From the IMG/VR virus record IMGVR_UViG_3300030329_000221, positions 1-25,166 of that record: a stretch of 25,166 bases of DNA. One strand, written 5' to 3'. The DNA is from a virus. The translations under genes and the position numbers were made by a program. Positions 1-25,166 of this stretch are shown piece after piece; positions within the stretch are counted from its first letter, which is position 1, and each line of letters begins with the position of its first letter. The notes under the pieces are model-generated. The model had not been told where the DNA came from and did not search any database. It saw only the letters and a list, made by a program, of their open reading frames with translations.

Positions 1-2
1 TC

Positions 3-188
3 AAAGACGCATTTAAAATTGGTGTTAGATTTTGTGAGTTTGAACCATTTTTAAACATTAAAACTTTTTATCGTTGGACAATAAGCCATAAAAAAACAAT
101 TTCAGATGCAGAATATCAAGTCAGAACACTTAACAAAAAACCAGAAGAAGTACCATATTATCAAGAACCTTTAAAATTATTAAAATGA
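3..188 (+). CDS. Unknown phage protein, C-terminal part (5' end outside window)
   Basis: An open frame runs in from the left edge and stops with TGA at 186-188, giving 61 visible residues. The stop overlaps the next gene's ATG (ATGA), a coupled junction typical of this window. The visible part is mixed basic and aromatic and ends in a charged, proline-containing tail (PEEVPYYQEPLKLLK). I see no signature motif and do not recognise the family. It lies in the early/middle block, so a DNA-metabolism role is possible but not shown. Confidence 0.6.
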   Translation, partial: KDAFKIGVRFCEFEPFLNIKTFYRWTISHKKTISDAEYQVRTLNKKPEEVPYYQEPLKLLK

Positions 189-829
189 AAATTCTTAATT
201 TATATGCTTGTTTGGGTGGTAATAGATATAAATGGAACGAAGTGAAAAATGATATTGAAGTAACAGCTGTTGAAATAGATAAAGAACTAGCTAGGTTATA
301 TCAAGAGAGATTTCCTAATGATAGAGTAGTAATAGGTGATGCACACCAATATTTAGTAGATCATTATAAAGAATATGACTTTATATGGAGTAGCCCACCT
401 TGTCCTACACATTCTACATTTCAACTATCAATGAAAACAAAAAGAAAAATGAAATATCCTGATATGAAATTATATCAAGAGATTATCTTTTTAGATGCTT
501 TTTTTACAGGAAAATATGTAGTAGAAAATGTTATACCATATTACGATTTACTAATACCTGCTAAAAAAAGAGGTAGACATTTATATTGGACAAACTTTAA
601 TTTGCCTACAATTTTAACTGAAAGAAAAAATCCAGATTTAAGTAGAACTAAAAATCTCATTGAAGCATTATCAGATTTTCATAATTACGACTTTAAACAA
701 TATAAAGGAAAACAAAGCAAACAAAAAATAGCTAGAAATCTAGTAGACTATGAAGCTGGTAAAGTTATATTTCAATCTATGTTAGGAATAACTAAAGAAG
801 AAAACATTATACAAACTAAAATTTTTTAA
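185..829 (+). CDS. Small C5 DNA cytosine methyltransferase
   Basis: Probable DNA (cytosine-5) methyltransferase, transferring methyl from S-adenosylmethionine to cytosine in phage or host DNA. Visible motifs in order: motif I LNLYACLGG (residues 4-12, AdoMet binding), motif IV SSPPCPTHS (69-77) with the catalytic Cys73, motif VI ENV (114-116), and a motif VIII-like RGRHLYWTNF (129-138). At 214 aa it is shorter than typical bacterial enzymes (over 300 aa). The target-recognition part is very small, and motif X is not the usual GNAV but a segment around RNLVDYEAGKVIF. No endonuclease partner lies beside it, so it is probably an orphan phage enzyme for evading restriction or marking DNA. The start ATG overlaps the upstream stop. 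The family is clear; target site and activity are not known. Confidence 0.85.
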   Translation: MKILNLYACLGGNRYKWNEVKNDIEVTAVEIDKELARLYQERFPNDRVVIGDAHQYLVDHYKEYDFIWSSPPCPTHSTFQLSMKTKRKMKYPDMKLYQEIIFLDAFFTGKYVVENVIPYYDLLIPAKKRGRHLYWTNFNLPTILTERKNPDLSRTKNLIEALSDFHNYDFKQYKGKQSKQKIARNLVDYEAGKVIFQSMLGITKEENIIQTKIF

Positions 830-830
830 T

Positions 831-1136
831 ATGAAAACAAAAGAAAAAGTAGAATATTGGCTAAAAAAATACACACATTTAAGGGATAATGACAATCGTT
901 TATTTGCAAACATTTGGAATGATGAACTAGAAAACTTTGGGATTGCAAGAGATGTTAGAAAACATTTTTTAAGATTAATAGCAGAAGGTAAACTCACACC
1001 TGCACCAAGTATTAAAAGAGCTAGAGCAAAACTACAAGAGGAGAATCCTGAATATAGAGGAGAAAAATACAATGCCAGAAAAGGTGTAATTCAAAATGAA
1101 TGGCGTAAGAAATTAGGTTATGAAGTCAATAAGTAA
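831..1136 (+). CDS. Conserved phage protein of unknown function
   Basis: A 101-aa charged, probably helical protein. Residues 8-24 (YWLKKYTHLRDNDNRLF) and the C-terminal segment SIKRARAKLQEENPEYRG resemble small proteins I have seen in many phage genomes without an assigned function. The Arg/Lys-rich C-terminal half suggests nucleic-acid or protein binding, which is inference. It begins one base after the methyltransferase stop, and its last 17 bases overlap the NinG-like gene, so the three are probably co-expressed. Confidence 0.65.
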   Translation: MKTKEKVEYWLKKYTHLRDNDNRLFANIWNDELENFGIARDVRKHFLRLIAEGKLTPAPSIKRARAKLQEENPEYRGEKYNARKGVIQNEWRKKLGYEVNK

Positions 1137-1524
1137 ACTTAAAAAAGAACTAGATAAATGGTTTAGTCTTTACATAAGGTTAAGAGATGCTACGTCAGAA
1201 GGTATGGTACAATGTTTTACGTCTGGTAGAGTTTATCATTATAAACAGATACACGCTGGGCATTTTATGAGCAGAAAAAACCTAGCCACAAGATGGTGTG
1301 AAATGAATGTGCAGCCACAATCACCAAAAGACAATTTATTTGGTCAAGGTGAACAGTACCTGTTTGGACTTAAACTAGATTCTAAATATGGAGTAGGTAC
1401 AGCTGAAGAATTACAGTACAAAGCAAGACAAACAGTAAAGCTGTCTAGGATTGATTATGAAGAAGAAATAAGTTATTACAAAGACCTTGTTAATAAAATA
1501 AAAAAAGAAAAAGGAATAGAATAA
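1120..1524 (+). CDS. NinG-like (Rap-type) recombination protein with most zinc cysteines replaced
   Basis: The 134-aa protein has the layout of phage lambda NinG: a short N-terminal helix, then QCFTSGRVYHYKQIHAGHF (31-49), RWCEMNVQPQSPKDNLFGQG (59-78) and KLDSKYG (85-91). NinG-type proteins act in phage recombination and are HNH-like with a Cys4 zinc knuckle (CxxC ... QCxxCN). Here the His core AGHF (H48) is kept, but CxxC reads CFTS (C32, S35) and PQCxxCN reads PQSPKDN (S68, D71). Three of four expected ligands are therefore gone, while the surrounding residues fit the family. It may be a zinc-independent or inactive variant. The start overlaps the preceding gene by 17 bases. Family placement is from motif memory. 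Confidence 0.7.
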   Translation: MKSISKLKKELDKWFSLYIRLRDATSEGMVQCFTSGRVYHYKQIHAGHFMSRKNLATRWCEMNVQPQSPKDNLFGQGEQYLFGLKLDSKYGVGTAEELQYKARQTVKLSRIDYEEEISYYKDLVNKIKKEKGIE

Positions 1525-1533
1525 ATATTTTTT

Positions 1534-1541
1534 TAACTTTG
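1534..1541 (+). promoter_or_regulatory. Weak candidate Bacteroidetes -7 element (TAACTTTG)
   Basis: TAACTTTG matches the Bacteroidetes TAnnTTTG -7 consensus and sits 4 bases before the ATG at 1546. There is no TTG/TTTG about 20 bases upstream, and initiation would give an almost leaderless message. It may be a chance match in AT-rich DNA. Confidence 0.2.
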
Positions 1542-1545
1542 GAAA

Positions 1546-1908
1546 ATGAGGAAGCCAATATATGCAAGTAAAGAACACGAAACAATACTAGACGCATATA
1601 TTACAATGAATAAAGAATTTGTTAGAGATATATCGAATGATACAAGATGGAAAGGTTATTTAGATGTATTAGATATTATAATAGAGTATCATAACAACTA
1701 TGGAAATAATATTAGAAAAGACACAAATAATTGGTATGATTGGATAATGATATTACCTGTGAATATATCAATAATGACTAATGGCTATTTTGCAGGTATA
1801 GAAACAAAAAGAAACGGAAATACTATAAGATCTTACAAGATAATACTAAACGAAATGTTGCAAGACTTGGTAGATAAGATGGAAAAACTAGAACGTATAT
1901 ATGATTGA
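1546..1908 (+). CDS. Hypothetical phage protein (120 aa)
   Basis: Unrecognised 120-aa protein. It is mixed alpha/beta in appearance, with a hydrophobic strand-like segment WIMILPVNISIMTNGYFAGI (residues 65-84) between charged, probably helical ends. No cysteines, zinc motifs, signal peptide or convincing membrane helix are seen. Its last 8 bases overlap the sigma-like gene that follows (ATGATTGA), so the two may be translationally coupled. Confidence 0.6.
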   Translation: MRKPIYASKEHETILDAYITMNKEFVRDISNDTRWKGYLDVLDIIIEYHNNYGNNIRKDTNNWYDWIMILPVNISIMTNGYFAGIETKRNGNTIRSYKIILNEMLQDLVDKMEKLERIYD

Positions 1909-2455
1909 TATATATTCTATAATAGCAGAAATGAACGACAAATTTGAAAAAGTTTGTGAAAGATTAACTAACAACATAACAGATAGAGAAGAAGCTGTAC
2001 AAGAATTACATTTATATTTCTTAACAATGAACAAACAAGTGTTAGAGGATATATATAAAAAAGACGGAAAGATAGGTATTTTAAAATATGCAACAGTAGT
2101 ATTAAATAGAGCTTTAACAAGCACAAGAAGTCCATTTTATTATAAGTATAAAAAATATTATACTAATTTAGTATATACATCAACAAGTACACATAATGAA
2201 ATTAATGAATTTTACAGAAGTATATATAATATACCAGAAGAATTGATAGAAGAACATCAATACGAAAAACTAGAAAAGATAGATAAGTTTTTAGATAATA
2301 ACATACATTGGTACGAGTCTAATATTTTCAAACTCTACTACTACGAAGGAAACACACTTGATTCACTCGCAAAGAAAACAAAGATCAGTAGGAATAGCTT
2401 ATTTACTACAATAGACAAAGTGAGAGAAATACTAAAAGCAGAATTAAATGAATAA
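1901..2455 (+). CDS. Phage-encoded RNA polymerase sigma-like factor
   Basis: The 184-aa protein has a two-domain layout like ECF/sigma-70-type factors. Residues about 25-75 (ITDREEAVQELHLYFL ... GILKYATVVLNRAL) resemble sigma region 2. Residues 141-182 (NIFKLYYYEGNTLDSLAKKT then KISRNSLFTTIDKVREILK) form a region 4-type helix-turn-helix. The Tyr/Thr-rich linker (80-110) is longer than usual and the core aromatic motifs are divergent. If active, it would redirect host RNA polymerase to phage promoters; a recurring TTCTATA motif before late genes is a candidate target (see findings). It overlaps the upstream gene by 8 bases. It could instead be an unrelated HTH regulator; the region 4 similarity is the stronger half. 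Confidence 0.65.
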   Translation: MIDIYSIIAEMNDKFEKVCERLTNNITDREEAVQELHLYFLTMNKQVLEDIYKKDGKIGILKYATVVLNRALTSTRSPFYYKYKKYYTNLVYTSTSTHNEINEFYRSIYNIPEELIEEHQYEKLEKIDKFLDNNIHWYESNIFKLYYYEGNTLDSLAKKTKISRNSLFTTIDKVREILKAELNE

Positions 2456-2873
2456 GTTTTTTGTTGCAGATAATGTGTATGAAGATAGAATGGCTATATG
2501 TAAGGAATGTCCACATTACTTTAAATTGACAGGACAATGCAAAAAATGCTTATGCTTTATGAAAATAAAAACACGTTTAGCAACAATGGCTTGTCCAATT
2601 AAAAAATGGAATAAAACAAGGGATGTAGAACCACTTAAAGTTATTCCAGAAGATATATTGAATGAAGTTTTTGAAGTTTATCCATATATAAAATCAGGAA
2701 AAGCAAAAAACCAGGAAGCTAAAGCCAAGATGATAGAACTTTATAATGTGATCTATGGAACAAATTATGGAACAGGAACAAATTGTAGCACTTGTTTAAG
2801 TACCTGCTTAAACGGAATTAGAGAAGTCTATAATAAACATAAAAAACCAGATAATAAATTTTACGAAATATGA
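2448..2873 (+). CDS. Zinc-binding cysteine-rich phage protein
   Basis: This 141-aa protein has an N-terminal Cys cluster: CKECPHYF (18-25), CKKCLCFMKIK (32-42) and CP (50-51), followed by IKKW. The C..C-x10-C..C.C...K...CP..KW pattern looks like a zinc-ribbon domain common in phage proteins (DUF6171-like, from memory). A second Cys group near residues 112-120 (NCSTCLSTC) is followed by a helix IREVYNKH. The middle is helical and lysine-rich. The zinc-binding ends suggest nucleic-acid or protein binding; the role is unknown. The start overlaps the sigma-like gene by 8 bases, and the stop forms ATGA with the next gene. Confidence 0.65.
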   Translation: MNKFFVADNVYEDRMAICKECPHYFKLTGQCKKCLCFMKIKTRLATMACPIKKWNKTRDVEPLKVIPEDILNEVFEVYPYIKSGKAKNQEAKAKMIELYNVIYGTNYGTGTNCSTCLSTCLNGIREVYNKHKKPDNKFYEI

Positions 2874-3073
2874 ATTACTTACAATACTTAAAAAGAAACA
2901 AACTACACTATTTAAAAAGGTGGATAGTAAAATATCACGATAAAAAAGAAACAAAAGTGCGTGAGGTTAAATTGATATTCAATCCAGATGAATATAGAAA
3001 AGGTAAAAGAGCAAGAAAATTACATACACAAAAAGGTTTAATTAAAATACTAGAAAGATGTTTACAATTATAG
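2870..3073 (+). CDS. Small basic protein of unknown function
   Basis: A 67-aa, very basic protein (Lys, Arg and His dominate) with no cysteines and no membrane segment. The central KVREVKLIFNPDEYRKGKRA could form a beta hairpin plus helix. The charge suggests DNA or RNA binding. It is joined by overlaps to both neighbours (ATGA upstream, 16 bases downstream). Not recognised. Confidence 0.5.
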   Translation: MNYLQYLKRNKLHYLKRWIVKYHDKKETKVREVKLIFNPDEYRKGKRARKLHTQKGLIKILERCLQL

Positions 3074-3255
3074 GAATTATAGCTGGTTTTATTTTATCTT
3101 GTTTTATTCTAATAAGTTACTTAGAATATAAAAGCGAAGTAAACGAGCAAAAAGAATTAAAAGAAAATTTAGATAAATTTGAAACAAGAACAGGTGCTTT
3201 ATCTAACGATAGAGTTAATGAACGCACCACAATACCAAAAAAAAATGGAAAATGA
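3058..3255 (+). CDS. Small single-pass membrane protein
   Basis: 65 aa with an N-terminal hydrophobic helix (TIIGIIAGFILSCFILISYL, residues 3-22) followed by a charged tail (EYKSEVNEQKELKENLDKFE) likely to form a cytoplasmic coiled coil. No lipobox is seen. It could act in superinfection exclusion or membrane anchoring, but nothing in the sequence decides this. It overlaps both the preceding gene (16 bases) and the DUF3310 gene (11 bases). Confidence 0.5.
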   Translation: MFTIIGIIAGFILSCFILISYLEYKSEVNEQKELKENLDKFETRTGALSNDRVNERTTIPKKNGK

Positions 3256-3448
3256 AATACCAGAATACTACAAAGGGAAAAATGGTTATATGGCAAAAGA
3301 TGTCGTAAGTAATTTTGATTTAACTTATAATATAGGTACTGCCGTAACTTATCTTTTAAGAAGTAAACGAAAACATAAAGATGGTGGTGTTGAGGATATA
3401 CGAAAAGCAATAAATCATTTACACTTTGAATTAGATAGATTATGTTAA
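3245..3448 (+). CDS. DUF3310 family phage protein
   Basis: A 67-aa protein starting at ATG 3245. The sequence EYYKGKNGYMAKDVVSNFDL ... NIGTAVTYLLR ... GGVEDIRKAINHL matches the DUF3310 pattern (YYKG..G.ea.DVi..f.L.fnlGnaikYilR.....K....eDl.KA..yL), a common small phage protein of unknown function usually near replication or nucleotide-metabolism genes. Longer in-frame starts exist at ATG 3218 and TTG 3179, but they would extend well into the preceding gene and add nothing conserved. It overlaps the next gene by 7 bases. Confidence 0.8.
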   Translation: MENEIPEYYKGKNGYMAKDVVSNFDLTYNIGTAVTYLLRSKRKHKDGGVEDIRKAINHLHFELDRLC

Positions 3449-3702
3449 AGTTCCAATGTAATAACTGTGGTAAAACGAAAGACTTAATGAAAGCCACTCT
3501 AAAAGTTATAGATGGTAAAGTAAGAACAGTGGAAGCTTTATGTGAGTGTGGTGAATATATGCAAGAGATAGCAAAAGAATTTAATGGCTTTCCGAGTCTT
3601 ATAAGGACAGAACCAACTTTAAGTAGCAAAGGCGATAAGCTTTGGGATAGTGCAAAAGAAAAACTATGCGGAGAAAGGGGAATAAATGAGCCATTTGATT
3701 AG
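3442..3702 (+). CDS. Zinc-ribbon phage protein
   Basis: 86 aa with CNNCG at residues 6-10 and CECGEYM at 34-40, separated by a strand-rich segment KATLKVIDGKVRTVEAL. This is a two-knuckle zinc ribbon (C-x2-C ... C-x-C). The C-terminal part (SLIRTEPTLSSKGDKLWDSAKEKL) is a charged tail. Such proteins are common in flavobacterial phages without a known role; nucleic-acid binding is an inference. Overlaps neighbours by 7 and 17 bases. Confidence 0.65.
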   Translation: MLKFQCNNCGKTKDLMKATLKVIDGKVRTVEALCECGEYMQEIAKEFNGFPSLIRTEPTLSSKGDKLWDSAKEKLCGERGINEPFD

Positions 3703-3925
3703 AAGCGAAAGACAAAACAAATACTATTGGAAATGTATTGTACAACCAATATGTGAATATACAGGCTATCATAAATTTGAAATGCACGAACTATTAAAAG
3801 AAAGGTTTATAATTAAAACAACTAAAGAACTAGACAAACAAGAGTTTAACCAATTCTGTGAAGAAGTAAGAGCTTGGGCATCTATTGACTTAGGACTACA
3901 TTTACCAGCACCAAATGAATATTAA
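3686..3925 (+). CDS. Small phage protein with conserved RSxxQNxYYW / ASIDLGLHLPxPNE signature
   Basis: 79 aa. It begins IRSERQNKYYWKCIVQPICEY and ends EVRAWASIDLGLHLPAPNEY. This helical layout recurs in many phages of Bacteroidetes and other hosts, in recombination or replication clusters, and loosely recalls NinB-type proteins. Association with the NinG-like gene upstream supports a recombination context, but similarity to NinB itself is weak. The gene ends 18 bases before the terminase small subunit. Confidence 0.6.
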   Translation: MSHLIRSERQNKYYWKCIVQPICEYTGYHKFEMHELLKERFIIKTTKELDKQEFNQFCEEVRAWASIDLGLHLPAPNEY

Positions 3926-3928
3926 TTA

Positions 3929-3943
3929 TTTCTATAATATAAT
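3929..3943 (+). promoter_or_regulatory. Copy 1 of TTTCTATA motif directly before ATG (terS)
   Basis: TTTCTATAATATAAT abuts the terminase small subunit ATG. The same 15-base layout stands directly before the ATGs at 5700 and 18377. Candidate phage-specific promoter or translation-start element; function not shown. Confidence 0.35.
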
Positions 3944-4294
3944 ATGGACAAACGAACAGAACGAACACAAGACAATAAAGAACTATTATTAAAAGCATTA
4001 CAAAAATCTTTAGGAATAGTAACAGAAGCTTGTGAAAAAGCAGGACTAAGTAGAACACAACATTACAAGTGGTATAAAGAAGATGAAGAATATCGTAAGC
4101 AAGTACAAGAAATAGATGGTATGTTTATAGACTTTGCAGAAACACATTTAAAAGAACAAATAGAAAAAGGCAGTACACCTGCTACTATATTCTATTTAAA
4201 GACAAGAGGTAAAAAGCGTGGTTATGGTGATAGCTTAGATATAACATCAGACGAACAAAGAATACAGATCCATATTGACTTGGGAGATGAATAA
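3944..4294 (+). CDS. terS: Terminase small subunit-like protein
   Basis: 116 aa with an N-terminal helix-turn-helix (LLLKALQKSLGIVTEACEKA ... GLSRTQHYKWYKEDEEYRKQ, residues about 14-51), a helical oligomerisation segment and a C-terminal segment around TPATIFYLKTRGKKRGYGDS. This matches the small terminase/phBC6A51-like HTH layout and lies directly before the large subunit, as expected. It recognises the packaging site and hands DNA to TerL. The acidic tail overlaps the terL start by 8 bases. Confidence 0.8.
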   Translation: MDKRTERTQDNKELLLKALQKSLGIVTEACEKAGLSRTQHYKWYKEDEEYRKQVQEIDGMFIDFAETHLKEQIEKGSTPATIFYLKTRGKKRGYGDSLDITSDEQRIQIHIDLGDE

Positions 4295-5603
4295 AAGGTT
4301 AAAACCTAAATTTACACCAAAACAAAAAGAATGTTTTAAATATCTATTAGACAATTCTACAAAAGAGATATTATTTGGTGGTGCAGCTGGTGGTGGTAAA
4401 TCCTGGTTAGGTGTTAGCTATTTAATTACTATGTGTTTAACATATCCAAAAACAAGATACTTAATGGGTCGTAGTAAATTAGACGCATTAAAAAAAACAA
4501 CACTAAACACTTTTTTTGAAGTATGTACAGCTTGGAGTTTAAAAGCTATTGAAGATTACACGTTTAACGGATCAAGTAATATAATCACTTTTTATAATGG
4601 CAGTGAAATAATATTAAAGGATTTATTCTTATATCCAAGTGATAGAAACTTTGATAGTTTAGGATCATTAGAAATTACAGGTGCTTTTATAGACGAAGCT
4701 AATCAAATAACAGAAAAAGCTAAAAACGTAGTAGCTAGTAGATTAAGATATAAGTTAGATGAAAACAATTTAATTCCTAAGTTACTAATGACTTGCAATC
4801 CTGCAAAGAATTGGGTGTACACATCATATTATAGACCAGCACAAGAAAAAAAATTAAAACCATATAGAAAGTTTATACAAAGTTTAGTAACAGATAACCA
4901 ATATATTAGTAAACATTACGAACAACAACTATTAGAGCTTGATGAATTAACAAAGCAACGTCTATTATTTGGTAATTGGGAATATGACGCAACACAAGAT
5001 AGTTTAATAGATTATAATTCCATTGTTAGCTTATTTGAAACAAAAGGTACTGATGGTGATAAATATATAACTTGTGATGTAGCACGTTTTGGTAGCGATA
5101 AAACAGTTATAATGTTTTGGCAAGGGTTACACCTTAAGTATATAAGAACGTTGCTTAAATCGGCTATAAATGATGTTGTAGAGGATATTAAGAAGATACA
5201 GCAAGAAAACCAAGTACCATTAAGAAATGTAATAGTAGATGAAGATGGAGTGGGTGGTGGTGTAAAAGATTATCTAAGATGTCAAGGGTTTATAAATAAC
5301 GCAAGAGCATTAAAGAACGAAAACTATCAAAACTTAAAAACACAATGTTATTATACTTTAGCTAAAAAAATAAACGAAGGACAATTAGGAATATCTTGTA
5401 GTAATATAAATACTAAGAATGACATCATAGAAGAATTAGAGCAAGTAAGAACTAAAGATGCAGATAAAGACAATAAATTACAAATACTATCTAAAGATAC
5501 TGTAAAAGCTATGATAGGCAGATCACCAGATTATGCAGATGCTTTAGCTATGCGTATGTACTATGAAATAGATAGTAATTATGGAAGGTATTTTGTACAA
5601 TAA
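4287..5603 (+). CDS. terL: Terminase large subunit (packaging ATPase and nuclease)
   Basis: 438 aa. The ATPase domain has Walker A GGAAGGGKS (31-39), Walker B AFIDEA (133-138, D136/E137) and a coupling motif LMTCNP (167-172). The nuclease domain has D264 in ITCDVARFGSDKT, the acidic pair in VIVDEDGVGGG (316-324) and D415/D418 in RSPDYADALAM. It pumps DNA into the prohead at the portal and cuts the concatemer. Start ATG 4287 gives an 8-base overlap with terS; an in-frame TTG at 4275 is less likely. The portal gene is not next to it, as is common, but about 14 kb downstream. Confidence 0.97.
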   Translation: MNKRLKPKFTPKQKECFKYLLDNSTKEILFGGAAGGGKSWLGVSYLITMCLTYPKTRYLMGRSKLDALKKTTLNTFFEVCTAWSLKAIEDYTFNGSSNIITFYNGSEIILKDLFLYPSDRNFDSLGSLEITGAFIDEANQITEKAKNVVASRLRYKLDENNLIPKLLMTCNPAKNWVYTSYYRPAQEKKLKPYRKFIQSLVTDNQYISKHYEQQLLELDELTKQRLLFGNWEYDATQDSLIDYNSIVSLFETKGTDGDKYITCDVARFGSDKTVIMFWQGLHLKYIRTLLKSAINDVVEDIKKIQQENQVPLRNVIVDEDGVGGGVKDYLRCQGFINNARALKNENYQNLKTQCYYTLAKKINEGQLGISCSNINTKNDIIEELEQVRTKDADKDNKLQILSKDTVKAMIGRSPDYADALAMRMYYEIDSNYGRYFVQ

Positions 5604-5626
5604 AAGAGAAAAGCGACCGAAGTCGC
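5600..5626 (-). terminator. Rho-independent terminator reading leftward (minus strand)
   Basis: On the minus strand the DNA reads GCGAC-TTCG-GTCGC followed by TTTTCTCTTTTAT: a 5-bp GC-rich stem closed by a cUUCGg tetraloop, with a U-rich tract that overlaps the terL stop codon. In the + direction the stem (5613-5617 with 5622-5626) is followed by AATCCTC, with no U tract, so the signal is directional. It is the only clear minus-strand element here and has no minus-strand gene upstream of it. Confidence 0.65.
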
Positions 5627-5652
5627 AATCCTCACAAGTATATGAAAACGTG

Positions 5653-5660
5653 CAAATATA
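5653..5660 (-). promoter_or_regulatory. Candidate leftward -7 element (TATATTTG)
   Basis: Read on the minus strand this is TATATTTG, a perfect TAnnTTTG, identical to the -7 box of the promoter at 24375. No good TTG/TTTG -33 element is seen about 20 bases upstream. A start near 5648 would make a transcript of roughly 50 nt ending at the minus-strand terminator. Low confidence because the -33 is missing. Confidence 0.3.
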
Positions 5661-5684
5661 TAACTATAAACTAAATATTAACTT

Positions 5685-5699
5685 TTTCTATATATAAAT
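5685..5699 (+). promoter_or_regulatory. Copy 2 of TTTCTATA motif directly before ATG (tail chaperone gene)
   Basis: TTTCTATATATAAAT abuts the ATG at 5700 and is preceded by ATTAACTT, like other copies. It lies in the 96-bp terL-chaperone spacer, where a new + strand transcript would be expected to begin. Part of it (TATAAATA) also resembles a T4 late promoter octamer. Confidence 0.4.
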
Positions 5700-6344
5700 A
5701 TGAAAGTAAAAATCAAGAAAAAAGGTAAAACAAAGAAATATAATGTAATAAGTAGTTGGAGTGAAGTAACGTTAGAGAAGTGGATTAAATTGGCAGAACT
5801 TCAGGGATTAAGCAATAGTGAAGAAGCTTTAGAAACTATCAAGATAATGTCCGATATACCTGAGAAGTTAATAAAGCAGTTATCAATACCTGCATTATCA
5901 GTTATATTAAACAGGTTAAGTCAATTACAGGCAGAAAGAAAGGTTAATCTACAAAAGATTATAAAAGTTGATGATAAAGAATATGGATTTCACCCAAATT
6001 TAAGTGAAGACCTAACTTTAGGTGAATGGGCAGATATAGAGCATTTTATAAAAGAGGGAGTGGAAAATAATTTGCCACAATTAATGGCTATATTATATAG
6101 AGAAATAGTAGAAAGAGAAGGTGAAGCATATATCATAAAAGCTTATGATGGAAATATAGATGTAAGGGCAGAAAAGTTTAAAAAGATGAAAGCAGAACAA
6201 ATAGAAAGTGCTTTAATGTTTTTTTTTGCTTTCGTAAAAGAGTTTTTAAGGATTTTGCCATCATCTTTGATGGATCACACGAAGGAAATGATAAAGTTGA
6301 CACAGACGAAACATTTGCAGAAAAGTGGGGCTACTTTGGATTAA
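5700..6344 (+). CDS. Tail assembly chaperone-like protein, short (unshifted) form
   Basis: 214 aa, probable gpG-type tail assembly chaperone that coats the tape measure during tail building. Visible features: basic N-terminus (KVKIKKKGKTKKY), the helical segment WSEVTLEKWIKLAEL (20-34), YGFHPNLSEDLTLGEWADIE (about residues 95-114), and MAILYREIVE. This layout recurs in Bacteroidetes phage proteins placed before tail genes. Near the end the frame reads ATG TTT TTT TTT GCT, a T9 run where a -1 slip leads into a second open frame (see long form). It is the first gene after the terL spacer and has the TTTCTATA motif before it. Chaperone identity rests on the frameshift layout and family resemblance; the tape measure is unusually far away. 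Confidence 0.7.
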   Translation: MKVKIKKKGKTKKYNVISSWSEVTLEKWIKLAELQGLSNSEEALETIKIMSDIPEKLIKQLSIPALSVILNRLSQLQAERKVNLQKIIKVDDKEYGFHPNLSEDLTLGEWADIEHFIKEGVENNLPQLMAILYREIVEREGEAYIIKAYDGNIDVRAEKFKKMKAEQIESALMFFFAFVKEFLRILPSSLMDHTKEMIKLTQTKHLQKSGATLD

Positions 6345-6481
6345 TGTACAGATTGTGTAATGCTGATATTTCTAAATTAGACAAAATAACTAAACTAAAT
6401 GTATTAGAAGCATTTACTTGGTTAAGTTATGAAACAGATTTAAGTTCAACAAAACAAGTTAATATAAATGGCAATAACTAA
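5700..6481 (+). CDS. Tail assembly chaperone-like protein, long -1 frameshift form (gpGT-like)
   Basis: After codon 176 (TTT, 6225-6227) a -1 slip would continue at TGC 6227-6229 and stay open to TAA 6479-6481, giving about 260 aa. The -1 extension reads like true protein: acidic DGSHEGNDKVDTDETFAEKW, then GYFGLMYRLCNADISKLDKI and LNVLEAFTWLSYETDLSS, a helical layout like the T part of phage GT chaperones. It exactly fills the otherwise unexplained 6345-6467 stretch and ends 14 bases inside the next gene. No good independent start exists for it (first in-frame ATG at 6344 would give 45 aa). The slip itself is inferred. Confidence 0.7.
6219..6227 (+). other. Slippery T9 run for programmed -1 frameshift
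   Basis: Nine consecutive T follow ATG in the zero frame (ATG TTT TTT TTT GCT). The heptamer T TTT TTT satisfies X-XXY-YYZ for a -1 slip, with tRNA re-pairing fully preserved. A 6-bp stem CCATCA/TGATGG (6258-6263 with 6268-6273) lies 30 bases downstream, farther than usual for a stimulator. Confidence 0.65.
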
Positions 6482-6953
6482 CAAAACATATAACAACTTA
6501 ATAGATAAGTTAAAAGCAATAGGGAATGATCACCACCAAATAAGCACAGTAACAACTGGCGATATATTTGATATAGATTTATCCAAAACCACGAAATATG
6601 CTTTGATGCACATAAATCCAGTAAATGTAGTTACTGCAAGATATGGCTTGACTTATAACTTTCAAATATTTGTAATGGATTTAGTAGAGCCAGATAACTC
6701 TAATGAGCAACAAGTATACAGTACAGTGTTACAGATTTGTGTTGATCTTATTTCAATATTCAGAAATAGTACTTGGCAATCTGCAGATAATCAGGATTTA
6801 AACGCACCAATTTATTTTACAGAAGGTGATTATACTTTAGAACCATTTACAGAAAGGTTTGACCAAGCAGTAACAGGTTGGGTTTTTCAAATAGGTATTA
6901 ATGTAGATAATAGTTTCCAAAGTTGTCAAATACCAATGGAACCAGCACTATAA
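6468..6953 (+). CDS. Tail completion/terminator-like protein
   Basis: 161 aa, mixed alpha/beta. HHQISTVTTGDIFDIDLSKT (22-41), NFQIFVMDLV and EPFTERFDQAVTGWVFQIGI form a pattern I recall from Bacteroidetes phages next to tail genes. The layout (N-terminal helix, strands, LEPFTERF, final strand) would suit a tail-terminator or neck protein capping the tail tube. Identity is inferred from position and general look. It follows the frameshift region and joins the micro-ORF by TAATG. Confidence 0.5.
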   Translation: MAITNKTYNNLIDKLKAIGNDHHQISTVTTGDIFDIDLSKTTKYALMHINPVNVVTARYGLTYNFQIFVMDLVEPDNSNEQQVYSTVLQICVDLISIFRNSTWQSADNQDLNAPIYFTEGDYTLEPFTERFDQAVTGWVFQIGINVDNSFQSCQIPMEPAL

Positions 6954-7021
6954 TGTTTAAAATAAAAATAGGAAAATATAAAATAGAAATAGGTTTTTTT
7001 AAAATTACTATAAAATTATGA
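6953..7021 (+). CDS. 22-aa micro-ORF made of three 7-residue repeats
   Basis: A 22-codon ORF coupled at both ends: its ATG overlaps the upstream stop (TAATG) and its TGA overlaps the next ATG (ATGA). After Met it reads FKIKIGK / YKIEIGF / FKITIKL, a 7-residue repeat with strict alternation of large hydrophobic and polar residues, as in an amphipathic beta strand. The DNA is an imperfect 21-bp tandem repeat. It could be a real micropeptide or merely a translational bridge; the regular protein pattern favours some coding role. Too short for homology by eye. Confidence 0.4.
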   Translation: MFKIKIGKYKIEIGFFKITIKL

Positions 7022-7224
7022 CAGAAATATTTGAGTTGATAGAAAGTTATGGTGTAACCTTAGTGCTTTTAATTGGTGCTTTTTATGCTTTATATCAATT
7101 CTTTTTTTTTAGCATTAGAGAAGTTAAGAAAACATTTGAGAAACACCACGAAAAGAACGCAGATAATATGCAAGAAGTAAAAGACAAATTAAATAAAATT
7201 TTAGAATTAATAAAAAATAAATAA
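7018..7224 (+). CDS. Small membrane protein with coiled-coil tail, holin-like (BhlA/UviB-like layout)
   Basis: 68 aa: short N-terminus MTEIFELIESYG, one hydrophobic helix (VTLVLLIGAFYALYQFFFF, 13-31), then a charged heptad-like tail (EVKKTFEKHHEKNADNMQEV) to the end. The layout resembles BhlA/UviB-type holins, but it sits among tail genes, far from the lysis genes at 22.6-24.3 kb, where better holin candidates lie. It may have another membrane role. Coupled to the micro-ORF by ATGA. Confidence 0.5.
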   Translation: MTEIFELIESYGVTLVLLIGAFYALYQFFFFSIREVKKTFEKHHEKNADNMQEVKDKLNKILELIKNK

Positions 7225-7228
7225 TAAT

Positions 7229-7678
7229 ATGGCAAATTTAACAACAACAGTTACAGAAAGCGTAACGCTAAATGGTGCGACTCGAGGAACTACAAACACT
7301 ATAACCACTACTGGTATAGTAGATGTTTTTGAAAGAATATTAACTTGCGCCCATAGTAATACTACAATTATAGCAGTATTTGAAAGCACACCTCATAGTG
7401 CAGCAGGTGCCTTAGATGTTGAGAATTGTAAATATGTAAGAGTAACTAACCTAAGTACAGATCAAGATATGAAGTTAGCAATAGTAACTACTAATACTAA
7501 CTATCAAGTTACTGTAAGAGCAGGTGCTTCACATATCTTATTTCAAGCAGAAGAAGGTGCAATAGGTGAAACTGATACTAGCCCTGCTTTTGGTACATTA
7601 GAAGATATTACACAAATTCAAGTAAGACCATCCGGTTCGTCTGATGTACAAGTAGAAATATTTGTAGGACTCGTATAA
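7229..7678 (+). CDS. Virion structural protein (probable)
   Basis: 149 aa, beta-rich, Thr/Val/Ala-heavy, no cysteine clusters. Begins MANLTTTVTESVTLNGATRG, a pattern seen in small structural proteins of marine phages (from memory). Ends DVQVEIFVGLV, a strand that could pack in a beta sandwich. Likely a minor virion component. Joined to the next gene by TAATG. Confidence 0.5.
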   Translation: MANLTTTVTESVTLNGATRGTTNTITTTGIVDVFERILTCAHSNTTIIAVFESTPHSAAGALDVENCKYVRVTNLSTDQDMKLAIVTTNTNYQVTVRAGASHILFQAEEGAIGETDTSPAFGTLEDITQIQVRPSGSSDVQVEIFVGLV

Positions 7679-8241
7679 TGAAAACCAAAAACATAGAAAG
7701 ATATTTAAACAGCTTTGGTAAATATATAGTTAAACAATCTAAAGCTAATTTAACTAGAGGACAATCACCTTATGGTACTAAAAATGCAACTAAAGCATTA
7801 TATAATTCTCTTAGCTTTAAAGTAGAAGAAGATGACAATGGGTTTTCCTTAAAACTTTTTATGTTAGATTATGGTAAGTTTATAGATAAAGGTGTAAGTG
7901 GTAAAACTAAAATAAGAGAATACACTACTTATGATGGAAGAAAAGTAGCAAGTCCATATCAATATACTAACAGAATGCCACCACCTAGCGCATTAGATAA
8001 ATGGATAGTAAGAAGGGGATTAGCACCAAGAAAGAAAAGTGGACAATTTACAGGAAGAAAAATAGATAAAGTAGGATTTGCAAAATCAATACAGTTTTTA
8101 GTAGCAAGGAAAATCTTTTTTCAAGGAATTAAAAGTTCTAGTTTTTTTCAAAGACCGATAGGTTTAGGCTTACAAAGATTTGGTAAAGATATTTTAAAAG
8201 CAATAAAACAAGATATAATAGATACAGTAAATAATAATTAA
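7678..8241 (+). CDS. HK97 gp10-like tail completion/neck protein (putative)
   Basis: 187 aa, basic. The region SLSFKVEEDDNGFSLKLFML then DYGKFIDKGVSGK (68-80) resembles the core of HK97 gp10-type neck proteins, in which a strand hairpin is followed by an ...Y..fie.Gt... motif. The C-terminal half is Lys/Arg-rich with helices (RRGLAPRKKSGQF; RPIGLGLQRFGKDILKAIKQ). It would join head and tail. Starts by TAATG overlap with the previous gene. Confidence 0.55.
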   Translation: MKTKNIERYLNSFGKYIVKQSKANLTRGQSPYGTKNATKALYNSLSFKVEEDDNGFSLKLFMLDYGKFIDKGVSGKTKIREYTTYDGRKVASPYQYTNRMPPPSALDKWIVRRGLAPRKKSGQFTGRKIDKVGFAKSIQFLVARKIFFQGIKSSSFFQRPIGLGLQRFGKDILKAIKQDIIDTVNNN

Positions 8242-8242
8242 G

Positions 8243-9787
8243 ATGGCAGCAAATGCAAATATAATAATAGAACAAAGACCAAAATACCTACTATCACCAG
8301 TAGGTCAACCACTCATTTATGCAGTTTCTGATACTACATTAGTAGCTAATAAAGAAAGGGTTAAATTTATAGCAGAAATATATGTTTCAAAAGACGTATC
8401 ACTATTTTCATCTAATCCAACATCTGTAAAAGTGGCAACATTAAAAACAACACCAAATGGTGCAGGTGTAGGTATGTTTGATATAAGACCAATAGTAGAA
8501 AGTTATGTTAAAGCAGAAAACTTAGCAAACGGAGATGATAGTGGAATATATGTTGGAACTTCTGCTAGTACCTTTAAAAGTATAGAATTTAATGATCTAA
8601 AACAATTCCCTTTACATATTATAGATCAATATTCTTTAGCAAATGATGTAGGAGTGTTTTTTACTGTTACATTTTTGATTGAATATTTAGATGGAAATAC
8701 AGTAGTTGTAGATGACAATATCAATGCGTCTTGTCCTGATTTTTACGGATTTAATGGATATGTAAAAAATGAACAAACATTAATAAGCGATTCTTTAGGT
8801 AATTTTGGATTATCTTTAAATGCAATATATGACAAAGAGGGATCGTATATTGATATAATACCTAGAGCCGATACGTCTAACTTTTTAACTAGAGCGCCTA
8901 AAACGCAATATGCACGGCTTACAGATTACGGAACAGTAGGTATGTTTAATAAATTAAGCCAAGCAGAATTTAACTTTGTTACTGCTCCTAATGGCATTAT
9001 GAACGCAGTAGGTAGAATGTTAATAAAATTATATAACTCGGCAGGAGTGCAATTAGGTAGTGATATAACTGTAACAAATAATAATGGGAATGGTGGAAGT
9101 CAATTAGTAGGTTATGATAATGTTAACAAACAATATATAATGTTTTTTGGAGCATATCCTGGTAATTTTAATGGTGCTTATATTAATAATAATATTGGGT
9201 ATGCTGATTGGAACACCCATAAAGCTAATGTTAGTTATTATACTATACAAGCTTTAGATAATGTAGGTAATGGAATTACAGACATTTATACTGTTAATAT
9301 AATTTGTGATAGTTCTTTTGGTTACGAAGGTATTAGGTTAGCTTGGTTAAATGAATTTGGTGCTTGGGATTACTATACATTTAATCAAAAATCTGTTAAA
9401 TCATTAGGAACTAAAAAAACTACGTACACCCAATTAAGAGGAACGTGGAATCAAAACAGATATTATCAGTATGGATATGATGGTGGAAGAAAAAATTTCA
9501 CTATGAACACAACAGAAAGAATCAAGCTAAATACAGATTTTTTAAACGATCAAGAAAGCGAGTGGATAGAGGGGTTAATGAATAGCCCAGAAGTGTATAT
9601 TGTTAATGGGTATTCACAAGACGCTTACGAAAACCAAGAATACATTTCAGGTATTATCAATAAGTACGTAGAACCTGTAATATTAACTACTTCTAACTTT
9701 ACAAGAAAAACTAAAGCTAATGATAAATTAATACAATACACCATAGACATAGAAAGAAATAAAACACAAAGAACACAAGCAATATAA
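8243..9787 (+). CDS. Large tail/virion structural protein
   Basis: 514 aa, beta-rich with few cysteines. N-terminal IIIEQRPKYLLSPVGQPLIY and a run of strands (RVKFIAEIYVS; SVKVATLKTTP; VGMFDIRPIVESYV) suggest a distal-tail or baseplate-type beta fold. The middle is Asn/Gly/Tyr-rich (about 180-340), as in surface proteins. I recall similar proteins just before the large tail protein in Bacteroidetes phages. No catalytic motif seen. Joined to the following gene by TAATG. Confidence 0.55.
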   Translation: MAANANIIIEQRPKYLLSPVGQPLIYAVSDTTLVANKERVKFIAEIYVSKDVSLFSSNPTSVKVATLKTTPNGAGVGMFDIRPIVESYVKAENLANGDDSGIYVGTSASTFKSIEFNDLKQFPLHIIDQYSLANDVGVFFTVTFLIEYLDGNTVVVDDNINASCPDFYGFNGYVKNEQTLISDSLGNFGLSLNAIYDKEGSYIDIIPRADTSNFLTRAPKTQYARLTDYGTVGMFNKLSQAEFNFVTAPNGIMNAVGRMLIKLYNSAGVQLGSDITVTNNNGNGGSQLVGYDNVNKQYIMFFGAYPGNFNGAYINNNIGYADWNTHKANVSYYTIQALDNVGNGITDIYTVNIICDSSFGYEGIRLAWLNEFGAWDYYTFNQKSVKSLGTKKTTYTQLRGTWNQNRYYQYGYDGGRKNFTMNTTERIKLNTDFLNDQESEWIEGLMNSPEVYIVNGYSQDAYENQEYISGIINKYVEPVILTTSNFTRKTKANDKLIQYTIDIERNKTQRTQAI

Positions 9788-12702
9788 TGAGTACACAACT
9801 AATATTATACCCACAGAACTATGATGGTTATAGCTTCACTACAAGCTTTGTCTATAATCAGTATGTAAATGATGCTAATTTCTATCAGAATAGTTTTATT
9901 GGTGCAGGTAATACACCTTTACCTTGTTTAGATGGTAATACTGTAATTGGAACAGGGAATTATGGTGGCTATGTTCTAAACCAAACAGCTTGGACATCAG
10001 GAAATCCTAATTTATATTGGATAGGATATTATTCAGGAGCATACTGTGCAACAAGTGGAAATGTACCTACTACCCAACCTACATTTTCAAGTGGAGATTT
10101 AAAACTATTTTCTACTGTTTCTCCAGCACCATACACACAAAGTATGTGTGGAGTGTATACAACTGTAACAGGTCTTACAATTGGTCAAAATTATCAATTA
10201 GTTATATCACATTATTCACCACCTCATACAGATGGTGGTAGCTTCTTAATTGGATCTTCTGATCTACCTAACAGTATAGGCGCAGGTACTACTTTAAATA
10301 TAGTAAATCAGAATAGTACTGGTTTAAATAATTTTGTAGCTACACAAACAGATATGTTATTATTTGTAACTTATATAAACGATATAGATAGTAATATTGA
10401 AATACAAAAAATAAGTATTAGAGAAACACCAGGAACAGTAGATCCTACTTATGATGATTTGAATGATGGACAAGTTATATGCGATTTATACGAAGAAGAA
10501 ACTCTACCATTAACCTTAAGTGTTGATAATTTTACTAATGCAACAGAAAAAATACAAAGTTATTCTAAAGACTTTGATTTGCCTAATACGAAAAGAAACA
10601 ATAGAATATTTACACACATCTTTGATGTTAGTAAAGTTATTACATCTACTTATGACTTTAATCCTTACGCTATGACAAGAGCAGTAGTGAAAGAAAATGG
10701 AGTTTTAATATTTGATGGGTTCTTGAAATTATTAGAAATAAAAACAGACAAAGAACAAATAAGCTACAATGTTAATCTATTTTCATCAGGTATAGCATTA
10801 GCCGATAGCTTAAAGGAAAAGAAATTTAAAGATATAGACTTTAGCGAACTTGAACATACATATAATCGTACTAATATTGTAGCTAGTTGGAGTACAAATG
10901 GATTGGTTTTAGATAACACATTATCTGCTAATAGTTTTGCAGGTTCAGGTACAAATACAGACGTTTTAAAATATCCTTTTGTTAATTGGAAGGGTGAAGT
11001 ACTAATAGCAGACAACCCATCTGGCTCACCAGGACCTACCGATAACGAACCACAACTAGAAAACTTAGATCAAGCGTTTAGACCTTGGTTAAAAATAAAA
11101 TATTTAATAGATAGAATATTTAATGATGCAGGATTTGAATATACGTCTTCATTTTTTGATAGTGCAGATTTTGGTAATTTATTTATGGACTTTAATTGGG
11201 GAAAAGATGAAACTCCTAGCTATGCAGGTAGCGAATGGTCTGCAAGTGGACCTGAATCCACAGATAGAGATTTAGGCACTCCTTTTGCTGCAGCTTATTT
11301 ATCCAACTACAACTCAGCTCAATTACCAGTTAATTATAATGTCAGTGGTACAACAGTTAGAGCATTTGAAAGTAGTGCAGATGGAACACATTTTGTGGTT
11401 TCAGGAGATATAGCTATAAAAAGTACAGGTATAGCACAATCCACTGCAAATTGTAGATGGAAAAAATATGTAACAGCAACTGGCGCAGAAGTTTTAGATA
11501 TTAATGGAGTAGCCGAAGAATATGAAGTAAAAAGTGTTGTAGTTAACAACAATAATGCAAATTACTATAATTTTACCTTTGATTGTATTCTTGATAATGG
11601 CGAATGCATAAGACCAGAACTAGAATGTGTAGATGTATCTCCTAGTGCGTACCTTATCCAACCAGCAGAAGATGGTAGTGGAGCCAGTCCAAGTAGTTTT
11701 AAAACAAATATAACAGGAAGTTTTGCCATAACTACTGTGGGTCAAGCTAAGTTAGAGGTTTCGAGAGGGGAATTAGAGCAATGGGATTTTATTAAGGGTA
11801 TTATGACTATGTTTAACTTAATCTCTATGCCTGACCCTAACGACAACAGTAAATTACTAATAGAACCATATAAAGATGTTTATGGCTTTAGCCCAACAGT
11901 AGTAACACCACAAACGTTAAATTGGACTAATAAAGTTAATGCAGATAAAATTAGTTTAAAACCATTAGAGCTAAAATCTAGTGCAATATTTAAGTATGAA
12001 GAAGATGGGAACGATTGGGCGTTTAATGTATATAAAAATTCTACACTTTCATCATCATATCCAGGACTATATGGTTGCAAACCTGTTAACACTGAAGGTT
12101 TATTAGGAATACCAAGTGGAAAATCTTTATTACAGGAAGAAGAAGAAATAGAAGCTTCTCCATTCGCTTCAACTGTAATAAAACCATTAAAAGACGGAGT
12201 CTATTATAATTTAATTATTCCTTCTATCTATGAAGGAGATGGTGAAGAATTTGGTAGCTTTTCCAATGCACCTAGAATTTTATACAATAATGGTATAAGA
12301 ACACTAGCAAATAACCCTGCTTCTTATTATATCCCAGAACAATTTGGTGTTAGTAGCACTAACCAACCTACGTATTTATTATTCAGTAATTTATCTGAAA
12401 TTGATTTAGGATTTAACGGAACGTCTAATGCACAAGATTATAATTTTGGTTGGTGTCAACCAATAGGTTGGGTTAATAACAGTACAAATAATTTATACGC
12501 AGTCTACTACCAAGATTATTTCCAAGATTTATACAATCCAAACACAAGAACATTGGATATAGAAGTAGATCTAAATTCTTCTGATATAAACACTTTTAGG
12601 TTTTACGATATAGTAAGAATTAAAAATAGAGAGTATAGAGTAAACAAAATAGATTATAAACCAGGTGCTTTATCTAAAGTACAATTTATATTAATAAACT
12701 AA
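9787..12702 (+). CDS. Large tail tip/baseplate-like protein with an extra N-terminal domain
   Basis: 971 aa, the largest product here. Residues about 225-350 (GQVICDLYEEETLPLTLSVD ... YSKDFDLPNTKRNNRIFTHI ... GVLIFDGFLKLLEIK) show the core of a tail protein family common in Bacteroidetes phages, perhaps a tail tip analogue of Tal/gp27-type proteins. The first 215 residues are different: Gly/Asn/Tyr/Thr-rich and beta-like (NGYGG-type turns, IGAGTTLNIVNQ, MLLFVTYINDIDSNIEIQKI), resembling a carbohydrate-binding beta sandwich. The C-terminal ~80 residues (VDLNSSDINTFRFYDIVRIK, REYRVNKIDY) close the fold. It probably contributes to host contact. TAATG overlaps at both ends suggest coordinated synthesis with its neighbours. 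Confidence 0.6.
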   Translation: MSTQLILYPQNYDGYSFTTSFVYNQYVNDANFYQNSFIGAGNTPLPCLDGNTVIGTGNYGGYVLNQTAWTSGNPNLYWIGYYSGAYCATSGNVPTTQPTFSSGDLKLFSTVSPAPYTQSMCGVYTTVTGLTIGQNYQLVISHYSPPHTDGGSFLIGSSDLPNSIGAGTTLNIVNQNSTGLNNFVATQTDMLLFVTYINDIDSNIEIQKISIRETPGTVDPTYDDLNDGQVICDLYEEETLPLTLSVDNFTNATEKIQSYSKDFDLPNTKRNNRIFTHIFDVSKVITSTYDFNPYAMTRAVVKENGVLIFDGFLKLLEIKTDKEQISYNVNLFSSGIALADSLKEKKFKDIDFSELEHTYNRTNIVASWSTNGLVLDNTLSANSFAGSGTNTDVLKYPFVNWKGEVLIADNPSGSPGPTDNEPQLENLDQAFRPWLKIKYLIDRIFNDAGFEYTSSFFDSADFGNLFMDFNWGKDETPSYAGSEWSASGPESTDRDLGTPFAAAYLSNYNSAQLPVNYNVSGTTVRAFESSADGTHFVVSGDIAIKSTGIAQSTANCRWKKYVTATGAEVLDINGVAEEYEVKSVVVNNNNANYYNFTFDCILDNGECIRPELECVDVSPSAYLIQPAEDGSGASPSSFKTNITGSFAITTVGQAKLEVSRGELEQWDFIKGIMTMFNLISMPDPNDNSKLLIEPYKDVYGFSPTVVTPQTLNWTNKVNADKISLKPLELKSSAIFKYEEDGNDWAFNVYKNSTLSSSYPGLYGCKPVNTEGLLGIPSGKSLLQEEEEIEASPFASTVIKPLKDGVYYNLIIPSIYEGDGEEFGSFSNAPRILYNNGIRTLANNPASYYIPEQFGVSSTNQPTYLLFSNLSEIDLGFNGTSNAQDYNFGWCQPIGWVNNSTNNLYAVYYQDYFQDLYNPNTRTLDIEVDLNSSDINTFRFYDIVRIKNREYRVNKIDYKPGALSKVQFILIN

Positions 12703-13574
12703 TGGGATATTTGAAAGGATATACAGTAAAGCCAGACTACATTACCAAAAATGGTATAGTAGTTTTTACAGATGGAACGAATACAGATTTAATCGTGAAT
12801 CAACCTACTTGTGAAGCATACGGATTTATTTATGATGCAAATAATGGTGTATGTAGAGCTACCACTACAAATGATTTATTACCATTAAGGTTTTCTAGGA
12901 ATAACAATATGGTTAGAGGAACATCTAATACTGTGGATGTAGAAACTGAAAATACAGGAATATTAGGTGTAGAAAATACTCTAAATAAAACTAAAAATTC
13001 TTTAATAGTAGGTAGAGGGCATACAGTATTAAATGATAACGCTAATTGTTCTGTTTTAGGTGGATTAGACGCTACAATCAGAAGACAAAGTGAAGTAGCG
13101 ATAGGTGGTGGATTAGTTACTTTATATAATTCAGGTAGAAGCACATCATTAAGTGGAATAAGGCAACAATCATTTATACAGTTATCAGGAATAACAACAG
13201 ACAATACTGCAACTAATTTAACAGTACAAGGTGGTAATGGTTATATAAATGTAAGAAACAATAGTATATTAGGATATGAAATTTACTTAACCAGATTTGA
13301 ATTAGGTGGAACTTCAGGAACAGCAGGTAATTATTCATTTAGAGAAATTAAAGGAGCAGTACAAATAGATAACAGTTATAATATGGCTTTTGTAGTAGGG
13401 TTTACTAGAAATATAGCTAAGATAGGGGTTAACGGAACATTTAGTATGGTGGACAGTTCAACATCAGATGTAAAGTCAATAACAGTACAAGTAACAGATA
13501 GAAACAATGTAAATAATTTGTGGAGTGCTAGTGTATATTTACACGAAGTAATTTCCACTTCAATAACATTTTAA
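12702..13574 (+). CDS. Tail fibre/receptor-binding-like protein with YadA-like repeats
   Basis: 290 aa. Residues about 85-140 (TGILGVENTLNKTKNSLIVG, GHTVLNDNANCSVLGGLDAT, SEVAIGGG) show short repeats with NSxVxG and NxxVxGG spacing, as in the left-handed beta-roll heads of trimeric adhesins (YadA-like) and some phage fibres. The C-terminal 110 residues form a different, beta-rich domain (YSFREIKGAVQI, MAFVVGFTRNIAKIGVNGTF, SITVQVTDRNN), a likely tip. A trimeric receptor-binding fibre is the best reading. It sits between the tail tip protein and the tape measure, whereas fibre genes usually lie after the tape measure. Confidence 0.55.
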   Translation: MGYLKGYTVKPDYITKNGIVVFTDGTNTDLIVNQPTCEAYGFIYDANNGVCRATTTNDLLPLRFSRNNNMVRGTSNTVDVETENTGILGVENTLNKTKNSLIVGRGHTVLNDNANCSVLGGLDATIRRQSEVAIGGGLVTLYNSGRSTSLSGIRQQSFIQLSGITTDNTATNLTVQGGNGYINVRNNSILGYEIYLTRFELGGTSGTAGNYSFREIKGAVQIDNSYNMAFVVGFTRNIAKIGVNGTFSMVDSSTSDVKSITVQVTDRNNVNNLWSASVYLHEVISTSITF

Positions 13575-13576
13575 TT

Positions 13577-15127
13577 ATGGCAGATAAAATAGAATTAAAC
13601 GCAGATATAAAAACTAACATAGGTGAAGTAGCTAAAGATGCAGGAGATTTAGCAAGTGAATTTAAAGTGATGGGCGTTAGCTTAAATGATATTAAAAAAG
13701 GATTTATAACAGTAGGTGCAACTGCAAAAAAATCTTTTGCAACTGTAAAAGCTGGATTAATGAGTACAGGTATTGGTGCGTTAATAATAGCAATAGGATC
13801 TTTAGTAACTTATTTTACACAAACAGAAAAAGGTGCAGAAAAATTAAAAGTAGCTTTTGCTGGAATAAGCGCAGCAGTGAGTGTAATAGTAGATAGAATA
13901 GCAAACTTTGGTGGTGGAATAATGAAGCTTTTTACAGGAGATGTAACAGGGGGCTTAAAAGATATGAAAAACTCCTTTAAAGGGATAGGTGAAGAAATAA
14001 AAGAGGATGTTAATTTAATGACACAATTAGAAAAACAGACTAATGCTTTAAGAGATTCAGAAAGAGATTTAAGTGTAGAAACTGCAAATAGAAGGGCAGA
14101 AATAGAAGAATTAAAAATGATTGCAGAAGATGTTACTAAAAGTGAAGAAGAAAGATTAGAAGCAGCAACAAAAGCATTTAACATAGAACAAGATCTATTA
14201 GACAAAAGAGTAGAAAATGCAGAAAAAGCAGTAGAGATAGCACAACAACAAGTAGATGCTTCTCATAGTTCAGAAGAAGATTTAGATAATCTTGCACAAT
14301 TAGAAATAGACTTAGCAAACATAAGAGCAGAAAGTGCTACTAAACAAATAGAGTTAAATAATAAAATAAACGCAATAGAAGCAGAAACAGATAGAAAGAA
14401 ACAAGAAAGACATCAACGAGAAATAGATAGAATACAAAAGGAAGCAGAAGAAAGAAAAAAGGCGCAAGAAGACCAATTAACACAAGCAATGACATTTAAT
14501 GATGCCCAATTAAATTTAGAAACCCAATTAAATTTAATGAGAGCTAGAAACTCAGAAGAATACCGAGATATAGAATTAGGCGCACAGTTATTAGCAGAAA
14601 ATGAAGCTATCACTAATCTAAAAATATCAGATGATGAAAAGCTACGCTTAAGAAAGTTATTAGCCCAAAAATTTAAAATAATAAGAGAGCAAGATAGTAA
14701 AAACGCAGAACTTGTAGCAGAACAAAGAGTAATGGCAGAAATACAAGCTTATGGGCAATTAGCAAGTGCATTAAGTTCTTTTGCAGGTGATAATAAAGCG
14801 TTAGCCGTAGCAAGTGCCGTTATAGATACTTATGCAGGTGCGACTAAAGCTTTTGCTCAGGGTGGTACATTAGGATTCGCTACTTCTGCTGCTATAATCG
14901 TACAAGGTCTTGCTAATGTTAAAAGAATAATGGAAACAGATATACCAGGCGCAGAAGATTCAGTAACTACTGAAGTGCCAGGACCACAATTTGTAAGTGG
15001 AGCTTTTGATTTAAACAATATGGGTGGTGGAATAGAACCTGAACCTGTACCAGCTTATGTATTAACAGATGATATGACTAATAGTCAAAACAAATTAGCT
15101 ATAATTAGACGTAGAGCAACAATCTAA
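13577..15127 (+). CDS. Tape measure protein
   Basis: 516 aa, highly helical. N-terminal MADKIELNADIKTNIGEVAK, hydrophobic helix LMSTGIGALIIAIGSLVTYF (61-80), a long Glu/Lys/Ala coiled-coil middle (about 140-400, with EERKKAQEDQLTQ and ERHQREIDRIQKEAEE), then a hydrophobic segment near the end (AYGQLASALSSFAG, AVIDTYAGATKAFAQGG, ATSAAIIVQGLANVKRI). This is the phage tape measure pattern. By the usual ~0.15 nm per residue it would give a short tail of roughly 77 nm. It should be coated by the chaperone encoded at 5700, over 7 kb upstream instead of adjacent. Confidence 0.9.
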   Translation: MADKIELNADIKTNIGEVAKDAGDLASEFKVMGVSLNDIKKGFITVGATAKKSFATVKAGLMSTGIGALIIAIGSLVTYFTQTEKGAEKLKVAFAGISAAVSVIVDRIANFGGGIMKLFTGDVTGGLKDMKNSFKGIGEEIKEDVNLMTQLEKQTNALRDSERDLSVETANRRAEIEELKMIAEDVTKSEEERLEAATKAFNIEQDLLDKRVENAEKAVEIAQQQVDASHSSEEDLDNLAQLEIDLANIRAESATKQIELNNKINAIEAETDRKKQERHQREIDRIQKEAEERKKAQEDQLTQAMTFNDAQLNLETQLNLMRARNSEEYRDIELGAQLLAENEAITNLKISDDEKLRLRKLLAQKFKIIREQDSKNAELVAEQRVMAEIQAYGQLASALSSFAGDNKALAVASAVIDTYAGATKAFAQGGTLGFATSAAIIVQGLANVKRIMETDIPGAEDSVTTEVPGPQFVSGAFDLNNMGGGIEPEPVPAYVLTDDMTNSQNKLAIIRRRATI

Positions 15128-15162
15128 AATCAAATAAATAACAATTAAATATATATATAAAT

Positions 15163-15885
15163 ATGCCGTGTAAAAAATGTAAAGATGGAAAAGTAAAATG
15201 GGGTGAAACTGGCGAATGCGAGTACGACACCATTGCGGAATGCGAAGAAGCTAACAAAGATTATTACGAGAAAACAACTAAAATTGTAGAACTAATAATA
15301 GACGAAGACAATGAAGATTTAGCAATAGATGCTATTAGCTTAGTATCTGCACCAGCAATAGAAGAAAATATGGTGTACTTCAATAAATCTAAAAACAATT
15401 TAACTTTAGCTAAAGTTGATAAAGAAAAAAGAGAATTAATTGCACCTGCTTTAATCCCAGATAAGAATATATATCGCTATGACCCACATAAAGATGAAGA
15501 ATACTATGTGTATTTTAGTAAAGAAACTGTAAAACAAGCAGCTTATAGTTACTTAAAAAATAACAATCATCATAAGGCAACGTATGAACATCAAGATAGA
15601 GTTTCTGGAGTTTTAACTGTGGAAAGTTGGATAATAGAAGATCCTAAAAATGATAAAAGCACACTTTATGGATTTTCACTTCCTAAAGGCAGTTGGATGG
15701 TTAAGATGCGTATAAATAACGATAAGTTGTGGTCTGAAATTCGTGATGGCAATATTCAAGGTTTATCAATCGAAGGGTATTTTACAAATCGCTTTGAAGC
15801 TATGCAAAACAGAAAGCCAACAGATGCAGAAATCCTAATGGCTTTAAATGAGATAATAAGAGAAAATCAAAAATCAAATAAATAA
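15163..15885 (+). CDS. XkdF-like prohead protease
   Basis: 240 aa. The core IDAISLVSAPAIEENMVYFN (55-74) through HHKATYEHQDRVSGVLTVES and GNIQGLSIEGYF (196-207) matches the XkdF-like phage serine protease family; H143 and S202 are candidate catalytic residues. It would cut the scaffold and capsid precursor. The N-terminus carries a small CKKC ... C ... C segment (residues 3-27: C3, C6, C19, C27), with KVKWGETGECEYDT, likely a zinc knuckle. Start ATG 15163 follows an AT-rich stretch ending TATATATATAAAT. The gene is placed just before scaffold and major capsid, as expected. Confidence 0.8.
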   Translation: MPCKKCKDGKVKWGETGECEYDTIAECEEANKDYYEKTTKIVELIIDEDNEDLAIDAISLVSAPAIEENMVYFNKSKNNLTLAKVDKEKRELIAPALIPDKNIYRYDPHKDEEYYVYFSKETVKQAAYSYLKNNNHHKATYEHQDRVSGVLTVESWIIEDPKNDKSTLYGFSLPKGSWMVKMRINNDKLWSEIRDGNIQGLSIEGYFTNRFEAMQNRKPTDAEILMALNEIIRENQKSNK

Positions 15886-15892
15886 TTAACAA

Positions 15893-15905
15893 TTCTATAT
15901 ATTAA
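15893..15905 (+). promoter_or_regulatory. Copy of TTCTATATATTAA motif before scaffold gene
   Basis: TTCTATATATTAA is identical over 13 bases to 18363-18375 and similar to copies at 3929 and 5685. Here it is 14 bases before the ATG at 15920 instead of abutting it. It is preceded by AATTAACAA, as other copies are by a TTAA-type sequence. Confidence 0.35.
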
Positions 15906-15919
15906 AAAAAGAACACATT

Positions 15920-16660
15920 ATGGATATTAAACAACAAATACTTATTGCATTAGGTCTTAACAAAGAAGAAGAAGTTAAGATGGCTTGGCAGGGTAAAAGT
16001 GAAGATGGAACTATCTTCGTTTCTACTGCTGAAGAATTAGAAGAATCGGTGGACGTTTCAGTATTAACTGAAGACGGAACTACAATACCTTTACCTGTTG
16101 GAACTTATAAAACAGATACAGGTGTGAGTTTTAGAGTAGAACCTGAAGGCGTAGTAGCCGAAGTTATCGAAAGCGAAACAGAAGAAAAAATAGAAGCAAG
16201 TACAGAAGCAGATGAAGCTTATGATAAAGCTAAATTTGAAGATACAGAAAACAAAGAAGAATTAGCAGAAGAAGATGAAAGTAGAGCAGAAGAAACTGAT
16301 TGGGCTAAGACTTATGAAGAAATGAAAGAAAAAGTAGAGAACCTTGAAGACGCAATAGCAGACATCAAAGCTAGATTAGGAGAAGGTGATTCAGAAGAAA
16401 TGTCAGAAGACACTCCTGAAACATCTACAAATCCAAAATCAAAAACTACTAAAACAACAGAAGTAGTAGAATTTTCGGCAGAAGATGAAATTAAAAAGTT
16501 AAAAGAAGAAAACGAAAAACTTAAAACAGAATTAAGTAAATCACCAGCCGAAGGCCCTTTAAATACAAATAAATTTAGTTCAGAAAAACCACCTTTAAGT
16601 ACAGCAGAATACAACAGGCTTTCAAAAAGGGATAGAATTTTAATGGACTTAAAACAATAA
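15920..16660 (+). CDS. Capsid scaffold protein (probable)
   Basis: 246 aa, very acidic. N-terminal DIKQQILIALGLNKEEE, then a small strand-rich domain (KSEDGTIFVSTAEELEES, VSVLTEDGTTIPLPVGTY). The middle is Glu/Lys-rich (STEADEAYDKAKFEDTEN; WAKTYEEMKEKVENLEDAI), and a second coiled coil (SAEDEIKKLKEENEKLKTEL) precedes a basic C-terminal tail (AEYNRLSKRDRILMDLK), as expected for capsid contact. Acidic coiled-coil proteins between protease and major capsid are typical scaffolds, later cut and expelled. Possible functional targets of the protease upstream are not identified. Confidence 0.75.
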   Translation: MDIKQQILIALGLNKEEEVKMAWQGKSEDGTIFVSTAEELEESVDVSVLTEDGTTIPLPVGTYKTDTGVSFRVEPEGVVAEVIESETEEKIEASTEADEAYDKAKFEDTENKEELAEEDESRAEETDWAKTYEEMKEKVENLEDAIADIKARLGEGDSEEMSEDTPETSTNPKSKTTKTTEVVEFSAEDEIKKLKEENEKLKTELSKSPAEGPLNTNKFSSEKPPLSTAEYNRLSKRDRILMDLKQ

Positions 16661-16686
16661 AAATAATAACTTAAAAAAATATAATT

Positions 16687-17604
16687 ATGGCATTTAGTGT
16701 GACTCAGCCGAATTTCAACGGCAAAGCAGCAGGATTCTATATTTCTGCAGCTTTAAAACAAGCAAAATCGTTAGAGTATATGACGGTTATGGAAAACATA
16801 AAATATAAAGAAAATATACAAAAAATGGCAGGAAGTGGCTTAGTTGTAGATGGAGATTGTAATGCATTCACAAGTGCAGGAAATCTTGCTCTTACTGAAG
16901 CGACTCTTAGCCCAAAGGATCTACAAATAAACTTGAGCATTTGCAAGGGTACATTGTTAAAATCTTGGGAAAGTTTACAAATGAGAGCAGGTAGAGATGC
17001 TATGCCATCTGTATCTTTCGAAGACTATGTTATAGCGTATATGGGAGAAATCATAGCAGATGCTACTGAATCTTCAATATGGGGTGGTGTAACAGGTAAC
17101 GCAGGAGAATTTAACGGATTCACAGGATATTGGTTATTACCAGGTACTGACGCAACAGTAGTTCAAGATGCAGCAGCAGGTGCTTATACAAACGCTAATA
17201 TAATATCTAGTTTACAAGGATTAGTAGACGCTATCACAGGTGGTACGGCTAATAATGTATTAGGAAAAGAAGATGCTTACATCTATATGAACAACAAAAC
17301 TTGGCAACTATACATCCAAGCAATTTCTGCTTTAACAGGAGTGCCGTGGATGTCAATGAATAAAGATTATGAGCCAGTTTTTGAAGGAATAAAAATCGCC
17401 ATTGTACCAGGTATGGTTGATAACCAGATGGTATTTGCACAAAAGAGCAATTTATTCTTTGGTACGGATTTACTTTCGGATAGTACTCGTATAAGTTTGC
17501 TAGATCAAAGTATGGTAACAGGTTCAGATAATATCAATCTGGTAGCTCGTTATACAGCAGGAGTTGTAGCAGGTATTGGTGCAGATGTAGTAAGACAATC
17601 GTAA
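16687..17604 (+). CDS. Major capsid protein (HK97-fold, probable)
   Basis: 305 aa. The layout fits an HK97-type major capsid: N-terminal region with SLEYMTVMENIKYKENIQKM, a long helix, a central E-loop-like segment, and a P-domain/C-terminal part with MNNKTWQLYIQAISALTG and EPVFEGIKIAIVPGM (about 236-250), the latter like the FxGixi...pgm motif in capsid proteins of Bacteroidetes phages. It follows protease and scaffold and is followed by a hairpin and the tail tube gene. No sizeable N-terminal delta domain is evident, which agrees with a separate scaffold. Confidence 0.85.
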   Translation: MAFSVTQPNFNGKAAGFYISAALKQAKSLEYMTVMENIKYKENIQKMAGSGLVVDGDCNAFTSAGNLALTEATLSPKDLQINLSICKGTLLKSWESLQMRAGRDAMPSVSFEDYVIAYMGEIIADATESSIWGGVTGNAGEFNGFTGYWLLPGTDATVVQDAAAGAYTNANIISSLQGLVDAITGGTANNVLGKEDAYIYMNNKTWQLYIQAISALTGVPWMSMNKDYEPVFEGIKIAIVPGMVDNQMVFAQKSNLFFGTDLLSDSTRISLLDQSMVTGSDNINLVARYTAGVVAGIGADVVRQS

Positions 17605-17616
17605 ACTTAATTATAC

Positions 17617-17640
17617 GGAAGTGGTGTAAAAGCCACTTCC
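17617..17640 (+). terminator. Hairpin after the capsid gene (possible weak terminator)
   Basis: A perfect 8-bp stem GGAAGTGG/CCACTTCC (17617-17624 with 17633-17640), with an 8-base loop, is followed by TTAACTTT. The T tract is interrupted, so termination may be partial, letting some read-through into the tail tube gene; it may also stabilise the mRNA end. Confidence 0.6.
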
Positions 17641-17663
17641 TTAACTTTAAAAAAAAATAAACT

Positions 17664-18260
17664 ATGGCGTGTACAGCTTTAACAAAAGGAAGACAATTAT
17701 CCTGCGATAGAATTGCAGGTGGTATAAAAAACGTTTATTTTGGAGTTTATGATGAGTTTGATGCAAATGCAACAACAGGAGAAGTGTATGGTACAGGAAT
17801 AGTAGTGTCCACAGGTGAAATAACTGATATAGAAATGGGTTCTAACTCATTATACAGATATTCTTTACCAAGAGGTGAATCTAGCTTAACGGAAACGATA
17901 GTAGGTTCAACTGAAAACGGAACTATATATTATACACCACAAATAACTATTAAATTGAATCAATTAACTAAAGAAGACCAGAACCAATTACGTCTTTTAG
18001 CTTTAAGTAAATTAGTAGTATTTGCAGAATTAAACCAACTTAATAGCTCAGGAAGAAATATTATCGTAGGAATGGGCTTACGTAATGGAATGAGATTAAA
18101 TAGTGGTACTGATGTATCAGGTGCTGCTTGGGGAGATCATAATGGTTATAATTGGACTTTAGACGGAATGGAAGAAACTCCAATGTGTATGGTAGCAGAT
18201 TATAGTGCTACACCATTTGATAACGCAGCATTTACAATGGGTGCAATAGTAATAACATAA
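17664..18260 (+). CDS. Major tail tube protein
   Basis: 198 aa. The start MACTALTKGRQLSCDRIAGG (1-20) then IKNVYFGVYDEF is a recurrent start of Bacteroidetes phage tail tube proteins (MAC.l..Gr...C....GGik.vy...). Beta-rich with IYYTPQITIKLNQLTKEDQN (about 93-112) and NIIVGMGLRNGMRLNSGTD toward the end. It should stack into the tail tube around the tape measure. It is placed directly after the major capsid gene and bracketed by two hairpins, which sets it apart as an independently controlled unit. Confidence 0.8.
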   Translation: MACTALTKGRQLSCDRIAGGIKNVYFGVYDEFDANATTGEVYGTGIVVSTGEITDIEMGSNSLYRYSLPRGESSLTETIVGSTENGTIYYTPQITIKLNQLTKEDQNQLRLLALSKLVVFAELNQLNSSGRNIIVGMGLRNGMRLNSGTDVSGAAWGDHNGYNWTLDGMEETPMCMVADYSATPFDNAAFTMGAIVIT

Positions 18261-18310
18261 ACTTTAATATAAAACTTCACTTTAATTAGTGTTTTCATAT
18301 TTCTTGATTT

Positions 18311-18340
18311 AGGTGGCTTTATTGCCACCTTTTTCTTTAT
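18311..18340 (+). terminator. Rho-independent terminator after tail tube gene
   Basis: Perfect 7-bp stem AGGTGGC/GCCACCT (18311-18317 with 18324-18330), loop TTTATT, then TTTTCTTTAT. A classical terminator in the + direction. The TTTCTATA motif and next ATG follow within about 50 bases. Confidence 0.9.
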
Positions 18341-18361
18341 ATTGCAAATAAATAACATCTT

Positions 18362-18376
18362 TTTCTATATATTAAT
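18362..18376 (+). promoter_or_regulatory. Copy 3 of TTTCTATA motif directly before ATG
   Basis: TTTCTATATATTAAT abuts the ATG at 18377 and lies just after a strong terminator, where a promoter for the next transcript is expected. Same length and position relative to ATG as copies at 3929 and 5685. Confidence 0.45.
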
Positions 18377-18868
18377 ATGTTACAAGTAACTTATAAATCT
18401 TCACCATACGTATTTTATGTATCAACAGAAGATAATAGAATAGATACAGGAGCAACAACTGCACAAATAAGATTTTTATTTAAACTTACTAATGATATGT
18501 CTGGTGCAGTTAAGTATGGTTATGGGCAAAGCCAAACTATTTACGATAGATATACTAAAATGCAATTACAACATAAATTAGTAGCAGCAGAAGATGTGTT
18601 TACAGGAGCAGTTGATTTAGTGCCTAATGGATATTGGCAGTATGAGATTTATGAAGTAGCGTGGTCAGGTGTAGCAAGTTTAACTACTGATACTGCACCT
18701 GTTACTGAAACACAAGTATTAACACCACCAGCAGCTACTAAAGGTGTAGTAAAAGGAATGGTAAATAGTGGCAAGTTATATGTAACAGAAGAAGGTGGAC
18801 AAGAGCAAGTTCAATATACACAGTATGAAGAACCTGCTTCTAATAATTATATATATTACGGACAATAA
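18377..18868 (+). CDS. Virion-associated protein of unknown function
   Basis: 163 aa, beta-rich N-terminus (LQVTYKSSPYVFYVSTEDNR; AQIRFLFKLTN) and a central NGYWQYEIYEVAWSG. The C-terminal ~30 residues (LYVTEEGGQEQVQYTQYEEP) are Tyr/Glu/Gln-rich and look flexible. Positioned between tail tube and portal; may be a decoration or minor structural protein, or an assembly factor. It is the first gene of a new transcript after the terminator. Not recognised with certainty. Confidence 0.5.
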   Translation: MLQVTYKSSPYVFYVSTEDNRIDTGATTAQIRFLFKLTNDMSGAVKYGYGQSQTIYDRYTKMQLQHKLVAAEDVFTGAVDLVPNGYWQYEIYEVAWSGVASLTTDTAPVTETQVLTPPAATKGVVKGMVNSGKLYVTEEGGQEQVQYTQYEEPASNNYIYYGQ

Positions 18869-18878
18869 AAATTAAATT

Positions 18879-19154
18879 ATGGCAATAGAAAATGTACAAC
18901 AACTATTAACAGAACAATTAGGTAAAAATGGCGATACAGTTGTATTTACAACAGCAGCGCAGACAAGTAAAGACTGGTACTGCGTACAATTCCCTGTGGA
19001 AAGTGTAATATCTGCAATAACAGTAGCAGACGCAACAGGTGAAAGTGCTTTACAAACAACAATGCCAGCAGGAACTACTTTGTTTATGAACATAACTGCA
19101 ATAACTTTAACAAGTGGTATTGGAATAGGTTATTCTGAAGGACCAACTACATAG
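18879..19154 (+). CDS. Small virion-associated protein of unknown function
   Basis: 91 aa, Thr/Ala/Val-rich, probably all beta: VVFTTAAQTSKDWYCVQFPV ... ISAITVADATGES ... TLFMNITAITLTSGIGIGYS. No cysteine cluster, signal or membrane segment. It resembles small capsid-decoration or fibre-linker proteins in style only. It sits 10 bases after the previous gene and 3 bases before the LamG-like gene. Confidence 0.5.
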   Translation: MAIENVQQLLTEQLGKNGDTVVFTTAAQTSKDWYCVQFPVESVISAITVADATGESALQTTMPAGTTLFMNITAITLTSGIGIGYSEGPTT

Positions 19155-19157
19155 AAT

Positions 19158-19946
19158 ATGTTAGCACTTAAACAAGGTATGAGTTTGGTTTCTATGAAAG
19201 AAACAACTGGCTTTATGCCATCTGATATTTCTAATTTAGAAATGTGGTTGAAGTTTAATATGAATATTACAGCAGACCAAGACTCTTTAGGAAACCCATT
19301 AGATCCTGTACACTCCACAGTAGCTAACACAATGGCATCTGGCGATAAGATAAATGCTTGGAATGACTTTACATCTAATAGTTATGACGCTATAATGGAA
19401 ACGGAAGAAGATAAACCAGAATGGAATAGATTATCGGCTTCTTATCCTTATATGCCTTATTTTACAGGTACAAAATATATGGACTTAGACAAAACAATGT
19501 CAATTACTGCAAATCAAGATTTTAGTATAGTAACGGAAGTTATGTTTACTAATTTAGTAACTAAATCTATATATGGTTCAGACAGTTCTAATTTCTTTAG
19601 AATTAATTCTGCTAGTGGATTTAGATGTAAAATAGGTGGCTCAGGAAATAACAACTTTACAGAAGCGTCAGACACTATTGCTACTAATACTTTTTACACG
19701 ATTATATTTACAAGAGAAAATGGTTCTACTGGTGATTTAAGGCTATACGTAAATGGTGGTGGGTATAGTGATAAAGCGTGGGGTTCTACAGCTTTAACAG
19801 ATGCAGATGCTTTTACAATAGACAATATCGGTAGTGCAGCAGATGATACAAACCAATTAGTAGGTTATACTAAAAATATATTAATATATAAAGGCAGAGC
19901 ATTAACTGCTGCAAATAGAAAAAGCCTTTATGAATATTTAACATAA
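19158..19946 (+). CDS. LamG/concanavalin A-like lectin-domain virion protein
   Basis: 262 aa. Residues about 100-262 form a LamG-like jelly roll: YFTGTKYMDLDKTMSITANQ, FSIVTEVMFTN, FFRINSASGFRCKIGG, TFYTIIFTRENGSTGDLRLY, VNGG, and DNIGSAADDTNQLVGYTKNI followed by LIYKGRALT. The elements in order match LamG-type glycan-binding domains. The N-terminal ~95 residues (MSLVSMKETTGFMPSDISNL, EMWLKF) may anchor it to the virion. It could bind host surface glycans on the capsid. No signal peptide, so it is a virion and not a secreted protein. Joined to the portal gene by TAATG. Confidence 0.7.
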   Translation: MLALKQGMSLVSMKETTGFMPSDISNLEMWLKFNMNITADQDSLGNPLDPVHSTVANTMASGDKINAWNDFTSNSYDAIMETEEDKPEWNRLSASYPYMPYFTGTKYMDLDKTMSITANQDFSIVTEVMFTNLVTKSIYGSDSSNFFRINSASGFRCKIGGSGNNNFTEASDTIATNTFYTIIFTRENGSTGDLRLYVNGGGYSDKAWGSTALTDADAFTIDNIGSAADDTNQLVGYTKNILIYKGRALTAANRKSLYEYLT

Positions 19947-22006
19947 TGAAAGATAGAATATTAAGTATAGATTTAGGTGCTTCAACTGCACCAATAGTAC
20001 AAGAAACAAATGGTAGAAATTGGATTTCTTATGGTACAGATGATTGGGCTAATACCTACCCACAGTTTCTTATAGACCTTTATTATAACAGTTCTACAAA
20101 TGCAGCGATAATCAACGCTACTGCCGATATGATCGCAGGTAATGACATTGTAATAGAAGATGAAAATGAAAGAGATTTAGATAGAATAGTAAAGCTTAAA
20201 CAGTTTATAGCTAACCCTAACGGAAAAGAAACACTACACGAATTAGTTAAAAAATTAGCTTTTGATTTTAAATTACAGGGTGGTTTTGCTATTAATATAA
20301 TATGGTCGCAAGATAGAACACAAATATCTGAGATATACCACGTGCCTGTCGAAAAGCTTAGGTGTGAAAAACCAGACAAAATGGGTCGTATCACAGGATA
20401 TTATATATCGGCAGATTGGTCAAACCCTAGACAAAACAAACCATATAGAGTTCCAGCATTTAATGTAAACGATAGAACTTCAGCTAGTCAGATACTTTAT
20501 TCTGGTCTTTATTCTCCTAATATGGAAGCTTATCATACACCAGATTACTTAGCTGGTAACAACTGGAGTTTAATTGACCAAAAAGTAGCAGAGTTTCATT
20601 TAAACAATATAGCTAATGGATTTAGTGGCTCGTATGTATTTTCTTTTGCAAACGGAGTACCAACTCGTGAAGAAAGAATGGAAGTCGAAAGAAGTTTAGC
20701 ACAAAAGTTTACAGGTAGTGAAAATGCAGGTAAATTTATTTTAACATTTAGTGATGACAAAACAAGAACACCAGAAATAACACCAATATCTACAAGTGAT
20801 TTATCAGATCAATTTTTAACCTTACAAGAACTTTTAGTACAAAACATTTTAACTGCTCATAGAGTTACAAGCAAAACGCTTATGGGTATTGATTCTACTA
20901 ATGGATTTTCATCAAATACAGACGAATTAGTAAACGCTGCAAATTTCTATTTAAATACAGTAGTAAGAGGATTTCAACTACAATTAATAAAGGACCTTAG
21001 AAAAATCTTTAGAGTTAATAATATGGATATGCCTATTGACTTTGTACAACTTAAACCAATTACAGTTCAGTTTGACTCTAAGACAGTTAGAGAAGTTATG
21101 ACTACTGATGAAATAAGAGAAGAATTAGGTTTACCAGCGTTAAATGAAGATGATGAAACAGTACAAGAAAAAGTAGACTTTGCAAAAGTTGGTAGTATGG
21201 TTACTGATGGTGTAGAATTACCTTTATACGACACGATAGAAGAAGCAGAAGCAGAAGCTGAAAAGATGGGTTGTAAAGGACATCACGAGCATAAACAAGA
21301 TGGTAAAACTTATTATATGCCTTGTGAAAGCCACGACCAAATAACTAGCTTAAACAAATGCAACTGTAAAAAAGAAACAAATAGCTTTACAGAATTACAT
21401 AAGTGGATTGATGAAAGTGGTGAAGATATAGAAAGTGGTGATTGGGAAATAGTAGATGAAGAAAATGCAGATGGTGAACACGAAGACTTTAATTTTGAAT
21501 CAGAACTTAATAAATTAGTAAACGATAAATTAGAATTAGCAAGTACAGGAACGGCAAGACCAAACGCAAGAAGCACACAGGACGGAGTTAATGATAGTTA
21601 TAGCGACTATTATAAAGTAAGGTATATGTACACTAAAGATGATGGGTTAAGTCAAAGAGGACCAACTAGAGATTTTTGCAGAATTATGATGAATGCACAG
21701 AAAGTTTATCGTAAAGAGGACATCTTACAATTAACTACAAAAGAAGTTAATAAGGGGTGGGGTCCTAAAGGAAGAAGCGATACTTACTCCATCTGGTTAT
21801 GGAAAGGGGGTGGTAACTGCCATCATTATTTCAGAAGGGTTATATATAAATCATCACTTAGAAACGCTAAAAGACCTATTAATGATGACCAGATAATATC
21901 ACAAGCTAAAGCAATTAGTGAAGGGTTTACATTAAAGAGAAATAGCCCACTAGTAGCTAAAGCACCAAAAACAATGAAGAATAACGGATTTTTAGAACCA
22001 AGATAA
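19946..22006 (+). CDS. Portal protein with long C-terminal extension
   Basis: 686 aa; portals are commonly 400-550. Residues about 1-415 look like a portal: FLIDLYYNSSTNAAIINATA, LAFDFKLQGGFAINIIWSQD, and LVQNILTAHRVTSKTLMGID (297-316) with a helical domain toward 400. After a hinge comes a Cys/His cluster GCKGHHEHKQDGKTYYMPCE (442-461) and CNC (472-474). The extension then has an acidic linker (485-525) and a distinct domain (533-635) with TGTARPNARSTQDG, YYKVRYMYT, GPTRDFCRIMMNAQKVYRKE and GGGNCHHYFRRVIYK, a pattern I recall from Bacteroidetes phages at portal or head-protein ends. The portal forms the dodecameric DNA entry ring; the extension may be a fused minor head protein. Starts by TAATG. 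Confidence 0.75.
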   Translation: MKDRILSIDLGASTAPIVQETNGRNWISYGTDDWANTYPQFLIDLYYNSSTNAAIINATADMIAGNDIVIEDENERDLDRIVKLKQFIANPNGKETLHELVKKLAFDFKLQGGFAINIIWSQDRTQISEIYHVPVEKLRCEKPDKMGRITGYYISADWSNPRQNKPYRVPAFNVNDRTSASQILYSGLYSPNMEAYHTPDYLAGNNWSLIDQKVAEFHLNNIANGFSGSYVFSFANGVPTREERMEVERSLAQKFTGSENAGKFILTFSDDKTRTPEITPISTSDLSDQFLTLQELLVQNILTAHRVTSKTLMGIDSTNGFSSNTDELVNAANFYLNTVVRGFQLQLIKDLRKIFRVNNMDMPIDFVQLKPITVQFDSKTVREVMTTDEIREELGLPALNEDDETVQEKVDFAKVGSMVTDGVELPLYDTIEEAEAEAEKMGCKGHHEHKQDGKTYYMPCESHDQITSLNKCNCKKETNSFTELHKWIDESGEDIESGDWEIVDEENADGEHEDFNFESELNKLVNDKLELASTGTARPNARSTQDGVNDSYSDYYKVRYMYTKDDGLSQRGPTRDFCRIMMNAQKVYRKEDILQLTTKEVNKGWGPKGRSDTYSIWLWKGGGNCHHYFRRVIYKSSLRNAKRPINDDQIISQAKAISEGFTLKRNSPLVAKAPKTMKNNGFLEPR

Positions 22007-22008
22007 TT

Positions 22009-22584
22009 ATGGCACAATACGTATTATTTATATCAGAAGATAAACTAAAAGATAGCACGGCTATTAATATGAATGTTGATGTAGAGTTTTTACTCCCATT
22101 CGTAAAACAGGCACAAAAGCTATATATTGAAACAGCACTTGGTACGGATCTAAACAACAAGTTGAAAGATCTTATTATAGCAGGTACAATTAATAACGCA
22201 GGAAATGAAGCATATGCAACTTTAATAAATACATATATAGGTGATTGTTTGCCAAATTATGCGTTTCATTTATGCATACCTTTTCTTAGATTTAAAGTAG
22301 AAAATGGAAACATATATAGCAAGACAAGCGAAACAGGAAATGCTTTAAGTACAGAAGAAGCACAACACCTTAGATCAGAAGTTATGAATACTGGTGAGTA
22401 TTATAGGGAAAGACTCATAGACTATATAAGAAACAATACAGGTAGTTTTCCAGAATATAGCACCAATACAGGAGCGGATGTGGATCCATCAACAGAAAAT
22501 TACTACGCAGGAATGAACCTTGAAAGACCTGCACAAAAAGGTGGTAGATTAACTTTAAGTGATTTTATACCAGCAGGGGATTAA
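22009..22584 (+). CDS. DUF6712-like head-tail connector (putative)
   Basis: 191 aa, helical: YVLFISEDKLKDSTAINMNV, DVEFLLPFVKQAQKLYIETA (residues 24-43), LGTDLNNKLKDLI (44-56) and LINTYIGDCLPNYAFHLCIP (72-91), then GNALSTEEAQHLRSEV. This matches the DUF6712-type family found after Bacteroidetes phage portals, probably head completion proteins between portal and tail. The last 40 residues are flexible and Asn/Gly/Pro-rich. It begins 3 bases after the portal stop. Confidence 0.65.
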   Translation: MAQYVLFISEDKLKDSTAINMNVDVEFLLPFVKQAQKLYIETALGTDLNNKLKDLIIAGTINNAGNEAYATLINTYIGDCLPNYAFHLCIPFLRFKVENGNIYSKTSETGNALSTEEAQHLRSEVMNTGEYYRERLIDYIRNNTGSFPEYSTNTGADVDPSTENYYAGMNLERPAQKGGRLTLSDFIPAGD

Positions 22585-22585
22585 T

Positions 22586-22702
22586 ATGAAAAGAAGATAT
22601 AAAATAAAAGATGTTAACATAACTAAATTAAAGACTTATCTAAAAGGTAAGCCAAATAAAGATGAAAGAAATACAAGACAGCGCACAAGTAGCACTCGCT
22701 AA
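22586..22702 (+). CDS. Small basic ORF (38 aa)
   Basis: ATG at 22586, one base after the connector stop, gives MKRRYKIKDVNITKLKTYLK, continuing to a Thr/Arg-rich end, stop TAA 22700-22702. Very basic and soluble. It overlaps the next small ORF (22662) by 41 bases in another frame. The position and tight spacing favour translation, but there is no recognisable domain, so it could be a chance ORF. Confidence 0.35.
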   Translation: MKRRYKIKDVNITKLKTYLKGKPNKDERNTRQRTSSTR

Positions 22703-22826
22703 TGGTAGTGCGATAGGAATATCACTAGTTGAAGCAAATGAATATTTAACATTCATTTCATTAGCATTAGCAATAGCTTTTACCATATATAAATTTGTGA
22801 AATATGAAGAAAAGAAAACTAAATAG
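22662..22826 (+). CDS. Small holin-like membrane protein (54 aa)
   Basis: ATG 22662 to TAG 22826 gives 54 aa: a polar N-terminus (MKEIQDSAQVALANGSAIGI), then one hydrophobic helix (TFISLALAIAFTIYKFV, residues 30-46) and a Lys/Glu tail. I recall similar single-helix proteins (...SlvEaNeyL.FI.l.LaiaftIYKf) before lysis genes in Bacteroidetes phages. It directly precedes the peptidase gene and may be a holin, pinholin or antiholin partner to the two-helix holin at 23330. Confidence 0.6.
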   Translation: MKEIQDSAQVALANGSAIGISLVEANEYLTFISLALAIAFTIYKFVKYEEKKTK

Positions 22827-22852
22827 CAAAAACCCCAAATATCAAAGAAAAG

Positions 22853-23296
22853 ATGAAAACATTCCTAAAGTTCGTAAGGAGTTTGTTCACGAAGTTAAAG
22901 GGGTTAAAGTTTACAAATTATACTACATCTAATTTGGAATTAAAATACTTTAAACTATCAGAATTTGATTGTCCTTGTTGTGAGGGTTCTGGTCAAAAAA
23001 TGGATAAAAAGTTTCTTGAAAAACTTGACTATGCTAGACATAATGCAGGTATTCCATTTAAAATAAATAGTGCTTACAGATGTGAAGCGAGAAATTCACT
23101 TGTAGGTGGTCGAGTTGGATCAAGCCATAAAAAATTTTTAGCAGTAGATATCGCTTACAATGGTAGTAGGCAAAGATACATAATACTTAACGCTTTAATG
23201 AACGTAGGTATAACAAGACTAGGAATAGGTAAAAGTTTTATACATTGTGATCTTGATAACTCAAAAGATCAAGATGTTATATGGCTTTACAATTAA
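22853..23296 (+). CDS. M15-type peptidase endolysin
   Basis: 147 aa. Core motifs of an M15A/VanY-like zinc peptidase: YFKLSEFDCPCCEGSG (32-47), PFKINSAYRCEARN (68-81), GSSHKKFLAVDI (89-100) with zinc ligands H92 and D99, and FIHCDLD (129-135) with ligand H131. It should cleave peptidoglycan cross-links (L-Ala-D-Glu or D-Ala bonds), as phage endolysins of this family do. The C-x-C-C near 40-43 is a local cysteine pair found in some family members. The N-terminal ~25 residues (MKTFLKFVRSLFTKLKGLKF) are basic and amphipathic, possibly membrane-seeking; no clear signal peptide. Confidence 0.85.
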   Translation: MKTFLKFVRSLFTKLKGLKFTNYTTSNLELKYFKLSEFDCPCCEGSGQKMDKKFLEKLDYARHNAGIPFKINSAYRCEARNSLVGGRVGSSHKKFLAVDIAYNGSRQRYIILNALMNVGITRLGIGKSFIHCDLDNSKDQDVIWLYN

Positions 23297-23297
23297 A

Positions 23298-23305
23298 TAA
23301 ATTTG
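23298..23305 (+). promoter_or_regulatory. Candidate Bacteroidetes -7 element before holin gene
   Basis: TAAATTTG matches TAnnTTTG and would start transcription about 20 bases before the ATG at 23330. There is no clear -33 TTG/TTTG at the right spacing, so confidence is low. Confidence 0.25.
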
Positions 23306-23329
23306 AATATTAACTTAAATAACTATATT

Positions 23330-23512
23330 ATGAAAAATTGGCTAATTTTAACAATGATGAAAAGTAAAAAGTTTTGGTACGCAGTTAGTTCTGTTGTTAT
23401 ACCATTATTAGTTACTTATTTAGGTGTAGATGAAGCAACTGCATCTAATTTGTTTTATGCTTGTTTAACACTTGTTCTAGGACAAGGTATTGCAGATAGT
23501 GCAAAGAAGTAA
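23330..23512 (+). CDS. Holin (two membrane helices, probable)
   Basis: 60 aa from ATG 23330; a longer TTG start at 23303 adds an unlikely leader. Sequence KSKKFWYAVSSVVIPLLVTY then LGVDEATASNLFYACLTLVL-GQGIADSAKK: two hydrophobic helices (about 16-31 and 38-54) separated by a short acidic turn, ending in lysines. This is the KKFWYAVSSV...YLG...A...Y..L.LVLGQGiAD layout of small phage holins. It lies between endolysin and metallophosphoesterase and overlaps the latter. The two-helix form and strong match in style make it the best holin candidate here. Confidence 0.75.
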   Translation: MKNWLILTMMKSKKFWYAVSSVVIPLLVTYLGVDEATASNLFYACLTLVLGQGIADSAKK

Positions 23513-24221
23513 TAGATACAGATTAAAACCACACGAGATACTTGCTATTCAGAAAATGCGTGAAAAAGAAGTGCGTAACGTTCTAGTAATAGGCGACTTA
23601 CACGAGCCATTCTGTTTAGACAAGTATCTTGATTGGTGTATAGAACAATACGATTATTGGAACTGTACAGATGTAGTAATAATTGGTGATTGCATTGATA
23701 ACCATTATACGAGTTTTCACGAGATAGACATAGAAGCAGAATATACAGGAAAGCAAGAGCTAGAAGTAGCGATTAAAAGAATAGCACGTTGGTACAAAGC
23801 ATTTCCTGAAGCAACTGTAATTTTAGGAAATCACGACAGAATGATTATGCGTAAAGCTCAAACATCATTAATACCAAGTAAATGGATTAAATCCTACAAA
23901 GAAGTATTAGAAGTGCCTAACTGGCAATTTGTTGATAGATTAGAAATAGATGGCGTTCAATATATTCACGGAGAAGCAGGTACTGCGAGAACTAAGTGTC
24001 GTGCAGATATGATGAATACAGTACAAGGACATTTACATACACAATGCTACATAGAACATTATGTAGGACAAAACTTTAGAATTTGGGGAATGCAAGTAGG
24101 TTGTGGTATAGATCACGACAGTTATGCTATGGCTTATGCAAAACGTGGTAAAAAACCTGCTATTGCTTGTGGAGTAGTTTTAGAGGGTAAAGTACCTATA
24201 AATCTTTTAATGCCCTTATAA
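23499..24221 (+). CDS. Calcineurin-like metallophosphoesterase
   Basis: Motifs of the calcineurin-like phosphoesterase fold, numbered from TTG 23490: GDLHEP (35-40), GDCIDNHY (66-73), GNHDR (113-117), H160 in YIHGEAG and GHLHTQ (180-185), together the di-metal site. It would hydrolyse phosphoesters (nucleotide, nucleic acid or polyol); the substrate is unknown. Its position in the lysis block recurs in flavobacterial phages. Start is uncertain: TTG 23490, GTG 23499 or ATG 23556. I favour GTG, because the residues before ATG 23556 (YRLKPHEILAIQKM) look like part of the family's N-terminus. It overlaps the holin by 14 bases from GTG 23499. Confidence 0.85.
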   Translation: MQRSNRYRLKPHEILAIQKMREKEVRNVLVIGDLHEPFCLDKYLDWCIEQYDYWNCTDVVIIGDCIDNHYTSFHEIDIEAEYTGKQELEVAIKRIARWYKAFPEATVILGNHDRMIMRKAQTSLIPSKWIKSYKEVLEVPNWQFVDRLEIDGVQYIHGEAGTARTKCRADMMNTVQGHLHTQCYIEHYVGQNFRIWGMQVGCGIDHDSYAMAYAKRGKKPAIACGVVLEGKVPINLLMPL

Positions 24222-24298
24222 TGCAGGAAAAGCACCAATTACCTATCATTTTAATATACGCTATAATAATTATAGTAGTTATATCCCTATCAGTATAA
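24221..24298 (+). CDS. 25-aa membrane micropeptide
   Basis: ATG 24221 overlaps the metallophosphoesterase stop (TAATG). The peptide MQEKHQLPIILIYAIIIIVV-ISLSV is a short polar start followed by one strongly hydrophobic helix to its end, TAA 24296-24298. Small hydrophobic peptides at the end of a lysis operon may be pinholins, spanin parts or membrane toxins; the coupling supports translation. AT-rich codons (ATA/ATT) code many Ile, so a chance hydrophobic ORF cannot be excluded. Confidence 0.45.
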   Translation: MQEKHQLPIILIYAIIIIVVISLSV

Positions 24299-24318
24299 AT
24301 CTTAATTAACATACTTAT

Positions 24319-24366
24319 TGTTAATAACTTTGTAAATAAAGTTGTAAATAATTGTGTGAATAACTA
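24319..24366 (+). repeat. Four exact 12-bp iterons (core TGTNAATAA)
   Basis: Copies begin at 24319, 24331, 24343 and 24355: TGTTAATAACTT, TGTAAATAAAGT, TGTAAATAATTG, TGTGAATAACTA. All four keep TGTNAATAA, with exact 12-base spacing. The core resembles a DnaA box (TGTGGATAA): copy 4 differs at one position and the others at two. The last two copies run into the -33 box region of the promoter at 24352. Iterons of this kind bind a replication initiator or a regulator. Confidence 0.8.
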
Positions 24367-24382
24367 AAAGTTTGTATATTTG
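24352..24382 (+). promoter_or_regulatory. Bacteroidetes-type host promoter
   Basis: TTG (24352-24354), 20-base spacer, then TATATTTG (24375-24382), matching the TTTG-n19-21-TAnnTTTG consensus of the Bacteroidetes housekeeping sigma factor. The start of transcription would be near 24387. The -33 box is the last three bases of iteron 3, and iteron 4 fills the spacer, so a protein on the repeats would block or alter the promoter. Confidence 0.75.
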
Positions 24383-24410
24383 CAGTATGAAAACACTAAA
24401 TAATATAAAA

Positions 24411-24596
24411 ATGAAAACTAAAGTAAATAAATATACAAGAGCAAGTAAATATAATGGCAAATCTATATACTGCCCTAATTGTAATGCTCATAATAAAGTC
24501 TATCACTTTTGTTGGTCAGCAATTACTTGTGGTGGTTGTAAAGAAATGATAGATAAAACAGAATGGAATTTACAAGAACAATTAAAACATAAATAA
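24411..24596 (+). CDS. Small zinc-ribbon protein, probably early
   Basis: 61 aa from ATG 24411: basic N-terminus (MKTKVNKYTRASKYNGKSIY), then CPNCNAHNKVYHFCWSAITC-GGCKEMI, with two CxxC pairs, a zinc ribbon. I recall similar small proteins (G..i.CP.C...hKVYHF.WSA..C..C) in many flavobacterial phages, function unknown. Two upstream in-frame starts exist: ATG 24387 (near the predicted transcription start, so leaderless) and TTG 24372 (inside the promoter, unlikely). ATG 24411 leaves a short leader of about 24 bases. First gene after the iterons and promoter. Confidence 0.7.
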   Translation: MKTKVNKYTRASKYNGKSIYCPNCNAHNKVYHFCWSAITCGGCKEMIDKTEWNLQEQLKHK

Positions 24597-24638
24597 ATAT
24601 ACACAGCATAAAATCCTTTGCAACTAATATAGGTATAT

Positions 24639-24917
24639 ATGAAAATGACAAATAAAGAAATTATGAAAACAATGTACAAAATGTTACCAGCTACTAATAA
24701 ATTAGAAGCTATAAAATCAATACTAGATGCTATGACGGAAAATCCTTTATGGCTTTTAGAATGTTCAAGCAAAGAATTTGCAACAGTATACAGATTACAT
24801 AATACTGAAAAGCGTAAACAATATTTAAATCTTATGTCTTTTTACGAGGTTAGAGAGTTATATATTGAATTAAGAACACACTACTACAATTCAGTTGCAG
24901 TAGACAAAATATTTTAA
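24639..24917 (+). CDS. Hypothetical helical protein (92 aa)
   Basis: 92 aa, mainly helical with repeated Tyr/Lys/Glu/Met: MKMTNKEIMKTMYKMLPATN, a middle NPLWLLECSSKEFATVYRLH and KQYLNLMSFYEVRELYIELR toward the end. One cysteine only; no membrane segment or known motif. It likely belongs to the same early unit as the zinc-ribbon protein before it. Not recognised. Confidence 0.55.
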   Translation: MKMTNKEIMKTMYKMLPATNKLEAIKSILDAMTENPLWLLECSSKEFATVYRLHNTEKRKQYLNLMSFYEVRELYIELRTHYYNSVAVDKIF

Positions 24918-24918
24918 T

Positions 24919-25164
24919 ATGATAGATAAAGTAATAATACCAAATTATGATGATCCTACACAATACAATGGACCTGACAATCCATATGTATATGAATGTG
25001 TAATATGTAACGAAACTGAATGCGATTGCGAAGCAGAATGGGGTTCAGTAAGTAATTGCTGTGAAATGCCTATGGATAATAACAGGTGTACAGATTGTGG
25101 TGAAAATTGCATATCTTCGTACCAAGAAGCATTAGATATGTGTGGTGTAAAAACTTTTAAATAA
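24919..25164 (+). CDS. Cysteine-rich zinc-binding protein (probable)
   Basis: 81 aa with a dense Cys pattern: CVIC (27-30), C35, C37, CC (47-48), C57, C60, C64 and C75. The second half (VSNCCEMPMDNNRCTDCGEN C) resembles the NCCgap....iCsDCgEHC zinc ribbon seen in small phage proteins. The N-terminal 20 residues (MIDKVIIPNYDDPTQYNGPD) are acidic and soluble. Two zinc sites are likely. The role is unknown. It starts one base after the previous gene's stop and stops two bases before the window's end. Confidence 0.6.
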   Translation: MIDKVIIPNYDDPTQYNGPDNPYVYECVICNETECDCEAEWGSVSNCCEMPMDNNRCTDCGENCISSYQEALDMCGVKTFK

Positions 25165-25166
25165 TA

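Follow-up and report, generated by a model that had tools for sequence, protein, structure and literature searches.

A predicted small RNA gene beside terL in an uncultured phage and its relatives

In the 25,166 bases of an uncultured virus record, the whole of which is referred to here as the window, we identified a short minus-strand transcription unit directly behind the gene for the terminase large subunit (terL) that, as predicted from sequence, probably specifies a real phage regulatory RNA. Amongst the explanations considered, we favour, with a confidence somewhat above even, a free-standing phage small-RNA gene, the product of which is a non-coding RNA of ∼50 nt and which is carried as an optional cassette in a moron-like placement. 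The gene is visible from sequence alone in dozens of uncultured phages, where it comes with a defined promoter, start and end, as well as candidate targets. A preliminary description of the locus had offered two readings, a small RNA or a device that stops antisense transcription from entering terL. The former is well supported by the conservation of promoter, spacing, terminator, RNA 5′ sequence and hairpin pairing, whilst the latter is the weaker reading for reasons given below.

Layout of the predicted unit in the window

The left neighbour of the unit is terL (4275..5603, plus strand; phrog_2, E-value 1e-34; Pfam Terminase_3), which is 54 % identical to the terL of Flavobacterium phage 11b and 52 % identical to that of Cellulophaga phage phi10:1. 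On the other side lies a plus-strand gene belonging to a family of unknown function (phrog_32199, 5700..6344), introduced by a leader element that is repeated before plus-strand genes (5669..5702, plus strand), lies over the -33 region of the promoter assigned to the small RNA and is retained in relatives without the unit. Four 34-nt copies of this AACTAAATATTAACTTTTTCTATATATAAATATG-like element were found in the window (3913-3946, 5669-5702, 15132-15165 and 18346-18379), all of them ending in gene start codons, and the element probably serves late operons as their promoter or start signal. Terminator-like hairpins on the plus strand were additionally observed at 17617-17640 and 18311-18330, after genes ending at 17604 and 18260, respectively, the second of which precedes a copy of the repeated leader element.

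The promoter assigned to the unit contains the minus-strand -7 element TATATTTG (5653..5660), which is of the Bacteroidetes sigma-A type and matches TAnnTTTG, the flavobacterial promoter consensus (PMC9723704, PMC6847099); as the preliminary description had pointed out, it is identical to a plus-strand box at 24375. At the -33 position the window has only an imperfect element, TTA at 5679..5681 (minus strand), whilst 27 of the 44 related units described below have TTG at this position with a spacing of 17-22 nt. The -33 motif is weak in F. johnsoniae (PMC6847099). For the plus-strand box (24375-24394, TATATTTGCAGTATGAAAAC) the predicted transcription start coincides with an ATG, as if the transcript were leaderless, and the same 20-mer is present identically in G014.

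Using the -12 to -5 position of the -7 box in Flavobacterium to place the start and the U-tract to place the end, we predict an RNA of ∼48-51 nt on the minus strand (5598..5648), starting at 5648 or 5649 and ending at ∼5598-5601. Its 5′ segment, GUUUUCAUAUACUUGU (5634..5649), is unpaired in the predicted fold and is the likely seed. The remainder would form a terminator hairpin, for which the sequence described earlier, GCGAC-TTCG-GTCGC at minus-strand 5626-5613 followed by TTTTCTCTTTTAT, is present as claimed. The hairpin itself is longer than had been recognized, however, extending to 10 bp over 5633-5606 (GAGGA-UU-GCGAC-UUCG-GUCGC-UU-UUCUC) with a UU/UU internal loop and a UUCG loop. Its minimum free energy is -15.1 kcal/mol (z -5.1 vs dinucleotide shuffles, none of 200 of which were as stable). 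The U-tract that follows, TTTTATTG (5598..5605, minus strand), overlaps the terL stop codon (5601-5603), in agreement with the proposed end inside that codon, and overlap of the RNA with terL coding sequence is limited to the stop codon. No U-tract is found in the plus direction of this hairpin.

Terminator-like matches are not in themselves rare in the window, with nine found against 6.3±2.3 expected, and the significance of this one derives from its pairing with a promoter and from the relatives. In a strict, unguided scan of whole genomes, the unit beside terL was the only minus-strand pair of promoter and terminator in the window, and 7 of the 12 genomes yielded such a pair at the corresponding site.

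Conservation, gain and loss among related phages

Relatives were collected by IMG/VR searches with five terL proteins, together with cultured relatives and a pattern scan, yielding 104 different contigs in which the 3′ end of terL could be read. Amongst these, the distance from the terL stop codon to the next leader is bimodal (20-33 nt in 55 contigs and 86-153 nt in 33, with a further 16 being longer). With the two distant cultured phages set aside, a minus-strand terminator ending at terL was detected in all 22 non-redundant short spacers and a plus-strand terminator in none. An exact TAnnTTTG is present at the expected place in 20 of the 22, compared with its occurrence anywhere in ∼6 of 24 dinucleotide shuffles, and the remaining two spacers contain near misses (L074, TATACTTG; L079, TATATTCG). 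A search with the downstream gene and two pattern scans brought the number of non-redundant units to 44, of which 25 lie behind the terL family of the window and 19 behind another terL family. As units found by pattern possess it by construction, those units were used for architecture and not for motif frequency. Within the enlarged set, the minus-strand terminator is present in 44/44, a plus-strand terminator in 0/44 and TAnnTTTG in 41/44 (that of L079 being out of place), at a median of 27 nt from box to hairpin. Thus, the units have the features of a phage small-RNA gene in that they possess a host-type promoter of their own at a set distance from the terminator, as well as an intrinsic terminator of their own with a conserved direction, which also bears out the one-directional terminator of the preliminary description.

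Within the hairpin, pairing is kept in 98.6 % of the cells of an alignment of seven homologues, vs 57-77 % for slid versions, and two base pairs are changed on both sides. Covariation of the stem, computed from seven sequences only, exceeded most but not all shuffles (43 of 500 were as high). As such, changes in the hairpin mostly preserve pairing. The UUCG tetraloop emphasized earlier does exist in the window but is private to it, with UUAG taking its place in the six closest homologues. Separately, the hairpin loops of L117, L118 and L142 have AACGTGCGG in common whilst their stems differ (GGGGAAAAC/GTTTTCCCC vs AGGGGAGC/GCTTCCCT), as if this loop were under a constraint of its own.

The 5′ segment UUUCAUAUACUUGUG is almost invariant in the seven close homologues. 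Two types of 5′ end were distinguished, the first being GUUUUCAUAUACUUGUG and the second GUUU..UUCAUUUUAGUU; the antisense of both includes the start-codon-like sequence AUGAA, the complement of which is carried by both types.

Coding and other functions for the locus were also considered. A closed ATG-initiated ORF of at least 6 codons lies within the RNA in only 3 of the 44 units, and a small protein encoded on the minus strand was rejected on this basis. Likewise rejected was a short plus-strand reading frame with its start at the conserved AAAATGAA of the opposite strand, as, read by eye, its peptides differ and the frame over the -7 box varies between phages. A plus-strand terminator serving terL was rejected because it is found in 0/44 units. 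A search of the window and relatives with Rfam covariance models returned no match. The unit was not found beside any of 52 terL relatives in bacterial genomes, where three stray TAnnTTTG were encountered, nor was it seen in the cultured phages 11b, phi10:1 and P12002L.

The unit is missing from about half of the related phages and is thus dispensable. In the nearest relative, L001 (terL 96.6 % identical), the terL stop is joined directly to the leader. Conservation of the hairpin in similar phages, which the preliminary description had made a condition of its proposal, is accordingly mixed: some close relatives are without it, yet the pattern is one of clean presence or absence and not of decay. 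On a quick terL tree with the states none, short, long and outgroup, for which change counts are indicative, we counted 17 changes, with well supported branches forcing at least seven for the short form. The placement is therefore that of a moron, namely present or absent between conserved genes, with a promoter and terminator of its own opposite the late operon.

When terL is exchanged, the unit stays with the downstream gene, as is evident from comparisons across the two terL families. The terL of L388 is only ∼20 % identical to that of the window over 131 residues, apart from the common terminal residues NYG(K/R)YFVQ, and nevertheless the two units are identical at 55 of 57 nt, with identity falling to at most 77 % over the first 450 nt of the downstream gene. 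Corresponding identities with the window for unit and downstream gene are 89 and 72 % in L383, 93 and 74 % in L453, and 84 and 76 % in L404. Furthermore, L304 and L324 are 100 % identical in unit, leader and next gene whilst their terL families differ. Exchange of the terL module takes place exactly at the terL 3′ end (window 5560-5603; seen in L304/L324 and in window/L388), with YFVQ being common to both families. The strongest indication that the sequence of the RNA is important comes from the unit being kept better than the downstream gene, and this sequence looks to be constrained itself, above all at the unpaired 5′ end. Alternatively, the high identity between window and L388 could come from a recent, separate transfer of the cassette.

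Other elements were observed at the same site. In L022 (2593-2862), L057 and L061 (6306-6563, minus strand) it holds minus-strand ORFs of ∼75-85 aa with a TAnnTTTG box of their own, for which a PADLOC search returned no match. In L196, L198, L199, L204, L208 and L209, a second minus-strand unit comes after the short RNA unit and contains a small ORF (of 95 aa in L196), and in L196, L198 and L208 the terminator of the short unit lies several hundred nt from terL with the other minus-strand unit in between. In L197 and L212, what comes after the short RNA unit is a segment framed by G/C, with many possible helices, immediately before terL. Finally, the ∼330-nt spacer behind terL in L054 and L070 holds a longer minus-strand segment between a TAnnTTTG box and a terminator, closed by a 10-bp stem (CTTTGTTTGA..TCAGACAAAG) with, by eye, seemingly compensatory changes; it had no match in Rfam and is possibly another small structured RNA.

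Proposed mode of action and alternatives

In the explanation that we favour, a host-type (Bacteroidetes sigma-A) promoter beside the leader of the downstream gene would fire leftward, producing an RNA that consists of an unpaired 5′ segment of ∼16-25 nt and a terminator hairpin and that ends at the terL stop. Host RNA polymerase would transcribe it early, as the same box precedes genes at 24375, and the RNA would then base-pair through its 5′ segment. Its likeliest targets, tentatively, are the regions in which the first of the early phage genes start, and the expression of these genes would be damped. As the RNA is fully complementary to the mRNA of terL and the next gene, a local antisense effect on that message may act too. 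Within this explanation, we would assign a little under half of the weight to pairing in trans with early phage genes, rather less than a third to local antisense plus other roles and about a quarter to a host target. A more ambitious version, in which the RNAs, made from a host-type promoter opposite the late operon, form a new and widespread class in flavobacterial phages with a 5′ seed that tracks and represses early gene starts and is kept through terminase exchange, we regard as doubtful at present.

In searching for targets, shuffled-seed comparisons at phage gene starts gave no general signal (mean z -0.26). The leader downstream of the unit was rejected as a pairing partner, since the RNA fitted it no better than it fitted the leaders of other phages (mean z 0.14), and when eight phages were searched for extra exact copies of the complement of the class II seed, only the unit itself was returned. 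We also performed a covariation scan of 54 gene families from 41 phage records, in which pairing of each RNA with its own gene start was compared with pairing to orthologous starts elsewhere. The top three of the 54 families were all early genes (z -3.6, -3.5 and -2.9). One of these three includes window gene 24639-24917, the start region of which (24619..24647, plus strand) is a tentative candidate target, with a covariation signal and a predicted duplex of -18.8 kcal/mol. When seed positions were permuted in the same way in every phage, a control that leaves relatedness intact, the best single z was reached in 1 of 43 runs and the mean of the three in 0 of 22, whilst early families as a class gave no covariation signal (mean z 0.05). 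In one example, G009, RNA and target form 18 of 19 possible pairs by hand count. Taken together, early phage gene starts are suggested, but only suggested, as targets of the RNA.

A purely local antisense role, in the manner of lambda OOP RNA, would have the late mRNA of terL and the next gene paired with the RNA and cut by RNase III, uncoupling the cistrons, in which case position and complementarity alone would matter. Consistent with this, the RNA always lies opposite the junction of terL and the next gene, to which it is complementary throughout, the same place is occupied by units that have quite different bodies, and OOP itself is a precedent (PMC5869508, PMC12197685). An RNA acting in cis needs no conserved sequence, however, and here conservation of the 5′ segment exceeds that of the neighbouring gene; moreover, relatives such as L196 and L208 have the unit several hundred nt from terL, and there is no coding overlap beyond the stop codon. 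We consider this role unlikely as the whole explanation.

Less probable again is a device for insulation or interference, in which promoter and terminator matter and the RNA does not, with leftward polymerases colliding with late transcription and the terminator shielding terL. In its favour, it is the promoter and terminator that vary least across the units, the body differing between types, and the terminator always stands between promoter and terL; against it, the RNA 5′ segment is conserved in sequence. Against the shielding function put forward in the preliminary description, relatives without the promoter have no terminator either, antisense transcription has no evident origin other than the promoter of the unit itself, and L196, L198 and L208 keep the terminator of the short unit far from terL.

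The unit might also be a remnant of minus-strand morons behind terL, or a landing pad for them, without a function of its own. Such a history would suit the minus-strand ORFs (L022, L057, L061) and longer inserts at the site, as well as the many presence/absence changes on the terL tree, but decay would not keep a promoter, spacing, terminator and near-invariant 5′ segment across terL families, and a short unit can stand next to a longer one, making this very improbable. Finally, a DNA site at the terL border, such as a recombination or packaging signal with no transcription unit, is scarcely credible: terL is indeed exchanged exactly at this border, with L304 and L324 100 % identical beyond it and of different terL families, but in many phages of either family the unit is missing from this same border, and a one-sided U-tract and a -7 box would have no reason to be there.

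Comparison with known systems

We found no description of such an RNA, nor of any small RNA of this phage group, in the open-access papers searched, and have filed it as a new small-RNA family among phage-encoded small RNAs with a moron-like placement. It resembles lambda OOP RNA, a short RNA that has its own promoter opposite a phage operon and stops at a terminator of its own next to where a phage gene ends (PMC5869508). OOP overlaps 52 bases of the coding end of cII (PMC5869508), however, whilst the window RNA overlaps a stop codon only; the sequences are unrelated, the phages and promoter type differ, and a seed acting in trans is suspected here. Membership of the OOP group is not claimed, as the defining overlap with coding sequence is absent, although an OOP-like way of working is possible. 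STnc6030 of the Salmonella prophage BTP1 is likewise a phage RNA antisense to late or structural genes at an accessory locus; it differs in its predicted 786 nt, in being antisense to coding sequence and in mediating superinfection exclusion in lysogens (PMC7067206), compared with the ∼50 nt and intergenic position of the window RNA. The cis-encoded small RNAs at polysaccharide loci of Bacteroides are also short antisense RNAs, from the same phylum, but are cellular and antisense to PUL operons, a comparison that extends to their description as cited in PMC9723704.

In its placement, the gene resembles phage morons, being an autonomous unit of promoter and terminator on the opposite strand, between conserved genes, and present or absent among close relatives. 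Unlike these, it would specify a very small RNA instead of a protein, and its conservation extends across a wide group of phages and two terL families. If our explanation is true, what a moron site encodes can be an RNA, and the RNA would offer a handle on early gene control in Bacteroidetes phages.

Follow-up and report, generated by a model that had tools for sequence, protein, structure and literature searches.

The window analysed here is a complete IMG/VR virus record of 25,166 bases with a G+C content of 31%. It contains a gene, here called G, whose zero frame is interrupted in no way by an internal run of nine T residues (T9), while past this run the -1 frame stays open as a second coding stretch, called T (Table 1). 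The two reading frames and the run are placed exactly as a preliminary description of this DNA had placed them, and the interval 6345-6467 is, as stated there, otherwise empty, the next gene beginning at 6468. A shift into the -1 frame at the run would join residues 1-176 of G to the T extension (about 84-86 aa) in a product of 260 aa, GT, as against 214 aa for the unslipped protein. The -1 frame is already open 36 nt upstream of T9, so the slip could in principle sit slightly upstream of the run.

Table 1. Genes and features at the G/T locus and its surroundings in the window
Feature	Position	Strand	Remarks
Terminase large subunit	4275..5603	+	Pfam Terminase_3, 1.5e-13; upstream neighbour of G
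G, zero-frame product, 214 aa	5700..6344	+	phrog_32199; proposed tail assembly chaperone
T9 slip site, window codons ATG TTT TTT TTT GCT	6219..6227	+	GG-T9 in most relatives
T extension, -1 frame, from first codon past the slip to TAA 6479-6481	6227..6481	+	conserved as protein in relatives
TAA in the +1 frame right behind the T9 run	6235..6237	+	sequence
T-domain conserved core FAEKWGYFG...LSYETDL, -1 frame	6314..6442	+	helical, low-confidence model
Next gene, 161 aa	6468..6953	+	overlaps the -1 stop
Tail length tape measure protein	13577..15127	+	phrog_3336, 1.4e-6; phrog_1538; proposed partner of G

Relatives were collected by two separate scans of IMG/VR, one for the zero-frame protein and one for the -1 peptide, and the two resulting sets overlapped almost wholly. 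Altogether, these scans found 149 loci that carry both proteins. Both frames are conserved at 116 of 116 distinct sites of this first set, the second protein always lies in the -1 frame, and the junction is T9 at every site but one, which has T10. The set was enlarged by scans from a Nonlabens phage, from profiles, and by two IMG/VR scans with free run length. Among the 368 distinct sites of the enlarged set, 360 have T9, 8 have T10 and none has a run of another length; four T6 rows in its listing represent second runs farther downstream in the -1 frame, and at least one of the genes concerned (L454) is also counted with T9. The slippery site, whose conservation in homologues the preliminary description had proposed as a check, is therefore present as T9 or T10 at 368 of 368 sites. 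The enlarged set forms 141, 55 and 12 clusters at 80%, 60% and 40% identity, respectively, and the G proteins of relatives diverge to approximately 21-23% identity. Hundreds of relatives are known from marine and freshwater phages, and the only annotated ones belong to the isolated Nonlabens phages P12024S and P12024L (23% identity). The hosts of the lineage are probably Bacteroidota. A scan of genome contigs returned only three (L154-L156), in metagenome bins of unrelated organisms (a euryarchaeon and Pseudooceanicola), which are probably misbinned phage contigs.

The length-free scans gave exactly T9 at 115 of 118 and 114 of 115 loci, in a set that is subject to selection because these scans demanded the flanking bases; the Nonlabens set is likewise subject to selection, one peptide used for it (FFYHLGND) spanning the slip site. 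Four loci of the length-free scans deviate from T9. Two of them (L397 and L561) are unrelated matches and not relatives, and the other two (L421 and L431) are true relatives with GG-T10 and one added codon; in both, an ATG stands in the -1 frame directly behind the GG-T10 run. As a background, long open reading frames at the same loci contain 12 runs of nine or more T in 2.08 Mb. Judged from these sequences, the T9 run with its -1 frame is neither chance nor error. A stop in the +1 frame occurs within 15 codons past the run in 140 of the 141 clusters, so that the products of one-base deletions would terminate at once.

Past the run, it is the -1 frame that is kept as protein. When the overlap was read in both frames, the mean pairwise identity was 56% in the -1 frame and 39% in the zero frame (37% in the +1 frame), and upstream of the run the zero frame shows 53%. 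Since the -1 identity is the highest past the run, the -1 product is the constrained one there, and the zero-frame tail looks largely passive. The -1 frame encodes the same 'KWGWY' domain in relatives. Gene spacing follows the same frame: the start of the next gene falls no more than 30 nt from the -1 stop in 369 of 371 cases, and the gene overlaps that stop in 353; it is close to the zero-frame stop in just 46. A zero-frame protein together with a -1 extended form that carries a conserved new domain, as in G/GT pairs, was found at all 116 sites of the first set and at 368 in total. This conservation supports the programmed -1 recoding, with a short and a C-terminally extended product, that the preliminary description had proposed. 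In a freshwater relative (L257:4992-5755) and others similar to it, the zero-frame tail past the run is 82-87 codons long, so that approximately 250 bases can be read in either frame and the stops of the two frames are near each other.

Three explanations that dispense with programmed slippage were weighed against these data. T might be a gene of its own, started from within G, the two proteins being made separately with no slip. A TTG, GTG or ATG is indeed available in the -1 frame at 201 of 372 sites, and the T homologue of phage P12024S, P12024S_39 (L153:14519-14686), was probably annotated from an internal ATG. However, a start codon of any kind is absent at 171 of the 372 sites, the stretch from the upstream -1 stop to the conserved W motif contains an ATG at only 16, and most of the TTG codons are the final bases of the run itself. 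Conservation of the -1 protein begins at the run, with FFLxFR; in P12024S_39, too, the -1 frame is open back to T9 and the conserved reading starts there, upstream of the annotated start. A separate gene would also leave the fixed T9 unexplained. We rejected it on the start-codon counts and regard it as very improbable. A second possibility is phase variation, in which changes of T-run length in the DNA would toggle GT on and off, an idea also raised in the preliminary description. Replication slippage can mutate homopolymers, but within the same flanks neither T8 nor T10 was encountered among hundreds of contigs, the exceptions to the fixed length being sites at which further changes preserve the frame of G, and both products are apparently kept in frame by selection. 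With no length variants within fixed flanks, such switching is not supported and appears hardly credible. Finally, homopolymers are error-prone on some platforms, and the arrangement could stem from a fault in assembly or sequencing or from a broken gene. The same organisation recurs across hundreds of assemblies made independently, as well as in two phage isolates, and we regard the error reading as refuted by this conservation and give it practically no credence. Neither a separately started extension in homologues nor an erroneous T run, both of which the preliminary description had envisaged, is thus borne out by the relatives.

The protein families give few direct indications of function. 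G matches well only phrog_32199 and some T members match phrog_38404; neither family has an assigned function in PHROGs or an entry in Pfam. The predicted fold of G (pLDDT 78) resembles those of many uncharacterised phage proteins and of a protein of Flavobacterium phage 6H, and weakly matches one annotated tail assembly chaperone (E 0.012, prob 0.98), while a search of the PDB with the same fold returned nothing. The model of the T domain is of low confidence (pLDDT 64), so its fold matches are weak. Membership in the P2 gpE family (Phage_TAC_7) was considered and rejected: the hhalign probability is 0.2, with no profile relation, and 2 of 50 members gave a Pfam match to it that lies below the cut-off. 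In phage 6H, the weak fold relative of G (L333:10044-10927) lacks a T9, and its end shows a confused order of frames; behind it lies a -1-frame ORF without an annotated start, an arrangement that reflects either another recoding or sequencing errors.

The gene order around G is more informative. The 161-aa neighbour lies directly downstream of G/T in 135 of 141 clusters, a gp10-like gene (187 aa; gp10-like by our reading of its sequence) occurs in 113, and a terminase homologue occurs upstream in 36. A tape-measure homologue was found about 6.9 kb downstream in 12 clusters, and in only 15 is the sequence long enough for one to be seen. The preliminary description had been correct in placing the tape measure approximately 7 kb away, but its view of the module as displaced does not hold, since 12 of the 15 informative clusters share this order, which is therefore normal for the lineage. 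This synteny supports a role of the locus in morphogenesis. Taken together, the architecture, the synteny and the weak fold match suggest, by analogy with known pairs, that G and GT act as tail assembly chaperones. Elsewhere in the window, a 198-aa protein (17664-18260; phrog_19091, a family without assigned function) adjoins a putative major capsid gene and is, by our reading of its sequence, possibly the tail tube.

The position of the run relative to the codons is not constant among relatives. Four codon arrangements were seen at the slip site. Nearly all relatives have NTT TTT TTT T[GG/AY/GC], six cases including the window have NNG TTT TTT TTT GYT, and CTT TTT TTT TTC T and ATC TTT TTT TTT TAT are the two T10 arrangements. 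On a tree from a quick, short search, with an alignment that includes the slip site's own columns, the arrangement switches 9-10 times, at least six of these switches being required by branches with strong support, and the T10/TTC form arises at four places. The run length stays 9 or 10 through every re-phasing; the amino acids of the two T10 forms are compatible with T12, yet a synonymous C ends the run at T10. The slip signal is thus independent of codon phase, with GG-T9 retained through at least six re-phasings.

A similar independence is exhibited by the bases in front of the run. The two bases 5' of it are GG in 116 of 141 clusters irrespective of the codon, with the window as an exception (TG, 6217-6219). 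Leucine before the run is encoded by NTG (TTG or CTG) in 69 of 72 cases compared with 26% in the background, serine by TCG in 12 of 12 compared with 6%, and in the re-phased form the GG is supplied by CGG or AGG. Keeping the GG entails the use of rare codons (TCG, CGG, CTG). Likewise, the wobble T's of the run are fixed, though TTT accounts for 72% of Phe and GTT for 36% of Val codons in these genes; as a control, [VLI]FF[WYC] motifs outside slip sites are too few (n=14) to be of use. A one-base change of the run in a fixed setting would already throw G out of frame, and T is favoured by hydrophobic residues; the weight of the nucleotide-level argument lies on the synonymous positions and the re-phasing.

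A ribosome reads codons, and its signal is expected to hold phase with them; RNA polymerase does not read codons, and its signal need not. Polymerase slippage suits a run whose length and 5' GG are retained even as its codon phase changes. The published properties of such runs point in the same direction. T runs of more than eight count as motifs for transcriptional slippage (PMC3711429). In many bacteria, selection against runs starts to show at nine, and a run length conserved in homologues is the mark of purposeful slippage (PMC1088944); the locus has an A/T homopolymer of at least nine whose length is conserved in homologues. One-base insertions predominate in A/T runs and rise exponentially with length (PMC5574713), and one inserted U is exactly a -1 shift. 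A downstream stem-loop stimulator was rejected: among pseudoknot-free folds, no RNA structure was found 3' of the run (mean z about -0.3 just 3' of the run), and no consensus structure emerged across 51 aligned sequences. The re-phasing, the fixed synonymous positions, the lack of a stimulator and the published T9 length together favour the polymerase over the ribosome.

We therefore lean slightly towards a G/GT-type tail-chaperone pair that is made by -1 recoding, with RNA polymerase slipping on T9. The polymerase would slip back one base on the run and add one extra U, after which ribosomes would read straight into the T frame. Most mRNAs would yield G by zero-frame reading, whereas a fraction read -1 from T9 would give GT, in which a helical T domain of about 85 aa replaces the zero-frame tail. 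If the pair works as in lambda, binding of the tape-measure protein would fall to G and recruitment of the tail-tube subunit to the T part, with the slip rate setting the G:GT ratio. For the broader proposition, that a large aquatic lineage of tailed phages fixes the proportions of its tail chaperones through slippage of RNA polymerase on a frame-blind GG-T9, and not through frameshifting on the ribosome, we see an even chance.

The same pair could be made by -1 ribosomal frameshifting, two tRNA-Phe slipping in tandem on T TTT TTT, either unstimulated or helped by some further element. An in-frame X XXY YYZ heptamer, T TTT TTT, is present in every codon arrangement observed, so that the sequence never excludes a ribosomal slip; lambda-type pairs slip on the ribosome (PMC5009743), and P2 gpE/E' does so on T TTT TTG with GG in front. 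The heptamer named in the preliminary description is in frame everywhere, but the frame-blind GG-T9 fits slippage by the polymerase at least as well as a slip of the ribosome. Against a ribosomal slip stand the missing downstream structure and the GG-T9 that holds its length while shifting codon phase, which a codon-reading machine does not need. Seven T's would suffice for it, yet neither T7 nor T8 was found at the 368 sites or in the length-free scans, and U_UUU_UUU is a weakly shifty ribosomal site in E. coli (PMC5009743). On balance, we hold ribosomal frameshifting to be a real possibility with somewhat less than an even chance.

When compared to known systems, the locus resembles lambda gpG/gpGT in its short protein and -1 extended form within the tail-gene region, in an extension that is encoded in the interval from the zero-frame stop to the next gene, and in the proposed fixed ratio. 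It differs in the slip site (T9 as against GGGAAAG), in showing no detectable sequence relation to that pair, in its place after the terminase and about 7 kb ahead of the tape-measure gene, and in the proposed use of RNA polymerase where lambda uses the ribosome. With P2 gpE/gpE+E' (Phage_TAC_7, PF10109) it shares a -1 shift on a GG-preceded T run (GGTTTTTTG in P2); however, the P2 run consists of six T with a TTG codon, the P2 pair directly precedes its tape-measure gene, and a profile comparison showed no relation between the two pairs. Genes 38 and 39 of Nonlabens phage P12024S (phrog_32199 and phrog_38404) are homologous to G and T, with a T9 junction, T in the -1 frame and a position after the terminase, although the record lists two hypothetical genes with the recoding unrecognised and the identity of G is 23%. 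Thermus dnaX (A9), Shigella mxiE and IS elements with A9 likewise make two products from a conserved A or T run some nine bases long, and in these transcriptional-slippage genes a one-base insertion is equivalent to -1 (PMC1088944, PMC3711429). None of them is a tail chaperone, and polymerase slippage at the present locus is our proposal.

A recoded gene pair can now be recognised in two PHROG families without assigned function, in hundreds of marine and freshwater phages. As the recoding has gone unrecognised, current annotation either overlooks the second product or gives it the wrong start. Polymerase slippage, if it occurs, would place the control of the G/GT ratio at the level of transcription, and the same phage trick would have been reached by two machines. 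This would be new for this kind of gene; our literature search, which covered only a minority of subscription journals, found no paper linking transcriptional slippage with tail chaperones. The several natural re-phasings make the signal unusually good for telling polymerase from ribosomal slippage.

The window contains a second coding T9 run at 7102-7110, within an ORF (7018-7224) for a 68-aa protein with an N-terminal hydrophobic stretch. Its context is CAA TTC TTT TTT TTT AGC, and one additional T leads to an immediate TAG, so that slippage there would truncate the protein.
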